Below are positions 1-64,000 of a DNA stretch of 64,000 nucleotides, one piece after another. Under the pieces are notes generated by a model. It had not been told where the DNA came from and did not search any database. It saw only the letters and a list, made by a program, of their open reading frames with translations. This DNA comes from Gammaproteobacteria bacterium (GTDB lineage Bacteria; Pseudomonadota; Gammaproteobacteria; Steroidobacterales; Woeseiaceae): assembly GCA_024640305.1 (NCBI GenBank), contig JAHEFG010000010.1:1-64000 (forward strand). The letters run 5' to 3'. The position numbers and the translations under genes are program-made. Numbering within the stretch: position 1 is the first letter of the stretch; every line of letters begins with the position of its first letter.

Positions 1-622
1 GCGGGCCGGTGTCCTCGATGTTGCCATCAGCTGTGGATTTGATAACGCCGCGCGGGCCAAACTTCTTGGCAAAAGCCTCGCCCTTGGGGTAGTCCGGGTT
101 TTCCGGCTCTTCCTCGGCATTGAGGTGGTAAAGATTGCCGAAGAACTCATCGAAACCGTGGTTGGTCGGCAGGTGCTCGTCGAGATCGCCCAGATGATTC
201 TTGCCGTACTGGGCCGTCATGTAGCCATGGTTCTTCAGCAGTTCGGCAACTGTCGGGTCTTTCTCGGACAGGCCTTCCTTAGCGCCCGGCAGACCGACCT
301 TCAGCAGGCCGGTGCGAAACGGGCTCTGACCAGTCAGGAACGCGGCGCGACCAGCCGTGCAGCTCTGCTGTCCGTACCAGTCGGTAAACAACGCTCCTTC
401 AGCTGCGATGCTGTCAATGTTGGGTGTCTTGTAACCCATCATGCCGCGGTTGTAGGCGCTGGTATTGAACCAGCCTACGTCGTCACCCCAGACGATAAGT
501 ATGTTGGGCTTGTCCTGTGCCTGGGCGGCGCCGACCGACAACAGCATCAATACAACGGGGAGCGCGACCAATCGGGCGGCCGCAATCTTAAAAGTGAAAA
601 ATACGGTTTTGCTGATTCGCAT
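1..622 (-). CDS. Sulfatase (arylsulfatase type), C-terminus beyond window
   Basis: Exported sulfatase that would hydrolyse sulfate esters in the periplasm or outside the cell. The first 207 residues are in the window. They start with a signal peptide ending near AQAQ (residues 33-36), followed by the metal-binding segment NILIVWGDD (40-48) and the formylglycine motif C88-T-A-G-R92 in [17 protein letters not shown]. The Cys-type motif needs a formylglycine-generating enzyme, which is not seen in this window. A later segment, YGKNHLGD, matches the conserved second sulfatase signature. The ATG at 622 is chosen because the signal peptide follows it directly. The substrate cannot be told from this fragment. 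It is transcribed away from the ion channel gene at 1002. Confidence 0.92.
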
Positions 623-1001
623 AATTTTACCTGTGTCGTGAATTCATAAGACGTGTCCACGCGGTGAACATCATTTTCGGGGCTGAAGTTTCAAGGCGGG
701 AACGTATAACCTGACCCCAGAGGCTAACAACTCATTAGCCCTAAATCTGTAACAGTTTGTAACTCAAGGTTTTGGGTGTTCGTTACTTGCCAAGGCTTCA
801 GGACTCTCGTCGAGCCCTTTACACACATCGTCGCGATGTTTGTCACCCAGCAATTATTCGCGAGGCGAAGGATAGTTGATTCAGGGTTTGGACGCAAACT
901 GCATGGCAGGATTTGGACCTAAATAAGGTACATTGCGACTGCAACCACGCCCGGATCCAATGCTAGAATCGGCTGTTAGCTTGGTCCCGGAGGGAACCCG
1001 C
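623..1001. other. Divergent intergenic region, no gene seen
   Basis: This 379-base stretch lies between the starts of the sulfatase and the ion channel, so it must hold both promoters. I found no convincing -35/-10 pair, hairpin or operator. A short repeat of the word GTAAC near 749-762 (GTAACAGTTTGTAAC) is the only local pattern. Short open frames here lack ribosome binding sites and look random. Confidence 0.5.
989..994 (+). promoter_or_regulatory. Ribosome binding site GGAGGG deciding a GTG start
   Basis: GGAGGG lies 7 bases before GTG 1002. This favours GTG over the in-frame ATGs at 933, 960 and 1014, which have no such site at a suitable distance. Confidence 0.7.
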
Positions 1002-2120
1002 GTGAATGTCAGGATGGCCCCCAGAACGAGTCTGACGGCGCTGGTTGCGAGTGTGCTGGTCTTTCTCTTATCGAACCTGGCTGTTGCGCAGGATGTTGCT
1101 GGTCCTCTCAAACAGCGGCCGGGCGACGGATCGATCGATGTTCTTGTCGGGTTCAACCTGGTCAGCCTCACTGATGTGAGCGAAAAAGACGAAACGATCG
1201 ACTTCGACGGGGCAATCTACCTGGAGTGGATGGACCCCAGGCTTGCCTACGATCCCGCCAGCACGGGCGCGCGGGAAGCATGGACCCCGGGCGACTATTC
1301 CAAAGCGCCGCCGCGCATCTACCAGGGCAAATTTGCTGTCGAGGAGCAGTACGCCGGCTGGCGTCCACACCTGTTGATCCCTAACGGAATTGGAGACCGC
1401 TCTGTCACCAATATGGCGATCAGCATTTGGCCGGACGGTCGGGTCGCGTACTCGGAGACCTTTTATGCAAAAGTCGAAACGCCAATGGACTTGCGCAAGT
1501 TTCCGTTTGATGTTCAGGACCTGGAAATTTTCTTCCACCCCTTCATCTATCAGCGTGACGAAATCGTGCTGGTGCCTGACGACAGGCTTGCGGGCACCTG
1601 GAATCAAAACCTCGGGATTGCGGACTGGTCGCGAGAGTCGGTTTCGATGCTGGAGCGGCCCATTCAAATCGCTTATTTCGACGACTCCAAATCCGAGATT
1701 TCCGAGTTTGTCGTCACTGTGCGCATTCAGCGAGAGCCTACGCATCTCCTGATCAGCATTATTTTTCCAATGATTCTACTCGTGAGTCTGACGTGGTGCG
1801 TGTTCTGGATGGACAACGAAACACTGTCCAATCGCATCAACATCACGTTCATCGGCATACTCAGTGTCGTCGCTTACTATTTTGTTATTCTCGACAACGT
1901 GCCGGAGGTCAGTTACCTGACCCTGATGGACGCTTTTGTCATTGCCACGTTTCTGATTCTCGCCGCGGGAGTGGTTCTGATCATCGTCATGGAATCAGTT
2001 GCTCGAAAACACGATGCCGCATTCAGCCACAAGGTCGACCGTATCTGCCGCTGGGCCTTTCCGTCAGCCTACGCGTTGACGACTGCGATCCTTGCAGCGG
2101 TATTTTTTAATGCTTACTGA
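1002..2120 (+). CDS. Pentameric ligand-gated ion channel subunit (Cys-loop family, GLIC-like)
   Basis: Inner-membrane ligand-gated channel subunit of 372 residues, expected to form a homopentamer. Order: signal peptide (LTALVASVLVFLLSNLAVAQ), periplasmic beta-sandwich domain, four membrane helices. The signature of the Cys-loop region, FPFDVQDLEIFFHPF, is present without the flanking cysteines, as in other bacterial members. M1 is around HLLISIIFPMILLVSLTW, M2 around NITFIGILSVVAYYFV, M3 around LMDAFVIATFLILAAGVVL and M4 around WAFPSAYALTTAILAAVFF. Aligned by the P-x-V-S-Y loop after M2, the pore has Leu at 9' and Arg near 0', with no acidic residue at -2' where GLIC has Glu. The start is GTG 1002 on the strength of GGAGGG at 989-994. 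The ligand is unknown. A second, divergent member lies at 20079. Confidence 0.9.
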   Translation: MNVRMAPRTSLTALVASVLVFLLSNLAVAQDVAGPLKQRPGDGSIDVLVGFNLVSLTDVSEKDETIDFDGAIYLEWMDPRLAYDPASTGAREAWTPGDYSKAPPRIYQGKFAVEEQYAGWRPHLLIPNGIGDRSVTNMAISIWPDGRVAYSETFYAKVETPMDLRKFPFDVQDLEIFFHPFIYQRDEIVLVPDDRLAGTWNQNLGIADWSRESVSMLERPIQIAYFDDSKSEISEFVVTVRIQREPTHLLISIIFPMILLVSLTWCVFWMDNETLSNRINITFIGILSVVAYYFVILDNVPEVSYLTLMDAFVIATFLILAAGVVLIIVMESVARKHDAAFSHKVDRICRWAFPSAYALTTAILAAVFFNAY

Positions 2121-2147
2121 CGGCTGGGCTACTGAAGTTTAGACGAC

Positions 2148-4442
2148 TTACGGGACTGCCCCGAGCGAACGCAGCAGTGCCAGGACACCCTGGTCTTCCG
2201 GATGACGCCTTGCCAGGGCATAGGCAATCTCGAGCGCACCGTCCTGATCGCCACTGTCGCGGCGCATGGTTGCAAGCCCCATCGCAATATCGAAATTGCC
2301 ATCGAACCGGGCGTAGGCCTCACCCATGACCTGCAACGCTTGTTGTGGCTGCCCCAGCGAATTGAGAGCGACGCCGAGTACATAAGCATAACGAGGATTG
2401 CCGGCCTCAAGCTCTACCGCCTGACGCAATTCTTCCAGCGCCGCATCGGTACGACTACTGCGCACCAGCGAAAGTCCAAGGGCGTAATGCAGCGCCGCAC
2501 TCGAGGCGTCAAGATCCAGTCCCTCGCGCAGGACATCCTCCGCGTCGCTTTCACGGCCGAGGCTGCGCAAGGTATCGGCCAGGTTTACACGCGCACTGAC
2601 TGCGCGTGGTTCCATGCGTAACGCCTGCCCATAGAGGTCGATTGCTTCGGCCGGTCTGCCTTCCGCGAGTTCGAATGCGGCAAGTGCCAGCAGCGCTTCG
2701 GGTCTGTTCGCGATTGCCTCATAGGTCTCGCGAAAATCACTCTCAGCCTGCGAATACGCACGCATCTCCTCCGCCGGCAGCAAATCCTGCATGCCAGCGT
2801 AGACGGCCACGGCCTCGACACGCACACCGCGAACCGGGTCGGCGAGCAGCCTGGAGCCCGGCAAGCGCAACCTGAGCTCCTGCGGCAGGTTGCGCAACTG
2901 TCGCAGGGCTGCGATTCGTATCAATACATCCGCATTGCCGAGTTGCGCTTCGAGACTCCGAAATTCCTTGCTGCCAAAAGGCTGCGCCAGCAACGACACT
3001 GCCGTCGCTCTCGCGATGCCCGGATAGTCCTTGCCAGATATGACATCGAGCAAGAGATTGTTGGCAAAGCCGTGCCGTCCTGCGTCGAGCGCTGGCGAAA
3101 AATGTGGCCGTTGCCAGTCGTCATTTCCTCGCCACGAGGAGATTGCGGCCGCCGCCCAGTTCGCATCCCGATCGGCATGACAGCCGCTGCAGGCGTTCGG
3201 CGTGCCGATGCTCTCTGTTAAATCGGGACGCGGCACTCGAAAACTGTGGTCGCGCCGATCGTCCACGACCATGTAGGTGCGCGAGGCCATGTGGCAGTCG
3301 ACACAAGCAGCCTGCGCCGGTGTATGGCTGGCATGTTCAAGCTCGGCAAACTTTGTCGGCAGGTGGCATTGGGAGCAGACGGCGTTCGGATCGTCGCCGC
3401 CAACGAGTTTGGCCGAATGCGGGTTATGACAGTCAGTGCAGCTTACGCCGGCACGATACATTCGGCTTTGCAGAAACGAACCGTAGACATATACCTCATC
3501 GAGTATCTGTCCGTCAGCGAAATACAATGGTTCATCAAGCAATGCCGGCATGTGCGTGTGCGCCAGCGGTTCACCATACTCGTAGTCGGGGGCGATGATG
3601 CCGCGGCGCGAATGGCAACGTCCGCAGGCTTCGGGCTGTTGCTGTGGCCGCATGCGCATGTCGCTGCGTTCGGCGATGCCGTTGTCAGGGTTCATTATCC
3701 ATGTCGCATTGCCGCGATCATCGAGATCCACTTTTAGCCCATAGTCGGTTTTCTCGATGCCCGCATCGGCCAGTTCGACATGCGCCGATCCGGGTCCGTG
3801 ACAACCTTCGCAACCTACGCTGATCTCCGAATAGGTAGTTGCGAACGTATCGGTTGCCGAATCGAAGCCCATTTCGACATTCGTCGAGTGGCATTCGGCA
3901 CACATGTAATTCCAGTTCTGTTGCGGCCCCGTCCAGTGCAGCTCGTCGTCAGGCGCGATGTACTCATCACCATAGGCGTGAAACCAGCGCTGCCCGCCCT
4001 CGCCCGTCGGACGCGAGTCCCAGGAAAATGCCAGCGTCTGCAAACGGCCACCAGGAAATTCGATCAGGTATTGTTGCAGCGGCTCGACGCCGAAGACGTA
4101 AGCAATACGAAATTCCTGTTCCTGTCCCGCCGCATCTTCAGTTAGCACAAAGAAATTATCGTCGCGAGTAAAAAACCGCGTTTTGGAACCGTAGTAATCG
4201 AAGCTTGCATCGTTGAAGTCGCCGAGCACGGTAGCCGCGTCGGCAATTTGCATCGCGAGTTGATGATGCGATCCGACCCAGTCACCGTATTCGCTCGTAT
4301 GGCAGGACTGGCATGCCGCACTACCGACAAAGCTCGCCGGACCAATACTGGTTTGCGGCACTTGCTCCACCTTATCAGCGGTGTTACAGCCGCCAATAAA
4401 GACGGCCGCAAGCAGGAAATTTCGAAGAACAAATTGAGACAT
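2148..4442 (-). CDS. Octaheme c-type cytochrome lipoprotein with HEAT-like and TPR repeats
   Basis: Predicted 764-residue lipoprotein (lipobox ending FIGGC, Cys19) with eight CxxCH heme motifs in the N-terminal half: CQSCH, CAECH, CEGCH, CGRCH, CTDCH, CSQCH, CVDCH and CSGCH. The middle holds HEAT-like alpha repeats (around GIARATAVSLLAQPF and VLIRIAALRQLRNLP). The C-terminal third is TPR repeats (for example AEAIDLYGQALRMEPRAVSA and ALHYALGLSLVRSSR). It probably carries electrons or acts as a redox enzyme at the outer face of a membrane; the reaction is unknown. Related multiheme-TPR proteins exist in Gammaproteobacteria and Planctomycetes. The start at 4442 is preferred over an ATG at 4481 because the lipoprotein signal follows it; no strong ribosome binding site is seen for either. 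It stands alone, convergent with the ion channel gene. Confidence 0.85.
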   Translation of the reverse strand: MSQFVLRNFLLAAVFIGGCNTADKVEQVPQTSIGPASFVGSAACQSCHTSEYGDWVGSHHQLAMQIADAATVLGDFNDASFDYYGSKTRFFTRDDNFFVLTEDAAGQEQEFRIAYVFGVEPLQQYLIEFPGGRLQTLAFSWDSRPTGEGGQRWFHAYGDEYIAPDDELHWTGPQQNWNYMCAECHSTNVEMGFDSATDTFATTYSEISVGCEGCHGPGSAHVELADAGIEKTDYGLKVDLDDRGNATWIMNPDNGIAERSDMRMRPQQQPEACGRCHSRRGIIAPDYEYGEPLAHTHMPALLDEPLYFADGQILDEVYVYGSFLQSRMYRAGVSCTDCHNPHSAKLVGGDDPNAVCSQCHLPTKFAELEHASHTPAQAACVDCHMASRTYMVVDDRRDHSFRVPRPDLTESIGTPNACSGCHADRDANWAAAAISSWRGNDDWQRPHFSPALDAGRHGFANNLLLDVISGKDYPGIARATAVSLLAQPFGSKEFRSLEAQLGNADVLIRIAALRQLRNLPQELRLRLPGSRLLADPVRGVRVEAVAVYAGMQDLLPAEEMRAYSQAESDFRETYEAIANRPEALLALAAFELAEGRPAEAIDLYGQALRMEPRAVSARVNLADTLRSLGRESDAEDVLREGLDLDASSAALHYALGLSLVRSSRTDAALEELRQAVELEAGNPRYAYVLGVALNSLGQPQQALQVMGEAYARFDGNFDIAMGLATMRRDSGDQDGALEIAYALARRHPEDQGVLALLRSLGAVP

Positions 4443-4561
4443 AGCTAAGCACTGACAGTGATGCGTTTGGAGCGGCATCATGAACCGAAGCTAGCGGTTT
4501 TTGCTGAAGCCGATGAAGCGTACGTGTACCATGGGATTCTATCGAATATCGAGCCAACTTT

Positions 4562-5473
4562 ATGCCGCAATTTACAGCAAGGAGTTTTGCATCAGCAGTA
4601 TTCGCTGTTTTACTGCTCTCCGCATGCGCAACAACAAACATTAACCTGCCGTCGATCACCGAGGGCACGACCGGTGAACGTCTGCCCGGAAAAATCATCT
4701 GGCGGGACCTGCTAACGAATGACCCGGCCGCATCGAGACGGTTCTACGGCGAACTGTTTGGCTGGCAATTTGAAAGCGTCGGCACTGCTTCGAACCTGCG
4801 GAGTGATTCGGCGTATACCCTGATCCGGCACAATGGCCACCTGATCGGCGGCATGATCGATACGCTGGCCTTGAACGGTCGTGACGACATATCGCAATGG
4901 GTGGTACTAATGTCAGTGGCCGATGTCGATGCCGCCAGCCGCAAGGTCGAAGCCGCGGGCGGTCGAATCATCACGCCGCCGACCGATCTGCAAAGTCGCG
5001 GCCGGCTTGCGGTCGTGCGGGATGCAGAAGGTGCATTACTGGGTCTGCTGCAAACCCGCGACGGGGATCCGGGCGATCGCAGTGCCACGGCCGGCGACTT
5101 TTTGTGGGATGAACTCTGGACGACCGATGCTGCCAATGCGTCATCTTTCTACTCGGATATTGCCGGCCTTAAGGGCGGAAATATCGATAACGATGCAACC
5201 CGGGCGAAGGCACCGTCATATCAACTCCTGAAGGCCGGCGACACGCCAAGGGCCGGCATCATGCCCAACCCGCTGGAAGGGCTCGATCCCGTGTGGGTGA
5301 GTTACATCCGCGTCGAAAGCCCGGCGGCGATCACGTCACAGGTTGCTGCACTTGGCGGTCGCGTCATTGTCGAGGCGGGGCCACGCCCGCTCGGTGGCGA
5401 GGTTGCCTTCATCGCAGATCCGTCCGGCGCGGGCATAGCACTGCAGACCTGGCCGCTTGAACAACAAGATTAG
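4562..5473 (+). CDS. VOC-family lipoprotein, two glyoxalase-like domains
   Basis: Lipoprotein of 303 residues with lipobox LLSAC (Cys22), then two glyoxalase/bleomycin-resistance (VOC) domains. The first begins at IIWRDLLTNDPAASRRFYGELFGWQFE. The second begins at FLWDELWTTDAANASSFYSDIAGLKGG. This tandem arrangement is common in VOC proteins of unknown substrate; a membrane-anchored periplasmic one is less usual. The enzymatic role is unknown and metal ligands were not assigned. It is followed 12 bases later by a small lipoprotein gene and then a barrel gene, so the three probably form one transcript. Confidence 0.85.
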   Translation: MPQFTARSFASAVFAVLLLSACATTNINLPSITEGTTGERLPGKIIWRDLLTNDPAASRRFYGELFGWQFESVGTASNLRSDSAYTLIRHNGHLIGGMIDTLALNGRDDISQWVVLMSVADVDAASRKVEAAGGRIITPPTDLQSRGRLAVVRDAEGALLGLLQTRDGDPGDRSATAGDFLWDELWTTDAANASSFYSDIAGLKGGNIDNDATRAKAPSYQLLKAGDTPRAGIMPNPLEGLDPVWVSYIRVESPAAITSQVAALGGRVIVEAGPRPLGGEVAFIADPSGAGIALQTWPLEQQD

Positions 5474-5485
5474 GGGTTCCAAACA

Positions 5486-5662
5486 ATGCACAAGACAATC
5501 AAACTCGCAAAACTGGCCGCAATTCTCTGCACGTGTCTGGCGATGAGTTCCTGTGATGATGTCCGCGTCTATGGCAGCGTTGGCTACAGTTCCTACAACG
5601 GCTATGGAGGCTATGGCGGCGGCTACGGCACTCGTGTGGCAGTCGGTGGTCGAATTTACTGA
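5486..5662 (+). CDS. Small Gly/Tyr-rich lipoprotein, 58 residues
   Basis: Short reading frame beginning MHKTIKLAKLAAILCTCLAM, then lipobox MSSC (Cys23) and a tail rich in Gly and Tyr (SYNGYGGYGGGYGTR). A ribosome binding site AGGGG (5472-5476) sits 9 bases before the ATG. The charged N-terminus, hydrophobic core and lipobox make a chance frame unlikely. No known function. It sits between the VOC lipoprotein and the MipA-type barrel, and its last codons overlap the probable start of the barrel gene in another frame, which suggests coupled translation. Confidence 0.75.
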   Translation: MHKTIKLAKLAAILCTCLAMSSCDDVRVYGSVGYSSYNGYGGYGGGYGTRVAVGGRIY

Positions 5663-7232
5663 CAGCCATCTTCGCCTGCCAGCTCGGTCCCCCAGGTCGG
5701 CCGGGCTTGCCCTGGGCTTTTTCCTGTTTGCGTCGCTCACCGCAAAGGCAGGACCGCTGCTTGACTACTTTCGCGATTACGACCTGAACGACTATTCCCT
5801 CGGCCTTGCCTATTCCAGTTCGCAAAATCCTTACAGCGGCGCATCCAGTTCGCAGCTGGTCTATCCGTACCTGTCGAGCTTTAAGCATTCCGCTTTCACT
5901 CGCGACTGGTTGCTGATTCGCGGCGAAAATATGGGCATTCGCTATGTGACCGACAGCGACTGGGAGTTTGGCGCGATCGGGCGTGTACAAACCCTCGGCC
6001 CGGGCGCGGACAACAATGACGAGTTGCTGGGCCTCGATGACAGAAGCTGGGCCATCGAAGCCGGTCCACTGATCGGCTGGCGCGGCTCGCCCGTGCACGT
6101 GCAATTCAGGTCCTACTGGGAAGTGCCCAATCGACACTCCGGAATGAGCAGTGAAATAGAATTTTCGTTGCCTCTGCGGCGAGAGGACAACTTTTTTGTT
6201 CCGGCCGTGAAGGTTTCGTACCTGAGCAGTGGCTACAACGGTTATTACTTCGGCGTTGCGCAGAACGAGGCGACCGTATCGAGACCCGAGTACGATCCGG
6301 GTGCTGCTACTAACATCTGGGCCGGATTTACTTTCGGCTACGCGCTGACGCCGCGTTGGCTACTCAAGGGCACCATCGGTGTGGAGCAACTCGACAACTC
6401 CATTAAGGCCAGCCCGCTCGTCGCACGCGACAAGCTTTGGTCGGGATCGATCGGGCTTGCCTACAATGCCAATCTGTTCGTGCCCAGAGATGCCGCAGGC
6501 GGCCTGAAGGAACGCGAATTCGAAATTCGTCTGGGTACATTGAACGGTGCCATTGATGCCAAGATCTCGAAAGATGCCGGCGACGGTCAACCTGGAGACA
6601 CCGTTGACCTGGAAAATGTCCTCGGTGCAGCGGATCGGGAAACGATTTTCCAGGTCGACGCAAGAGTGCGCATCGGCCATTACCACCGCATTGAACTCGG
6701 TGCATTTCGGCTGGCACGGCGTTCGACCACCACTATAGAAGACGACCTGACCTTTGGCGACCGGACTTACCTGGCAGGCACGGAAATCGAGAGCAAGACC
6801 GATTCAGAACTTCTTCGCATCACCTACGCTTACTCACTGATGCGCGATAGCCAGAAAGAACTCGGCGTGGCGGCCGGGCTCAGCTATTTTCGTTTTGCGA
6901 CCATGGTTAGCGAAGCAGGCCTGCAACAACCCGAGCAATTCGACGCGAAAGGCCCACTACCGACATTCGGCGTTTTTGGCGCGGCCCTGTTCAACGGCAA
7001 ATGGAGACTGGATGCCGACGCACAAGTGTTCGCTCTGGACTACGACCGCTACGACGGCTTCATGAGCTATTTGCGATTCGGCCTGGAGCGGAAATTTGAC
7101 ACGGGCTTTGGCGCCGGACTGGGCTATGACGTCTATGCCTTGCGACTTCGCTCCAAAGACCAGGGCTCAAGCGGCGATCTGGACCTGCTTTATAACGGAC
7201 CGAAGCTGTTCTTCAGCTTCGCTTTTGACTAA
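5646..7232 (+). CDS. MipA/OmpV outer-membrane barrel with a second C-terminal barrel domain
   Basis: Outer-membrane protein of about 528 residues. After a signal peptide (GLALGFFLFASLTAKAG) the first half is a MipA/OmpV barrel, shown by YYFGVAQNEATVSRPEYDPG and TFGYALTPRWLLKGTIGVEQ. MipA proteins are normally about 250 residues. Here a second block of about 240 residues follows, beginning at EFEIRLGTLNGAIDAKI with repeated amphipathic strands (DLENVLGAADRETIFQVDAR, RIELGAFRLARR) and ending in FFSFAFD. It resembles small outer-membrane barrels with an acidic D-L-E-x-x-L-G loop. The start is uncertain: GTG 5646 is chosen because it gives a normal signal peptide and overlaps the stop of the small lipoprotein, but in-frame ATGs from 5553 exist. 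Function unknown; MipA itself was described as a scaffold for murein enzymes in E. coli. Confidence 0.8.
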   Translation: MVEFTDSHLRLPARSPRSAGLALGFFLFASLTAKAGPLLDYFRDYDLNDYSLGLAYSSSQNPYSGASSSQLVYPYLSSFKHSAFTRDWLLIRGENMGIRYVTDSDWEFGAIGRVQTLGPGADNNDELLGLDDRSWAIEAGPLIGWRGSPVHVQFRSYWEVPNRHSGMSSEIEFSLPLRREDNFFVPAVKVSYLSSGYNGYYFGVAQNEATVSRPEYDPGAATNIWAGFTFGYALTPRWLLKGTIGVEQLDNSIKASPLVARDKLWSGSIGLAYNANLFVPRDAAGGLKEREFEIRLGTLNGAIDAKISKDAGDGQPGDTVDLENVLGAADRETIFQVDARVRIGHYHRIELGAFRLARRSTTTIEDDLTFGDRTYLAGTEIESKTDSELLRITYAYSLMRDSQKELGVAAGLSYFRFATMVSEAGLQQPEQFDAKGPLPTFGVFGAALFNGKWRLDADAQVFALDYDRYDGFMSYLRFGLERKFDTGFGAGLGYDVYALRLRSKDQGSSGDLDLLYNGPKLFFSFAFD

Positions 7233-7997
7233 TCAAAAATTAATGAGCAGCCCCAGCAATGGCCCGTGAGTCGTCGTGTCATAGACGAAAGAGCCGTTGT
7301 CGGCAGCTTTGCCATTATCGTAGTCGACATCGAGTGCCTTGTAGCCGAACTCCAGTTCGAACCGGTCACTGATGTTATAGAGCGCCGTGGCGCTGGCATT
7401 CCAGGAAAAATCTGAACCTACACCGAGCCCGCCTATATCGCCACGCAAACGAATCCGCCAGCGTTCAGCGAGTTCGCCTGTCCAGCGCAGGCCAACAACA
7501 GGATCGACCCAGTCCTCGCTGACCCTCGTCGACAGACTGCCATCCCAGATTGCGGGGTCGAGGCTGACTTTCAACTTGTTGCTCCACGATCGAACGCCCG
7601 CCAGCACCTCCATCGACGTGGCACCGATTTCGACGTCACGCGTGACCAACAGCTCGAGAATTCCCTGGCGAACGCTGGCGTCCAGAATACCCCCAAAACC
7701 GACCGACGTGTCGGCGCCGAGATCCATAAAGCCGTAGTCGAATACCACACCCCAACCGTTGCCGTGCTGCGCTTCGAAATGCAGCATGCCCGCCATGTCC
7801 AGGTTCTCGAGGATGTCGCTAAAGCTGACATCTACAGGAACGCCGACGACGCGCCCAACGCTTGCATCACCGTTGATTGATGTGGCCACTAAGTACGGCT
7901 CGACAGTAAACCGCCAGCCGTCTTCACCTTGAGCATGGGTTTGCGTCGCGGCGAATAAAGCCGCTGTAGCGATGATGATCAAGATCTGGCGTTGCAT
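7233..7997 (-). CDS. Outer-membrane beta-barrel protein, about 254 residues
   Basis: Signal peptide (ILIIIATAALFAATQTHAQG) followed by alternating strand pattern (WRFTVEPYLVATSING, GWGVVFDYGFMDLGAD, FELEFGYKALDVDY) and a terminal GPLLGLLINF. The final Phe is the usual signal for BAM-dependent insertion. It resembles the general class of small 8-stranded or larger outer-membrane proteins of unknown role. It is the last of four minus-strand envelope genes (11436 down to 7233), 104 bases after the previous one. Its stop touches the end of the plus-strand MipA gene at 7232/7233, so the two are convergent with no space for a shared terminator. Confidence 0.75.
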   Translation of the reverse strand: MQRQILIIIATAALFAATQTHAQGEDGWRFTVEPYLVATSINGDASVGRVVGVPVDVSFSDILENLDMAGMLHFEAQHGNGWGVVFDYGFMDLGADTSVGFGGILDASVRQGILELLVTRDVEIGATSMEVLAGVRSWSNKLKVSLDPAIWDGSLSTRVSEDWVDPVVGLRWTGELAERWRIRLRGDIGGLGVGSDFSWNASATALYNISDRFELEFGYKALDVDYDNGKAADNGSFVYDTTTHGPLLGLLINF

Positions 7998-8101
7998 GTG
8001 AGCCTTGCCAATTAGAAAAAGGTCGGCAATTTAAGCACAGCTTGCACAGGGCAGCAACGCCACGACGATTTCCAGGAAGCGGTTCCAGCTACCGCTCGAG
8101 T

Positions 8102-9481
8102 TCAGAAAAAATCGGCCGAAAAACCGACCGTCAAATTAACCGCCGGTTGTTGCACTAAATAGGTGCTGTCGCTTAATTGCAGGTCGGCATCGCTTACCGG
8201 CAGAGTCGCAATCACGCCTATTTGCGTGCGGAAGCGCCAGCGCTGTTCGTCTCCGGCAGAATTAAAGCGCAGCCCGGCGCTCATCGTCACGGCGGCTCGT
8301 CCGACGCTTTGCGAAGTTTCTCCTCTCAGCCTGCCGTCGCCAACCAGCTTTTCCGTACGCCAACCTGCACCAGCACTCGTGTAAAAACTCAGCCAGTTGC
8401 CAGCGTCGGTCAATGGGCGTTCCAACTCCAGGCCGACGTCGAACTGCCGGGTTCGAACAAAGATGCTGTTGTCATTCTCGTACTGAGGCTCGCCAAGCGC
8501 GACAGCGGCGATAACGAATTCACGCCAACGGGAGTCGGCGGCGGTAAGAAAACGCCCGCGGTAGCGGCTCGTAATCCTCGCCTGCACATCGGGCAACAGG
8601 AAGTCGAGCGCCAGGCCCCATCGCGAATACCCGGCTCCCTGACCGGCCTGTCGACGACCGGTTGACACCAGCCGCAACTGACCGTAGGAGGCATCATTGT
8701 TAATTTGCTGTACGGTTTCGATCACCAGCGCACCGAAGCGAGCACCGACGACAACAGCCAGGTCGTCTTCTGCCGCAGCGGTTTCACGCAACACGACGCT
8801 GTCGTAACCAGATCGCCAGTCCCTGCGCAGCCCGAACCAGATATCGACGGACGACCGGCTCGCCACTGCGAGCGCTGTTGCCGATGTGTCCCACTGTCCA
8901 CCACTCGTTATGAGCGACGCCGCCCGCAGCCAATAGCCCATCTGCCAATTGTTGAGCCGCTGCAGCCTGGCCGCAGGCGCAAATGCCCGATAGAAATTCG
9001 CGTTTATCCAGCCGGTCACGTCGGTGCTGTCTTCGTCTATGTAGGGAAAATCCTCGACATCGCTATCGATGATGCGATGGAAACCGTTTTGAATGCGTTC
9101 CCCTGCGAACCTGCCGACACTGCGAACGCCGAACCCCGCGACGACTTTGTCGACTCGATCTTCCGCTACTTTCGCAAACAGTTCATGACCCAATGACGCC
9201 GACATTTGATCCACGCGCGCCGGTACGCCCTCGAGGGTAAGGATGCTGTGATCAAGAACCGCGGACCACTTCGTCGATAACCGGGCTGAAAAAATCAGTT
9301 GTTGCGTACGAAGGTCGTCGATCTCACCGCCACGGCCGAAAAAATCATTGCCGAATGTAAATTCGTAATCGCGCTCATGAAAGGGCGGCAGTTGCGGCGC
9401 CAGCCCGGGAATCTCGCCGGCGATACACGGAGAAGTCGCGAGCGCGACAAGTATCGCCACAATGCGCCATGGCGTATGCAC
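8102..9481 (-). CDS. Outer-membrane barrel protein of unknown function, 459 residues
   Basis: Signal peptide (RIVAILVALATSPCIAG) then a long beta-rich protein ending NLTVGFSADFF, with the C-terminal Phe typical of outer-membrane barrels. The N-terminus FTFGNDFFGRGGEIDDLRTQQ vaguely recalls LpxR-type lipid A deacylases (DUF2219), which begin with an N-D-x-F segment; I could not confirm catalytic residues, so this is only a hint. The start is GTG 9481, three bases after the stop of the SYLF gene, without an obvious ribosome binding site. This suggests coupled translation with that gene. Probably in one operon with the MipA and SYLF genes upstream. Confidence 0.7.
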   Translation of the reverse strand: MHTPWRIVAILVALATSPCIAGEIPGLAPQLPPFHERDYEFTFGNDFFGRGGEIDDLRTQQLIFSARLSTKWSAVLDHSILTLEGVPARVDQMSASLGHELFAKVAEDRVDKVVAGFGVRSVGRFAGERIQNGFHRIIDSDVEDFPYIDEDSTDVTGWINANFYRAFAPAARLQRLNNWQMGYWLRAASLITSGGQWDTSATALAVASRSSVDIWFGLRRDWRSGYDSVVLRETAAAEDDLAVVVGARFGALVIETVQQINNDASYGQLRLVSTGRRQAGQGAGYSRWGLALDFLLPDVQARITSRYRGRFLTAADSRWREFVIAAVALGEPQYENDNSIFVRTRQFDVGLELERPLTDAGNWLSFYTSAGAGWRTEKLVGDGRLRGETSQSVGRAAVTMSAGLRFNSAGDEQRWRFRTQIGVIATLPVSDADLQLSDSTYLVQQPAVNLTVGFSADFF

Positions 9482-9484
9482 TGT

Positions 9485-10030
9485 CTATTCGTCTGACAAT
9501 GGCTTGTATTTAAACTTCGCGCCCGACACCGTAAATTCTGCCATGAGGCCAAACCGCGTCATGGTTACGATTGCAACACCATCGTTGTATGCAGGTGTTC
9601 CGGCTATGCCGGCTGTTGCGACCGCCAGGCCGGCCTGGCCCATGAATTGAATATCGCCAGACTGAAAATATTTCAGTGCCTGCTCATCCTTGAAAAAAAT
9701 AATCATGCTGAAGTTGCGTGCGCCCGCCTGTATGCCGGACGTGAACTGCCAGTACTTGCTCGCACCAATCGTCTGGTCGCCCTGGATCACGACACCTTTA
9801 CCGTACGCACCGCCAAGACCAAAACCGACTCGTGTAACGGATGGAAAAATTGCAAAGCCATGAGCCTGATCAAAATAGGCCTGGGTGCGAGGTATGCGCT
9901 CGCGAAACTTGCGTAACGCGTTCTGCGCCTTAACTTCGCTCGAATTACCGGGGTCTACTTGCCAATCCGACATGGCCGCCTGCCCGGCGAACAGGAGTCC
10001 CGCCATTGCGAACACCACCAATCGCTTCAT
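9485..10030 (-). CDS. SYLF-domain (Ysc84-like) exported protein
   Basis: Predicted exported protein of 181 residues: signal peptide (RLVVFAMAGLLFAGQAAM), then a SYLF/Ysc84 domain with FAIFPSVTRVGFGLGGAYGK, GASKYWQFTSGIQAGARNFS and FKDEQALKYFQSG, covering nearly the whole mature part. SYLF domains bind phosphoinositides in eukaryotes; bacterial members are periplasmic or outer-membrane associated and poorly understood. ATG 10030 overlaps the TGA of the MipA gene by four bases (ATGA) and has GGAG eight bases upstream, so it is preferred over GTG 10039. Tight coupling to a MipA fusion and to the barrel gene at 9481 suggests that the three act together in the outer membrane. Confidence 0.88.
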   Translation of the reverse strand: MKRLVVFAMAGLLFAGQAAMSDWQVDPGNSSEVKAQNALRKFRERIPRTQAYFDQAHGFAIFPSVTRVGFGLGGAYGKGVVIQGDQTIGASKYWQFTSGIQAGARNFSMIIFFKDEQALKYFQSGDIQFMGQAGLAVATAGIAGTPAYNDGVAIVTMTRFGLMAEFTVSGAKFKYKPLSDE

Positions 10031-11436
10031 TGCTTGCACTCCATGTGGGCAGTGAGCCAGTCCGCTCCGCCGGCAACGTCGCCGAGAAGATCAGACGTCG
10101 CGAAAATACCGGAGCGGTGCACGATGGTCAGTCCTGCGTAACAATTTTGTAACCACCCCGCCCGCGACACTTTGCGCAGCGGAAAGTCCACGGTCATTTC
10201 GAGGTAGTTCAGGAAGTGCGCTGTGTTGGCGCCTTTGGCCTCTTGCTTGCGCTGCTCGGCGATCGGTACCTTCTGTGCATAAGACGCGCCAAAGCCGAAC
10301 CCCCAGCGAAACGCTTCGTCACCGCTCCAGGGTGAGTAGCCCTTGCCCATCGCCATAATGTAAGCGGCGTAACTCGAAAAATTACCATTACCCTCAGCGC
10401 TCTCGAAATGGCGAAATACCGCAAGCCGGCCGAGGAATTCGACGCGCTCTCCGGTAGAGAGTAGTTTGCTAAGTGTAATGCCGGCAATGTTTGTATCGGC
10501 GATCTCACTTTTGCTGAAATCGCCCTGGTCGATTTCACTGACGATGTTACCGGAGGCCTGGTAACCGTAGTTGACACGCCACGACCATTCGCCGGCACGC
10601 TCGGCGTCAACGATATAGTCGGGTTTGCGGGCATTGCCGAACAGGTAGGTTCCACCGACGAAGACACTGGAGAAACTGTCCTCCTCGACCAGGGGGCTGT
10701 CGGTAATGGCCGAATCCGCGCCGCCGAATGCGACATTGCCGAACCAGACGATCCTGTCAGTCGCTTGCCACGCAGCATTCACCCCGAAACTTATCCATCG
10801 GGCTGAGCCAGGCGCGTACGCAGGCCGCTCAACGGTAGCTTCGGACTCAGAGACACCGAAATAGTAATCGGTGAGGCTTTTGTTCTGCCAGGTCCAGCCG
10901 ATAAACGGCGAGATCGACCATGGTCCGGCCTCCATTCGATAGCGATACGACGCACGAACCTCATTGCCATTGTGGTGGCCCAGCATGTCGGTCACCCAGT
11001 CGAGTTTGAGCTCTCCCCAGTTCTGTTTGATTCCCAGCTCTATGCCCGCATCCAGTGTCTGCCTGCGGGGTTTGAGGCCTTCGTAGTAGGCGTTGCTGTC
11101 GGGATCGAGATTCTGGAACCGGTAGCGGGAATAGAGATTTATCTCGAAAGCATCACTGCGCATCAGGTGCAGTCCGGCTGATGTCCCGCGCGCAAACAGG
11201 TACTCGCCTTCATATAGGTAGAGGGGTACCAGGTCGAGTTGCCGCTGATCTTCGTTAGTGCTCGCCAGGTACGGGTTTTGACCCATTCGCAAACCACCAC
11301 CGAGCGCGGCAGAACCCGGCGGAGCAAAGCTGAACGGGATTTCAGCTACTTCCTGCGCGCGTATATTGTCCCGAGCCGCCAGTATCAGTAATACAAGCAG
11401 CAGCACCTCACGCCATTGATTAAGTTGCTTCTGCAT
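10027..11436 (-). CDS. MipA/OmpV barrel with an extra Cys-containing C-terminal domain
   Basis: Outer-membrane protein of 469 residues. The signal peptide starts at MQKQLNQWREVLLLVLLILA. The MipA/OmpV part (to about residue 270) contains LGGGLRMGQNPYLAS, YYFGVSESEATVERPAYAPG and DRIVWFGNVAFGG. The segment DYYFGVSESEATV closely parallels YYFGVAQNEATV in the other MipA protein at 5646. The last 200 residues form a different domain: FGFGASYAQKVPIAEQRKQE, FLNYLEMTVDFPL, then LQNCYAGLTIVHRSGIFATS and a final MECKQ, with two cysteines that could pair. I recall similar C-terminal domains as separate uncharacterised gammaproteobacterial proteins, but cannot name the family. The start 11436 is chosen for the signal peptide. 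It is first gene of the minus-strand cluster. Confidence 0.78.
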   Translation of the reverse strand: MQKQLNQWREVLLLVLLILAARDNIRAQEVAEIPFSFAPPGSAALGGGLRMGQNPYLASTNEDQRQLDLVPLYLYEGEYLFARGTSAGLHLMRSDAFEINLYSRYRFQNLDPDSNAYYEGLKPRRQTLDAGIELGIKQNWGELKLDWVTDMLGHHNGNEVRASYRYRMEAGPWSISPFIGWTWQNKSLTDYYFGVSESEATVERPAYAPGSARWISFGVNAAWQATDRIVWFGNVAFGGADSAITDSPLVEEDSFSSVFVGGTYLFGNARKPDYIVDAERAGEWSWRVNYGYQASGNIVSEIDQGDFSKSEIADTNIAGITLSKLLSTGERVEFLGRLAVFRHFESAEGNGNFSSYAAYIMAMGKGYSPWSGDEAFRWGFGFGASYAQKVPIAEQRKQEAKGANTAHFLNYLEMTVDFPLRKVSRAGWLQNCYAGLTIVHRSGIFATSDLLGDVAGGADWLTAHMECKQ

Positions 11437-11597
11437 CTTCGCGTGGGTCGTGATCTCAGGTTGCTTGAAAGTTTGTCGCGATGCACCAGCACACAATACT
11501 AACCTGCTGACTTTCACCGGACAATGCAATAGATGTAACATCTTGTGTCATAACCGCCCATTATGCTCGTATCACACTTTGCAACGGAGCTCTCGCC

Positions 11598-12326
11598 ATG
11601 CGTTATCTGAATCGCCTCCTTTCCACAACATTATTCTTCTTTGCCAGCACGGTACTGTTCGCAGATTCGATTGAATTGTCCGACGGTAGCGTTCTCGAGG
11701 GTACCTTTGTCGGCAGTAGCAATGGCATCGTCATGTTCAATACCGGCGACGAGATTGAAGCGTTTCCCGAGAATGAGGTTGTCGGCATATTCTTTAGCAG
11801 CGGCGTTGAATCGGCTGCGGCCATGGCGGCAGAAACTCAGCCCGTCATCACCGTTGTGGCCGGCACGCGCCTGGTCATTCGCACGGTGGAAACGGTTGAT
11901 ACGCGCCAGCACGGTGCAGGCCACCGGTTTCGCGGCCAACTCGAGGGTGCCATTGTCGTGGACGGCGTTACAGTGGCGCCCCGCGGCACGATCATGTACG
12001 GCGTCATATCAGCAGCCAGTCAGGCTGGCCGGGTCGCCGGATCCGCGCAGCTGACCATGGAATTCACCGATATCATGCTTGACGACCAGCTGTATCCGAT
12101 CGCGACCTCGGCGCTCAAATCGCAGACGGCAAACGAAGCCGGCCGTACAGTTGGACGATCCGCGAGAGCAGCAGCAATCGGCGGCCTGATCGACGGCAAG
12201 AGCGGCGCCAGAACCGGGGCAAAAGTTGGTGCCGGAGCTGCGATCCTGACCTCAGGTGCCAGCATCAATGTACCGCGCGGCACGATCATCGAGACGACCT
12301 TGCGTACGCCACTGGTTATTCAGTAG
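11598..12326 (+). CDS. Exported protein with N-terminal Sm-like segment, function unknown
   Basis: Signal peptide (LLSTTLFFFASTVLFAD) followed by IELSDGSVLEGTFVGSSNG, a short beta segment of the kind seen at the start of DUF481 proteins. The middle has a beta-rich part (FRGQLEGAIVVDGVTVAPRG) and the C-terminal part is Gly/Ala-rich (AAAIGGLIDGKSGARTGAKVGAGAAIL), like glycine-zipper membrane segments. GGAG seven bases upstream of ATG 11598 supports the start. It lies about 100 bases before a DUF481 gene on the same strand that shares the N-terminal segment. No specific function can be assigned. Confidence 0.72.
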   Translation: MRYLNRLLSTTLFFFASTVLFADSIELSDGSVLEGTFVGSSNGIVMFNTGDEIEAFPENEVVGIFFSSGVESAAAMAAETQPVITVVAGTRLVIRTVETVDTRQHGAGHRFRGQLEGAIVVDGVTVAPRGTIMYGVISAASQAGRVAGSAQLTMEFTDIMLDDQLYPIATSALKSQTANEAGRTVGRSARAAAIGGLIDGKSGARTGAKVGAGAAILTSGASINVPRGTIIETTLRTPLVIQ

Positions 12327-12427
12327 CTTCCGAATCCGCTCGCTTCAACTACCAGTCCACCTGGTGTATGGGGCTTGCCAAATCGTCGCCCGTGCGACCT
12401 CGATAAACTCACTGCGATTGAGATTCC

Positions 12428-13465
12428 ATGCATAGAAAACAATCAAGCAATTTATTGGCGGCTACCCTGCTGTGTGTCCTGCTGCCTTTGGCCGCGCAAG
12501 CGAAGAAGACCGATGTCGTCGTTTTGGTCAACGGCGATTCGATAACCGGCGAAATCAAAACGCTTGAGTTCGGGGCGCTCCGCTACAGCACTGATTCGAT
12601 GGGTACGGTCAGTATAGACTGGGAAGAAATCGTCGGCGTTACAAGTAACCAGGACCTGCAGATAGAGCTCACCGACGGCACACGTTATTTTGGCGTTCTG
12701 TTGCCCTCGGAAGGCGACTACAAAGTCCGTGTTCAAACGTCCAGCAATGAATTCGTTTTCGCCGCCCAGCAGATTGTTCGTATTACCCCGATCGAAACCG
12801 GTGAGCGGTTTTTGGAGAGACTCGATGGCTCCTTCACATTTGGATTGCAGACACAAAAATCCAGTGAAGTGACCACTTCAAACCTCGCCTCCGACATCAG
12901 TTATCGAACTCGCAAGTACCTGGTTGGCATGCGTCTTAATTCATCAGTGACCGAGCAACCTACAGAACCCACCAAGGCACGACAGGGTATCAGTCTCAAT
13001 TATCAGCGCTTCCGTGCAAATCGCTGGTTCACGGACTGGTTCACAGGCTGGGAGAAAAACGACGAGCTCGGCGTCTCCGGACGTGTTTCGGTCGGTGGCG
13101 CATTGGGCCGATACGTGACCCAAACTAACAAAAGCCAATTTTCATTGGCGGCCGGCGTGCAGGCAGCAGAAACCCGTTATGTAGGCGAGGACGATACGTC
13201 CCGGGAAGCAGAAGGTCGCATCGAGATTCGGTACCAACGCCGCAATCTGGTTCCCGAATCGTCGCTGACATTAACGTCCACAATTTATCCGTTGCTTGAA
13301 GACTTCAGCCAGTATCGCGCGGAGACAAACCTGTCGTTACGACGAGAAGTGTTTGAAGATCTGTTCCTCGAGCTCGGCATCGGTCATTCCTACATCAGCG
13401 TTCCGCCAACCGGGGCGGAAAAAGCAGACTATATCCTCAATACCTCGGTTGGCTACTCTTTCTAA
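12428..13465 (+). CDS. DUF481-family outer-membrane protein
   Basis: Signal peptide (LLAATLLCVLLPLAAQAK), an N-terminal segment VVLVNGDSITGEIKTLEFG and VSIDWEEIVGVTSNQDLQIE that resembles a small Sm-like beta domain, then a beta-barrel of the DUF481 family from about residue 130 (LDGSFTFGLQTQKSSEVTTS, YLVGMRLNSSV). The C-terminus DYILNTSVGYSF ends in Phe, typical for BAM substrates. DUF481 proteins are putative salt-induced outer-membrane proteins of unknown transport role. Same strand as the gene at 11598 and possibly co-transcribed. Its stop is 12 bases from the end of the convergent DUF4136 gene. Confidence 0.85.
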   Translation: MHRKQSSNLLAATLLCVLLPLAAQAKKTDVVVLVNGDSITGEIKTLEFGALRYSTDSMGTVSIDWEEIVGVTSNQDLQIELTDGTRYFGVLLPSEGDYKVRVQTSSNEFVFAAQQIVRITPIETGERFLERLDGSFTFGLQTQKSSEVTTSNLASDISYRTRKYLVGMRLNSSVTEQPTEPTKARQGISLNYQRFRANRWFTDWFTGWEKNDELGVSGRVSVGGALGRYVTQTNKSQFSLAAGVQAAETRYVGEDDTSREAEGRIEIRYQRRNLVPESSLTLTSTIYPLLEDFSQYRAETNLSLRREVFEDLFLELGIGHSYISVPPTGAEKADYILNTSVGYSF

Positions 13466-13477
13466 CCGGCCGCACTG

Positions 13478-14059
13478 CTATTGGGGAGGAAAGCCCTCAA
13501 GAATTGCGTCGACTGCCGCCTGTACGGTTTCGTCCAGCTTCTTACGGTCTGATTCCGTTATTGATTTGGTAGCAACGGCGTGAAACACGGGGCGGTGCTC
13601 GGACGCATCAAAAACATCCAGCGCGAGCATGCCTTTCTGATATTGCCTCACGGTCGTTTCGGTACCCATACCGTAATACGGTCCGCCCCAGCCCCAGCCA
13701 CGCGGATAGCCGTAACCAGAGTAGGTCGCAGGATAGGAGTCAACTCTGATTTCCTCCCGCGAACCCACCGTAAACGATAGAACGAAGTCTGCCGCTTCTG
13801 ACGCGCCTGCCTTGCTAAATCCGCGCGTAACCATTCCGTCCTCTATGGCTTGCATAATCCGCGTCTCGAGTAGCGGATTTGGAATTCGATTCGTCTCGCC
13901 AATGATCATTGGGTGTTCCGAAATCCAGGCAAAAGTTTTGTAGCCGCTGAAATCATGCCCGGGATCATGGTCGTAAGTTGCCTTGAAGCCTGAAGCACAT
14001 CCGCTCAGGGCAAGAATGCTGAGCACCATCGTTAACAGGCGGGTTTTTCGTGTAAACAT
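13478..14059 (-). CDS. DUF4136-family lipoprotein
   Basis: Lipoprotein of 193 residues, lipobox LSGC (Cys21). The mature part begins FKATYDHDPGHDFSGYKTFAW, the hallmark of DUF4136 (a Y-D-x-x-x-D-F-x-x-Y-K-T-F-x-W pattern). A Gly/Tyr/Trp-rich stretch (GYGYPRGWGWGGPYYGMG) sits in the middle and the end has a conserved ITESDRKKLDETVQAAVDAIL helix. The function of the family is unknown. GGAG lies nine bases before ATG 14059. It is divergent from the DUF3313 lipoprotein at 14224, with 164 bases between the starts. Confidence 0.88.
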   Translation of the reverse strand: MFTRKTRLLTMVLSILALSGCASGFKATYDHDPGHDFSGYKTFAWISEHPMIIGETNRIPNPLLETRIMQAIEDGMVTRGFSKAGASEAADFVLSFTVGSREEIRVDSYPATYSGYGYPRGWGWGGPYYGMGTETTVRQYQKGMLALDVFDASEHRPVFHAVATKSITESDRKKLDETVQAAVDAILEGFPPQ

Positions 14060-14223
14060 TTTTGACTTCTCCGGTACTGGCGTTTGTTGTGACTTCTTAA
14101 CGTCGCTGTTTTCAAGACTATAATCTGTGCGGCCATACTATAGGATACTTGTTGATCTGGTACCATCAAAACGGATTCCGCGTGTTTGCGGTGTGCACAT
14201 AATTGAGATAATTCGGAGTTGAA

Positions 14224-14925
14224 ATGAACAAGACGCGAAGCACAGCGCTGCTGGCGCTGATAGTAGTTTTGGCGGCGTGTACGTCGACGCCACAGTTCCA
14301 AAGCGGTCCTGACGCCGAAGTCACTCACGATGGTCTGACGCGACTGGACAAGACTGTCATGGACACGGCTTGGGCCAGAAGAGATATTGATTTATCCGCT
14401 TATTCCAAAATTATATTAGACCCGGTCGGGATCGAGTACCGACCAGTAAAGGGCGCTTACAGCGGCCGTGCTGGAAAGAGCTCCTCTTCCAGAATCTCAT
14501 CCTCCCGGTCCGAGTTTCAGCTCGATGACGCAACCAAAGCGAAATTTGCACAAGAGATCGGTACAGCCTTCGCCGAAGAAATGGCGCGCAGCAGCATGTA
14601 TACGATCGTCGATCAACCCGGCCCTGACGTATTAACAGTGCGAGCGGGGCTGCTTGATGTCGTCTCTCGCGTGCCGCCGGAGCCCTTAGGCAGTAGCGAG
14701 ATATTCATCGACCGCGTCGGCGATGCCACCCTTGTCCTCGAGCTGAGAGACTCAATGAGCGGTGCAATATTTGCCCGGGCGGTAGATCGTAGAGCGGCCG
14801 AATCCGGCGTTGGCGAATTGACGCCATCGAACTCGGTGAGAAACGCCGTGGAAGTTCGTCGCCTCGGCCGCAAGTGGGCAGGCCTCGTTCGCAAAGGCCT
14901 GGAAACGCTGATCAGTAAGGACTAA
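14224..14925 (+). CDS. DUF3313-family lipoprotein (copy 1)
   Basis: Lipoprotein of 233 residues with lipobox LAAC (Cys19). The DUF3313 core is recognised in HDGLTRLDKTVMDTAWARRD, IILDPVGIEYRPVKG and PGPDVLTVRAGLLDVVSRVP. A Ser-rich insert (SGRAGKSSSSRISSSRSEF) follows the YRPVK motif. GGAG five bases before ATG 14224 supports the start. The protein at 19133 on the other strand is a clear paralogue. It is followed 32 bases later by the large AsmA gene. Function unknown; such lipoproteins are often listed as possible components of envelope assembly. Confidence 0.85.
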   Translation: MNKTRSTALLALIVVLAACTSTPQFQSGPDAEVTHDGLTRLDKTVMDTAWARRDIDLSAYSKIILDPVGIEYRPVKGAYSGRAGKSSSSRISSSRSEFQLDDATKAKFAQEIGTAFAEEMARSSMYTIVDQPGPDVLTVRAGLLDVVSRVPPEPLGSSEIFIDRVGDATLVLELRDSMSGAIFARAVDRRAAESGVGELTPSNSVRNAVEVRRLGRKWAGLVRKGLETLISKD

Positions 14926-14957
14926 CACAGCCCAAAGTCCTGGAGGATTCACAATCT

Positions 14958-17900
14958 ATGGGCGCTCGTCCCGGAAAGCACCAGCACAACAGGTTGTTTT
15001 GGTCGCTATTTTTGGGCGCGGCGCTTGTCTGCCTCGGTTTTGCCTGGTTATTCACAGCTAACCTCGGCGTATTCAAACCGCAGCTCGAGCAATGGGTCAG
15101 CCAGACAATCGGTCGACAGTTCTCGATCGACGGGCGGTTGGACATTCACCTCGGACGTACCGTCACGATCAGCGCCGAAGACATTCACGTCCAGAATATC
15201 GGTTGGGCAGAGAATGCAGACATGCTTACGGTCGGTCGGCTGGCCGCACAGGTGGATCTCTGGTCGCTTTACTCCCAACCCATCGTCGTCGATCTTGTCG
15301 ATATTGATGATGTAACGCTCACGCTTGCAGAAAACGAAGCGGGCGAGAAAAATTGGGAGTTTGAGGATGTAACCGGCAGCAGTCAGACCTCAGGGCCTGC
15401 CGAGAGCGCGATTGGCGTGCTGCTCAAAACGCTCGAAGTCGATGCCGCCCGGCTACTTTATGAAAATGCACATCGTCCCGAAGCAATTGATCTTAACGTT
15501 GATCGCTTGCGTCAGCAGCTGCAAGCCAACGGCATGCTCGATGCATCGGTAAGCGCAAGAATTAACGGTCGTGACGTGACAATCGATGGGCAGTTGGGGA
15601 CATGGAACGCTCTGCTGGCCGGCCGCGATGTCACCTTCGACATCGACGGCCAGCTTGATACGATTTCACTACACGCGCGGGGCCACATTGACGATTTGCT
15701 GGCGCCCGGCCGCCCGTCCTTTGAATTCAGTGCAAGCGGCCCTGATATTGCCGAACTTTCTGCCATGCTCGGGCTTGGCCAGGTGGGCGAAGGCGATATC
15801 AACCTTGTGGCTTCTTTGGGCGCTGACGGTAGCGGCCCGGTCAGGCTAAACGCGGATGGCAACCTTGGACAAACCCTGATCAATGCTGTCGGCAGTTTTA
15901 CAGCACTCGATGACCTGGACAACATTGAGGTGGATCTTTCCGCCCGCGGGCCTAATCTCGGACGCATCCTCGCGTACGCCGGTATCGACCAGGTTGGCGA
16001 GGAGTCCTTTGATCTGGCGCTCAAGCTAACTCGTCAAGGCGGTGATTTCAGCCTCGACACAGCCGTCATGAATTTCGGCGATGCGCATATCGAAGCGTCC
16101 GGCAGGTTGCCAAATTTTCCGGGCTTCGATGATGCGAGAGTTAACCTGGAAGTTACCGGGCAGCGCGTCGAGCGATTGTTGAGTCTCGTGAAACTTCCAC
16201 CTGTCGGAACCGGGCCGTTTTTCGCAATGCTTACTATTTCAGATACCGCCGTTGATCGGCCCAATCTGACCACGAGGATTGAAACTGCGCTGGGTACTTT
16301 TGAAGCGCACGGGCCGATCGGGGACGCGCCGGTTTACCGCGGCTCACAATTTGAATTCGACTTGCAGGTTCCCAGTCTCGCACGGCTTGGCGATCTGCTG
16401 AATGTCGGCGGCTTGCCGGAGCAGACCGGCTCGGCATCCGGAACCATTGTGCGCGGAGAGCGCTCCATCGAGTTGCCGTTGCCGGTGACGCTGCAAACCG
16501 CCGGTGTCGTGGCGGCCGTAACAGGCACTGTGAATCTGTCCGACAGCCTCGATGGCAGCGCCCTGCGAGTCAAGGTGGAAGGCGCCGACTTGCATCAAGC
16601 CGCGCAGAACTTCGGCATTGACGCCATGCTGCCTGCGTTGCCGTATGCCGTTTCAGGCGATCTTGGAATCCGGCGCAAAGGCGTCGCACTGCAGAAAATG
16701 GTGGCCGCGATTGGTAGCTCGCAATTTTCGCTTGATGGTAACCTCGGCCGCGTCAAGAACTTCGCCGGAACACGGGTCAGTTTTAAAGGTAGCGGTCCGT
16801 CGCTCGAGGAACTGTTTTCCGGAGTCGATGATGTCGACATTTTCCCGGGCGCCTTCGAAAGCTCGGGTGCCATCGAACTCAGCGAAGACCGAATTTCTAT
16901 CGAAAAATTTATGCTGCGCCGCAAACGCGCACAAGTCACGCTCGATGCGACAATCGGCCTGCCCGTCGCGACGCAGCAAATGCAACTCAAGCTCGACGCT
17001 CGAGGCCCGAATCTCGGCGCCATGTTCAGCGATTTGAAGGGTCTTGAGCCCGCCGCCGCGCCATTCTCCGTCAGCGCTCGCATCCACCGCGATGGCAGCC
17101 GCTGGTCGTTCCAGCCGCTTACAGCGTCGTATGGAGACGCAACGCTCAATGCCAATGGAGCGCTTTCGCTGCAAGAGGAATCGTTTTCGGGACAGCTTTC
17201 CGTTGCGCTTGACGTGCCAAACCTGGCGGATCTCGGCCGTTACAATGAGCGCCGACCGAACGCAATGGCATTGCACTGGAGCGCCACAGTCAGTGGTAAC
17301 CGCGATGAGCTTGTCGCCGATGACCTGATGGCCAGCATTGGCGAAGATACGATATCCGGTCGCATCGCGTATCGGCCGGCTACCGTCCCTGAACTTGAGC
17401 TCGAATTGAGCTCGGATTCTATAACCGTGCTGCCGATATTTGAGCCTGCAGGCGAAGACCCGAACCTGCCACCGACCTTCCAGGACGGTCGCGTAATTCC
17501 TGCTGTTGAGCTGCCTTTTGATGCGCTCAGGAAGATCAACGCAGAGTTCAAATTCGGTTTCGGCAACGTGCAGCGCAACAAACTTAATGCGCGTGATGTT
17601 CGGGTCGTCGGCAATCTTCGCGACGGCGCCTTGAACATCGAGACATTCAACCTCAATTTCGACGACGGTTACCTGACTGCCGGCGGCGCCCTTTCACCCG
17701 ATGGAGGCGGTCAACTTTCTCTGCAACTCAATGCACGCAAGCTCAAACTTGCGCGGTCCAGCGGGGTGCCGATGCACACTGATATTGACCTGGATTTGTT
17801 GGCAACCGGCTCGGATCTCCGACAGCTAGCAGCGACCTCGAACGGCATTTTCGTTTTCAGTGGCGCTGGTGGCCAATTGGAAAACCAGCGTTTCGCAACG

Positions 17901-18386
17901 GTATTTTATGGCAGCTTTTTGGAAGAAATACTGAACGCGATAAATCCCTTCTTCAAAACCGAAAAATACACGACCCTGGATTGCGTCGTCTTGCCGATAG
18001 AAATAAGCAGTGGGCAGGCGCAGGCCAATCCCGCCTTTTACGTGCAAACTGACAAAATTCGGATCGCCGGCCGCGGCGGAACAGATTTGAAAACCGAGCA
18101 AATCAAGCTAAGCATGCGCACATTGCCCCGCAAGAAACTCAGCCTCAGTGTTGGCGAAGTGCTGAATCCTTATGTGGGGATCGGCGGCACGCTTGCTCGG
18201 CCGAAGCTGGCCGTCGATGCAAAGGGTGCCCTGATATCTGGTGGTGCCGCCGCGGCAACCGGTGGGCTCTCGATTCTTGCAAAAGGCGCCTGGGACAGGC
18301 TGACGGGCGGGAAAGATGGTTGTGCCGCGGCTGTTAAACAGGCCGAGGAACTGGTTAGCAGTCACCAAATATCGGCACCCGATTAG
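14958..18386 (+). CDS. AsmA-family protein, 1142 residues
   Basis: One N-terminal membrane helix (LFWSLFLGAALVCLGFAWLF) and then a very long periplasmic beta-rich region. The AsmA N-terminal signature is present: FKPQLEQWVSQTIGRQFSID followed by GRLDIHLGRTVTISAEDI. Repeats of the type LKTLEVDAARLLYEN and 'ARGPNLG' / 'GSGPSLEELF' occur through the middle. The conserved C-terminal AsmA_2 part is around LRQLAATSNGIFVFSGAGGQ, followed by the Cys-containing TTLDCVVLPIEISSG. AsmA-like proteins (TamB, YhdP, YdbH, YicH in E. coli) are thought to form beta-groove bridges carrying phospholipids from inner to outer membrane. GGAGG ten bases before ATG 14958 supports the start. It probably shares a transcript with the DUF3313 lipoprotein before it and the lipoprotein after it. 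Confidence 0.9.
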   Translation: MGARPGKHQHNRLFWSLFLGAALVCLGFAWLFTANLGVFKPQLEQWVSQTIGRQFSIDGRLDIHLGRTVTISAEDIHVQNIGWAENADMLTVGRLAAQVDLWSLYSQPIVVDLVDIDDVTLTLAENEAGEKNWEFEDVTGSSQTSGPAESAIGVLLKTLEVDAARLLYENAHRPEAIDLNVDRLRQQLQANGMLDASVSARINGRDVTIDGQLGTWNALLAGRDVTFDIDGQLDTISLHARGHIDDLLAPGRPSFEFSASGPDIAELSAMLGLGQVGEGDINLVASLGADGSGPVRLNADGNLGQTLINAVGSFTALDDLDNIEVDLSARGPNLGRILAYAGIDQVGEESFDLALKLTRQGGDFSLDTAVMNFGDAHIEASGRLPNFPGFDDARVNLEVTGQRVERLLSLVKLPPVGTGPFFAMLTISDTAVDRPNLTTRIETALGTFEAHGPIGDAPVYRGSQFEFDLQVPSLARLGDLLNVGGLPEQTGSASGTIVRGERSIELPLPVTLQTAGVVAAVTGTVNLSDSLDGSALRVKVEGADLHQAAQNFGIDAMLPALPYAVSGDLGIRRKGVALQKMVAAIGSSQFSLDGNLGRVKNFAGTRVSFKGSGPSLEELFSGVDDVDIFPGAFESSGAIELSEDRISIEKFMLRRKRAQVTLDATIGLPVATQQMQLKLDARGPNLGAMFSDLKGLEPAAAPFSVSARIHRDGSRWSFQPLTASYGDATLNANGALSLQEESFSGQLSVALDVPNLADLGRYNERRPNAMALHWSATVSGNRDELVADDLMASIGEDTISGRIAYRPATVPELELELSSDSITVLPIFEPAGEDPNLPPTFQDGRVIPAVELPFDALRKINAEFKFGFGNVQRNKLNARDVRVVGNLRDGALNIETFNLNFDDGYLTAGGALSPDGGGQLSLQLNARKLKLARSSGVPMHTDIDLDLLATGSDLRQLAATSNGIFVFSGAGGQLENQRFATVFYGSFLEEILNAINPFFKTEKYTTLDCVVLPIEISSGQAQANPAFYVQTDKIRIAGRGGTDLKTEQIKLSMRTLPRKKLSLSVGEVLNPYVGIGGTLARPKLAVDAKGALISGGAAAATGGLSILAKGAWDRLTGGKDGCAAAVKQAEELVSSHQISAPD

Positions 18387-18448
18387 CGCACCAGATGCTA
18401 GACTGGCCGACCTTCCGGGCGTCTCGAACACCGTTACAAGGATTTGCT

Positions 18449-19075
18449 GTGAACAAAAACATCTTTCTATTATCTATTCTGGTTCTTCTGTATGCCTGTG
18501 CGGCACCTCAGGTCACTCGAGTTCAACCGCTTGCCGCATCGGCAGACGCGCCATACGACAATGTGCTCGTCGTCTCAATGTTTTCGTCTTTCGACATGCG
18601 CAGGATCGTAGAAAAGGAAATCGTCAAGCAACTGGCCGCCCAAGGTACCAAGGCTGTCGCAAGCACGTCGATGATGGACACCAGAACACCGGTGAACCGA
18701 AAGACCTTCGTGGATATGGTTGAATCACTTGATTCGGATGCCGTACTGGTTACGCAGTTGGTAAGCCTCGATTCCGAAAGCAAGATGAAAGACATGAATC
18801 CGCAAGCTACCTACAACTTCAGGCCGACCTATTATTACAATATTTGGAGCGTCGACCTGACGGAGTACGTCGAGCCGCAGCGACTCGAGCTCAAAAATAC
18901 GGTCTTGCTCGCGACGACCGTATATTCTGCAAGCAGTAAGGAGCCCGTCTGGGGCATTCAGACACAGTCAAAATTCACCCAGGATTTTGATCAACAACGC
19001 GGTATCGGGGCCGTGCAGGAAGAAGCCACGGCAATTGCCCTTTATTTGAAACGCGATGGGTTAATTGCGAAATAG
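18449..19075 (+). CDS. Lipoprotein of unknown function, 208 residues
   Basis: Lipobox LLYAC (Cys17 counted from GTG 18449), preceded by VNKNIFLLSILVLL. AAGGA lies six bases before the GTG, which is why it is preferred over an ATG at 18395 that would put 18 extra residues in front. The mature part includes YDNVLVVSMFSSFDMRRIVE, VEKEIVKQLAAQGTKAVAS, SDAVLVTQLVSLDS and ATAIALYLKRDGLI. This recalls the DUF4136-like or GNA1162-like lipoproteins that have a Rossmann-type core, but I cannot name a family with confidence. Same strand as AsmA, 62 bases downstream. Confidence 0.78.
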   Translation: MNKNIFLLSILVLLYACAAPQVTRVQPLAASADAPYDNVLVVSMFSSFDMRRIVEKEIVKQLAAQGTKAVASTSMMDTRTPVNRKTFVDMVESLDSDAVLVTQLVSLDSESKMKDMNPQATYNFRPTYYYNIWSVDLTEYVEPQRLELKNTVLLATTVYSASSKEPVWGIQTQSKFTQDFDQQRGIGAVQEEATAIALYLKRDGLIAK

Positions 19076-19087
19076 GAGCTGCGCACA

Positions 19088-19114
19088 TGGCGGCCCGACA
19101 GTGCCGAGCCGCCA
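19088..19114. terminator. Hairpin between convergent genes
   Basis: TGGCGGC (19088-19094) pairs with GCCGCCA (19108-19114) across a 13-base loop, in the gap between two convergent lipoprotein genes. There is no T-run, so it may slow polymerase only weakly or be chance. Confidence 0.35.
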
Positions 19115-19132
19115 GAGCTGCAATTCCGGCTA

Positions 19133-19843
19133 TTAGCCGGCGGTGCCGATATTGTGGGTTTCTGCGAGTCCCTCAAGTTTCTCGCGTACCAGCTTTGCCC
19201 ATGCTTCGGCCAGGTTTTTTACCTCGACCATATTTCTGACCGGGTTGGACCATGTCATGCCGCCCATTGCTTCTGCACTACGACGTTGTATGCCCCGCAA
19301 TAGCGTCGTGTTGCTTTCGGAATCAACCAGTTCGATAACCAGCGTCGCCTCACCAAGCGAGGACAGGAAGATGTCGCTTCTGCCGCCAATTGCCTCCGGC
19401 GGAACTTTGGAAATCACATCCAACAGGTAGCCGCGCACCACCAGCACGTCGGGACCCGGTGCCGTGACCACCTGCAGACCCTCAACGTTTGCAAGCTCGG
19501 TTGCGAAGGCGGTCTGGAAGATCTCCTGGACCTGCCCTCTTGCCTTGTCCGAAATCGGGAAAGCATCCACTGACGAGTTATACATGGTGCCACGAGAAAC
19601 CCTCTTTACGGGGCGATACTCGATACCGGCGCCTTGCAGCATGATTTTCGTATATCCGGAAAGATCAAAGTCTGCCCGTGCCCATACTTTGCTGCTGCGG
19701 GGCGTATTCGTCACCGGGTACAAACCATCGTAGCTTAGTTCTGCCGATTCGCTGGTATCGATTTCCCGGGGACCACTGGCACATCCCGCGATCGCCGCGA
19801 TCGCGCACAGCACCAAGGCAATTTGAATATTCTTTTTTCGCAT
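19133..19843 (-). CDS. DUF3313-family lipoprotein (copy 2)
   Basis: Lipoprotein of 236 residues, lipobox IAGC (Cys21). It shares with the protein at 14224 the blocks GIEYRPVK, PGPDVL.VR.YLLDVISKVPPEAIG (here with Ile/Tyr changes), EATLVIELVDSES and a C-terminal NPVRNMVEVKNLAEAWAKLV. Overall the two are clear paralogues. AGGA six bases before ATG 19843 supports the start; a longer frame from 19900 lacks a signal at its N-terminus. Copies 1 and 2 face opposite directions and enclose AsmA and the lipoprotein at 18449. Function unknown. Confidence 0.85.
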   Translation of the reverse strand: MRKKNIQIALVLCAIAAIAGCASGPREIDTSESAELSYDGLYPVTNTPRSSKVWARADFDLSGYTKIMLQGAGIEYRPVKRVSRGTMYNSSVDAFPISDKARGQVQEIFQTAFATELANVEGLQVVTAPGPDVLVVRGYLLDVISKVPPEAIGGRSDIFLSSLGEATLVIELVDSESNTTLLRGIQRRSAEAMGGMTWSNPVRNMVEVKNLAEAWAKLVREKLEGLAETHNIGTAG

Positions 19844-20016
19844 AATAGTTCCTAAGCATTTGTTAATTAACGGTTCATGCCCGACAAATTTGAAATCCAC
19901 TATCGTCGAGTCCCGAGAACACTAGCTGAAGCCTATAGTCCTGTCTAATATTTCGCGTGTCCCGCCGCTGGCCTGCGAACCGCGGGGTCGACACGGGGAA
20001 ACGCGTTCTTCGTTTG

Positions 20017-20047
20017 TTGGCATGGCTTATTACTGCTTGTGTACAAT
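20017..20047 (+). promoter_or_regulatory. Possible promoter for the second ion channel gene
   Basis: TTGGCA (20017-20022) and TACAAT (20042-20047) each differ from the sigma70 consensus at one base, but the spacer is 19 bases, longer than ideal. It lies 31 bases before ATG 20079. Confidence 0.35.
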
Positions 20048-20078
20048 CGGCGCTAACTATTAGCGGGCGGGCGGTCCT

Positions 20079-21140
20079 ATGGCCTTCGAAAAAGTAGCGA
20101 TATTTCTTGCGCGCTCGGTTCGCAGGCTCGTGCCGGCCTTGCTGTTTGGCGCGATCACGATCGCATTACCGAGTCAGGCAGAAGTCCTCGACACTCCAAG
20201 CTGTGACCTTGCTGGCTACGAGTCTTCGGTTCGACCAAACCCGCCGGGCACGCAGACAGAGGTCATAATAGGCGTGTTCCTGGCCGACCTGAATGCGATC
20301 GACGATATCTCTCAGACGGTGGCGCTGGACTCACTGCTCACGCTGCAATGGACGGACGAGCGGCTCAAGACGTTCGCAGGTTGTCGGTACCCGTACTCCG
20401 CTATCTGGACGCCGGAAATTCAACTGAGCAATTCCGGAACGATCCGGAGCCGGCAGACGCCGCAGGTTTTGGTCGGAGCAAATGGCAAGGTAACAACCAC
20501 CGTTCGATACGAGGGTACCGTTTCCAGCCCGGCGAACCTCAAAGATTTTCCGTTTGATGAGCGCGCTATCAATCTACAGCTCATCAGCCTCAAGCATGAC
20601 GCCGCAGAACTGTCATTTCGTATGTCGCAAGACTGGACCGGGCGGCGAGCAGGCTTGACTGTGCCGGATTGGACGATTGGAGAACCGACCGCCGAGGTCG
20701 GCGAACTGGAACTGCCACGTGTAGGGAGAACCGTTTCGACATACGACTTCCAGATTCCGGCCGCACGGCTTGGCGATTACTACATTTATAAGTTCGTTTT
20801 CCCCCTGTGCCTGATTGTCATGATGTCCTGGGCAGTCTTCTGGATCGACCCGACCAATCTCGGCCCGCAGCTGTCGTTGGCGGGCACATCGATGCTGACG
20901 CTGATCGCGTACCAGTTTACCGTGAACGACCTGTTACCCCGGGTCGGCTACCTGACTGCGATGGACCAGTATGTATTGTCGTCTTCTCTGCTCGTATTCC
21001 TTGCGTTGGTGGAGGCATTAATTACTGGCTCGCTTGCCAGCAGGGACCGCGCCGCGACAGCCGAAATGCTCGACCGCATCAGCCGCTGGGTATTCCCGGC
21101 CACCTATCTACTCGTAATTCTGACTACCCTGGTTCTGTGA
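20079..21140 (+). CDS. Pentameric ligand-gated ion channel subunit, second copy
   Basis: Channel subunit of 353 residues. Signal peptide ends near LPSQAEV. The extracellular domain has the Cys-loop region signature FPFDERAINLQLIS and two extra cysteines (in PSCDLAGYES and FAGCRYPYS) that could form a disulfide. M1 is around YIYKFVFPLCLIVMMSWAVF, M2 around LSLAGTSMLTLIAYQF, M3 around YVLSSSLLVFLALVEALI, M4 around WVFPATYLLVILTTLVL. Aligned by the LPRVGY loop after M2, 9' is Leu and the -2' to 0' positions read G-P-Q, so the acidic ring of cation-selective GLIC is missing. It differs strongly from the protein at 1002, so the two are not recent duplicates. The stop overlaps the next gene's GTG in a GTGA, suggesting coupled translation with the CotH-like protein. 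Confidence 0.9.
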   Translation: MAFEKVAIFLARSVRRLVPALLFGAITIALPSQAEVLDTPSCDLAGYESSVRPNPPGTQTEVIIGVFLADLNAIDDISQTVALDSLLTLQWTDERLKTFAGCRYPYSAIWTPEIQLSNSGTIRSRQTPQVLVGANGKVTTTVRYEGTVSSPANLKDFPFDERAINLQLISLKHDAAELSFRMSQDWTGRRAGLTVPDWTIGEPTAEVGELELPRVGRTVSTYDFQIPAARLGDYYIYKFVFPLCLIVMMSWAVFWIDPTNLGPQLSLAGTSMLTLIAYQFTVNDLLPRVGYLTAMDQYVLSSSLLVFLALVEALITGSLASRDRAATAEMLDRISRWVFPATYLLVILTTLVL

Positions 21141-22225
21141 CCGGGCGCAAAGAACGGTACATCTCGCTGCGAACTACTTATCGGTCTCGCGGCGCTTTTC
21201 CTGCGTTTTTTCTGTCACTGTTACTTGGCGCGTCCGGGAGCGCCGACGAATTACCACTGTTCGCTACGGACGTACCGCTTGATGTCGTACTCGAGCTGCC
21301 GCTAAACACGATTCTCAAGCAATCCGCGAAACGTCCTGTCGTTGCCGGGCAGCTACATTATTCGGACTCAACAGGTCAGCAGGTCACCCTCGACGTTAAG
21401 GTCACCACACGGGGCAATTCGCGGCTCGAGCAGTGCAGCTTCCCGCCATTGTCTATTACGGTGAAAAAAAAGCAGGCAACAGACACCTTGTTTGCGGGGC
21501 AGAAAAAACTGAAATTGGTAACGCACTGCCAGAATCGGAGTAGTTTCGGCCAATACCTGTTGCAGGAATACAGCATTTACCGCGCATTCAATGCGCTGAC
21601 TGACATCTCGTTTCGCGTCCGACGCCTGAATATCAGCTACAGAAACACTGAAAAATCCGGCCGCGAGATCGATGCCGATGCCTTCCTGATCGAGTCAATC
21701 GTTGAGGTTTCGAAACGCGCCGACTTGCAGCGCATGAAAGTCGACTCCGTGTCTGCGCGGCAGCTGGATCCCTCCTACGCCACGATTTCAGCAGTGTTTC
21801 AATTCCTTATCGGCAATACCGACTGGTCGATAGCGCGCGGGAGCCGCAAGAATCGTTGCTGTCACAACGGCAGGGTGTTATCGCCTGCTGACAAAGAAAC
21901 TGGCTGGCTTGTGGTTCCTTACGATTTCGACCAGGCGGGCCTGATCAACACAAGCTATTCGCAACCCAACCCAACCCTCCCGATAAGGTCCGTTCGCCAG
22001 CGCCTTTACCGAGGCCGCTGTGCATTCGCAGACCAGCTGGACGCAGCGATTAAGTTATTCAATGACAGGCACAGTGAGCTCGAATCTATTCTGTTGCCTG
22101 CTGGGCTGAGCGGCGGCAAGCGCAAGTCTTCGCTTGCCTACATCGACGAATTCTATCGAATCATAAACGACGAAGAACGAATGCAGTATTACGTCGATCG
22201 GGGTTGCATGGGACCCAAATTATAG
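21137..22225 (+). CDS. Exported CotH-kinase-like protein (remote), coupled to ion channel
   Basis: Exported protein of 362 residues starting at GTG 21137, which overlaps the stop of the channel gene by four bases. A signal peptide (AFPAFFLSLLLGASGSADE) follows. The body has TTRGNSRLEQCSFPPLSI, a Lys-rich strand (TVKKKQ), KLKLVTHCQN, FGQYLLQEYSIYRAFNALTD, FLIGNTDWS (225-231 region) and WLVVPYDFDQAGLI (around 257-270). The order R-G-N-S, then a helix with LxxEY, then G-N-x-D, then P-Y-D-F-D resembles CotH-type kinases, where N-x-D and P-W-D-x-D hold catalytic and metal-binding aspartates. The likeness is seen by eye only. A CC pair (241-242) sits between the two motifs. If it is a kinase, substrate and phosphate donor in the periplasm are unknown. 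Confidence 0.65.
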   Translation: MTGRKERYISLRTTYRSRGAFPAFFLSLLLGASGSADELPLFATDVPLDVVLELPLNTILKQSAKRPVVAGQLHYSDSTGQQVTLDVKVTTRGNSRLEQCSFPPLSITVKKKQATDTLFAGQKKLKLVTHCQNRSSFGQYLLQEYSIYRAFNALTDISFRVRRLNISYRNTEKSGREIDADAFLIESIVEVSKRADLQRMKVDSVSARQLDPSYATISAVFQFLIGNTDWSIARGSRKNRCCHNGRVLSPADKETGWLVVPYDFDQAGLINTSYSQPNPTLPIRSVRQRLYRGRCAFADQLDAAIKLFNDRHSELESILLPAGLSGGKRKSSLAYIDEFYRIINDEERMQYYVDRGCMGPKL

Positions 22226-22291
22226 CTGCGTCATTAAGAGACCACGATGCAGTGCATCGGTGTGCTATTGCCGAAACAAAGCCCTGCGTTA

Positions 22292-23002
22292 TCAAGTAAC
22301 TCCCGACTTCGCTGCCCGATTTTCAATTGCAGTAATTCGATCTTCATACGAGCCCGCACGTTTCATCAGTTCCGCCACCATAACGAACAAGTCCTGCGAT
22401 TCCCGCGAATCGAGCGACATTGGCAGGTCGAACTGGCGCCGAGTGCCCTCCTCGTGAAAAGCATAAAACAACGATCGCATCGCTCGTACCATATCGGCCG
22501 CGCTCGAGGCGCTGTCCATGAAATGACTCATTGCAAGCTGCGACGTCTCTGCATCAAACCGGGCACGATCGTACGCGCCCTTGATCGAAGCCCATACCAG
22601 GTCCAGGTCCCCATTCGAATGTGCATATTCATCCGCAAAAAGGACGGGCGCAATCTGTTCGATTTCGCGATGCAGCGCACCGGATACTCCTGCCTCTTCG
22701 CAGATATACGTTAGCTCGGCATAGGCGTCCGTCGAATTGGCAAGCAGCACTCCCATTTCCGCCTCGCTGTCGATTTCCCGAATCAGGTTCCGATAGCAGT
22801 GCTCAACCGGATCGCTTGCCTCGAGTATCATTTCTATCTTTGCCATGTTCTCTGCAATAACTCGATGCCGCGTCCATCGATCGAGCCCGACAAGCAGCTT
22901 GAACTCATCGGCGTTTGCAGTATCCAGCCAGACTGCGACAGATCTGCGAACAGCCTCGCTCAACGTGTAAGCTTCGGTTTCAGTCTTGTTGCGCGTCGTC
23001 AT
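22292..23002 (-). CDS. Hypothetical protein, 236 residues, helical
   Basis: Not recognised. The protein is soluble, acidic and probably all-helical (for example LSEAVRRSVAVWLDTANADE, MAKIEMILEASDPVEHCYRN, SSAADMVRAMRSLFYAFHEE). There is no signal peptide or membrane segment. GAGGAG six bases before ATG 23002 marks the start clearly; an upstream in-frame ATG at 23032 is less likely. It is divergent from the AraC-type regulator at 23148, with 145 A+T-rich bases between, so that regulator may control it. Confidence 0.75.
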   Translation of the reverse strand: MTTRNKTETEAYTLSEAVRRSVAVWLDTANADEFKLLVGLDRWTRHRVIAENMAKIEMILEASDPVEHCYRNLIREIDSEAEMGVLLANSTDAYAELTYICEEAGVSGALHREIEQIAPVLFADEYAHSNGDLDLVWASIKGAYDRARFDAETSQLAMSHFMDSASSAADMVRAMRSLFYAFHEEGTRRQFDLPMSLDSRESQDLFVMVAELMKRAGSYEDRITAIENRAAKSGVT

Positions 23003-23147
23003 GATAGTCTCCTCGAGTTGCGTGAGATTCATTTTGGGTCACGACGCGGTTCGAATCCGGTTGCCTCAACTCAGGATCTGGTCATTTCGCCTCATAATCA
23101 TAACTATTTGATATATATAGCGAAAAAAGGTTAAATCGGGGTGACTT

Positions 23148-24182
23148 ATGCTATGCGATCACACTACTTTGGCGAACGTTCCGCGCTTGCTCGCACGAAC
23201 GCTGCGCGACGACTACGCAATCGATCCAACGCCCTTGCTGCTCGAAGCCGATATTGACGCCGCTGCGTTCATGCAGCCTGGCGCCAGAGTCCCATTTAGC
23301 AAGATGACTCGGCTTTGGGAGCTGGCGGTGCAGGCGACCGGCGACCGCCTGTTCGGCTTTCAGGTTGGCTCCCACCTTGTTCCCAGCGACTTCTATGTAC
23401 TCGGTTACTCGTGGATGGCCAGCGGCACTCTGTACGATGCGCTGGAACGATTGTGCCGATACGTCCGCGTTGTCTCCTCCGCAATAAGCACTTTGCAGCT
23501 CGAAGAGAGTGATGAGGCAGTGGCACTGGTTGAGGTTTACCGGGATCGGATGGTTGTCCCAAACCGAGCAGCCAGTGATGGTGGCTACGTCGCATTAATG
23601 AAACTCTGCGATTCAATAATGCGGCGCCCGGTTCGCGCTATTTCGGTCGAGCTCACCGTGCCACCTGACGCCGCAAATCCAGCGTACGGAAAACTGTTCG
23701 GATGTCCCGTCGTTTTCGGTGCCGCCGGCGACAAGATCTTTTTTTCGCGCTCCGACATGGAACAGGCTCTGCCCGGCTCGCTTCCCGAAATACTCGATGC
23801 ATCGGACACGGTCGCCGACCGCTACCTGCAGTCGATGGATATGCAGACTGTTGCCGCGCGCGTCCGGCAACAGATCGTGCAGATGCTACCTTCCGGTCAT
23901 GCCGACCAGGAAACGGTGGCAAGCCATTTGCACCGCAGCCGCGCAACCCTGCAGCGCCAGCTCAGCGCCGAAGGCACCAGCTTCAGGAGAATTCTGGACT
24001 CGACCCGCAAGAGCCTTGCGATCCAGTATTTGCGCGACGGTACGCATAGCCAGGCGGAGATCGCATTTTTGACCGGCTTTACCGACCAGAGTAACTTTGC
24101 GCGAGCTTTTAAACGCTGGTCCGGCGTCACCCCAGGCCATTATCTGCAAGATGCCTATACGACCACAGAGGCTACTGAATAA
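23148..24182 (+). CDS. AraC-family regulator with Arabinose_bd-type N-terminus
   Basis: Transcription factor of 344 residues. The N-terminal ~200 residues match the AraC-type arabinose-binding-like domain found in OruR/ArgR-like and Mmr regulators (LLARTLRDDYAIDPTPLLLE, RLWELAVQATGDRLFGFQVG). The C-terminal AraC DNA-binding domain has two helix-turn-helix units: QETVASHLHRSRATLQRQLS and SQAEIAFLTGFTDQSNFARA, followed by the family ending FKRWSGVTPGHYL. The effector is unknown. Its neighbours are a divergent hypothetical gene and a downstream K+ channel gene about 100 bases away. Confidence 0.9.
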   Translation: MLCDHTTLANVPRLLARTLRDDYAIDPTPLLLEADIDAAAFMQPGARVPFSKMTRLWELAVQATGDRLFGFQVGSHLVPSDFYVLGYSWMASGTLYDALERLCRYVRVVSSAISTLQLEESDEAVALVEVYRDRMVVPNRAASDGGYVALMKLCDSIMRRPVRAISVELTVPPDAANPAYGKLFGCPVVFGAAGDKIFFSRSDMEQALPGSLPEILDASDTVADRYLQSMDMQTVAARVRQQIVQMLPSGHADQETVASHLHRSRATLQRQLSAEGTSFRRILDSTRKSLAIQYLRDGTHSQAEIAFLTGFTDQSNFARAFKRWSGVTPGHYLQDAYTTTEATE

Positions 24183-24280
24183 AACAAATCGTTCGTCCAA
24201 AAAATGTTATTTTTAGCGGCAAAAGCGGATCGGTCAGGAGTGGATCCGAGTGTATCAACGCAGGTTTCGGGGAGCATCGC

Positions 24281-24931
24281 GTGCACAAGAATAATTTTTA
24301 TTACTTACTGGTTGCCCTGCTTGTGTTGCTGCTGGCAGTACCGTTGGCCGACGACTTTGAAGTCATCACAAGTCCGCTGGTCCGGGGGTTTATTTTTTCT
24401 GCACTGTTGCTGATCGGCGTATGGAGCTTGCAAGGCGGTGGCCGCTATTTTTCGATTGGCATGACGCTCGTCGTTGCGGGAATCGCGTTCAATATTATCG
24501 CCGTAAACCTGGCTTCGCCGATCTGGCAATTTGGTTCATTTTTATCGCTGATCGCTTTCCTGCTTGTGGCCATTATATTCACACTGCGGCAGGTTGTTTT
24601 CGGCATCGAATTTAACGCTAACCGGCTCGTCGGTGCGGTCTGTATTTTTCTGCTCATTGGCGTTATCTGGGCGCTCACTTACACCGTTGTCGAGTTGCTG
24701 GCACCGGGGTCATTCATAGGGCTGGCAGCGAGCACACAAACCGGCTGGGACAGCTCCTGGCTGTACTTCAGCTTCGTCACTTTAACGACGCTTGGCTATG
24801 GCGATATATCGCCAGTTTCGGCACTGGCACAAGCACTTTCATATCTGCAGGCCGTGGTCGGTCAGTTTTACGTAGCAGTGCTCGTCGCCGGCCTGGTAAG
24901 CGCCTTCGTCTCAGATAGAAAAGGACCTTGA
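24281..24931 (+). CDS. Six-helix potassium channel (Ion_trans_2 type)
   Basis: Membrane protein of 216 residues with about six hydrophobic segments and one pore loop carrying the K+ filter in SFVTLTTLGYGDISPVSALA. The last two helices around the pore are LVGAVCIFLLIGVIWALTY and LQAVVGQFYVAVLVAGLVSA. The first four helices lack the Arg repeats of a voltage sensor. The start is GTG 24281 with GGGGAG six bases before it. There is no cytosolic RCK domain. It likely mediates K+ flux, with gating unknown. It stands alone between the AraC gene and the convergent export operon. Confidence 0.9.
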   Translation: MHKNNFYYLLVALLVLLLAVPLADDFEVITSPLVRGFIFSALLLIGVWSLQGGGRYFSIGMTLVVAGIAFNIIAVNLASPIWQFGSFLSLIAFLLVAIIFTLRQVVFGIEFNANRLVGAVCIFLLIGVIWALTYTVVELLAPGSFIGLAASTQTGWDSSWLYFSFVTLTTLGYGDISPVSALAQALSYLQAVVGQFYVAVLVAGLVSAFVSDRKGP

Positions 24932-24964
24932 ACTGCGTCACGAGTACCGGCTACAGGTAATTTC

Positions 24965-26041
24965 TTAACCCGGTTTGTTATCGCGCGACCAGAATGCATC
25001 GAAGATGTAGACGGCGCCGACGCCATACGCCGTAGCCCAGCCGAACATTATCAACCGATCGTAGAAACGCGCATCGGCGCTACTGCCATAGTTGCCGTCG
25101 AGCGCCGCTGGTGCCAGCACCAGGATCATCGTCAGGAAGGCGTAGGTCCACGTCGCAGCGTCAGGTCGAAGCCCCTCGCCCTGAAAAATGTATCGCCCGA
25201 AAATGAGGCCAGCGAGGGCAATTAACAATGCGTATGGCAAAAGCGAAGGCCATATGCTCAGGAACTGCCACGCGACGATAGCCGCAAGCCCGCCGACCAC
25301 CGTCGATACTATTAATGACCTGGCGGCATCGCGCGTACTCTCTTTGGATGCCTCCTGGCCCATGGCAGCCACCTTGATCATCACGGCCATGTTGCTTGCG
25401 CTACTCCCGGTCAACAGGAACCACAACAGGATCGGCAGGACAATTGCCAGCGAACGCAAGGCATGATGACGCGCAAGAGCCGCATCGATCTTCGTTACCT
25501 CTTTCGCTTTCGCCGGTGCCGCGGCCAGCTCGCGTGCGGGGTCCGCGATTACTACGTGACTAAACGCCGCTATCGCCGCGCCAGCCGCAGCCCCGATGAC
25601 CAGTCCATGTGCTGCTGCCAACAAACCATCAACCGATACGCTCCCAACCGCAACCGTAAATGCCAGTGCGATTGTAATTAGCGTTCCCACCACTGCAGCA
25701 CCGCCACGAGCGGTGAAGTAAAAGCTGTGAAACAGGGCCAAAGACAGCAACAACAGCCCGACGAGTTCGGCGTGCAAAAGTAACGGCAGAAAGGCGAAAG
25801 CCGCGTACACACTGCCGGCAAGTGCGAGTATGACCACGAAAAAGAACCGCGGCTTCGGCCGCGACAGCGGCATCGTAAGCAGGAAAACCGTAATGACCGG
25901 AGCAAGGTAGGAAATGCTCCAGCCTATCGCCTGCGATATCCACAACGACAGCGCTGTCCCGAACGCAAGTCGCAGGATCCGACGACTCGCGATACCCGAC
26001 CCGGATCCCTCCAGCGCCGTCGCCGCTGCTTCAGTAGGCAT
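24965..26041 (-). CDS. DUF2955 (FUSC-like) inner-membrane transport protein
   Basis: Inner-membrane protein of 358 residues with about ten helices in two blocks (from RILRLAFGTALSLWISQAIG to GLVIGAAAGAAIAAFSHVVI, and from ALRSLAIVLPILLWFLLTGS to FGWATAYGVGAVYIF). This two-block layout is typical of the FUSC/aromatic-acid exporter superfamily, and DUF2955 proteins usually sit beside an HlyD-type adaptor. ATG 26041 overlaps the end of the HlyD gene by 11 bases. A longer frame to 26110 lies wholly within that gene and is unlikely. It is the last gene of the export operon; with HlyD and NodT it probably forms a tripartite efflux pump. Confidence 0.82.
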   Translation of the reverse strand: MPTEAAATALEGSGSGIASRRILRLAFGTALSLWISQAIGWSISYLAPVITVFLLTMPLSRPKPRFFFVVILALAGSVYAAFAFLPLLLHAELVGLLLLSLALFHSFYFTARGGAAVVGTLITIALAFTVAVGSVSVDGLLAAAHGLVIGAAAGAAIAAFSHVVIADPARELAAAPAKAKEVTKIDAALARHHALRSLAIVLPILLWFLLTGSSASNMAVMIKVAAMGQEASKESTRDAARSLIVSTVVGGLAAIVAWQFLSIWPSLLPYALLIALAGLIFGRYIFQGEGLRPDAATWTYAFLTMILVLAPAALDGNYGSSADARFYDRLIMFGWATAYGVGAVYIFDAFWSRDNKPG

Positions 26042-27152
26042 AGGAAAATATGCTGCCGATACGGATGTACAAAGCGCCCAGTGTATTGAAGAACCAGCTA
26101 TCGCTGGCATAGATGATTGCGGACGCCTGTGCGCCGACTTTCAGCTTGCGCATATCATCGGGCGGCATGTCGAAATCGATAATGACCGGGAACCGCTGCG
26201 CATCGCGAAGCCATTGCCGGTTGTTGCTAATGCTGGGCAGACTGCCGAGCGGCGCGCTATCGACCGCGACGCCGAATCCCGTTGCTCGCACCGTTCCCTT
26301 GAAAACGCGCCCCGGAAAGACATCGAACGCAAGGCCAACCGCATCGCCACGATCAACATGCCCGAGGTTGTTCTCGGTAAAGTCGGCCTGTACCCATACG
26401 TCGTCGGTGGAGATAAATGTCATCTGCGGCACTCCCGCCCCGGCGAAGTTGCCGCGATCGACACGCACATCAGTAACAACTCCTGTTGCCGGCGCAAGTA
26501 TGGCCGTACGTTCAAGGTCCAGCTGGGCAGCCGCAAGGGCGGACCGAGCTTGTTTAATTCTCGAGTTATCCTCACCCACGCCACCACGATTCTGTCGCGC
26601 TTGCTCCAGGTTGGCTTTGGCCGCAGCGAGCTGCTGCTCGGCAACCAGCAGAGATGCTTCGGCCGTTTCGAGCCTGCGGTCCGAGATCGCACCCGAATCC
26701 TGACGCTTGATGCGCCGCAGGCGCTGCGCATCCTGCTCTGTGCGGACCAGGCTCGCCTGCGCTGATGCAACGGACGCCTCTGCCGCGTCAACGCCCGCTG
26801 CCGACGCACCCGTGGCCTGGCGAGCCGACTGCAGGTTCGCCTCGGCGCTGGCCACGGCCAGGCGATAGCGATCATTATCGATGCGAAACAAGACGTCACC
26901 CGCCTTGACGAGCTGATTATTGGCGACCGCAATCTCGGTAACCCTTCCGGGGACTTCTGCCGCGATGGGCACAACGAGGGTATGCACGCGCGCCTGTGAC
27001 GATACGGGCGTCAACCTGTCAGCAGTCAGGTAGCCGACCAGCAATATGGCACTTAGCGCCAGTACTCTGACCGTCCATGTTCGAACCGGATCCTTTTGCG
27101 GCGGCGCTTTCGGCTCGGTTTTCTGTTCTTCAGTCTCAGTGTTTTCAGTCAT
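26031..27152 (-). CDS. HlyD-family membrane fusion protein (EmrA-like)
   Basis: Periplasmic adaptor of 373 residues: cytosolic N-terminus rich in Glu/Lys, one membrane helix (VRVLALSAILLVGYLTADRL), first half of the lipoyl domain (VPIAAEVPGRVTEIAVANNQ), a long helical hairpin with Ala/Gln-rich coils (about residues 95-205), second lipoyl half and the beta-barrel (ILAPATGVVTDVRVDRGNFA). ATG 27152 overlaps the stop of the NodT gene by one base (TAATG). It links the DUF2955 inner-membrane protein to the NodT outer-membrane channel. The substrate is unknown. Confidence 0.92.
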   Translation of the reverse strand: MTENTETEEQKTEPKAPPQKDPVRTWTVRVLALSAILLVGYLTADRLTPVSSQARVHTLVVPIAAEVPGRVTEIAVANNQLVKAGDVLFRIDNDRYRLAVASAEANLQSARQATGASAAGVDAAEASVASAQASLVRTEQDAQRLRRIKRQDSGAISDRRLETAEASLLVAEQQLAAAKANLEQARQNRGGVGEDNSRIKQARSALAAAQLDLERTAILAPATGVVTDVRVDRGNFAGAGVPQMTFISTDDVWVQADFTENNLGHVDRGDAVGLAFDVFPGRVFKGTVRATGFGVAVDSAPLGSLPSISNNRQWLRDAQRFPVIIDFDMPPDDMRKLKVGAQASAIIYASDSWFFNTLGALYIRIGSIFSYAY

Positions 27153-28702
27153 TACTCTGTCTCGCTATCGGCTTCGGCAGCGTCGATGAGATCGCCCCAG
27201 TCAGTGCGGCCCGTTAATGCGTCACGTGTTTCCTGATCGATGAGACCGGCGTCGTGTCGAAGTTCCCAGCCACCGCCCAGTGCCAGGTACAGGGAGATGA
27301 AATTGCCGACGATATTGCTGCGGTTGACCACGTAGCGACCTTGCTGTGTGAACAACGACTGCTGCGCGCTGAGAACGCGCTGGTAGTCGGCAAATCCTTC
27401 ACTGAACCGCAACGTCGCAACCTCGACCGAGCGTTGCGCGTTGGCAACGGTCTCTGCCAGCATTTCCTGCTGTTGTACCGCCCCATCGAGGGCCACGATC
27501 GCGTCTTCGACTTCTCTGGCGGCCTGCAGCACTGTTTCGCGGTAAGCAATCAACGACTGTTGCAGGCGCGCATCCTGCACACGAACATTGTTTTTCAGGC
27601 GACCGTAATTAAGGAAAGGCCAGACGAAGCTCGGACCGATTGAGTAGGTCAGGCTATCCGCGCTGAAAAGCTGGCCGAAACCACTCTCTCCAGAACGTGT
27701 CGTGTCGGTGTTACCTGCAGCCGTCAGCCCCACCGACCCCGACAGCGAAAAACTGGGGTAGAGGTTGGCCCGGGCAAGACCTACCCTGGCATTTTGTGCC
27801 ATGGCGCCGTACTCCGCCTGGCGCACATCAGGTCGTCGCCGGAGCAGGTCCGCCGGAAGTCCGATAGCAAGCTGTGTCGGTACCGTCGGTATGCTGTTTG
27901 CGCCGGCTAACAGGTTGCCGATATCACCCGGGGGCATACCCAGTAGCGCACTCAGCGCATGCTTCGCCTGGTGCAGTTGTGTTCGCAATTCCGGGAGCGA
28001 CGCCTTGGTGCTCATGAGCAGCGTGCGCGCCTGCAGCACATCCAGTTCGGATGTCGATCCGTTGCGAAACTGCACATCCACAATTTCGTAACTGCGCTGC
28101 TGTAGCGCAATATTTTCATTGGTTATTCGCAGCTGCTCCTCGAGCGTGCGAATGGCCAGGTACGAGCCGCAGACCTGCGCCGTGACCAGCACCATGACCT
28201 GGTCGTAGCCGGCCACCGATGCAAGAAACGCCGCATCGGCCGCTTCAATGCCGCGCTTGAATTTGCCCCAGAAGTCGATTTCCCAGGACGCCCCTGCGCC
28301 AAGACTGAACTGCGTGAAGCTCAAATCGCCCGCTGCAGTATTCGCGGCGTTCTCGCTCGCCTGCAGCGCTGACACATCACCCACGACAGCCTGGGTCTGC
28401 GGGAACTGGTTGCCGACAGCGATGCCCAATTGCGCACGTGACTCCAGCACGCGCAGGCCGGCAATTTTCAGCGAGTTATTCTGCCGATGTGCCGTTTCAA
28501 TAAGATGATCGAGTACGGGGTCGCCCAGCGCCTGCCACCAGAGAATCTGCTGCTCGGCACTGGACTCATAGCCTTCACGTTCTGCGCTGTACCAGTCGGG
28601 CCCCAACGGCGAGTCGGGCCTCACGTAGTCCGGCCCCACCACCGTACAGGCGCTGAGCCAGAAGACAGGTATCGCCAGCAGAACGCGTGACGCGTACCTC
28701 AT
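27152..28702 (-). CDS. NodT-family outer-membrane efflux lipoprotein (TolC/OprM type)
   Basis: Outer-membrane channel of 516 residues with lipobox LSAC (Cys19) and the early motif VGPDYVRPDSPL typical of RND outer-membrane lipoproteins. Two OEP repeats are seen: one with LKIAGLRVLESRAQLGIAVG, the other with RRRPDVRQAEYGAMAQNARV and the conserved LYPSFSLSGSVGL. It would form the outer-membrane duct for the HlyD/DUF2955 exporter encoded next to it. It starts 9 bases after the AI-2E-type gene's stop. Confidence 0.93.
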   Translation of the reverse strand: MRYASRVLLAIPVFWLSACTVVGPDYVRPDSPLGPDWYSAEREGYESSAEQQILWWQALGDPVLDHLIETAHRQNNSLKIAGLRVLESRAQLGIAVGNQFPQTQAVVGDVSALQASENAANTAAGDLSFTQFSLGAGASWEIDFWGKFKRGIEAADAAFLASVAGYDQVMVLVTAQVCGSYLAIRTLEEQLRITNENIALQQRSYEIVDVQFRNGSTSELDVLQARTLLMSTKASLPELRTQLHQAKHALSALLGMPPGDIGNLLAGANSIPTVPTQLAIGLPADLLRRRPDVRQAEYGAMAQNARVGLARANLYPSFSLSGSVGLTAAGNTDTTRSGESGFGQLFSADSLTYSIGPSFVWPFLNYGRLKNNVRVQDARLQQSLIAYRETVLQAAREVEDAIVALDGAVQQQEMLAETVANAQRSVEVATLRFSEGFADYQRVLSAQQSLFTQQGRYVVNRSNIVGNFISLYLALGGGWELRHDAGLIDQETRDALTGRTDWGDLIDAAEADSETE

Positions 28703-28711
28703 ATTGCTAAC

Positions 28712-29818
28712 TCACTTACCTGCACCGGCTTCGGCTTCGCTTGCGCGGGTCTCGGCCGGCCGGAGCCAGTCGGAGAGGATTGTGTATGCCAGCCCGAGAA
28801 TTACGGCCCCGACAAATAATCCGACGATGCCATATTCGATCATTCCGCCGATTGCACCGATAAGTACGATGAGGGCCGGCAGGTCGACACCTCTACCGAG
28901 CAATATCGGCTTGAGCACGTTATCGCTAAGAGCAACGAACATTGAGTAGACGGCAAAAATTGTCGCCGGTACCGGAGCGGCGAATGAAAAGACCCACAAA
29001 ATGATGGGGACTATGATGACAAGCGCAGGTACCTGGACGATGGAGGTAATGAGGACGATGGCTGTCAGGATGCCCGCATGCGGCACCTGCATAACGAAAA
29101 ACCCGATGGCAGCCAAAACCGCCTGAATCACTGCGACTCCCAGCACACCATTGGTAACGCTGCGAATCGTGGCAATAGAAATATCCGTCCAATGCTGTCC
29201 ACGATCGGGGTTAATCCGCTGGGCAATTGCTTTGCTCAACTTGTAGCCGTTGTCTGCGTACAGCATCGCGACCCCGGCAATAATGATCGAAATCGCGAAC
29301 TGCAGTACGCCGATTGCCAAAGACCCGGCGCTGCGCGCCAGCCATTCGCCAACATTGCGGAGTTGCGGCTGAAACTGGTTCAGCGTGCCCTCCAGATTCG
29401 CCGCCGCACCTGCCCAAACCGCATACAAGCGTTCCCCTATAAGCGGCCAGCCGGCAACATTCTCACCAGGCGGTGGAATGTCGATATTGCCCGCCTTGGC
29501 CTCACCGGCGAACGCCATAATTGAAGTGATTGCCGACTCAGCCATCATCCAGGCCGGCAGCACCACCAGGGCTAGTCCCGCGAGGATGATGATCAGCACC
29601 GATAACTTTGCTTTGCCGCCCAGCATAGCCGCCAGCTTCAGGTGCACCGGGTAAACCGCAACCGCCATGATCACACCCCAGAGGACCAGGCCCGCGAAGG
29701 GTCCGATAATATTGATGGATGCGCTAATGAGTATGACGACAGCCGCTATCTGGATGAACGACGTCATCACATTTCTCTGGAATGTATCGCTGTTGCCAGT
29801 TTCCGCCAAACTATTCAT
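28712..29818 (-). CDS. AI-2E-family (PerM-like) permease
   Basis: Inner-membrane protein of 368 residues with about eight helices, starting SFIQIAAVVILISASINIIG. The C-terminal AI-2E transporter signature is clear: GVLGVAVIQAVLAAIGFFVM, ILTAIVLITSIVQVPALVII and LIGAIGGMIEYGIVGLFVGA. The family includes TqsA (autoinducer-2) and Na+/H+ antiporters; the substrate cannot be inferred. AAGGA nine bases before ATG 29818 supports the start; an upstream frame to 29893 has no better site. It leads the operon with NodT, HlyD and DUF2955. Confidence 0.88.
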   Translation of the reverse strand: MNSLAETGNSDTFQRNVMTSFIQIAAVVILISASINIIGPFAGLVLWGVIMAVAVYPVHLKLAAMLGGKAKLSVLIIILAGLALVVLPAWMMAESAITSIMAFAGEAKAGNIDIPPPGENVAGWPLIGERLYAVWAGAAANLEGTLNQFQPQLRNVGEWLARSAGSLAIGVLQFAISIIIAGVAMLYADNGYKLSKAIAQRINPDRGQHWTDISIATIRSVTNGVLGVAVIQAVLAAIGFFVMQVPHAGILTAIVLITSIVQVPALVIIVPIILWVFSFAAPVPATIFAVYSMFVALSDNVLKPILLGRGVDLPALIVLIGAIGGMIEYGIVGLFVGAVILGLAYTILSDWLRPAETRASEAEAGAGK

Positions 29819-30007
29819 AAGCGTGATTCCTTCTTCTTCGTCGCGTAAAAATTCAAGCCAGGCTCGGTCTCTTGGAACCGCTCGATTTTGCAATCAGGCA
29901 GTGTGCCATAAGATGTAAACCATGTGAGCGCTCGGAACCCTCAGTGACCTGATTTTCCCGGGCTTATCTATGAGGGTTGTTCTGGCCAACTGTTGGCTAC
30001 TGAACGA

Positions 30008-30033
30008 TTCGGAAAATCTGGTTTTTCTCCGAA
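30008..30033 (-). terminator. Possible terminator hairpin downstream of tRNA-Pro
   Basis: On the minus strand TTCGGA..AAA pairs with TTT..CCGAA around a short loop (30008-30033), starting 25 bases after the tRNA 3' end. Pairing has one bulge and there is no clear T-run after it. Confidence 0.35.
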
Positions 30034-30057
30034 AACCGCATACTTATGCAGTAAAAT

Positions 30058-30134
30058 TGGTCGGGGCAGAGAGATTCGAACTCCCGACCCTCTGCTCCCA
30101 AAGCAGATGCGCTACCAGGCTGCGCCATGCCCCG
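30058..30134 (-). tRNA. tRNA-Pro (anticodon UGG), CCA encoded
   Basis: Read on the minus strand, this 77-base gene begins CGGGGCATGGCGCAGCCTGG and ends CTGCCCCGACCA. The acceptor stem CGGGGCA pairs with TGCCCCG; the D arm holds GCGC..GCGC with GCCTGGTA; the anticodon stem TCTGC/GCAGA closes loop TTTGGGA, so the anticodon is UGG; the T arm holds GGTTCGAATC-like GAGTTCGAATCTC. The 3' CCA is genomic. A sigma70-like promoter lies upstream at 30192-30220. Confidence 0.97.
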
Positions 30135-30191
30135 ATGCCAAATATTTTGCCACGCGATATTCCGGTCAGGGCCGGAGTCCGCGGGGGCACG

Positions 30192-30220
30192 ATAATACGG
30201 GCGGGTTCGGAGCCAGTCAA
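30192..30220 (-). promoter_or_regulatory. Sigma70-type promoter of tRNA-Pro with GC-rich discriminator
   Basis: On the minus strand TTGACT (30220-30215), a 17-base spacer and TATTAT (30197-30192). Each hexamer differs from consensus at one base. The bases right after the -10 are CGTGCCCCCGCGG, a GC-rich discriminator known from stable RNA promoters under stringent control. The -10 is about 57 bases before the mature tRNA, leaving a leader. Confidence 0.7.
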
Positions 30221-30303
30221 TGAATTGTGTCGCTTGCTGGGGCAGCCCCTCACAATTTGCTATCTTGTGCGCAGATTCACCCCTTAATTCGCTTGAGGCA
30301 GCT

Positions 30304-30885
30304 ATGAAAAACATCCTGTTCGCCCTTATTTTGGGGCTTTCCTGCTCATATGTTCTGGCCGCGGATGAAGTCCCTGCGCACCCGTATATAGAAATTGTCA
30401 CGACAGAGGGCACGATTATCCTCGAACTCGATGGCAAACAGGCGCCGCTCACGGTCGGGCACATCCTCAAGCTCGTCGACAGTGGTTTCTATGATGGCAC
30501 GATTTTTCACCGCGTCATCCCCGGGTTCATGGCCCAGGCTGGTGGCCATACACCCGATTACAAGCTCAAAGAAAGCGACGACACAATTCCAAATGAATCC
30601 GGCAACGGCATGAGCAACGTGCGCGGAACGATTGCCATGGCCCGTACCGGCGACCCGCACTCTGCTAATTCGCAGTTCTTTATTAACGTCGGCAATAACG
30701 AGAGGCTCGATCCGAACAAGAAAGGCGGATCCTGGGGCTATACGGTTTTCGGCTTCGTCATTGAGGGCATGGATGTGGTCGACAAGATCGCTACCACCAC
30801 AACCGGACCGGCCGGGCCGTTTGGCTCCGATGTTCCGACGGTGCCAATCGTTATAAAGAAAATGTCTCGCTACACATTCAAATAA
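30304..30885 (+). CDS. ppiA: Periplasmic peptidyl-prolyl cis-trans isomerase (cyclophilin)
   Basis: Exported cyclophilin of 193 residues that isomerises proline peptide bonds in periplasmic proteins. Signal peptide (NILFALILGLSCSYVLAAD), then the compact bacterial cyclophilin domain: FYDGTIFHRVIPGFMAQAGG with the catalytic Arg in FHRVI, GTIAMARTGDPHSANSQFFI, and WGYTVFGFVIEGMDVVDKIA. GAGG lies shortly before ATG 30304; an in-frame ATG at 30220 would add a non-signal leader. LpxH follows 7 bases later, so the two are probably co-transcribed. Confidence 0.93.
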   Translation: MKNILFALILGLSCSYVLAADEVPAHPYIEIVTTEGTIILELDGKQAPLTVGHILKLVDSGFYDGTIFHRVIPGFMAQAGGHTPDYKLKESDDTIPNESGNGMSNVRGTIAMARTGDPHSANSQFFINVGNNERLDPNKKGGSWGYTVFGFVIEGMDVVDKIATTTTGPAGPFGSDVPTVPIVIKKMSRYTFK

Positions 30886-30892
30886 AGAAACG

Positions 30893-31615
30893 ATGACGAC
30901 ACTTTTTATTTCAGATCTTCACCTCGAAGCCGAGCGACCGGATATCGCCAGGCAGTTTCTGACGTTTCTCGAGCAAGATGCCAGCGAGGCCGATGATCTC
31001 TACATACTCGGCGACCTGTTCGAGGCCTGGGTTGGTGACGATGACCCGAATACGCATTACTTCACGATCAAACGCGCATTACGCAAGCTCGTTGATAGTG
31101 GAGTCCCGGTGTATTTCATGCACGGCAACCGTGACTTTATGATTGGCAAGGGGTTCGCCAATGAGACCGGTATCGAAATCCTCAAGGATCCGCACAAGGT
31201 CCTGATGTACGGTCAGCAGGTATTGCTGAGCCATGGCGACGTGTTGTGTACCGATGACGTGCAATACCAGAGGGTTCGCAAGATGACGCGCGATCCGGAC
31301 TGGCAAGCATCTATTCTTGCGCGCCCCCTCAAAGACAGGTTGAGGATGGCCGAAGAGGCACGTCGGCAAAGCCTGGAGCAGACGATAAACCAAAGCATGC
31401 AAATCATGGATGTAAATCAGAACGCTGTTAAGAAGGCCATCCAGCATTTTGGGGTGGATATCTTGCTGCATGGCCACACGCATCGCCCCGGCGTTCATGT
31501 CGTCGATGTTGATGGCCGAAAGGCGAAGCGGATTGTATTGGGCGATTGGTATACCCAGGGTAGCGTCGTGAGGTGGAGCTCAAGAGGGGCAAGCCTCGAA
31601 GAGATGCCGCGCTAG
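30893..31615 (+). CDS. lpxH: UDP-2,3-diacylglucosamine diphosphatase
   Basis: Peripheral inner-membrane enzyme that makes lipid X from UDP-2,3-diacylglucosamine in lipid A synthesis. It is a calcineurin-type metallophosphoesterase of 240 residues, with metal-site motifs FISDLHL, LGDLFEAW, MHGNRDFM, LSHGD and LHGHTHRP all present. Its length matches the family. It starts 7 bases after the cyclophilin gene, an arrangement also known from other Gammaproteobacteria. Its last four bases overlap the end of the convergent miaE. Confidence 0.97.
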   Translation: MTTLFISDLHLEAERPDIARQFLTFLEQDASEADDLYILGDLFEAWVGDDDPNTHYFTIKRALRKLVDSGVPVYFMHGNRDFMIGKGFANETGIEILKDPHKVLMYGQQVLLSHGDVLCTDDVQYQRVRKMTRDPDWQASILARPLKDRLRMAEEARRQSLEQTINQSMQIMDVNQNAVKKAIQHFGVDILLHGHTHRPGVHVVDVDGRKAKRIVLGDWYTQGSVVRWSSRGASLEEMPR

Positions 31616-32235
31616 ACCGGCTTCCCGGAGTGGAAGCGAAACTGTGGATCAGGATCAGTGATCAACGCCGCTTCGATCGCCTTGAGCTCTTCAAGTCGGC
31701 GATCAATAACGTCTTCGCTGACTCCACATTCCGATTTTGCGAACGCAATATAGTGCTCGAAGTGCCGCGCCTCGGATGCCAGCAAACCGTTGTAAAATTT
31801 ACCGAGTTTTTCAGGAAGATGCGGCGCCAGCGCCGCGAAGCGCTCACAAGACCGGGCTTCGATCAACGCACCGACCAGTAACATATCCAGCAACCTGAGT
31901 GGCTCGTCTTCACGTACAGCTTCACGTAGCTTGCCCGCATAGCGCGACGCTGACTGCCGCTCGAACGCTACGTCCATCTCTTCCATGATCGAGCGTACCT
32001 GCTCGAAATGGCGTAACTCCTCGCGGGCAAGTCGCGACATACGCTGTGCCAGCGCGGTGCGATCGGGGTAGCGATACAGAAACCCCAATGCCGTCGACGC
32101 CGCCTTCAATTCACAATTTGCGTGGTCGAGCAGCATCTCCGGCACGTGATTCTTCGCCTTGTGCACCCACTCTTTTGGCGTGGCTGTATCGAGAAACTCC
32201 GCGATCGCGGCAGGCGTTTCCGACGTTACACCCAT
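31612..32235 (-). CDS. miaE: tRNA-(ms2io6A37) hydroxylase
   Basis: Non-heme diiron monooxygenase of 207 residues that hydroxylates the isopentenyl group of ms2i6A at position 37 of tRNAs reading UNN codons. Diiron ligands are in the helices DHANCELKAAS, REELRHFEQV, LVGALIEARSCERF and LASEARHFEHYI, matching the MiaE pattern of Glu and ExxH. The start overlaps the end of the kinase gene by 10 bases, with GAGG seven bases upstream, so it is read from the same transcript as the kinase and purF. Confidence 0.95.
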   Translation of the reverse strand: MGVTSETPAAIAEFLDTATPKEWVHKAKNHVPEMLLDHANCELKAASTALGFLYRYPDRTALAQRMSRLAREELRHFEQVRSIMEEMDVAFERQSASRYAGKLREAVREDEPLRLLDMLLVGALIEARSCERFAALAPHLPEKLGKFYNGLLASEARHFEHYIAFAKSECGVSEDVIDRRLEELKAIEAALITDPDPQFRFHSGKPV

Positions 32236-33431
32236 TCCGCGACCTCGCCGGCCGACTGCAGGCGGTCTTCGCGTTTCTTGGCCAACATCATATTGATCAA
32301 CGCCTGGTATTCGGCGAAGCGCGGTGGCAATAACGGAACAGGCGCTTGCGCATGCAGATAGATAATGCCCATCGCCGTATCTGCCCGAAATGGTTTCTTG
32401 CCCGTCAACATTTCGTAGAAAATGACGCCAAGACTGTATATGTCACTGCGATGATCGATGTTTTCCGCATGACCCTGCTCCGGACTCATGTAATACGGTG
32501 TACCAAATATCTCACCTTCATCCGTCAATTCCATGCGCAGGCGCATGCGTTTGGCCAGCCCGAAATCGATCAGCGCCACGGAATCATCAGATCGCAACAT
32601 GATGTTGCCCGGTTTGAGGTCACGATGCAGGACGCCTACCTCGTGAATTCTTGCCAGTGCGCTCGCGATCTGCTTCAAGTAGCTGACAGCCTGCAATTTA
32701 CCCAGTCCGGTTGTGAGTTTGTGCTTCAGGTCACCGCCATCAAGATATTCCATCGCGATGTGTGCGTGATCATCGCCAACGCCGAGATCGTGAATGCGCA
32801 CGATATTCGGATGATCTATCTCAGCGATCAGCTCGTACTCCTGCAAGAAACGGTCGAATGCGCCGATGCTGTCGACAATGTCAGGAACCTGCTGCAACAC
32901 TTTGAGCACTACCTGCTCTCCAGTCGACTCTCGCTCCGCAAGATAGATGCCTGAGTGGTTCGTCGCGTTGAGCTTCTTGATAAAACGATAGCCGCGTATC
33001 AACGGGTGGATGCCGGTTTTTTCGTCGCCGACAAATAGCGACCCGGTGGATGACGCTCGCCGGCGTGACGCGAGGATATCGCTGAGATGAACCGTTAACG
33101 CATTGTGTTTGATGCCGTCGCGTTCGAAAAAACCGTCGGCACCAGCCCTGAGCGCGGCCGCTTCATCTTCGACTCTGCCAAAATAAACAATTGCCGGAAA
33201 ATTCGGTGTGCTGCAAAACCGTCTCAGTATCGCCAACGCGTCCCGGTCACCGGTTTGGTCACCAAGCAGGACTATGTCATTACCGGCGCCAGAAAACTCG
33301 TCGGGCAGATAACCTGCCTCGACCGGGTCGTATGCGGTGATGGTGGCCTCAGGCCAATGCGTTGTAACGTGATGCATCAACAGGCTGCGGAAATCTGCCT
33401 GCCCATCAACAATCATGATCTTGATACTCAT
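32226..33431 (-). CDS. Ser/Thr protein kinase with degenerate receiver domain
   Basis: Cytosolic protein of 401 residues. The first ~120 residues follow a response-regulator receiver fold (KIMIVDGQADFRSLLM, DIVLLGDQTGDRDALAILRR, ALRAGADGFFERD), but the usual phosphoacceptor Asp after 'DIVLL' is Gly with an Asp one position on, so classical phosphorylation is doubtful. The kinase domain (about 146-400) is intact: VVLKVL with Lys177, HRDLKPGN (269-276), DFGLAK (289-294), SPEQ and a conserved DIYSLGVIFYEMLTG. There is no membrane helix or PASTA domain. It lies 27 bases after purF and overlaps miaE. Targets are unknown. Confidence 0.9.
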   Translation of the reverse strand: MSIKIMIVDGQADFRSLLMHHVTTHWPEATITAYDPVEAGYLPDEFSGAGNDIVLLGDQTGDRDALAILRRFCSTPNFPAIVYFGRVEDEAAALRAGADGFFERDGIKHNALTVHLSDILASRRRASSTGSLFVGDEKTGIHPLIRGYRFIKKLNATNHSGIYLAERESTGEQVVLKVLQQVPDIVDSIGAFDRFLQEYELIAEIDHPNIVRIHDLGVGDDHAHIAMEYLDGGDLKHKLTTGLGKLQAVSYLKQIASALARIHEVGVLHRDLKPGNIMLRSDDSVALIDFGLAKRMRLRMELTDEGEIFGTPYYMSPEQGHAENIDHRSDIYSLGVIFYEMLTGKKPFRADTAMGIIYLHAQAPVPLLPPRFAEYQALINMMLAKKREDRLQSAGEVAEWV

Positions 33432-33458
33432 TGAGTCTTGCCGCAGGCGGGCAACGAC

Positions 33459-34988
33459 CTACATACCAACAGCGGCACCTGCGCGATCGCTGGCCACTGT
33501 AAGCCCTTTGCGCTTCGCTTCGCGACGTTGCTTCGCGCCATCATTTCTGCGCCTTTCGATCTCATGCAGGTACTCATCGGTGACATCCCCTGTCACATAT
33601 TCGCCGGAGAAGCAGGAAGTATCAAACTCGGTTATTGATGAATTGTCGTGCCGCACCGAACGGATGAGGCCGTGCAGATCCTGGTAGATCAATCGATCGG
33701 CGCCGATGGCTTTCTCAATCTCCTCGATCGAGCGCCCATTCGCGATGAGCTCTTTGGCCGCGGGCATGTCGATGCCGTAAACATTGGGGTAGCGCACTGG
33801 CGGCGCGGCCGACGCAAAGTAGACGCGGCGAGCACCGGCTTCGCGCGCGAGCTTGATGATCTGCCGCGACGTCGTACCGCGCACAATAGAGTCGTCAACA
33901 AGAAGTACGTTTTTGTTTCGAAACTCGAGGTCGATTGCATTGAGCTTGTGGCGTACCGACTTCGCGCGCTCTTCCTGGCCCGGCATAATGAAGGTACGAC
34001 CAATATATCGGTTCTTGATGAAACCCTCGCGATACTTTACACCCAGGTGATTTGCAACCTGGACAGCCGACGTGCGGCTCGTGCTCGGAATAGGTATTAC
34101 GACATCGATGTCGTGGTCGGGAAAATCGCGAATTATCTTACCGGCCAGTTGTTCGCCCATGCGCAGCCGGGCTTTGTACACCGACAAATTATCCAGAATC
34201 GAATCGGGTCGCGCGAAATAAACAAATTCAAAGATGCATGGCGTGTGCCGAATCTCTTCTCGACTCTCACGACTGTGCAATGTGCCTGCGTTTTCTATGA
34301 AAATGGTTTCGCCCGGTTGTACATCGCGCAATCTTTCAAATTGCAAAACGTCGAGCGCTACACTTTCAGACGCGACCATGTAGTCGCTGCCCTCATCGGT
34401 CTTGCGCGCACCCAGTACGAGCGGTCGAATTCCGTTGGGGTCACGAAAAGCCACGATGCCGATACCGATAATCAAGGCGACAACTGCGTAGCCACCGGTA
34501 CAGCGTTGATGCACGGCCTCAACCGCATCGAAAATCTGCTCGGGCGTCGGCCGACCGTTCGCCCGACACTGCAATTCGTGGGCGAAAACGTTGAGCAACA
34601 CCTCGGAATCGGAACTCGTGCTCAAGTGACGGCGATCTTCTTTCGTCAGCAGTTCGGCAAGCTCATCGTAGTTCGTCAGGTTACCGTTGTGGCCCAGGCA
34701 AATACCGTAAGGCGAATTAACATAGAACGGTTGCGCTTCAGATGCGCGCGAGCCGCCGGCCGTCGGGTAACGAATGTGGCCTATGCCGACATTGCCGGTC
34801 AGGCGCAACATGTGGCGCTGGCGAAATACATCTCGAACCAGGCCATTGGCCTTGCGCTGGCGCAAGCCATCCTCGCCCCAGGTAACAATACCCGCGGCAT
34901 CCTGGCCGCGATGTTGCAACACGGTCAGTGCGTCGTAAATGCTCTGATTGACGGGCGAGTGACTGACGATTCCAACGAGGCCGCACAT
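33459..34988 (-). CDS. purF: Amidophosphoribosyltransferase
   Basis: First committed enzyme of purine synthesis: PRPP + glutamine to 5-phosphoribosylamine. 509 residues, with nucleophile Cys2 exposed after Met removal ([12 protein letters not shown]), a class II glutamine amidotransferase domain ([26 protein letters not shown]) and a phosphoribosyltransferase domain with the PRPP motif [17 protein letters not shown]. The CvpA gene is 5 bases upstream, as in many Gammaproteobacteria. AGGAC lies before ATG 34988. Confidence 0.98.
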
Positions 34989-34993
34989 AGTCT

Positions 34994-35542
34994 CTAGGTC
35001 CTTTCGAGTTTCAGTATCTCAGTGAGAACATTGATATCCATTGTCTGGTCTGCTGCGTCCGGCGTCAGCATTTCGAAACCTTTTGGTCCCATGACCCTTA
35101 TCCAATCGGCGACGACCTCCAGTTGGGGAATCAGCCTCGACTCCTGCCACCATTGGTCCACGTCAAACCCGGCAAACTGCCCGCCAATGACGGCCAACGC
35201 TGCCAGCAAAATACCGCGAACCGTGCCAAATAATGCGCCGAAGAATCGATCCATACCGCTCATCACTGACATGCGTACGATTTTCGAGACGCCCCACCCC
35301 AGCAGCCCGCCAATAAACAGAACGACGACGAATACCAGGAATCGGCCAAACCACATCTGCGATGCCTCGGAGCTGATCCAGTCTTCGGATATGTTTCCGG
35401 CCTGCGGCCCGAAGTACATCGCAGCCCAGATCGCGGCCAGTAGCGCCGCGAAAGATATGGCCTCTTTGACGAATCCACGCATGACACCCACGATCACAGA
35501 GATGGAAATTGCGACAGCGATTAGAATGTCGATGATCGGCAT
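34994..35542 (-). CDS. cvpA: CvpA family membrane protein
   Basis: Inner-membrane protein of 182 residues with four predicted helices: [59 protein letters not shown] and [18 protein letters not shown]. The family was named for colicin V production but its usual place before purF is conserved and its role in envelope maintenance is not settled. ATG 35542 is chosen since the helix begins there; the longer frame to 35671 starts with a basic, low-quality leader inside the region before it. Confidence 0.92.
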
Positions 35543-35597
35543 CGTAGGTGTCGGTTGCTCGGATGTGATCGGGTGGTTGGCTTGAGAGTCTAACAGA

Positions 35598-36179
35598 TTA
35601 TGGGTGAGGTACGACCTGGCCTTTTTGGCCGGCTTTTTGCAGTCGTGCGGCCATCGCCTCCGCACTTTCACGATCTTTTTGCGGCCCTACTCGCACACGA
35701 TGCAGCTGCCCGGAGCTCGTTGAGAGCTGGCTCAGGAATGCCGCAAACCCCTGCTTGCGTAACTCTGCCGCAAGCCGCTCCGCGTTTGCCTGGTCGCTGA
35801 AGCTGCCAAGCTGCACAGCCCACATACCGGTGCTCGAAGCATTGGCCGCCGGCTTTTCGGCTGCGGGCTTCGCCGGTTCCGGCTCCGGGTCTGGTGTTAC
35901 CGTTTCCGGCTCAGCTTGTTTTACGATCGCCTTCGGTGGTGGCTCCTGCTGTTGTTGTGCGGGTGCACTGCCAGCAGCGACCGGCACCGGGTCTTTTCGA
36001 TCCCGATCCAGCACAACCGTTTGTGACTTTTGTGCTGCCTGACCAGGCAGCGGCACGCGTTCGCTGACGATCTCGTCACCGCCAGGCGTACCGTCGAGAA
36101 ACACCGGCACAACCAATACGACGACGAGGACCAGTACAGCCGCGCCAATAATTCGTTCTTTCAATGCTCGTTCCATCAT
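35598..36179 (-). CDS. dedD: SPOR-domain cell division protein, DedD-like
   Basis: Single-pass inner-membrane protein of 193 residues: short cytosolic N-terminus (MMERALKERI), helix IIGAAVLVLVVVLVVPVFL, a Pro/Glu/Ala-rich periplasmic linker (about 70-115) and a C-terminal SPOR domain (WAVQLGSFSDQANAERLAAE, LHRVRVGPQKDRESAEAMAA). SPOR domains bind denuded glycan at the division septum. Its place between folC and cvpA matches dedD in Pseudomonas-like genomes. Confidence 0.92.
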   Translation of the reverse strand: MMERALKERIIGAAVLVLVVVLVVPVFLDGTPGGDEIVSERVPLPGQAAQKSQTVVLDRDRKDPVPVAAGSAPAQQQQEPPPKAIVKQAEPETVTPDPEPEPAKPAAEKPAANASSTGMWAVQLGSFSDQANAERLAAELRKQGFAAFLSQLSTSSGQLHRVRVGPQKDRESAEAMAARLQKAGQKGQVVPHP

Positions 36180-36181
36180 AA

Positions 36182-37462
36182 TCAGGGTCGCGAGTATAGC
36201 TCAGAGAGGACAGGGCCGACGACATAGAAAGAGCCCGTCACCAGAATTTGATCATCGTGCGACGCCAGTAACTGCGCCTCCTGTAACGCCTGCTGCGGAG
36301 GTCCGGCCGCCAGGCACGCCGAGCCCGAGATATTGGCGATCTGCCGGGCCAGTTCACCAGCGTCGATGGCTCTCGGACTGTCTGCCGTTGTGGCAATCCA
36401 GTGGTCCACATGGCCAAGCAGCGGGCTGACAATTCCGCTAACGTCCTTGTCATCGAGCACACCAATAACCACCACGGTTTTACCGTCACCCTGCTCCGCT
36501 GCAAGTGTCGTCGCCAACGCTGCTGCAGCTGCTGCATTGTGGGCAACATCCAGCAGGTATCGAGGTGTTCCCTCAATGCGCTGCATGCGTCCTGCGAGAC
36601 GCAAACCTGACAATGCATCGTTGACTGTATCTACCTGGAGTAAATCGCTGCGTCCTGCCGCTTTGAGCATCGCGAGGACTGCCGCGGCATTCTCCAGCTG
36701 ATGATCTCCGGGCAGCGCGGGCCTTCCCAGGTTCTCAAGTTGCTGCTGCGAATCACTCCACATCCAGCCGTCGCTCCCATGCAGCCAGTCGTAGTCCTGG
36801 CCGGCCACCAGCAAGCGCGCCCGTGTCGCCTGCGCTCGTTCAGCGATTGTTCGTGGCATCTTTCTCGAGCCAAATACGACAGGCTTGCCCCTGCGCATTA
36901 TCCCGGCCTTTTCCACGGCTATCGACTCTGTGTCCTCGCCAAGCCAGGCGCAATGATCCAGCGAAATATTGGTGATAATCCCAGCATCAGGCTCAATGGC
37001 ATTAACGGCATCGAGCCGTCCACCCATGCCGATTTCGAGAATCGCCGTATCCACGTTCGCTTCGGCAAATACGACCATTGCAGCCAGCGTGCCGTACTCG
37101 AAGTACGTTAGCGGCACGCTGCCGCGCAGTGCTTCAATACGTTCGAATGCCGCGACGATTTGTGCATCGCTTGCTTCACGGCCATTAATACGAATACGTT
37201 CGTTATAACGGATGATATGGGGAGAGGTGTAGCTACCGACGCAGGTCTCGTCGTGCCGCAATAGCGCTTCGAGCATCGCCACACAGGAACCTTTGCCGTT
37301 AGTGCCAGCCACGTGATACACGTTCTGCGGCCGTTGCAGCGCGAGTCGCTCGAGAACCTCGTTCACGCGATCCAGACCGAGATCGATCTCACGAGGTGAC
37401 AGTGTCTCGAGTCGGGCCAGCCAGTCAGGCAGAGGCAAAGTGGCCGGGCTCATCAGCGGCAT
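36182..37462 (-). CDS. folC: Dihydrofolate synthase / folylpolyglutamate synthase
   Basis: Bifunctional enzyme of 426 residues that adds glutamate to dihydropteroate and then to tetrahydrofolates. It has the Mur-ligase-type ATP site in VAGTNGKGSCVAMLEALLRH, the conserved YTSPHI, LEIGMGGRLDAVNAI, TNISLDHCAWLG and, in the C-terminal domain, LDVAHNAAAA. ATG 37462 overlaps the stop of accD by one base (TAATG); ATG 37453 is an alternative. The next gene, dedD, starts 2 bases after its stop. Confidence 0.97.
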   Translation of the reverse strand: MPLMSPATLPLPDWLARLETLSPREIDLGLDRVNEVLERLALQRPQNVYHVAGTNGKGSCVAMLEALLRHDETCVGSYTSPHIIRYNERIRINGREASDAQIVAAFERIEALRGSVPLTYFEYGTLAAMVVFAEANVDTAILEIGMGGRLDAVNAIEPDAGIITNISLDHCAWLGEDTESIAVEKAGIMRRGKPVVFGSRKMPRTIAERAQATRARLLVAGQDYDWLHGSDGWMWSDSQQQLENLGRPALPGDHQLENAAAVLAMLKAAGRSDLLQVDTVNDALSGLRLAGRMQRIEGTPRYLLDVAHNAAAAAALATTLAAEQGDGKTVVVIGVLDDKDVSGIVSPLLGHVDHWIATTADSPRAIDAGELARQIANISGSACLAAGPPQQALQEAQLLASHDDQILVTGSFYVVGPVLSELYSRP

Positions 37463-38328
37463 TACTTCTCGACAGGCGGCGGACGGTGTTCGAACTTCGC
37501 CAACAGATCAGCAACCTGGAAACGCATTTGGCGACGATCCACGATCATGTCGATCGCGCCGTGATCGAGAAGGAACTCGCTGCGTTGAAAACCTTCAGGC
37601 AGCTTCTGCCGGACAGTTTGCTCGATGACGCGGGGGCCGGCGAAGCCGATTAATGCATTGGGCTCAGCGATATTTACATCGCCGAGCATAGCCAGACTGG
37701 CCGATACTCCGCCGGTCGTCGGATCGGTAAGAACCGATATGTACGGTACGCGTTTAGCTCCAAGTTGCGCCAGAGCCGCCGATGTCTTGGCCATCTGCAA
37801 CAGGGAAAACAAGGCCTCCTGCATGCGGGCACCGCCGCTGGCGGCAAATGAAATGAGCGGCATTTTATTTTCAGTAGCGTAGTTTGCCGCGCGCGCGAAA
37901 CGCTCGCCCACAACAGAGCCCATGGAACCACCCATAAACCCGAACTCGAATGCGCAGACGACAACGGGACGACCGTGCAGAGTACCTGTCGCAGATACGA
38001 GAGCATCTTTTTCGCCGGTTTTCTTCTGCGCAATTGAGACTCGCTCGCGGTAACGCTTACTGTCGCGAAACTTCAGAGGATCCTGCGGCTCGAGCCCCGC
38101 CGACAACTCTTCCTGTGATTGCGGGTCGAGGAAAAAGTCGAGCCGTTGGCGAGCGCCAATACGCATGTGATGATTGCACTTCGGGCACACATGCAGATTG
38201 CGCTCCAGCTCATTTCGATACAGTTGCGCGTCGCATTTCTGGCACTTGATCCAGACGCCCTCAGGTACCGAGCGCGTGCGATTCTCGGTGCTTATGCGCG
38301 AGGGCATTAATTTTTCGAACCAGCTCAT
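37462..38328 (-). CDS. accD: Acetyl-CoA carboxylase carboxyltransferase subunit beta
   Basis: Beta subunit of the carboxyltransferase that forms malonyl-CoA for fatty acid synthesis; its partner AccA is not in the window. 288 residues with a zinc ribbon Cys29-x2-Cys32-x15-Cys48-x2-Cys51 (in KCQKCDAQ and VCPKCNHH) and the crotonase-like core ([56 protein letters not shown]). It starts 9 bases after truA. In Pseudomonas trpF lies between these two genes; here it does not. Confidence 0.97.
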
Positions 38329-38337
38329 AAGCGCATC

Positions 38338-39114
38338 TTATCTCAATTTTGTGTTCGGGTCGGCTGGCAAATCGAACTCTTCAGGATAGGCAACAGAAAC
38401 CAGGGTCAGGCCATGCGGCGGCGCGGCGATACCGCCCATTTTTCGGTCCCTGCTCGCCAGTATTTCGGCCGCCCAAGCGGGCAATTCATCGCCCCGCCCT
38501 ATTGTCACCAACGTACCGGTGATGTTACGAACCATATGTTGCAGAAACGCATTTGCCGTCACTTCCAGCTCTATCCACGGGCCCCGTTGGGTGAGAGATA
38601 TATGCGAAATCTTGCGTACCGCCGTCGATGCCTGGCAAGCGGCTGCCCGAAACCCAGAGAAGTCGTGTTCACCGAGCAAAAACGTTGCGGCTTCCTGCAT
38701 CGAGTCCAGGTCGAGAGCATCGTATACCCACCAGGCACGATTGCGATGCAGCGCCGAGCGTTCGAAGCGATTGAGGATCAGGTAACGATAGCTGCGAGCG
38801 ACGGCCGAGAATCGCGCATGAAAGTTGTCACTTACCGGCTGAACCCACGTTACATTGACATCGTCAGGAAGGTTGCTGTTCGCACCCAGCAACCATCCCC
38901 GGCTGCTGCGCTCGCTTTTTGTGTCGAAATGCACAACCTGGCCCGAAGCGTGCACGCCAGTATCCGTTCGACCGGCGCAGATGATCTCGACAGGTTCATT
39001 AGCGACTTTGCTGAGTGCCTGTTCGATGCGCTCCTGTACTCCGACACCTGTACGCTGTCGTTGCCAGCCGTTGTATGCCGTCCCGTCGTACTCGATGCCA
39101 AGCGCGATTCGCAT
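38338..39114 (-). CDS. truA: tRNA pseudouridine(38-40) synthase
   Basis: Makes pseudouridine at positions 38, 39 and 40 of the tRNA anticodon arm. 258 residues. The catalytic Asp is in ICAGRTDTGVHASGQVVHFD. Other conserved blocks are IALGIEYDGTAYNGWQRQ at the start, FHARFSAVARSYRYLILNR, and FLQHMVRNITGTLVTIGRG near the end. It sits between fimV (42 bases upstream) and accD. Confidence 0.97.
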   Translation of the reverse strand: MRIALGIEYDGTAYNGWQRQRTGVGVQERIEQALSKVANEPVEIICAGRTDTGVHASGQVVHFDTKSERSSRGWLLGANSNLPDDVNVTWVQPVSDNFHARFSAVARSYRYLILNRFERSALHRNRAWWVYDALDLDSMQEAATFLLGEHDFSGFRAAACQASTAVRKISHISLTQRGPWIELEVTANAFLQHMVRNITGTLVTIGRGDELPAWAAEILASRDRKMGGIAAPPHGLTLVSVAYPEEFDLPADPNTKLR

Positions 39115-39156
39115 GCGGGGATAGCGGCCGCCGAGCCTACGGCAGCCTGGGCATTA

Positions 39157-42100
39157 TTAGCTCGGCAAGGAGTCCAGGAGTTGCTGGGCCTGCTGCCGCT
39201 GACCTTCGTCTCCTTCGTCAAGGACCTCCTCGAGGATAGAACGAGCACCACCCGGGTCGCCCATGTCGACATAGGCCCGCGCCAAATCCAGTTTGGTTCC
39301 GACCTCAGTCATCGTGCGCGCATCGTGCAGGTCTTCGCTCATGTCTTCGGGGCCTAACGACAACGTTTCAGCTTCTTCTTCCGGCGCAATTGCCGGGCGC
39401 GGCTGCTCTACTGTCGCATCGTCACGTATTTGCTCAATCGTATCGCCCGCCTGTTCGCTGACCTTTAAGGCCGCAGTCAGGTCATCGAGATCCAGGTCAA
39501 CATCCGTGCTGGCAACAGCCGGTAGTTCGCCGGTTTCGTCGAGGTTCACGTTGCCCGTGAAGACATCCTTCGGCAGTGCCTCGGTCTTGGCAAAATCAAA
39601 GTCCCCTTCACCTTCATCGTCATCGAGGCTCGCGAGCAGCGTCGCCGCATCATCGGCAAGTTCTTCAGGTGTGTCGTCATCGCCGTAACCTGGCGCAAGC
39701 ATGGTTGCGTCTTCGTCAGAGAGGGTTTCACCGGCGTCGGCTGCCGTTTCGACGGCGAAATCTTCGCTTAGGACCTGCGTTACGCCAGTTGCGTCGAGCA
39801 GGGCCTCATCCAGCGCCGCGCTGATCCCGGTTGCATCGCCGAGCGCCTCATTGATTCCGGTTTCATCACCGAGCGTCTCCTGCATACCCGTGTCGTTCGG
39901 ATCGATTTCGGGATTCTTGCCGGTGACGTCAGCCAGATCGTCGAGTGCCCGGTTTATGCCTGTGTCTGACAGAGCCGGGTTTTCGCCGGTCACATCGAGA
40001 TCATCGAACGACGCCAGCTCGGTCTCGGCCAGGCTATCGACATCCAGACCAAGGTCATCGAGGTTAATCTCTGCGGTCTGGTCAGCGCTTTCTACCGCAT
40101 CGTCCGTGGTGCCTTCCAACGAAGGCAGTTCCGCGGTACCGGTAAGCACATCGAACTGCTGCTCGATGGTTGGCGTTTCCACAGTTGAGTCCGGAGACGG
40201 CATTTCAGCTGTTTCCTCAACTGACGGCATTTCCGCTGTCAGGTCGAAATCCGGCGCTGCAACAGCCGAGCTTTCAACCGTTGCTTCTTCCTCGTCGACA
40301 ACCTCGGTTGCGTCATCGTCAAACAGGAAGTCCATGCCATCGTCTTCTGCGGGCTCAGATTCGCTATCGCCCGAGCCAAGATCAACGATATCGCTCGAGC
40401 CGGAATCGTCGATGAACTCCATATCGAGCGCGCCGGTCTCATCAGATTCCGCGTCAAAGGACAGGTCGACTGCCTTCGTCGCGCCAGCTGCACTGGCGCC
40501 GGCAAAGAGCGCGTCATCTCCTGCTATCTGCTGGCCCATGATGACGATCTTGTCCCAATCTTCACTTGCGCCATCGCCAACAGCGGCATTAAGACGGCCC
40601 GCCGCATCAACAAAAGCATCGCGGTTACCCCAGACAAAATAGATTTCGCAGAGCTTCGTCAGCAGATCCTGATTTTGCGGCTCGATCTCCAACGCACCGT
40701 TAACCAGGTCGGCAGCCTGATCGTAAAGACCATAGGCCATATGGAAATCGGCCTCAGCTATTGGATCGGACTGATCAAGGTTGATCGCCGTTTCACTACT
40801 GAACGTATCTTCGAGCGAATCGAACGAGCCTGTCGGATCTTTCGCTTCTACCGACGCCACCGGTGGCTCCGCCGGTGCTTCTACGAAGTCTGGAGCCGGC
40901 ACGTCCATGGTCTCATCGTCGAGAGGCCGGATACCGGACTCCTGCTCGACAACCATAATCGACTCATCATCGCGAACTGGTGCGCGCAGCGTTGCCGTCG
41001 CAGCACCTTCCTCGGCGCCCATATCGTCTGAATCGAGAGACCGCCAGGTGTCCGTACCTTCGTCATCGTCACGTCCGCGACGCATGAACCAGAACAGCAA
41101 GCCACCGACGACCACAATGGCACCTATAATTATTGCCCAGATGCTTGTCAGCGCGGCTATAGCCTTTTCGACGAGACTCGGCTCCGAACGCGTCGGCCTG
41201 CGGATAATGTCGCTGCTCGCCGCATCTGCAGCCGCTGCGTCCGGCTCGCCGGCTGCGTCATCAGCCACAACATCGTCCGTCGCTACATCACCATCAGCGA
41301 ACAGGTCTGCATCATCGACGGCATCCGCGTCATCAACCACCGTGTCGTCGACGGGCGGCTCGTATATTTCACCTCGAATACGTGCAAGCTCTTCGCGCAA
41401 TGCTGCAAGTTCGTTGTCCCGAATTTCGATCAGAGACTGTTGTTGCGGCACATCGGCAGCTTCAAGCTCGTCGATGCGCTGCTCAATCTCGTCTTCACGA
41501 GTCAACGGCTCGTCATCGTAGGTAGTATCGCTATCAGCGCCGTAGGTGTCGCCAGAATAATCTTCATCGGGCGGCACAAGGGTCAGGTTGGGACGAGCTG
41601 TTGTATCAGCAACAGCTGGCGCAGCAGTGCTTCCACTCCAGATGGCGTGCTGGCGCTGTGCTTCTGCCAGAGCCTCGCCACGGTTAATGCGAATAATTTC
41701 GTCTGCGCTTGGAATACGCAGCGACGCACCCGCTCTGAGGAAATTGATGTTGCCGCCAAATGCAGCAGGGTTCGCCTCAAAAATCGCCAGCATCGTCTGG
41801 TTCATCGTCAGGCGACCATCGGGACGTACTCGTGAGGCTATGCCCCACAGTGTTTCGCTGCGCGCGACTGTGTAAGCACCACCCGTCGTCGTGTCGTACG
41901 GCGACTCATCACGCATCGGTTGTGGTTCTTGTTCTGGCAGCGAACGTTCGGGAGCAGGCGCTGCCTGCCGCGTCGGAGCTGGTTGTGGAGCGGCGCGCTG
42001 CGGCGCGGGTGCCGGGCGTCTGATCTGGCCACTATCTGTCGGCGTGGCACGACTTGGTGCCTGTACTGCTGGTGCGGTTTCGGCTGCCGGTGGCGCAAAC

Positions 42101-42495
42101 GTCGGTGGATCGAGAAGCACGGTGTACTCGCGCAACAGCCTGCCACGTGACCATGTCGCCTCAACAAGGAAGGTCAGGAATGGTTCGGCCATTGGCGTGG
42201 CAGAACGAATTTCTACAACGTTGCCGTCGGCACGCCCACTGCGGACGACTTGAAACAGGATATCTTGCAGATAGAACGGGCGGTCCAGGCCATACCGTTC
42301 GAATGTATCAGCCGACGCCATGGCAATCTTGAGATTGTCCAGTTCGTCAGGAGTGGCCGACAGCAATTCAATTTCCGCACGCAACGGCTCGTTGAGTGCA
42401 GACTGCAGTCGAATATCTCCCAGGCCCAGAGCCCAGACCTGGCTCGACATCAGGATGACAAGCGCAAGTGAAATTCGAGACAGTCGTCGCGACAT
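39157..42495 (-). CDS. fimV: FimV/HubP polar hub protein, 1112 residues
   Basis: Large polar-organising inner-membrane protein that in Pseudomonas supports type IV pilus function and in Vibrio (HubP) places polar machinery. Order: signal peptide (LALVILMSSQVWALG), FimV N-terminal domain (GLGDIRLQSALNEPLRAEIE, FLVEATWSRGRLLREYTVLL), Pro/Ala-rich linker, LysM motif (YTVARSETLWGIASRVRPDG), coiled coil (EQRIDELEAADVPQQQSLIE and beyond), helix AIIIGAIVVVGGLLFWFMRR, then a very acidic cytosolic part of some 550 residues with internal repeats (DTGIN, TAEMP, TGKNP) and TPR-like ends (LARAYVDMGDPGGARSILEE). GGAG nine bases before ATG 42495. Gene order matches Pseudomonas. Confidence 0.95.
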   Translation of the reverse strand: MSRRLSRISLALVILMSSQVWALGLGDIRLQSALNEPLRAEIELLSATPDELDNLKIAMASADTFERYGLDRPFYLQDILFQVVRSGRADGNVVEIRSATPMAEPFLTFLVEATWSRGRLLREYTVLLDPPTFAPPAAETAPAVQAPSRATPTDSGQIRRPAPAPQRAAPQPAPTRQAAPAPERSLPEQEPQPMRDESPYDTTTGGAYTVARSETLWGIASRVRPDGRLTMNQTMLAIFEANPAAFGGNINFLRAGASLRIPSADEIIRINRGEALAEAQRQHAIWSGSTAAPAVADTTARPNLTLVPPDEDYSGDTYGADSDTTYDDEPLTREDEIEQRIDELEAADVPQQQSLIEIRDNELAALREELARIRGEIYEPPVDDTVVDDADAVDDADLFADGDVATDDVVADDAAGEPDAAAADAASSDIIRRPTRSEPSLVEKAIAALTSIWAIIIGAIVVVGGLLFWFMRRGRDDDEGTDTWRSLDSDDMGAEEGAATATLRAPVRDDESIMVVEQESGIRPLDDETMDVPAPDFVEAPAEPPVASVEAKDPTGSFDSLEDTFSSETAINLDQSDPIAEADFHMAYGLYDQAADLVNGALEIEPQNQDLLTKLCEIYFVWGNRDAFVDAAGRLNAAVGDGASEDWDKIVIMGQQIAGDDALFAGASAAGATKAVDLSFDAESDETGALDMEFIDDSGSSDIVDLGSGDSESEPAEDDGMDFLFDDDATEVVDEEEATVESSAVAAPDFDLTAEMPSVEETAEMPSPDSTVETPTIEQQFDVLTGTAELPSLEGTTDDAVESADQTAEINLDDLGLDVDSLAETELASFDDLDVTGENPALSDTGINRALDDLADVTGKNPEIDPNDTGMQETLGDETGINEALGDATGISAALDEALLDATGVTQVLSEDFAVETAADAGETLSDEDATMLAPGYGDDDTPEELADDAATLLASLDDDEGEGDFDFAKTEALPKDVFTGNVNLDETGELPAVASTDVDLDLDDLTAALKVSEQAGDTIEQIRDDATVEQPRPAIAPEEEAETLSLGPEDMSEDLHDARTMTEVGTKLDLARAYVDMGDPGGARSILEEVLDEGDEGQRQQAQQLLDSLPS

Positions 42496-42596
42496 AGTTT
42501 TTATCTCCGGATCCCTGTAATGCCCCGTAAACGGCGCCTTCAGGAGCCACTTCTTGGCTGGCTGACCGCGTTTAACATATGGTGTCGAACTATAGC

Positions 42597-43619
42597 TTAT
42601 AAATGGATTTTCGCCAATATTTCAGCAATTTGGACGCTATTTAGAGCCGCGCCCTTACGTATGTTGTCCGAGACTACCCAGAGATTGATACCACGTGGGT
42701 GAGAAATATCCTCTCGGACCCGGCCAACGTAGACCGGGTCGGTGCCCGAGCTTTCTGTCACTGCTGTCGGATATTCACCGGTTTTTACGCCGTCAAGCAG
42801 CGTTACGCCCGGTGCATTCCTGAGCAAATCACACACTTTCTCCGCCGTGATCTTCTCTTTGGTTTCAACATGTACAGCCTCGGAATGGCCATAGAAAACC
42901 GGTACGCGCACGGCTGTTGGATTTACGAGGATTTTCTGGTCGCCAAATATTTTGCGCGTTTCCCACACCATCTTCATTTCTTCCCTGGTGTAGCGATTGT
43001 CCTGGAACACATCGATTTGCGGGATTGCGTTGAACGCAATTTGCTTCGCATCACCTTTGAGCTCGAGTGGACGACCATTTAGCAAGCATGCCGTTTGTCG
43101 CACTAATTCTTCGACGGCACTTTTGCCCGCCCCGGAAACTGCCTGGTATGTAGCGACATTGATTCGCTCGATGCCGACTGCGTCGTAAATGGGTTTCAGG
43201 GCGACAACCATCTGGATAGTCGAGCAATTCGGGTTCGCAATGATGCCTCGACTCTCGTACGCTGCGATGGCATCGGGATTCACTTCGGGCACGACAAGCG
43301 GGATATCGTCGTCATAACGAAAGTGAGAAGTGTTATCGATGACCACGCAGCCGGCCGCAGCCGCCTTCGGCGCATATTCTTCTGACACAGAGCCACCTGC
43401 AGAGAACAGCGCGATCTGTGCTTTCGAAAAATCGAAATCGGCAAGATTATCGACCGCCAGATCACGATTGCGGTAGCTGACCGTCTTGCCGATCGAACGC
43501 TCGCTGGCGAGTGCATACACGGTGCCTACCGGGAATTTCCGTTCAGTAAGAATTTCCAGCATCGATTCACCGACGGCACCGGTGGCGCCGACGACGGCAA
43601 TATCAAATTTGCGTGTCAT
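42597..43619 (-). CDS. asd: Aspartate-semialdehyde dehydrogenase
   Basis: Makes aspartate semialdehyde for lysine/DAP, threonine and methionine synthesis. 340 residues with the NADP-binding start [20 protein letters not shown], the catalytic Cys in [16 protein letters not shown] and the substrate-binding region [20 protein letters not shown]. It overlaps the stop of aroC by four bases (ATGA). fimV follows after 101 bases. Confidence 0.97.
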
Positions 43620-44701
43620 ACGACTGGTACTCCCGATTCAACGTCGGCGTTCTGGGCACGATCGCGAAGGAAGTGATCCATAAGCACCAAAGCAACCATC
43701 GCCTCGGCGATAGGGGTTGCGCGCAGCCCCACACAAGGGTCGTGGCGGCCCTTGGTGACGATCTCGGTCTGCTTGCCCGACGAGTCGATAGTCTTGCCAG
43801 GAACTGAAATGCTCGAGGTCGGCTTCAACGCGATGCTGGCGAGAAGGTCCTGTCCCGACGAAATGCCGCCCAGGGTCCCACCGGCATCGTTCTTGCTAAA
43901 GCCATCCGGCCCGATTTCGTCACGATGTTCACTACCACGTTGTGTGACGGCTGCAAAACCGGCGCCGATCTCGATTCCTTTAACAGCGTTGATACTCATC
44001 AAGCCGTGCGCGATGTCCGCGCCCAGCTTGTCAAACACGGGTTCGCCAAGACCAGGCGGCAAATTGCTGGCCAGCACACTAATTTTTGCCCCAATGGAGT
44101 CGCCCTGCGCTCGCAGGTCATCCATGAACTTCGCAAGTTCGTCCATACGTCCCGGATCCGCACAAAAAAACGGATTGTCATTGACGATGGACAGGTCAGT
44201 GCCCGCCAGTTTTATCGGGCCGAGCTGCGCGAGGTAGCCCGTTATCTCCACGCCCAGCTTTTCGCGCAGAAACTTGCGCGCGATCGCACCGGCCGCCACG
44301 CGCATCGATGTCTCTCGCGCCGATGAGCGGCCCCCGCCACGATAATCGCGAATGCCGTACTTTTGTTGATACGTGTAGTCGGCGTGTCCGGGACGGAACT
44401 TGTCCTTAATATCGCCGTAATCCCTGGAGCGCTGATCGGCATTTTCGATAAGCAACCCGATCGGCGTGCCGGTCGTCTTACCTTCGAATACACCTGACAG
44501 GATCTGTACCTGATCGGGCTCGTTGCGCTGCGTCGTATGACGCGAACGTCCGGGACGACGGCGATCGAGGTCGACTTGAATGTCACTCTCGCTGAGCTCC
44601 ATTCCTGGTGGGCAACCATCAACCACGCAACCCAGTGCCCGCCCGTGGCTCTCGCCAAACGTCGACACGATAAATAACCGACCGAAACTACTACCTGACA
44701 C
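43616..44701 (-). CDS. aroC: Chorismate synthase
   Basis: Last enzyme of the shikimate pathway, converting EPSP to chorismate with reduced FMN. 361 residues. Signatures: [20 protein letters not shown] at the N-terminus, [27 protein letters not shown] in the middle (positions ~105-130), and [20 protein letters not shown] near the end. The start is GTG 44701 with GAGG nine bases before it, one base after the stop of prmB. The prmB-aroC-asd order suggests one transcript. Confidence 0.97.
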
Positions 44702-44702
44702 C

Positions 44703-45596
44703 TTATATATCCTCGAGATCTTGCTTTGTCAGCAGGAATACGCCTGACCCGCCATGCTCGAACTCCAGCCACGTAAATGCAACACCCGGATAACGTTTTT
44801 CCAACGCTGGCTGACTGTTGCCGACTTCACAGACGAGTATTCCCTTGTCGTTCAGGAATCGCGATGCATGATGCAGGATCGTGTTCACTGAATCCAGACC
44901 ATCTTCACCTGCCGCCAGCCCCAACTCGGGTTCGTGCCCAAATTCGCGCGGCAGAGCATCCATGTCCTCTTTATCCACGTACGGTGGATTACTCACAATC
45001 AGGTCGTAGTGTCTGCCCTCCAGGTTATCGAAAAAGCTGGACTGAACCAGTCGGACGCGATCGGCAAGCTCATGCTTCTCTATATTGATGGCCGCGACAT
45101 CGAGTGCGTCCGTCGATATATCAACTGCATCAACAACGGCATCGGGGAACGCTTTTGCGATAGCGATCGCAATGCAGCCACTGCCAGTGCCGAGGTCGAC
45201 CGCTGATTTGACGTCCTCCGCAACCAGCCATGGTACGAACCGATCATGAATGAGTTCGGCGAAAGGCGACCGCGGAACCAGCACTCGCTCGTCGACGTAG
45301 AATTCGAGCCCGGCAAACCAGGCCTGGTTGACGAGATACGCAACCGGTACACGATCGCGAATCCGTCTTTCGACCAATGCTTCCAGCTCACGCACTTCGG
45401 CTGGCTCGACGGTCCTGCCATAAACGGCCGGCACATCGTCATGTGACAGCCCAAGATGCGCGAATACCAGCCAGGCGGCCTCGTCGACCGCATTATCCGT
45501 GCCATGACCGAAGTTCAGGTCTGCTGCGTCGAAACGACTGGCGATCTCACGGATGATCGCCTCAACAGTCGTCGCTTGTTCAGATGTCTGTGCCAT
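44703..45596 (-). CDS. prmB: 50S ribosomal protein L3 glutamine methyltransferase
   Basis: SAM-dependent N5-glutamine methyltransferase of 297 residues. It has SAM motif [20 protein letters not shown], the catalytic NPPY in [20 protein letters not shown] and the PrmB/PrmC N-terminal helical domain. The [14 protein letters not shown] segment and position before aroC favour PrmB (L3) over PrmC (release factors), which would be near prfA. ATG 45596 is chosen; a longer frame to 45848 would overlap the divergent Sco gene. Confidence 0.92.
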
Positions 45597-45650
45597 AGAT
45601 GAAGAGTGTCGTTTAGAATAGGAGCATTGCGCAAACCGAACTGCCAAATA

Positions 45651-46265
45651 ATGAACTTCAGAAAAGCTTTTATTGTCTTTGCCGCTCTCGCCGCAATCAC
45701 TACCGGTGCGTGGTTCTCGCTGCAGCTGGCCTCGCCTCCGCCTGTGCCCACTACGGCCACGATTTTGCCTGCCAGCAGCGAATTGCCGGAATTTTCCTTG
45801 CTGGACCAGAGTGGCCAGACGATTGGCCGCGATGTTTTCGAAGGGCAATGGGACCTGCTGTTCTTCGGCTTCACACAGTGTCCGGACATCTGTCCATTAA
45901 CGCTGCAGGTTCTCGCAGAAGCGCAACGACAACTAGCAGATGCCGGCCAGCAACCGCTGCCGCGCATCGTGCTCGTCAGTGTCGACCCCGAACGCGACAC
46001 GCCTGATGTGATCGGACAATACGTGGATCATTTCGGCGCAGATAGTCTCGGTATCACGGGTTCCATGGACGAACTCCGGAAGCTCACTAACAGCCTCGGC
46101 ATATTCTTCGAGAAATCCGGGCCGGACGAGGAAAATTACTCGGTCGCCCATTCAGCTGTCGTTCTCCTCATAGATCCTGACGGCCGGTTTCAAGCCCTGT
46201 TCGGCTCTCCGCATTTAGCAGAGAACTTCGTACATGATTTGCCAATTATAATGAACGCACAATGA
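45651..46265 (+). CDS. SCO1/SenC-family copper-binding thioredoxin-fold protein
   Basis: Membrane-anchored periplasmic protein of 204 residues that helps deliver copper to the CuA site of cytochrome oxidase. Anchor [19 protein letters not shown], then a Sco domain with copper ligands Cys77 and Cys81 ([15 protein letters not shown]) and His167 ([17 protein letters not shown]). ATG 45651 gives a normal anchor; in-frame ATG 45606 and TTG 45627 are alternatives with poorly placed ribosome sites. Divergent from prmB by about 54 bases. The next gene, a PCuAC protein, overlaps by four bases. Confidence 0.92.
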
Positions 46266-46675
46266 AACAACTTACTCTCGCTGTTCTCTTCACGCTGCTG
46301 ATGGCGGCATGTTCCGAAGCACAAGCGCCGTTGGCCGCAAGTGACGTCGTCGTTACCCAATCTGTGCCGGGCATGCGCATGAGCGCCGGCTACTTCAAGC
46401 TGACCAACAACTCGGCGCAAAGCATCAACATTTCACATGTCACAAGTCCACAATTCGCCTCGGTTGAGATGCACGAGACGATCATAAAAGATGAGGTCGC
46501 CCGCATGGTTCCACTCCAGGTGCTGACCTTGCAGCCCGGGGAGACCGTGAGTTTCGAGCCTGGCGGCAAGCATCTGATGCTGATGCGGCCAGGCAACGAT
46601 TTTGATTCAGTGACGCTGCAGTTTTTCGCTGGTGAGGCACTGCTGCTAAGCGTTAACACAGATTTCGACCGGTAA
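46262..46675 (+). CDS. PCuAC periplasmic Cu(I) chaperone, lipoprotein form
   Basis: Copper chaperone of 137 residues. It begins with a lipoprotein signal with Cys17 (LLMAACS). The Cu(I) site is a perfect H-x10-M-x21-H-x-M pattern: His71, Met82, His104, Met106 (in VEMHET and GKHLMLM). PCuAC proteins work with Sco to load CuA of cytochrome c oxidase, and the gene overlaps sco by four bases (ATGA), supporting a joint role. The oxidase itself is not in this window. Confidence 0.95.
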   Translation: MKQLTLAVLFTLLMAACSEAQAPLAASDVVVTQSVPGMRMSAGYFKLTNNSAQSINISHVTSPQFASVEMHETIIKDEVARMVPLQVLTLQPGETVSFEPGGKHLMLMRPGNDFDSVTLQFFAGEALLLSVNTDFDR

Positions 46676-46682
46676 TTCTTCC

Positions 46683-47546
46683 ATGCGCGCGCGATTTTTC
46701 GTATTTCTGCAGTATGTGCTGCCTCGATTCTGGCTGACGGCGATCGTTTATCGGCTCGCGAGAATTCGTACACCTGCCATAAAAGACCTGCTCATCAAAC
46801 GCTTCATATTGCACTTCGATGTCGAAACCGAAGAGGTCGAGCTCGAAATTCCGGGTGGCTTCGAATCATTTAACGATTTTTTCATTCGACAGCTCAAGGG
46901 CGATGCCCGGCCGATCGATGCGCAACCTGGAGCTATCGTTTCTCCGGTAGATGGCACGGTCAGCAGGTCTGGCCGGATGCTGGCCGGCAGCATCATGCAG
47001 GCGAAGGGCATCGACTACACACTTGAGGACTTGCTCGCGACCGACCTGGATCAGGCTGCTGCGCTTGCAAATGGCTCGTTCGCGACGATCTATCTTGCGC
47101 CATACAACTATCACCGCGTGCACGCGCCGTTCGATGGCAAAGTCGTCGCTGCAAGATACGTTCCCGGCGATTTGTTCAGCGTCAACGCTGCCACCGCGAA
47201 ATGCGTTCCAGGGCTGTTTCGACGCAACGAACGGCTTGTCCTGCATTTCGAAACTTCGCACGGTCCGGCGGCGTTGGTATTTGTTGGCGCCCTCAATGTT
47301 GGCAGCATTAGCACCCCGTGGAGCGGACAGATTCGGCCACGCAAGAACGGCGTCGTCGAGACAGTAGATTTGAGCAGCGGACCCGACACCATCAGCAAGG
47401 GAGACCTGCTCGGCTGGTTCAATATGGGATCCACCGTCATCATCCTGATGCCCGAGCACACCTGTGAATGGCACGACGATCTCGAACCCGGTAAGACCGT
47501 TCGCATGGGAGAGTCAATCGGCAAGATTCAGGACATCGCCGCGTGA
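46683..47546 (+). CDS. psd: Phosphatidylserine decarboxylase
   Basis: Inner-membrane pyruvoyl enzyme that converts phosphatidylserine to phosphatidylethanolamine. 287 residues. The proenzyme cleaves itself at Gly249-Ser250 in FNMGSTVI, the family's LGST site with Met for Leu. Asp90 (SPVDGTVS) and the His of YHRVHAP (144/147) complete the autoprocessing triad. The N-terminal half is typical (FFIRQLKGDARPID). It lies 7 bases after the PCuAC gene and its stop overlaps epmA's GTG (GTGA). The psd-epmA link is also known in E. coli. Confidence 0.95.
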   Translation: MRARFFVFLQYVLPRFWLTAIVYRLARIRTPAIKDLLIKRFILHFDVETEEVELEIPGGFESFNDFFIRQLKGDARPIDAQPGAIVSPVDGTVSRSGRMLAGSIMQAKGIDYTLEDLLATDLDQAAALANGSFATIYLAPYNYHRVHAPFDGKVVAARYVPGDLFSVNAATAKCVPGLFRRNERLVLHFETSHGPAALVFVGALNVGSISTPWSGQIRPRKNGVVETVDLSSGPDTISKGDLLGWFNMGSTVIILMPEHTCEWHDDLEPGKTVRMGESIGKIQDIAA

Positions 47547-48517
47547 GCGATTGGCAGCCTTCCGGCGGACCGGCGGCAGCTCGTAGCCGCGAAGCAATGA
47601 TGTGTCGGGCGCGTGACTACTTCGTAGCTCAGGACGTTCTCGCGGTCGACACTCCTGCCTTGAGCCAGTACGCAGTTACAGATGCGAACATCGAGAGCCT
47701 CGCGGTGTCCACGCGTGATGGCCGCAAGTATTTTCTGCATACGTCGCCCGAGTTCTGCATGAAACGATTGCTGGCGGCAGGTTACCCCGACATCTATTCA
47801 ATTTGCCGTGTATTCAGGGATGGTGAGGCGGGCCAGTGGCACGCGCCGGAGTTCACGATGGTTGAGTGGTATCGCCTGGGATTCGAATTAAGCCAAATAA
47901 TTGATGACACGACGCACTTCATCGCGACCTGCCTGGATTTGCCGACCCTGGCAAACAGCGTTGTGCGATTCGATTTTGCCGACATCTTGCAGGAATTCGC
48001 TGCTATCGACATAACAGACACGTCAGTTGACGAGCTTGCGGCCTGCTGTGACGCCGATGAGACGCTGCGTGCCAGCATTGGGACAGATAAAGACGCCTGG
48101 CTGGATCTGATCGTTGCAACGGTGATAGCGCCACAATTTGTGCCTGACGAATTAACCGTGGTTCAGCATTACCCCGCAAGCCAGGCAGCGCTGGCAAGAG
48201 TATGCCCGAACGACCCTCTTTTCGCCGACCGTTTCGAGGTCTTCTGTGGTTCGATCGAACTCGCAAACGGATATGTCGAGCTGACCGACGCCGCGGAACA
48301 ACGTCGGCGTATGGACAGTGACCTGCGCAAGAGACGTGACTCGGGACAAACCGAGCCGCCCTGGGACAGGCAATTAATCGGCGCACTCGATTCCGGCCTC
48401 CCCCAGTGTGCCGGAGTTGCCGTGGGATTTGAGCGGCTACAAATGATCTTCGACGGCTCTGACGACATACGTGAGGTAGTCACCTTTGGCAGCGAGTACA
48501 CCAATGGAAAGCTCTGA
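47543..48517 (+). CDS. epmA: EF-P--(R)-beta-lysine ligase
   Basis: Paralogue of the lysyl-tRNA synthetase catalytic core that ligates beta-lysine to a Lys of elongation factor P. 324 residues, no anticodon-binding domain. Class II motifs: motif 2 in ICRVFRDGEAGQWHAPEFTM, motif 3 in GVAVGFERLQMIF, and the flipping-loop region FLHTSPEFCMKRLLAAG. The start is GTG 47543. Its substrate EF-P is encoded 450 bases downstream on the other strand with Lys34 present; EpmB, which makes beta-lysine, is not in the window. Confidence 0.95.
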   Translation: MSDWQPSGGPAAARSREAMMCRARDYFVAQDVLAVDTPALSQYAVTDANIESLAVSTRDGRKYFLHTSPEFCMKRLLAAGYPDIYSICRVFRDGEAGQWHAPEFTMVEWYRLGFELSQIIDDTTHFIATCLDLPTLANSVVRFDFADILQEFAAIDITDTSVDELAACCDADETLRASIGTDKDAWLDLIVATVIAPQFVPDELTVVQHYPASQAALARVCPNDPLFADRFEVFCGSIELANGYVELTDAAEQRRRMDSDLRKRRDSGQTEPPWDRQLIGALDSGLPQCAGVAVGFERLQMIFDGSDDIREVVTFGSEYTNGKL

Positions 48518-48974
48518 TTACAATTTGTTGAAATCTCAGTTCGAAGCACTCGTCGCCGATGAACCAGATGTACTTGCCAACACAAGTAACTTCGTCGGTT
48601 TGCTATTCAACGCGCTCGATAAAATTAACTGGCTGGGAATTTACGTTTTGCGCGACGGCGAACTGGTGCTGGGGCCATTCCAGGGCAAGCCCGCATGTAT
48701 TCGAATTCCGATAGGCCGTGGCGTTTGTGGCACAGCTGCGGCAACGCTCGAAACACAACTTGTTCCAAACGTGCACGAGTTTCCGGGCCACATTCCTTGT
48801 GACGATGCCTCGCTCTCCGAAATCGTCGTGCCACTCATTATCGATGGAGCGCTTGTCGGTGTGCTGGACATCGATAGCCCGATAACAGACCGCTTTAACG
48901 CGATCGATAAGGAAGGTCTGGAATTGTTGTGCAGCGCGTTTTGCGAATCGCAGTCGGGCAGGAAGTTTATTTGA
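48504..48974 (+). CDS. msrC: Free methionine-(R)-sulfoxide reductase (GAF domain)
   Basis: Small cytosolic GAF-domain enzyme of about 156 residues that reduces free methionine-R-sulfoxide. All three characteristic cysteines are in place: [20 protein letters not shown] and [22 protein letters not shown] 48504 overlaps the end of epmA by 14 bases; TTG 48486 in frame is an alternative. Its stop overlaps the end of the convergent efp gene by eight bases. Confidence 0.93.
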
Positions 48975-49533
48975 CCCTGGAAACGTACTCGCGTGAGCGT
49001 GTGTCTACGCGAATCGTTTCGTTCTGATCCACAAACAGGGGCACTCGAACAACCGCGCCGGTCGATAACGTCGCCGGTTTAACCCCACCGCTTGCCGTAT
49101 CACCTTTGACACCGGGGTCAGTCTCAACAATCTCCAGCTCAACAAAGTTGGGTGGCTCGACAAGTAGCGGCGAGTTATTCCACAGCGTGATCTGGCAGAT
49201 GTCCCCGTCACTAATCCAGTCTTTGGCATCGCCAACAGCTTTTTCATCGGCCGCGTACTGTTCAAATGTGTCGGCAACCATGAAATGCCAGAACTCGCCG
49301 TCGTTGTAGAGGTACTGCATGTCGGTGTCCATGACATCAGCAGCCTCAACGCTCTCTCCCGACTTAAATGTCTTGTCGACCGTCTTGCCGGTTTTCAGGT
49401 TCTTGATGCGCACACGGTTGAACGCCTGTCCCTTGCCCGGTTTGACGAACTCGTTCTCAACAATGATGCACGGGTCATTATCAATAATGATCCGGAGCCC
49501 CGATTTGAATTCACTAGTGTTGTAATTTGCCAT
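48967..49533 (-). CDS. efp: Elongation factor P
   Basis: Ribosome-binding factor that relieves stalling at polyproline. 188 residues, three beta-barrel domains. Lys34 in [11 protein letters not shown] is the site of beta-lysylation by EpmA, whose gene is adjacent. Conserved blocks are [19 protein letters not shown] and the C-terminal [25 protein letters not shown] (about 163-187). Convergent with msrC. Confidence 0.98.
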
Positions 49534-49739
49534 AACGTCGGATGATACCGCAGTCCCAAATGAGTGCCACTGAAAGTCGGATTATCACAGTGATCGCACC
49601 GAAAGCACACCGAAATTTGATACCCGTCACGGTTTTGGCATACCGACCGAGACACCTGCAACGGCAGTGCTAGACTCCTTACTTCTTAACAGAATCCGGG
49701 CCGATACGGAAATCACCGGGCCGTCGCAAGGAACGCAAT

Positions 49740-51848
49740 TTGAACGGGCGCCATAGCATCTCGATAGCCATCCTGAGTGAAAGCCAGGATGACGTTGCGC
49801 TGATAAACGGCACGCTTCGCGATGCCGGGCATGCGGCGCAATGCCACTGGGTCAAAACCCCTACCGATCTCAGTAAGCTACTGGCCGATGAACCAGTTGA
49901 GCTGTTGATTCTGAATTGCGACCGCTATCCGGATTCCATCAGACAGGTCATAAAACAAAAAGACCGCCATAACCCTGAAGTACCGGTTATCGCCCTGCAG
50001 GAAGAAGCAGACGAGAAGCACATTCTGGAAGCGATGAAGAGCGGCGCCTGCGATCTTGTTTCCATTGGTCTTCGAGATCGACTGCAGTCAGTCGTTACGC
50101 GCGAATTGCGCGCACTGCGCGTGGAACGAGCGTTGAATTCGACGATTCACTCGGCCACGGAATACAAACGGCAGCTAAAAGACCACATGCAGTCGTCGTC
50201 GAGCGCAATCGCGCTGGTCGAGGAAGGGATCATTACTGACGTCAACGATGCCTGGCTAGCTCTGTTTCGGGCAGCCAGCAATGATGAGGTCATTGGCTTG
50301 CCCCTGATGGATAGTTTCGAACCCGAAAGCCAGGCCGCTATCAAGGGTGCTCTGGTTGCGGCCATCGCCGGAAAATGGGCGGTGAATGAAAAGCTCATTG
50401 CCAAGTCGCACATCACAAGTAGCGATGACAACGAGGTTCACCTCGAGTTTCGCAAATTTGTTTTCGACAATGGTCCGTGTGTGCAGGTGCGCATCTCCGC
50501 AGCCGACAGACAAATTCAGGAACCCACCAAACTCGTCCACGACGCGCTAAAGCGGGATCCCACGACCCTGCTTTTTCATCGGGCGCAATTCCTGGAACGG
50601 ATCGAGAAGCGACTTCGCCGCAAGCCTGCATCAGGCCTGCACGTGCTGGCCTATGTACGAATAGACAATTTTGCCGACGTTTGCGAGAGAGTTGGCATCC
50701 TCAATTCCGATGAAATTCTTGCTCAATTTGCTGAAGCGGTACGAAAACGCATGCACCCTCGCGACGTCGCCGGCCGGTTTGAGGGCACAGCACTTATGGT
50801 GCTTCTCGAACGAGGCAAAGCACGCGATGCCGAAGTCTGGGGCAAACAACTCTGCGAACACATCCGCAAACTGACGTTCGATGTCGACGACAAATCAACT
50901 CCCCTGACTTGCTCGGTCGGCGTCTGTGCAGCAAACGAGGTTTACAGCACGCTCGAAAAATTTGTCACCGCTACCGTTGATGCATACAAAATCGCAAAAC
51001 AGGCTGGCGGCAATTCGGTCGTACTTAGCGACAGTGCGGCAGAGGACACGAAGCAACAGGAATTCGACGCTATCTGGGTCAAGCACCTCAAATCAGCGCT
51101 TATGGATGATCGCTTCCGTCTTGCTCAACTGCCCATTGCGGGCCTGCGCAGCGATGGCATCGAAATGTATGACCTGCTCGTGCGGATGCTCGACGAACAA
51201 GGAAACTCGGTATTACCGTCAGAGTTCTTGCCGGCCGCCGAACGTAACAACATGATGAAGAACATCGATAGGTGGATGGTGAAAGCCGCTATCGAATTCT
51301 GCAACAACTCGAACGCAGATCGCGTTTTCGTTCGGCTTTCCCGGCAGTCGGTCCTCGACGCTTCGACGATTGCGTGGATGGAGCAGGAATTTGACAAACG
51401 CGAATTCGATTGCACGCGCCTTGTCATGCAGCTGCCTGAGCGCGACGCAGCCAAACACATCAAGCAGACCCGTTCGGTTGTAACGAAATTACGCAAACTG
51501 GGCATCGGATTTGCGCTCGAGAACTACGGTATAGACCAGGAACGCTTCCAGATTCTCGACATCCTCAAGCCCGACTACATCAAGATTGACGGCGAATTGA
51601 TGCACACACTGATCACCGACCCTGGCATGCAAAAATCGGTTGAAGGGATCGTGCGGGCGGCAAACGAGCGGAGCATCAAGACCGTCGCCGAACGAGTCGA
51701 GAATGCGAACGCCATGGCGGTGCTGTTTCAACTCGGCCTCGACTTCATGCAGGGACATTATGTTCACGAACCCGAGGTGGTTTTGGAGGACACAGTCTCC
51801 GGAAAGCACGTCACATTGGATGATTTAGTCGCAGCCAACGCGAACTAA
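49740..51848 (+). CDS. FimX-like protein: receiver-PAS-degenerate GGDEF-degenerate EAL
   Basis: Cytosolic protein of 702 residues. Order: receiver-like domain (1-125; the phosphoacceptor region reads ELLILNCDRYPD), PAS-like domain (150-255; AIALVEEGIITDVNDAWLAL), GGDEF domain whose active site reads FEGTA (347-351), and EAL domain where EAL is YDL (477-479), the metal-site helix reads VMQLPE instead of x-x-E-x-T-E, and D-F-G is N-Y-G (595-597). DYIKIDG (612-618), AERVE and QGHY are kept. Both catalytic activities are therefore probably lost and it may act as a c-di-GMP sensor, as FimX does in Pseudomonas. The start is TTG 49740 with AAGGA seven bases before. The next gene is FimV-like. Confidence 0.88.
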   Translation: MNGRHSISIAILSESQDDVALINGTLRDAGHAAQCHWVKTPTDLSKLLADEPVELLILNCDRYPDSIRQVIKQKDRHNPEVPVIALQEEADEKHILEAMKSGACDLVSIGLRDRLQSVVTRELRALRVERALNSTIHSATEYKRQLKDHMQSSSSAIALVEEGIITDVNDAWLALFRAASNDEVIGLPLMDSFEPESQAAIKGALVAAIAGKWAVNEKLIAKSHITSSDDNEVHLEFRKFVFDNGPCVQVRISAADRQIQEPTKLVHDALKRDPTTLLFHRAQFLERIEKRLRRKPASGLHVLAYVRIDNFADVCERVGILNSDEILAQFAEAVRKRMHPRDVAGRFEGTALMVLLERGKARDAEVWGKQLCEHIRKLTFDVDDKSTPLTCSVGVCAANEVYSTLEKFVTATVDAYKIAKQAGGNSVVLSDSAAEDTKQQEFDAIWVKHLKSALMDDRFRLAQLPIAGLRSDGIEMYDLLVRMLDEQGNSVLPSEFLPAAERNNMMKNIDRWMVKAAIEFCNNSNADRVFVRLSRQSVLDASTIAWMEQEFDKREFDCTRLVMQLPERDAAKHIKQTRSVVTKLRKLGIGFALENYGIDQERFQILDILKPDYIKIDGELMHTLITDPGMQKSVEGIVRAANERSIKTVAERVENANAMAVLFQLGLDFMQGHYVHEPEVVLEDTVSGKHVTLDDLVAANAN

Positions 51849-51870
51849 TTGATTTAAAAAGGAATTTAGA

Positions 51871-51888
51871 GTGTGACGTAGTTCACAC
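51871..51888. promoter_or_regulatory. CRP/Vfr-type palindrome
   Basis: GTGTGA-N6-TCACAC: the exact TGTGA-N6-TCACA core of CRP-family sites spans 51872-51887. It lies 23 bases after the FimX-like stop and upstream of the FimV-like gene. A -10-like TAGAAT is at 51934-51939. No T-run follows, so a terminator is unlikely. Confidence 0.55.
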
Positions 51889-52006
51889 TGCGGTATTGGA
51901 ACCATCCGCTAACGACAGCGCAACGGCAAAACATAGAATAACCCTGCAATTCGTCGTGATGACGATTCAGGAATTCGCAGACGCTGATACCACGGAGTGC
52001 CGAGAA

Positions 52007-53971
52007 GTGAAGAAAGCCACTAAATCCAAGTCAGATCCGGTCATACGAACTGATATGGGACAAAAAATACTGCTTCCGGCCCTGGTTGCCGTTGGCGGCA
52101 GCCTCGCCATCGCTCCGGCTTCGGCACTCGAGCTCAGCGACATTAAGGTTCACTCCACACTCGGGCAACCCCTGCGCGCAAGCATCGCCTATGCACTGGC
52201 ACCGAATGAAGCCTTGTCCGACACTTGCGTAACCCTGCAGCCCGGCCTTTCGTCGGGTGGCTTACCGTCGGTCAGCCGCGCATCGCTCATCGTTGCTGAT
52301 GGCGTCATCGCGATTACCGGCAGTTCGCTTGTACGCGAGCCGCTCATGAGCCTGCGAGTCAATGTCCGTTGCCCTTACACGCCGAACCTGAGCCGGGAAT
52401 ACATGCTTATGGTTGACCCGGCAGGACGTGCAGATACAGCTACGACAACGCCCGTTGCAGCGACGCCAATAACGTCCCGTCCTGTCGTATCAGCACCAGT
52501 TGCAGCACCGGCGCGCAGCGTTACCCGCCAACGTCCGGTTAACACCGCCCCGATCAGTGACACCACTCGTTACCAGGTACAGCCGGGCGACTCTCTGTCT
52601 GAGATTGCACAGCGTATCGAGAACCGCTCAATTGGACTCTGGCCCACAGTTAACGCGATCTTTGACGCTAATCCGGATGCTTTTCTCGACGGCGACCCGA
52701 ACAAACTAAAAGCCGGCAGCTGGCTGGATCTTCCGGACTTTGCCGCGACTGACGTTCCGACCGTCGACGCAGTAACTCCAACAGCCGTAGCGACGGTCAT
52801 TGAAGATGTAGAACCGGTCACAGAAAGCGCTACTTATGAACCGATGGCCGACACGGTTTCCGAGGCGCCTGCGTCCGAATTGCGGCCCGGTGATGTCATT
52901 CTGGACAGCGACAACCCGTTCGTGACACCCGTTGGCTCCACAAACGTTGGCACCACCATCATTCCCGAGACCCTGCTCGACGCCCCTGAAGCCACCTCGA
53001 CAACGCCGAATGTACCAGTTGCGGTAATTCAGACTTCGACGGCGGCTGAACCCACGACCACAAACTGGTTGCTGTGGTTTGTTGGCGGTGGTATTGCGCT
53101 TATTGCCGGCCTGTTCCTGTTCGGTCGATTCGGCGACCGCTTCGGTTCAACGCCAATTAGCGCGGCCGCTGCGCCATCGCGCAGACGTCAATCCGATGGC
53201 GACACGGAGAGGGTAGAGACAATTGCAGATCCGGATTTCGCGTTCCCCGACGAAGCCCCGCTCCCCGAGCAGTTTGAGCTGGATGCCGACCTGATTGTTG
53301 GCACAGGATTGCAGGAGGGTACAGATGTCGATATCGCGCAGGACTTCGCATTTGCCGCAACCACGACTGTTGATTTCGATCTGCCCGAGGAAATGTCCAG
53401 CGGTGACACGACAGTAGAAACGAACATCATTCCGCCGGTCCGTATCGATACGGAATCAATCCTCGAGAGTGAGGTCTTGCCGGATGACGACGACTACGAT
53501 ATGTCAGTGATTATGGACGCCACCAAGATGCCGCATCCGGACGACGTTACGGAACGTGACCTCGAAGCAATCCAGATGGACACAGACGACAGCGACCTGA
53601 TCACCAATGAGTACACGGTTAGCCAGGAAGTCGACTACAAGATTCTCGAACAGGACTACGAGGACGAAATGACTGCCACCCAGGCGCTCAACCTCGAGAT
53701 CTCCAAGGCCGCTGCCGAACTTTCTGCACGACTGGATGAAGATCCGGTCGACACTACTGCGGAAATGCCAATGGCGACCGTCACCGAACTTGACGTTACC
53801 GCTCAGCTACCGGCCAGGAACGACGAGATTGGCGACGCGGATGATACGGGCATCAACCCGACAGTCAATATGGATGCCGATAACAACACCGTTGAAATGC
53901 CGCGAAGCGACAATGAAAAAACGGCGGAGATGGAAATCGAGTCGGGCAAGGTCGACACCAAAGCCGGCTAG
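52007..53971 (+). CDS. Short FimV-like protein with LysM and no TPR
   Basis: FimV-type protein of about 654 residues. After a signal segment (ILLPALVAVGGSLAIAPASA) comes the FimV N-terminal domain (LELSDIKVHSTLGQPLRASI), then a LysM domain (YQVQPGDSLSEIAQRIENRS to KLKAGSWLDLP), a Thr/Pro/Glu-rich linker, one membrane helix (WLLWFVGGGIALIAGLFLFG) and an acidic cytosolic tail without TPR. The tail repeats words found in the large FimV at 39157: TAEMP, TVEMP and DDTGIN. GTG 52007 has GGAG nine bases upstream; ATG 52055 is an alternative and would give a shorter N-terminus. A CRP-type site lies upstream. Probably a second polar or pilus-linked hub protein. Confidence 0.8.
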   Translation: MKKATKSKSDPVIRTDMGQKILLPALVAVGGSLAIAPASALELSDIKVHSTLGQPLRASIAYALAPNEALSDTCVTLQPGLSSGGLPSVSRASLIVADGVIAITGSSLVREPLMSLRVNVRCPYTPNLSREYMLMVDPAGRADTATTTPVAATPITSRPVVSAPVAAPARSVTRQRPVNTAPISDTTRYQVQPGDSLSEIAQRIENRSIGLWPTVNAIFDANPDAFLDGDPNKLKAGSWLDLPDFAATDVPTVDAVTPTAVATVIEDVEPVTESATYEPMADTVSEAPASELRPGDVILDSDNPFVTPVGSTNVGTTIIPETLLDAPEATSTTPNVPVAVIQTSTAAEPTTTNWLLWFVGGGIALIAGLFLFGRFGDRFGSTPISAAAAPSRRRQSDGDTERVETIADPDFAFPDEAPLPEQFELDADLIVGTGLQEGTDVDIAQDFAFAATTTVDFDLPEEMSSGDTTVETNIIPPVRIDTESILESEVLPDDDDYDMSVIMDATKMPHPDDVTERDLEAIQMDTDDSDLITNEYTVSQEVDYKILEQDYEDEMTATQALNLEISKAAAELSARLDEDPVDTTAEMPMATVTELDVTAQLPARNDEIGDADDTGINPTVNMDADNNTVEMPRSDNEKTAEMEIESGKVDTKAG

Positions 53972-53987
53972 AGTTGTTTGTTCAGAG

Positions 53988-56237
53988 TTACTTGGCGAGG
54001 CCGACCAGGCGATCAACAGTACGCCAGCCACGCGGTAACAAACTGCCCCGCAGCGCGCGCTCTCCATAGTACTGATCTGTGTCATTCCACTTGATCGTCA
54101 TGATGCGGCTGCCGCTGTATACCTGCAGATTACCGTCCTCCGGAACAACCGCAGCCGCGACGAGCTTCTCTTCACCACCCTGATATTTCTTTGTTGGAAT
54201 ATTGATTAGCTTGTTGCCTTTGCCTTTGGCAAGTTCCGGCAACTCATCCATTTCAAACATCAACAATCGACCGATCGAGCTGACCGCCGCGATCAGGCAC
54301 TCGGTATCTGCAGGAACCGGCGCAGGCACAACCGCCCTGCCACCTGCCGGCACGCGCAATATAGCCTTACCGGCTTTGTTACGCGTGACCAGATCCCCGA
54401 GCGTCGCAATAAAGCCGTAACCGGCATCGCTCGCGAGCAGGTATTTCTGATCATTGTCGCCGATCATGGCACCGCAAAACTCAGCTCCATCGGGCGACTT
54501 GAAACGACTGGACAGGGGCTCACCCTGCCCGCGTGCAGATGGCAATGTGTGTGCGGAGACGCTGTAAACACGACCTGTACTATCAATAAACATCGCCAGC
54601 TGGTTGCTGCGACCTTGCACAGCGGCGAGGTAGCCATCACCGGACTTGTAGCTTAGTGCCAGTGCATCGACTTCATGGCCTTTCGCCGCGCGCGCGAAGC
54701 CGCGTTTCGACAAAACAACCGTTACCGGTTCGCTCGACACGAGTTGAGTCTCGTCGAGAGCCTGAGCGGCCTGACGTTCCACAATCTCAGTACGCCGATC
54801 GTCACCGTAGGCCCCGGCATCCTCGAGAATCTCTTTCTTAATGAGCGTTTTTAGTCGCGCGGCACTTTTAAGCGTTTTCTCCAACGACTCGCGTTCTTCG
54901 TTCAACTCATCCTGCTCGCCGCGGATCTTCATCTCTTCAAGTTTGGCGAGATTGCGCAACCTGAGGTTTAGAATGGCTTCGGCCTGGATGTCGGTCAGTT
55001 TGAAGCGCTTCATCAACACGGGTTTGGGCTCATCCTCTTCGCGGATGATCTTGATAACCGCATCAATACTCAGATAGGCAACCAGCAGGCCGTCGAGGAT
55101 GTGCAGGCGATCAGTGACAATCTGCAAGCGGTGACTCAGGCGACGCCTGACCGTTTCCTTCCTGAATTTGAGCCATTCGCTCAGCAGCCCAACCAGGCTA
55201 AACGCCTGTGGCCGGCCATCCAGGCCGATGATGTTCATATTGACGCGGCAGGTTCGTTCGAGTGACGTCGTCGAAAACAGGTGCGACATCAACTCGTCTT
55301 TATTGACGCGATTTGATTTGGGGCTGATGACAAGACGCGTCGGATCTTCGTGATCCGATTCGTCACGCAAGTCTTCAACCTGCGGTAACTTTTTGGCGCG
55401 CATCTGCATTGCGATTTGCTCGAGCACCTTGCCACCAGATATCTGGTGCGGCAGCGAAGTAATCACAATGTCACCGTTCTCGATTTTATATGCCGCACGC
55501 AAACGCAATGTACCGCTGCCGGTTTCATAAATGGTTTTGATGTCATCGCGCGGTGAAACAAGCTCACCCCCCGTCGGGTAGTCGGGGCCTTTGATGTGTT
55601 TCATTAACGCCGTGACATTGGCTTTCGGATTATCAATCAAGTGGATCAGCGCGCTCGCTACTTCTTTCAGGTTGTGCGGCGGCACATCTGTGGACAAACC
55701 GACAGCAATGCCGGTCGTGCCATTCAGCAACAGGTTTGGCAATCGCGCAGGTAACACGACGGGCTCGTCTATCGTGCCATCGAAATTGGGTACCCAATCG
55801 ACTGTACCGTGCGCAAGCTCCTGCAACAGGCTCTTCGCATACGGTGTGAGCCGCGATTCTGTGTAGCGCATTGCTGCGAACGACTTCGGATCGTCAGTTG
55901 AACCCCAGTTGCCCTGCCCGTCGATAACCGTATAGCGGTACGAAAAGTCCTGCGCCATCAGTACCATCGCTTCGTAGCACGCTGAATCGCCATGCGGATG
56001 GAACTTGCCAATAACATCGCCGACCGTACGGGCTGATTTTTTCGGCTTCTGGCCGGCAGACAGACCAAGCTCGCTCATCGCATAGATGATGCGTCTTTGC
56101 ACGGGTTTCAGGCCATCGCCAATCTGCGGTAATGCCCTGTCCAGGATGACGTACATCGAGTAGTCGAGGTACGCCTTCTCGGTGTACTCCTTTAGCGGTT
56201 GCTGCTCCACGCCTTCGAGATTCAGACTATTCTGCAT
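53988..56237 (-). CDS. parC: DNA topoisomerase IV subunit A
   Basis: Cutting subunit of topoisomerase IV, which unlinks daughter chromosomes. 749 residues. Quinolone-determining region reads [19 protein letters not shown] with Ser after HPHGD (drug-sensitive type), and the DNA-cleaving Tyr is in AMRYTESRL. The C-terminal part holds beta-pinwheel repeats ([20 protein letters not shown]). ATG 56237 begins nine bases after the parE stop; a longer frame to 56282 overlaps parE. ParC rather than GyrA is supported by the adjacent parE and the missing GyrA box. Confidence 0.96.
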
Positions 56238-56245
56238 ATTAGGGC

Positions 56246-58132
56246 CTATACCTCGGCAAGATTGCCTTTGGTTTCGAGCCATTTGCGACGATCTTTGGCC
56301 CGCTTCTTCGCGAGTAACATGTCCATGAGCTGATCGGTCTTGTCCTTGCCGCTAACGGTTAGTTGTACCAGGCGCCGCGTGTCGCGATTCATGGTTGTCT
56401 CGCGCAACTGTGCGGGGTTCATCTCACCGAGGCCTTTGAATCGTGTAACGGTTACCTTCCCGCGCAGCTTTTCGGCCTCGATTCGGTCGAGTATGCCTTT
56501 ACGCTCGCTGTCGTCGAGCGCGTAGAACACCTGCTTACCGACATCGATCCGATACAACGGCGGCATCGCAACGTACACATGTCCCGCCATCACCAGTTCG
56601 CGGAAGTGCCGCAGAAACAATGCGCAGATCAGTGTCGCGATATGCAGGCCGTCCGAATCTGCATCGGCAAGGATACAAACTTTATGATAACGAAGACTGT
56701 CGAGGTCGGTATCGCCCGGATCTATGCCCAACGCGATGCTGATGTCATGCACCTCCTGCGATGCCAGGATCTCGCTGGAGTCAACCTCCCAGGTGTTCAG
56801 AATCTTGCCCCGCAGCGGCATGATCGCCTGTGTATTGCGATCGCGCGCCTGCTTGGCAGAGCCGCCGGCGGAGTCACCTTCCACAAGAAACAGCTCGCAG
56901 AGTTCAGGTTCCTGGGACGTGCAATCGGCCAGTTTTCCAGGCAGGGCCGGACCCGAGACGATCTTCTTGCGAACGACTTTCTTCGCGGCCTTGAGCCGGC
57001 GCTGCGCTTTACTTATCGCAAGCTGGGCAATCAGGTCACCGGTTTCCGGGTGCTGGTTGAGCCACAGTGAGAAACTGTCTTTGATAACGCCGCTAACGAA
57101 CGCGGCGGATTCTCGAGACGACAGCCTTTCTTTTGTCTGCCCCGAGAATTGTGGGTCCTCGAGTTTGACGCTCAGCACGAAATTCAGGCCGTCCCAAACA
57201 TCCTCAGGCGCAATTGTGATGCCTCGCGGTAACAAGCTTCTGAAGTCAGCGAATTCGCGGATGGAATTTGTGAGCCCGGTACGCATGCCATTAACATGCG
57301 TTCCGCCCTGCGCGGTGGGAATCAGGTTCACGTAGCTTTCGCTAACCGCCTGCCCACCAGCAACCTGCCATAGTGCGGCCCAATCGACGGCCTCATTGTT
57401 GCCGGTCAGGCTTCCCGAGAATGGTTCGGTGGGCAACAGCTCACCGCCACCGATGGCCTCGAGCAGGTACTCTTCAAGACCACCTGAGTAACACCACTCG
57501 ATTTTTTCTTTCGTTTGCTCGACATTGAGCTTGACCGTCAGTCCGGGACAGAGAACTGCTTTAGCACGCAGCGCATGTTTGAGTCGCGATACAGAGATCT
57601 TTGCGGAATCGAAATATTGCGGGTCAGGCCAGAAACGAATCGTCGTCCCTGTGTTGGCTTTGCCAACAGTGCCAACCACCTCAAGCTTGCCGCGTTTCTT
57701 GCCGCCGGCGAAGCTCATGTTGTATTCCTTACCGTTACGGCGAATCCAGATCTCAAGATTCCTGGATAACGCGTTCACAACCGACACACCGACGCCGTGC
57801 AGTCCACCGGAGTACTGGTAATTGTTGTGATTGAATTTGCCGCCTGCATGCAACCGCGTCAGGATCAATTCGACGCCGGGTATTTTTTCCTTGGGATGCT
57901 TGTCGACTGGCATGCCGCGGCCATCGTCGATGACCTCGAGTGAGCCGTCTTTGTAAACGGTGACTTCGATTTTCTTGCAGTGGCCTGCAAGCGCTTCGTC
58001 GACGCTGTTATCGACTACTTCGTGAGCGAGATGGTTCGGCCGAGTCGTATCGGTGTACATGCCTGGCCGGCGCCGTACAGGCTCCAGCCCACTAAGGACT
58101 TCAATGTCCGCCGCGTCGTAACGTTTTGCCAT
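56246..58132 (-). CDS. parE: DNA topoisomerase IV subunit B
   Basis: ATPase subunit of topoisomerase IV, 628 residues. GHKL ATP site in [17 protein letters not shown] and [17 protein letters not shown], then [16 protein letters not shown]. The TOPRIM domain has [19 protein letters not shown] and the metal aspartates in [16 protein letters not shown]. The C-terminal block is [18 protein letters not shown]. parE then parC, both minus strand, likely one transcript. Length and [20 protein letters not shown] support ParE over GyrB, which is usually about 800 residues. Confidence 0.96.
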
Positions 58133-58199
58133 TTAATAAGTTTTCAGAGGTTGCCAAGCGAAGCTCGGGCGGATTCTAGCTTGAATTGGAGAGACAGGC

Positions 58200-58213
58200 A
58201 CCTTAATTAAGGT
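58200..58213. promoter_or_regulatory. 14-base perfect palindrome between DUF3501 and parE
   Basis: ACCTTAATTAAGGT reads the same on both strands. It is 14 bases past the DUF3501 stop and 68 bases before the parE start (both minus strand). On the minus strand a -10-like TAGAAT follows it. Could be an operator for parE or chance. Confidence 0.3.
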
Positions 58214-58227
58214 CATTGTTCCCCAGA

Positions 58228-58812
58228 CTAGTCCAGATCGCCGAGCAGTGAGACGCGAATATTGTCGGCAACAGGCGAGATTTTGACCTTATAGTTTTCA
58301 TGGTCGATACCAGCGGTCAACTCGGCACCATCCTTCAGGGCAGCCACCTGGTCGTTGGATAGCTCGAAGCGCATGAAGTGAACCGCCGACGTCTTTGTGG
58401 CATCCGCGCGCTCCAGGTCCTCATCAGCGACCGCGTAACACTTGTCCAGCTCACCAACCTGCATGTAAACAAGGTTTTCGATGTCGACAAGTTGCGTCAA
58501 CATCTCGCGACGCTCTTCTTCTTCGGCAAATTCGACCATAAACGTCGCTTTCCAGTTCGTGCCATCCGGTATCAGCGGATTGTAGGCATCAAGTTCTTCG
58601 TTAATGCCATCAGCCTCGAAAATGCGCTCGATACGCAGCATTTCCTGGACCTGGTACTGCATCGTCAAGCGGTCCTCGAAATACAGGGCTGCATTGGTAC
58701 CGAGCGCGAGGCGCCTGTTGCGCTTGTGCCGTAGTACCTTGTCGCGAAAGGCTTTACGAACAGTGGAATATTCCTCAAGGCTGTAAAGATCGTCGCGTGT
58801 TAGTTTTTGCAT
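58228..58812 (-). CDS. DUF3501-family protein
   Basis: Cytosolic protein of 194 residues of the DUF3501 family, recognised by the start LTRDDLYSLEEYSTVRKAFR, NRRLALGTNAALYFEDRLTM, QVQEMLRIERIFEADGINEE and NPLIPDGTNWKATFMVEF. Members regularly follow a rubrerythrin and a GlpC-like Fe-S protein in the same operon, as here, and are presumed to take part in peroxide or oxygen protection. The biochemical role is unknown. ATG 58812 is five bases after the Fe-S gene's stop. Confidence 0.88.
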   Translation of the reverse strand: MQKLTRDDLYSLEEYSTVRKAFRDKVLRHKRNRRLALGTNAALYFEDRLTMQYQVQEMLRIERIFEADGINEELDAYNPLIPDGTNWKATFMVEFAEEEERREMLTQLVDIENLVYMQVGELDKCYAVADEDLERADATKTSAVHFMRFELSNDQVAALKDGAELTAGIDHENYKVKISPVADNIRVSLLGDLD

Positions 58813-58817
58813 TACCG

Positions 58818-60152
58818 TCAAAGTCCGTATGCGTACTTGAGAAGGCCCATCGGGTTTTCGGCACCATGGCCGTCGACGCCTTGAGCTATTTGCTCAGCTG
58901 CCATTGGACAATCACTGGTGAAATGATCGGCTTCAGCCTTTTTCACCTTATTAACCACTGGTCGTGCGATCTTCCTGGATGTGTCGTGAAATTCTTTCTT
59001 TACGGCATAGGTGCCATCGTGACCCGAGCAACGCTCAATCGCATCAACCTGTGTATCCGGTACCAGCTGCAAGAGGTCGCGCGTCTTGAGACCAATGTTC
59101 TGCACGCGCAGATGACAAGGCACCTGGTAAGAAACCTTGCCTAATGAGTTCTTGAACTCTGTATTCAGTTTGCCGTCCTTGTGACGCAACATCAGGTACT
59201 CGAACGGGTCGAACATGGCGTCGCGTACTTTGAGGACGTCCGCATCATCCGGAAACATCAGCGGCAGTTCCTGTTTAAACATCAGCGTGCACGATGGAAT
59301 CGGCGTGACGATGTCCCAGCCGTCGTCAACCATCGCAGCAAGAATCGGAATATTGATGTCCTTTGCTCTCGCGACGGCCTCAAGGTCACCCAGCTCGAGC
59401 TTAGGCATGCCGCAACAGACCTCTTTTCCCGCCAGTGCAACAGGAATGCCGTTGTGCTCGAAGACCGTAACAAGGTCTTCGTCAATGGCCGGATGATTTC
59501 GATTGCCGTAGCAAGTCGTGTACAAAACGACCTTGCCATTGGTGCTCGCGGTCGCTTCAGCCGTGTCGCCTGATGCACCGCGATGGCTCTTGAGGCGCTT
59601 GCGAGCAGGCCTGGAGTGGTAATCAGGAACCGGTGCATCACGATGAACACCAAACGTGCTCTCGAGAAGGCTGCGTCCCAATTTGCTGCGGTTCGTCGCG
59701 TTGACTATCTGAGCGACAACCGGAATGCCGGCAAGTTTGCCTACCGTATCTGTTGCGCTGAGGATTTTGTCACGCAGTGGCGCGCCCTGTTGCTTGAAAC
59801 GAACGGCTTTGGCCCTGAGCATCAGGTGCGGGAAGTCGATATTGAATTCGTGCGGCGGCACATACGGACACTTGCTCATGTAGCACATGTCGCACAGGTA
59901 GCAGTGATCAACTACGTCCCAATAGACCGACTTGGGAACCGTATCGAGTTCCATGCTCTCCGATTCGTCAACCGCATCGAACAATGTCGGGAACGAGTTG
60001 CACAGGTTGAAGCAGCGTCGACAACCGTGGCAAATATCGAACACCCGCTCCAGCTCTTCGAAGAGCGCGGGCTCGTCGTAAAATTCGTCCGACCGCCAAT
60101 CGAGGGCATGGCGAGTGGGAGCCTCAAGGCTCCCCTCGCGGTTGCTGGCCAT
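58818..60152 (-). CDS. GlpC/HdrD-like Fe-S oxidoreductase with CCG domains
   Basis: Cytosolic or membrane-associated electron-transfer protein of 444 residues. Two [4Fe-4S] ferredoxin-type motifs: ICHGCRRCFNLC and CYLCDMCYMSKCP. These are followed by two cysteine-rich CCG-type regions, the first with GKEVCCGMPKLELGD, the second less regular with VPCHLRVQNIG and IERCSGHDG. The layout matches GlpC and heterodisulfide reductase HdrD. It starts one base after the rubrerythrin stop and precedes DUF3501. It probably feeds electrons to the diiron protein, an inference from context. Confidence 0.9.
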   Translation of the reverse strand: MASNREGSLEAPTRHALDWRSDEFYDEPALFEELERVFDICHGCRRCFNLCNSFPTLFDAVDESESMELDTVPKSVYWDVVDHCYLCDMCYMSKCPYVPPHEFNIDFPHLMLRAKAVRFKQQGAPLRDKILSATDTVGKLAGIPVVAQIVNATNRSKLGRSLLESTFGVHRDAPVPDYHSRPARKRLKSHRGASGDTAEATASTNGKVVLYTTCYGNRNHPAIDEDLVTVFEHNGIPVALAGKEVCCGMPKLELGDLEAVARAKDINIPILAAMVDDGWDIVTPIPSCTLMFKQELPLMFPDDADVLKVRDAMFDPFEYLMLRHKDGKLNTEFKNSLGKVSYQVPCHLRVQNIGLKTRDLLQLVPDTQVDAIERCSGHDGTYAVKKEFHDTSRKIARPVVNKVKKAEADHFTSDCPMAAEQIAQGVDGHGAENPMGLLKYAYGL

Positions 60153-60153
60153 T

Positions 60154-60573
60154 TTAGTCTTCTAGTGAATCGAGAGCTTTCTGGAAGCGATTGGCGTGCG
60201 AGCGCTCAGCTTTTGCCAGCGTCTCAAACCAATCGGCAATTTCGTCGAAATCTTCGTCACGGGCAGTCTTGGCCATACCCGGGTACATATCTGTGTACTC
60301 GTGTGTCTCTCCGGCAATCGATGCTGCGAGGTTTTGTGCCGTCGAACCGATCGGAAGACCCGTCGCCGGATCGCCGGTCTCTTCGAGATACTCGAGGTGG
60401 CCGTGAGCATGGCCGGTTTCGCCTTCTGCTGTTGAGCGGAAAACCGCAGCAACGTCGTTGTAGCCTTCCACATCGGCTTTTGCTGCAAAATACAGGTAGC
60501 GGCGGTTGGCTTGTGACTCGCCTGCAAATGCGTCCTTGAGGTTTTGTTCTGTTTTGCTGTCTTTCAGTGACAT
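60154..60573 (-). CDS. Rubrerythrin-type diiron protein without rubredoxin domain
   Basis: Diiron ferritin-like peroxidase candidate of 139 residues. Ligand helices: [54 protein letters not shown] and [17 protein letters not shown]. Classic rubrerythrins end in a rubredoxin domain with two CxxC motifs; this one stops before it, so electrons must come from elsewhere, perhaps the Fe-S protein encoded next. AAAGGA six bases before ATG 60573 supports the start. It is first gene of a three-gene operon with its own promoter. Confidence 0.92.
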
Positions 60574-60606
60574 TTCGGATCCTTTCACTTGAGGAGTATT
60601 GCTCAG

Positions 60607-60621
60607 TTAGACTCAGTCTAA
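60607..60621. promoter_or_regulatory. 7-1-7 palindrome, PerR/Fur-type operator candidate
   Basis: TTAGACT-C-AGTCTAA, a perfect inverted repeat of 7+1+7 bases, lies just downstream of the expected start of transcription of the rubrerythrin operon. The geometry is that of PerR boxes (TTATAAT-N-ATTATAA), though the inner bases differ. A bound protein here would block transcription. Confidence 0.55.
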
Positions 60622-60631
60622 GAGAAGCAAC

Positions 60632-60660
60632 AATGTATGCCGACGGTCGTATGTTGTCAA
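60632..60660 (-). promoter_or_regulatory. Sigma70-type promoter of the rubrerythrin operon
   Basis: On the minus strand TTGACA (60660-60655), exactly the consensus, a 17-base spacer, then TACATT (60637-60632), four of six bases of consensus. The start of transcription would fall near 60625, followed at once by the palindrome at 60607-60621. Confidence 0.7.
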
Positions 60661-60685
60661 TCCGGGAAAGGCACTACAAATTCAG

Positions 60686-63382
60686 CTAGTTCAATTTGTG
60701 CAGCTTGGCCTCCACCAGCTTTACGGCGGCGTCTTCCGGGTCGTTTTTGATTTGGAAGTTGAGTGATGTCATGAGCTCGAGCATCTTGAAATTATTGCTC
60801 AACACCTTGCCCTGCATTTTTTCAAGATCCCGATCCCGGGCGACTTCCATGAGGTTTCGCATTAACTTATGGGCAATGCCCCTGTTTTGCCAATTATCTG
60901 ACACGGCCAACGCAAATTCACAGCTCGTCTTGTCAATGTTAGTCACATAGCGGGCGACACCGATCTGTTCTTCGACGGCGCCCTTTTGGGTCACAGCGAT
61001 CAAAGCCATCTCGTTGTGATAATCGATCTGTGTGAAGCGAACCAGCATTTCCTGGCTCAGTTCCCGCAGCGAACTCATGAAACGAAAATATTTGGACTCG
61101 GTGGACAATTCGCGCACAAATTTCGCTTCGATCTCGGCATCTTCCGGCCGTATGGGTCGGATGACAATATCGGTACCGTCATTGAGCTGGACGTTTCTCA
61201 CCAGGTGCGCCGGATAAGGATGTATGGCCAGGTGGTGATAGGGGTCTGTTGACGGTTTCGGGTAATCGACGACGATACGTGCATCGACGGCTACGATTCC
61301 TTTCTCATCCATGATCAGCGGGTTGATATCCATTTCCTGTATCCACGGCAACTCGCACGCCATGCTGGAAACGTTAAGCAAAACATCAATCAGCTGATCC
61401 ATGTCGACCGCGGGCATGTGCCGGAACTCCGCCAGCAGTTTGGAAACCTTGGTACGGTTGATCAGATCGACCGCTAATCGGCGATTTAGCGGCGGCAGGG
61501 ATATTGCCGAATCGCCCATGATTTCGACGCTCGTGCCACCACTCCCGAAACTGATCACCGGGCCGAATACGGGATCCCGGATAATTCCTATCATCAGCTC
61601 CCTGCCATTCGAACTGCGGTACATCTGTTCGATCGTGACGCCTGAAATCTCCGCATCAGGTACCTTCGCCCTCACCTGGTCGATCAGCTGACGGTAGGTG
61701 CCGCGCACTTCCTGTGCTGAATTTATATTCAGCCTTACTCCGCCCGCATCGGACTTGTGCGATATGTCAGTGGACAACACCTTCATCGCGATTGGAAAGC
61801 CGATGGATTCGGCGGTGACGAGGGCTTCGGTTGCCGAACGCGCAACGGCGTTGCGAACAGTAGGTATGCGGAACGCGTTCAATACCGCCATCGACTCTGT
61901 TTCGGTCATTACCTGTCGTTGCTCTGTCAGAACCGCTTCTATAATGAGGCGAGCACCGTCAGTGTCGGGCATTTCCTGACCACTGGTCAGCCGGGCAGGT
62001 GTCTGCAACAGTAGTCGCTGGTTGCTGTTGTACCGAGCGAGATATGAAAATGCGTCCACCGCATTTTCCAGCGTACGAAAGTCCGGCACTCGTGCCTTCT
62101 TGAACAACCGGCGAGCTTCTTCTACCTGCACTCCGCCCATCCAGCTCGTCATAATTGGCTTGCTGCTTTTTTTTGCTGACTCAATAATCGCTTCAGCCAC
62201 TTCTGTTGGCCGTGTCATTGCCTGCGGAGTCAGGATGACAATCGCACCATCCACGCCCGGGTCTTCAAGACAGATCTCCAGCGCTTGTTGATATCGCTCC
62301 GGTGGCGCGTCGCCAATAATGTCGACAGGGTTATTGTGCGACCACACGTCCGGAAGAACTTTGTCCAGCGCTGCCATGGTTGCAGAACCAAGGGAGCTTA
62401 ACTCTATGCCCTGGTCCGTCGCCCGGTCTGCAGCCATGACACCCGGCCCACCGCCATTTGTAATGATCACGAGGCGTTCGGATGCAACTCGATAATGCGA
62501 AGACGACAACGTCTTGGCCGCTGCGAAGAGCTGGCCGATAGTGTCAACCCGCAGCACGCCAGAGCGCGACAATGCGGCGGAAAATGTCTCGTCGCTGCCC
62601 ACCAACGCTCCCGTATGCGACATGGATGCTTCCGCACCCGCGGCGTGACGCCCGACTTTCAATGCAATGACGGGCTTAACGCGCGCTGCTGCTCGCAAAC
62701 TGCTCATAAAGCGTCGCGAGTTGTTGATACCTTCGATATACAGCAGGATGGCCTTAGTGGCGAAATCCGAAACCAGGTAGTCGAGGTAGTCTCCGAAATC
62801 GAGATCTGCCGCGATACCTGTTGATACTACTGCTGAAAAGCCGATGTCGTTTTTTTCTGCCCAGTCGAGAATGGCCGTGCATATGGCACCGGACTGTGAC
62901 ACAAAGGCCAGGTTGCCAGGCGTCGCGTTGTTGTTGCCAAACGTGATATTGAGCCCTTTATCAGGACGGATGATACCGAGGCAATTAGGACCCATCAGGC
63001 GAATACCGTAACGCCTGACCAATTGCGTAACACGATCTTCCAGCCGCCGACCCTCTGCCCCTGTTTCGCGAAACCCTGCCGAGAGGATCAGCATCATCTT
63101 GACGCCGCGTTCGCCACAGGCTTCCACAATGCCGGGAATGCTACCGGCCGGCGTCGCGACAACAACGAGATCAACTGTTTCTTCTATATCGTCGATGGAC
63201 AAGAAGGCCTTCTCGCCCTGCACTTCGTCGCGCTTCGGGTTAATCGCATATATGCGCCCTTTGAAGCCCGACGTCAGTAAGTTCTTGAAGACAACGCCAC
63301 CAACGGAGTCGAGCCTGTCGCTTGCGCCATAGAGCGCGACACTCTCAGGGGTGAAAAGGGCGCTAAGATAATGTTTGTTCAT
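60686..63382 (-). CDS. ADP-forming acyl-CoA synthetase-like protein fused to GNAT acetyltransferase (Pat family)
   Basis: Cytosolic protein of 898 residues of the Pat/YfiQ/PatZ family. Order: CoA-binding domain (SVALYGASDRLDSVGGVVFK), succinyl-CoA-ligase-like domains (VKMMLILSAGFRETGAEGRR, GPNCLGII, GNLAFVSQSGAI), ATP-grasp (AESIGFPIAMKVLSTDISHK) and a C-terminal GNAT domain (about 740-890; CEFALAVSDNWQNRGIAHKL is the acetyl-CoA motif). Pat enzymes acetylate lysines, for example in acetyl-CoA synthetase. Here the ligase phospho-His motif is intact as SMSHTGALVG, whereas I recall it as lost in enteric Pat. Divergent from a deacetylase-family gene. Confidence 0.9.
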   Translation of the reverse strand: MNKHYLSALFTPESVALYGASDRLDSVGGVVFKNLLTSGFKGRIYAINPKRDEVQGEKAFLSIDDIEETVDLVVVATPAGSIPGIVEACGERGVKMMLILSAGFRETGAEGRRLEDRVTQLVRRYGIRLMGPNCLGIIRPDKGLNITFGNNNATPGNLAFVSQSGAICTAILDWAEKNDIGFSAVVSTGIAADLDFGDYLDYLVSDFATKAILLYIEGINNSRRFMSSLRAAARVKPVIALKVGRHAAGAEASMSHTGALVGSDETFSAALSRSGVLRVDTIGQLFAAAKTLSSSHYRVASERLVIITNGGGPGVMAADRATDQGIELSSLGSATMAALDKVLPDVWSHNNPVDIIGDAPPERYQQALEICLEDPGVDGAIVILTPQAMTRPTEVAEAIIESAKKSSKPIMTSWMGGVQVEEARRLFKKARVPDFRTLENAVDAFSYLARYNSNQRLLLQTPARLTSGQEMPDTDGARLIIEAVLTEQRQVMTETESMAVLNAFRIPTVRNAVARSATEALVTAESIGFPIAMKVLSTDISHKSDAGGVRLNINSAQEVRGTYRQLIDQVRAKVPDAEISGVTIEQMYRSSNGRELMIGIIRDPVFGPVISFGSGGTSVEIMGDSAISLPPLNRRLAVDLINRTKVSKLLAEFRHMPAVDMDQLIDVLLNVSSMACELPWIQEMDINPLIMDEKGIVAVDARIVVDYPKPSTDPYHHLAIHPYPAHLVRNVQLNDGTDIVIRPIRPEDAEIEAKFVRELSTESKYFRFMSSLRELSQEMLVRFTQIDYHNEMALIAVTQKGAVEEQIGVARYVTNIDKTSCEFALAVSDNWQNRGIAHKLMRNLMEVARDRDLEKMQGKVLSNNFKMLELMTSLNFQIKNDPEDAAVKLVEAKLHKLN

Positions 63383-63465
63383 CGGCTCGGGTCATTCCTG
63401 ATTCCTATTGCTACCGTGAACTTTTACACTCGGTTATACCGTCACCGCAATACAGGGATACCACA

Positions 63466-64000
63466 TTGCGAACTGCTTACATCAGTCACGCCAGGTGCTA
63501 CGAACACGACACCGGCGAAGGCCATCCCGAGAACGCCCGGCGCCTGTCCGCAATTGAGGACAGGTTTATAGCGACCGGGCTAGCGGATGTGCTCCGTTAC
63601 GTCGAAGCTCCCGAGGTGACTGAAGCGCAACTCCTGCGCGTACACACGCAGGCTCATCTCCAGGCCATTGAGTCAATAGCACCGCAAAGTGGTTACGTCC
63701 GCCTTGATCCGGACACGGTAATCAGTCCCGGCACGCTGCCAGCCGCCCGGCGGGCTGCCGGCGCCGCGGTAGCAGCGGTCGATCTCGTTATGGGCGGTGA
63801 GATGGAATCGGCCTTCTGCGGCGTCAGGCCACCAGGCCACCACGCGGAAAGCGGCCAGGCTATGGGCTTTTGCCTCTACAACAACATCGCTGTGGGTGCG
63901 GCTCACGCACTGCAACAATACGGTCTGCAAAAGGTGGCGATCGTTGATTTCGATGTGCACCAGGGCAACGGTACCGAAGAAATATTCAAAGACGAAGAGC
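63466..64000 (+). CDS. Histone deacetylase-family protein (class II-like), C-terminus beyond window
   Basis: First 178 residues of a zinc-dependent deacetylase of the arginase/HDAC fold, related to acetylpolyamine amidohydrolases and AcuC. Motifs: HPENARRLSAIEDRFI, GVRPPGHHAESGQAMGFCLY with the catalytic His pair, and IVDFDVHQGNGTEEIF with zinc ligands Asp and His. The start is TTG 63466 with AGGG eight bases before it; no ATG lies in this frame near it. The gene faces away from the Pat-like acetyltransferase with 83 bases between the starts, so the two may share control. Substrate unknown: acetyl-lysine or acetylpolyamine are both possible. Confidence 0.9.
   Translation, partial: MRTAYISHARCYEHDTGEGHPENARRLSAIEDRFIATGLADVLRYVEAPEVTEAQLLRVHTQAHLQAIESIAPQSGYVRLDPDTVISPGTLPAARRAAGAAVAAVDLVMGGEMESAFCGVRPPGHHAESGQAMGFCLYNNIAVGAAHALQQYGLQKVAIVDFDVHQGNGTEEIFKDEE

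Follow-up and report, generated by a model that had tools for sequence, protein, structure and literature searches.

A GLIC-like channel gene overlapping the gene for an exported CotH-fold protein in a Woeseiaceae genome, and the wider family to which that protein belongs

The channel gene, its neighbours and the four-base junction

The window, that is, the whole stretch of DNA analysed here, comprises 64,000 nucleotides (contig JAHEFG010000010.1, positions 1 to 64,000, assembly GCA_024640305.1) of a gammaproteobacterium assigned to the Woeseiaceae. The genes and features at the locus are as follows.

19133–19900, reverse strand: DUF3313 lipoprotein, divergent to the channel gene (PF11769, 5.9e-13)
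20079–21140, forward strand: GLIC-like pentameric ligand-gated ion channel (pLGIC) subunit, 353 aa, with signal peptide, ligand-binding domain and transmembrane region
21137–21140, forward strand: GTGA overlap of the channel stop TGA (21138–21140) and the GTG start of the next gene (21137–21139), read directly
21137–22225, forward strand: exported CotH-family kinase-fold protein, 362 aa (AlphaFold2, Foldseek, VIA-align, hhalign)
22292–23032, reverse strand: protein without an assigned name, a homologue of which lies near the CotH-like gene of a sister genome (49-52% identity to L062 8207-8911, next to AraC and CotH-like genes)
23148–24182, forward strand: AraC-type regulator (PF12625, 4.1e-37, and PF12833; 48% identity in L061 and L062)

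Judged by its sequence, the product of 20079–21140 is a GLIC-like pLGIC, predicted to conduct ions in a gated manner as a pentamer. The Pfam models for both of its domains matched well above their cut-offs (PF02931, Neur_chan_LBD, 3.8e-20 and 72.7 bits against 26; PF02932, Neur_chan_memb, 2.2e-13 and 51.4 bits against 28.1), and the best matches in the PDB were GLIC and GLIC chimeras, at about 1e-31 to 5e-34. A score of 131 bits for the NCBIfam subfamily LGIC_1 (NF033918) fell below the cut-off of 500, a result that concerns the subfamily only. A second pLGIC is encoded in the window at 933–2120 (forward strand); it is distant (24% identity to the 20079–21140 channel) and is without a CotH-like neighbour. 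A third is a fragment at a contig end (G000:C16:8303-8644). A biological role is known for no microbial pentameric channel (PMC4795631).

The first-pass annotation had reported that the channel stop and the following GTG share four bases, as the GTGA at 21137–21140 confirms, and had concluded that the two proteins are probably made in a fixed ratio. The overlap does not show as much, as a possible four-base NTGA overlap was counted in about 11% of same-strand neighbouring ORF pairs (27/253) across the window and the related loci; the GTGA junction is thus ordinary for an operon. Scans of the locus for promoters and terminators gave no signal above shuffle level. The channel gene and the second gene are very probably co-transcribed and would be co-expressed, with the second gene translated by termination-reinitiation at the GTGA.

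It is highly improbable that the second ORF is untranslated, or its GTG start wrong, so that the coupling is meaningless. In favour of such a view is the finding that no Shine-Dalgarno-like sequence was seen upstream of GTG 21137, although such an absence is usual where reinitiation occurs at an overlap. Against it, the conservation seen across 80 relatives extends along the length of the protein, and among ATG, GTG and TTG codons the only in-frame candidates before the signal peptide are GTG 21137 and 20807, the latter deep inside the channel gene. GTG 21137 is, on this reading of the frame, the sole credible start.

An exported protein of the CotH fold

Four further copies of the second gene are present in the same genome, and relatives were matched in 85 of 149 kin genomes. 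A genome scan yielded 80 loci (L061-L140) in Woeseiaceae, other Proteobacteria, Gemmatimonadota and a few further groups, so that the family alignment holds 81 sequences. In the tree the window protein clusters with L008 and L010 (SH-aLRT 96), the sister copies being L008/L061 and L010/L062.

Pfam, NCBIfam and PDB sequence searches with the 21137–22225 product alone returned no match, so that the suggestion that its motifs are those of a CotH-type kinase could be tested only through structure and profile comparison. The AlphaFold2 model built from the 81-sequence alignment was of high confidence (pLDDT 92.2, pTM 0.88), and the best solved folds in a Foldseek search of the PDB were both CotH (5jd9, E 6.3e-9; 5jda, E 1.6e-8). 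VIA-align gave Z 19.8 and 19.6 for these two structures versus 12.0 for the next fold, and hhalign matched the family profile to an alignment of nine canonical independent CotH proteins at E 8.8e-6. With an E limit of 0.1, the Pfam CotH model, PF08757, matches 10 of the 81 family members, the strongest at 1.2e-6, and the window protein is unmatched by this curated profile. The second protein is therefore a member of the CotH fold superfamily that lies outside PF08757 as curated, and it belongs to a divergent, six-cysteine Gram-negative CotH clade mostly missed by Pfam. The structure prediction and fold search thus upheld the CotH assignment, with the catalytic residues kept. The features of the protein are listed below.

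21137–21247, forward strand: Sec-type signal peptide, about residues 1–37 (hydrophobic segment KD9 2.38; cleavage at GSA/DE in our reading)
21410–21424, forward strand: R92-G-N-S-R96, counterpart of the CotH G-x-S-S-R motif (R92 and R96 invariant, 81/81; A3 consensus)
21815–21823, forward strand: N227-T-D229, counterpart of the CotH N-x-D catalytic aspartate, B. subtilis D228 (by motif and D-to-D spacing)
21857–21868, forward strand: C241-C242-H243-N244, N244 being the counterpart of the catalytic-loop Asn (aligned with HN of CotH)
21917–21931, forward strand: P261-Y-D263-F-D265, counterpart of CotH P-W-D-Y-D, B. subtilis D251 (hhalign and CotH alignment)

The earlier proposal that the protein is exported agrees with its predicted N-terminal export signal, the one strong hydrophobic segment that it contains, and a comparable N-terminal segment is found in 80 of the 81 family members. 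Cysteines 100, 131, 295 and 357 are invariant in the 81 sequences and 241 and 242 are each present in 77, a pattern fitting an oxidising compartment.

The three motifs that had been pointed out (R-G-N-S, G-N-T-D-W and P-Y-D-F-D) do occur in the CotH order and prove to be the conserved columns of the family. N227, H243, N244, D263 and D265 are each conserved in 81/81 sequences, and column D229 is Asp in 76 and Glu in the other five. In Bacillus cereus CotH the string is N-F-D...H-N...P-W-D-Y-D and its two Asp are 23 residues apart, the same spacing as B. subtilis D228–D251; the counterpart string in the window protein is N-T-D229...H-N244...P-Y-D263-F-D. Substitutions at B. subtilis CotH D228 and D251 kill the kinase (PMC7821199), and a review notes that CotH proteins retain the counterparts of PKA D166, N171 and D184 (PMC12189002). 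The putative set of catalytic Asp, Asn and metal-binding Asp is complete in the window protein (D229, N244, D263), and nucleotide binding and phosphate transfer, to an envelope or extracellular substrate, are therefore predicted.

Neighbourhoods of the channel and of the CotH-like family

The claim that the second protein partners the channel had been made to depend on the pair being conserved in other genomes, and it did not survive the survey: the pair was seen in this genome only. Among the 80 loci of the second gene's relatives (1.18 Mb in all), none holds a pLGIC within 10 kb on either side, and a search with a pLGIC profile bore this out; some loci end early at contig ends, many contigs being short and genome sampling incomplete. 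Conversely, no CotH-like gene was found beside the other surveyed pLGICs in samples of the kin, family, order, class and phylum, most neighbourhoods being scanned over 1.5 kb and some over as much as about 10 kb. The closest channel orthologues, in G075 (66%) and G002 (56%), have unrelated genes beside them and are without a CotH-like neighbour; in G075 a close CotH-like copy (51%) lies on another contig, beside a gene that we read from its sequence as dihydrodipicolinate-synthase-like. Ten other kin genomes carry both families on different contigs, and the two families do not occur together more often than chance would predict (Fisher p 0.27). Roughly estimated, with gene numbers that had to be assumed, about 0.05 adjacent pairs would arise by chance across the 11 kin genomes with both families; as it was the reading of the window that singled out the pair, this figure is no evidence for a link.

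These observations bear on the view that the second protein is a dedicated partner, a secreted kinase that would phosphorylate the extracellular domain of the channel, or another channel regulator, and so set its gating. The shared strand and the four-base overlap imply co-expression, both proteins act in or face the periplasm, and the CotH-type fold keeps its catalytic residues; yet NTGA overlaps are common, the pair is missing from every other genome examined, including those of the two closest channel orthologues, and the ten genomes with both families hold them apart. Such a role is accordingly quite improbable. The other role that had been suggested, supply of the channel's ligand, is speculative. 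Judged on conservation, a channel partnership is unlikely, and the kinase-like protein probably does not serve the channel as a dedicated partner, because the gene pair is found in this genome only.

The sister lineages suggest how the arrangement arose. In both (L008/L061 and L010/L062) the CotH-like gene lies directly downstream of the AraC-type regulator, and in L010/L062 a homologue of window 22292–23032 is found on the regulator's other side. As both 22292–23032 and 23148–24182 are still present in the window, the CotH-like gene, on the evidence of these three genomes, seems to have been relocated within the local cluster, ending behind the channel gene.

A conserved neighbour of the pLGICs themselves was also sought within 10-20 kb in kin genomes. 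A MipA-family protein and DUF3313 recur near the closest orthologues, and the more distant pLGICs share no neighbour, so that no conserved neighbour is claimed. In G075, which holds the closest channel orthologue, the nearby DUF3313 homologue (61%) lies at L150 12349-13296. The MipA-family outer-membrane protein (window 5553–7232, forward strand) has homologues near the G075 and G002 channel orthologues and near the L062 CotH-like gene, and the efflux cluster at window 24965–29893 has homologues (65-78% identity) also beside a different pLGIC, in G057 (L196).

The neighbours of the CotH-like family are of another kind. An exported PPP-type metallophosphatase is encoded at most 3 kb from the CotH-like gene in 41 of the 80 loci, with one occurrence farther off, and a DUF4956 membrane protein within 3 kb in 39, versus one farther off; 33 loci have both. 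Of the other copies in the window genome, that on C40 is accompanied by the phosphatase and DUF4956, and that on C42 by DUF4956; the window copy and its sub-clade are without either neighbour. At Z 32 and with 31-32% identity, the phosphatase model matches the PPP-fold protein tyrosine phosphatase of Shewanella. About 17 of the family phosphatases are some 600 aa long and bear a C-terminal PI4K-II-like domain (for example L069:7993-9834, reverse strand), which matched 4hne and 9hhm by Foldseek (3.5e-6) and, weakly, Pfam PI3_PI4_kinase; in our reading of the alignment the domain appears to be without the usual catalytic Asp residues. The conserved neighbours suggest a module for phosphorylation in the envelope, and the window copy would have drifted away from it. 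A limited literature search found no report of an association of exported CotH and phosphatase genes, which is not proof of absence.

Interpretation and comparison with known systems

The best explanation, to which we assign a probability of about 0.6, is that the locus is an ordinary two-gene operon produced by the recent joining of unrelated genes, one for a GLIC-like channel and one for a secreted, predicted CotH-fold kinase. The first gene would yield an inner-membrane channel subunit and the second a periplasmic, atypical kinase held together by its conserved cysteines. With the phosphatase and DUF4956 as neighbours, the core task of the family would be the reversible phosphorylation of exported proteins. 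The sub-clade of the window copy would have left that cluster, its sister lineages showing linkage to the AraC-type regulator instead, and the window copy would then have come under the expression of the channel gene. The family role may not carry over to the window copy and its sub-clade, since they lack the phosphatase and DUF4956 neighbours, and no action on the channel is needed to explain the gene arrangement.

ATP is scarce in the Gram-negative periplasm, and a plain periplasmic protein kinase is therefore awkward. Two further points tell against the main reading: no Pfam model matches the window protein, and Tyr262 stands where CotH has its adenine-sandwich Trp. The scarcity of ATP outside the cytoplasm is one reason to consider that the CotH fold serves another chemistry here, either as a phosphotransferase or nucleotidyltransferase on envelope glycans, lipids or small molecules, or as a non-catalytic nucleotide binder. 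AMPylation and glutamylation are also carried out by kinase-like folds (PMC10870513), and CotH, DUF4956 and polyphosphate polymerase genes accompany Gram-positive Pel polysaccharide clusters (PMC7112168), DUF4956 being likewise a neighbour of the second gene's family. The full D/N/D catalytic set is kept, however, and the associated phosphatase has a PPP protein-phosphatase fold, so that another chemistry is unlikely. One could go further than the two-gene operon and propose that Gram-negatives practise extracytoplasmic reversible phosphorylation by an exported CotH-type kinase, a PPP-type phosphatase (in some cases fused to a PI4K-II-like domain) and DUF4956, and that here a diverged copy of the kinase, placed under a pLGIC gene, could modify the channel; taken as a whole, this is a speculative and rather unlikely proposal.

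A real operon partner of a microbial pentameric channel would be a handle on the long-standing question of what these channels do, and the present pair falls below that bar because it occurs once. Of more consequence is that the CotH fold, with its catalytic residues, is found in a large family of exported proteins, most of them unannotated, spread over Proteobacteria, Gemmatimonadota and other groups. This family also tends to adjoin an exported protein phosphatase, which suggests phospho-signalling outside the cytoplasm in Gram-negatives. The most interesting lead lies in this wider family and its phosphatase rather than at the channel junction.

With respect to known systems, the channel resembles GLIC and other prokaryotic pLGICs in its ligand-binding and transmembrane domains, its similar length and a Pro-loop without the Cys-loop cysteines. 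It differs from GLIC in having two cysteines close to the binding domain's N terminus, common to the G075 and G002 orthologues, and, by alignment, a Gly at the M2 -2' position in place of GLIC Glu222. This glycine, together with GLIC/GlyR and GLIC/GABA-A chimeras being the best PDB matches, suggests that the ion selectivity of the channel may differ from that of GLIC.

The second protein shares with CotH (PF08757; 5jd9, 5jda) a fold superposable over 267 residues (Z 19.8, rmsd 3.3), the order of its motifs and the D/N/D counterparts D229, N244 and D263, and is unlike it in an identity of just 14%, in its signal peptide for export and six conserved cysteines, and in the 15 residues, versus 5 in CotH, from the catalytic Asp to the Asn. 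The adenine in CotH sits between two aromatics, Tyr142 and Trp245; the latter, the Trp of P-W-D, is replaced by Tyr262 in the window protein.

As to the pair, the first-pass annotation had held partners of bacterial pLGICs to be almost unknown, which is an overstatement: in 2004 Tasneem et al. described predicted operons in which bacterial pLGICs are accompanied by stand-alone PBP-II or Cache proteins (PMC549065). Like those operons, the window encodes a soluble, exported protein next to a pLGIC, and unlike them it has a kinase fold in place of a ligand-binding protein and a pairing that is not conserved. Finally, the family resembles the Gram-positive Pel accessory genes (PMC7112168) in linking a CotH-type gene to DUF4956, which holds for 39 of the 80 relatives; neither DUF4956 nor the phosphatase lies beside the window copy, and it is the exported PPP-type phosphatase, as a further partner, that sets the Gram-negative family apart from the Pel arrangement.
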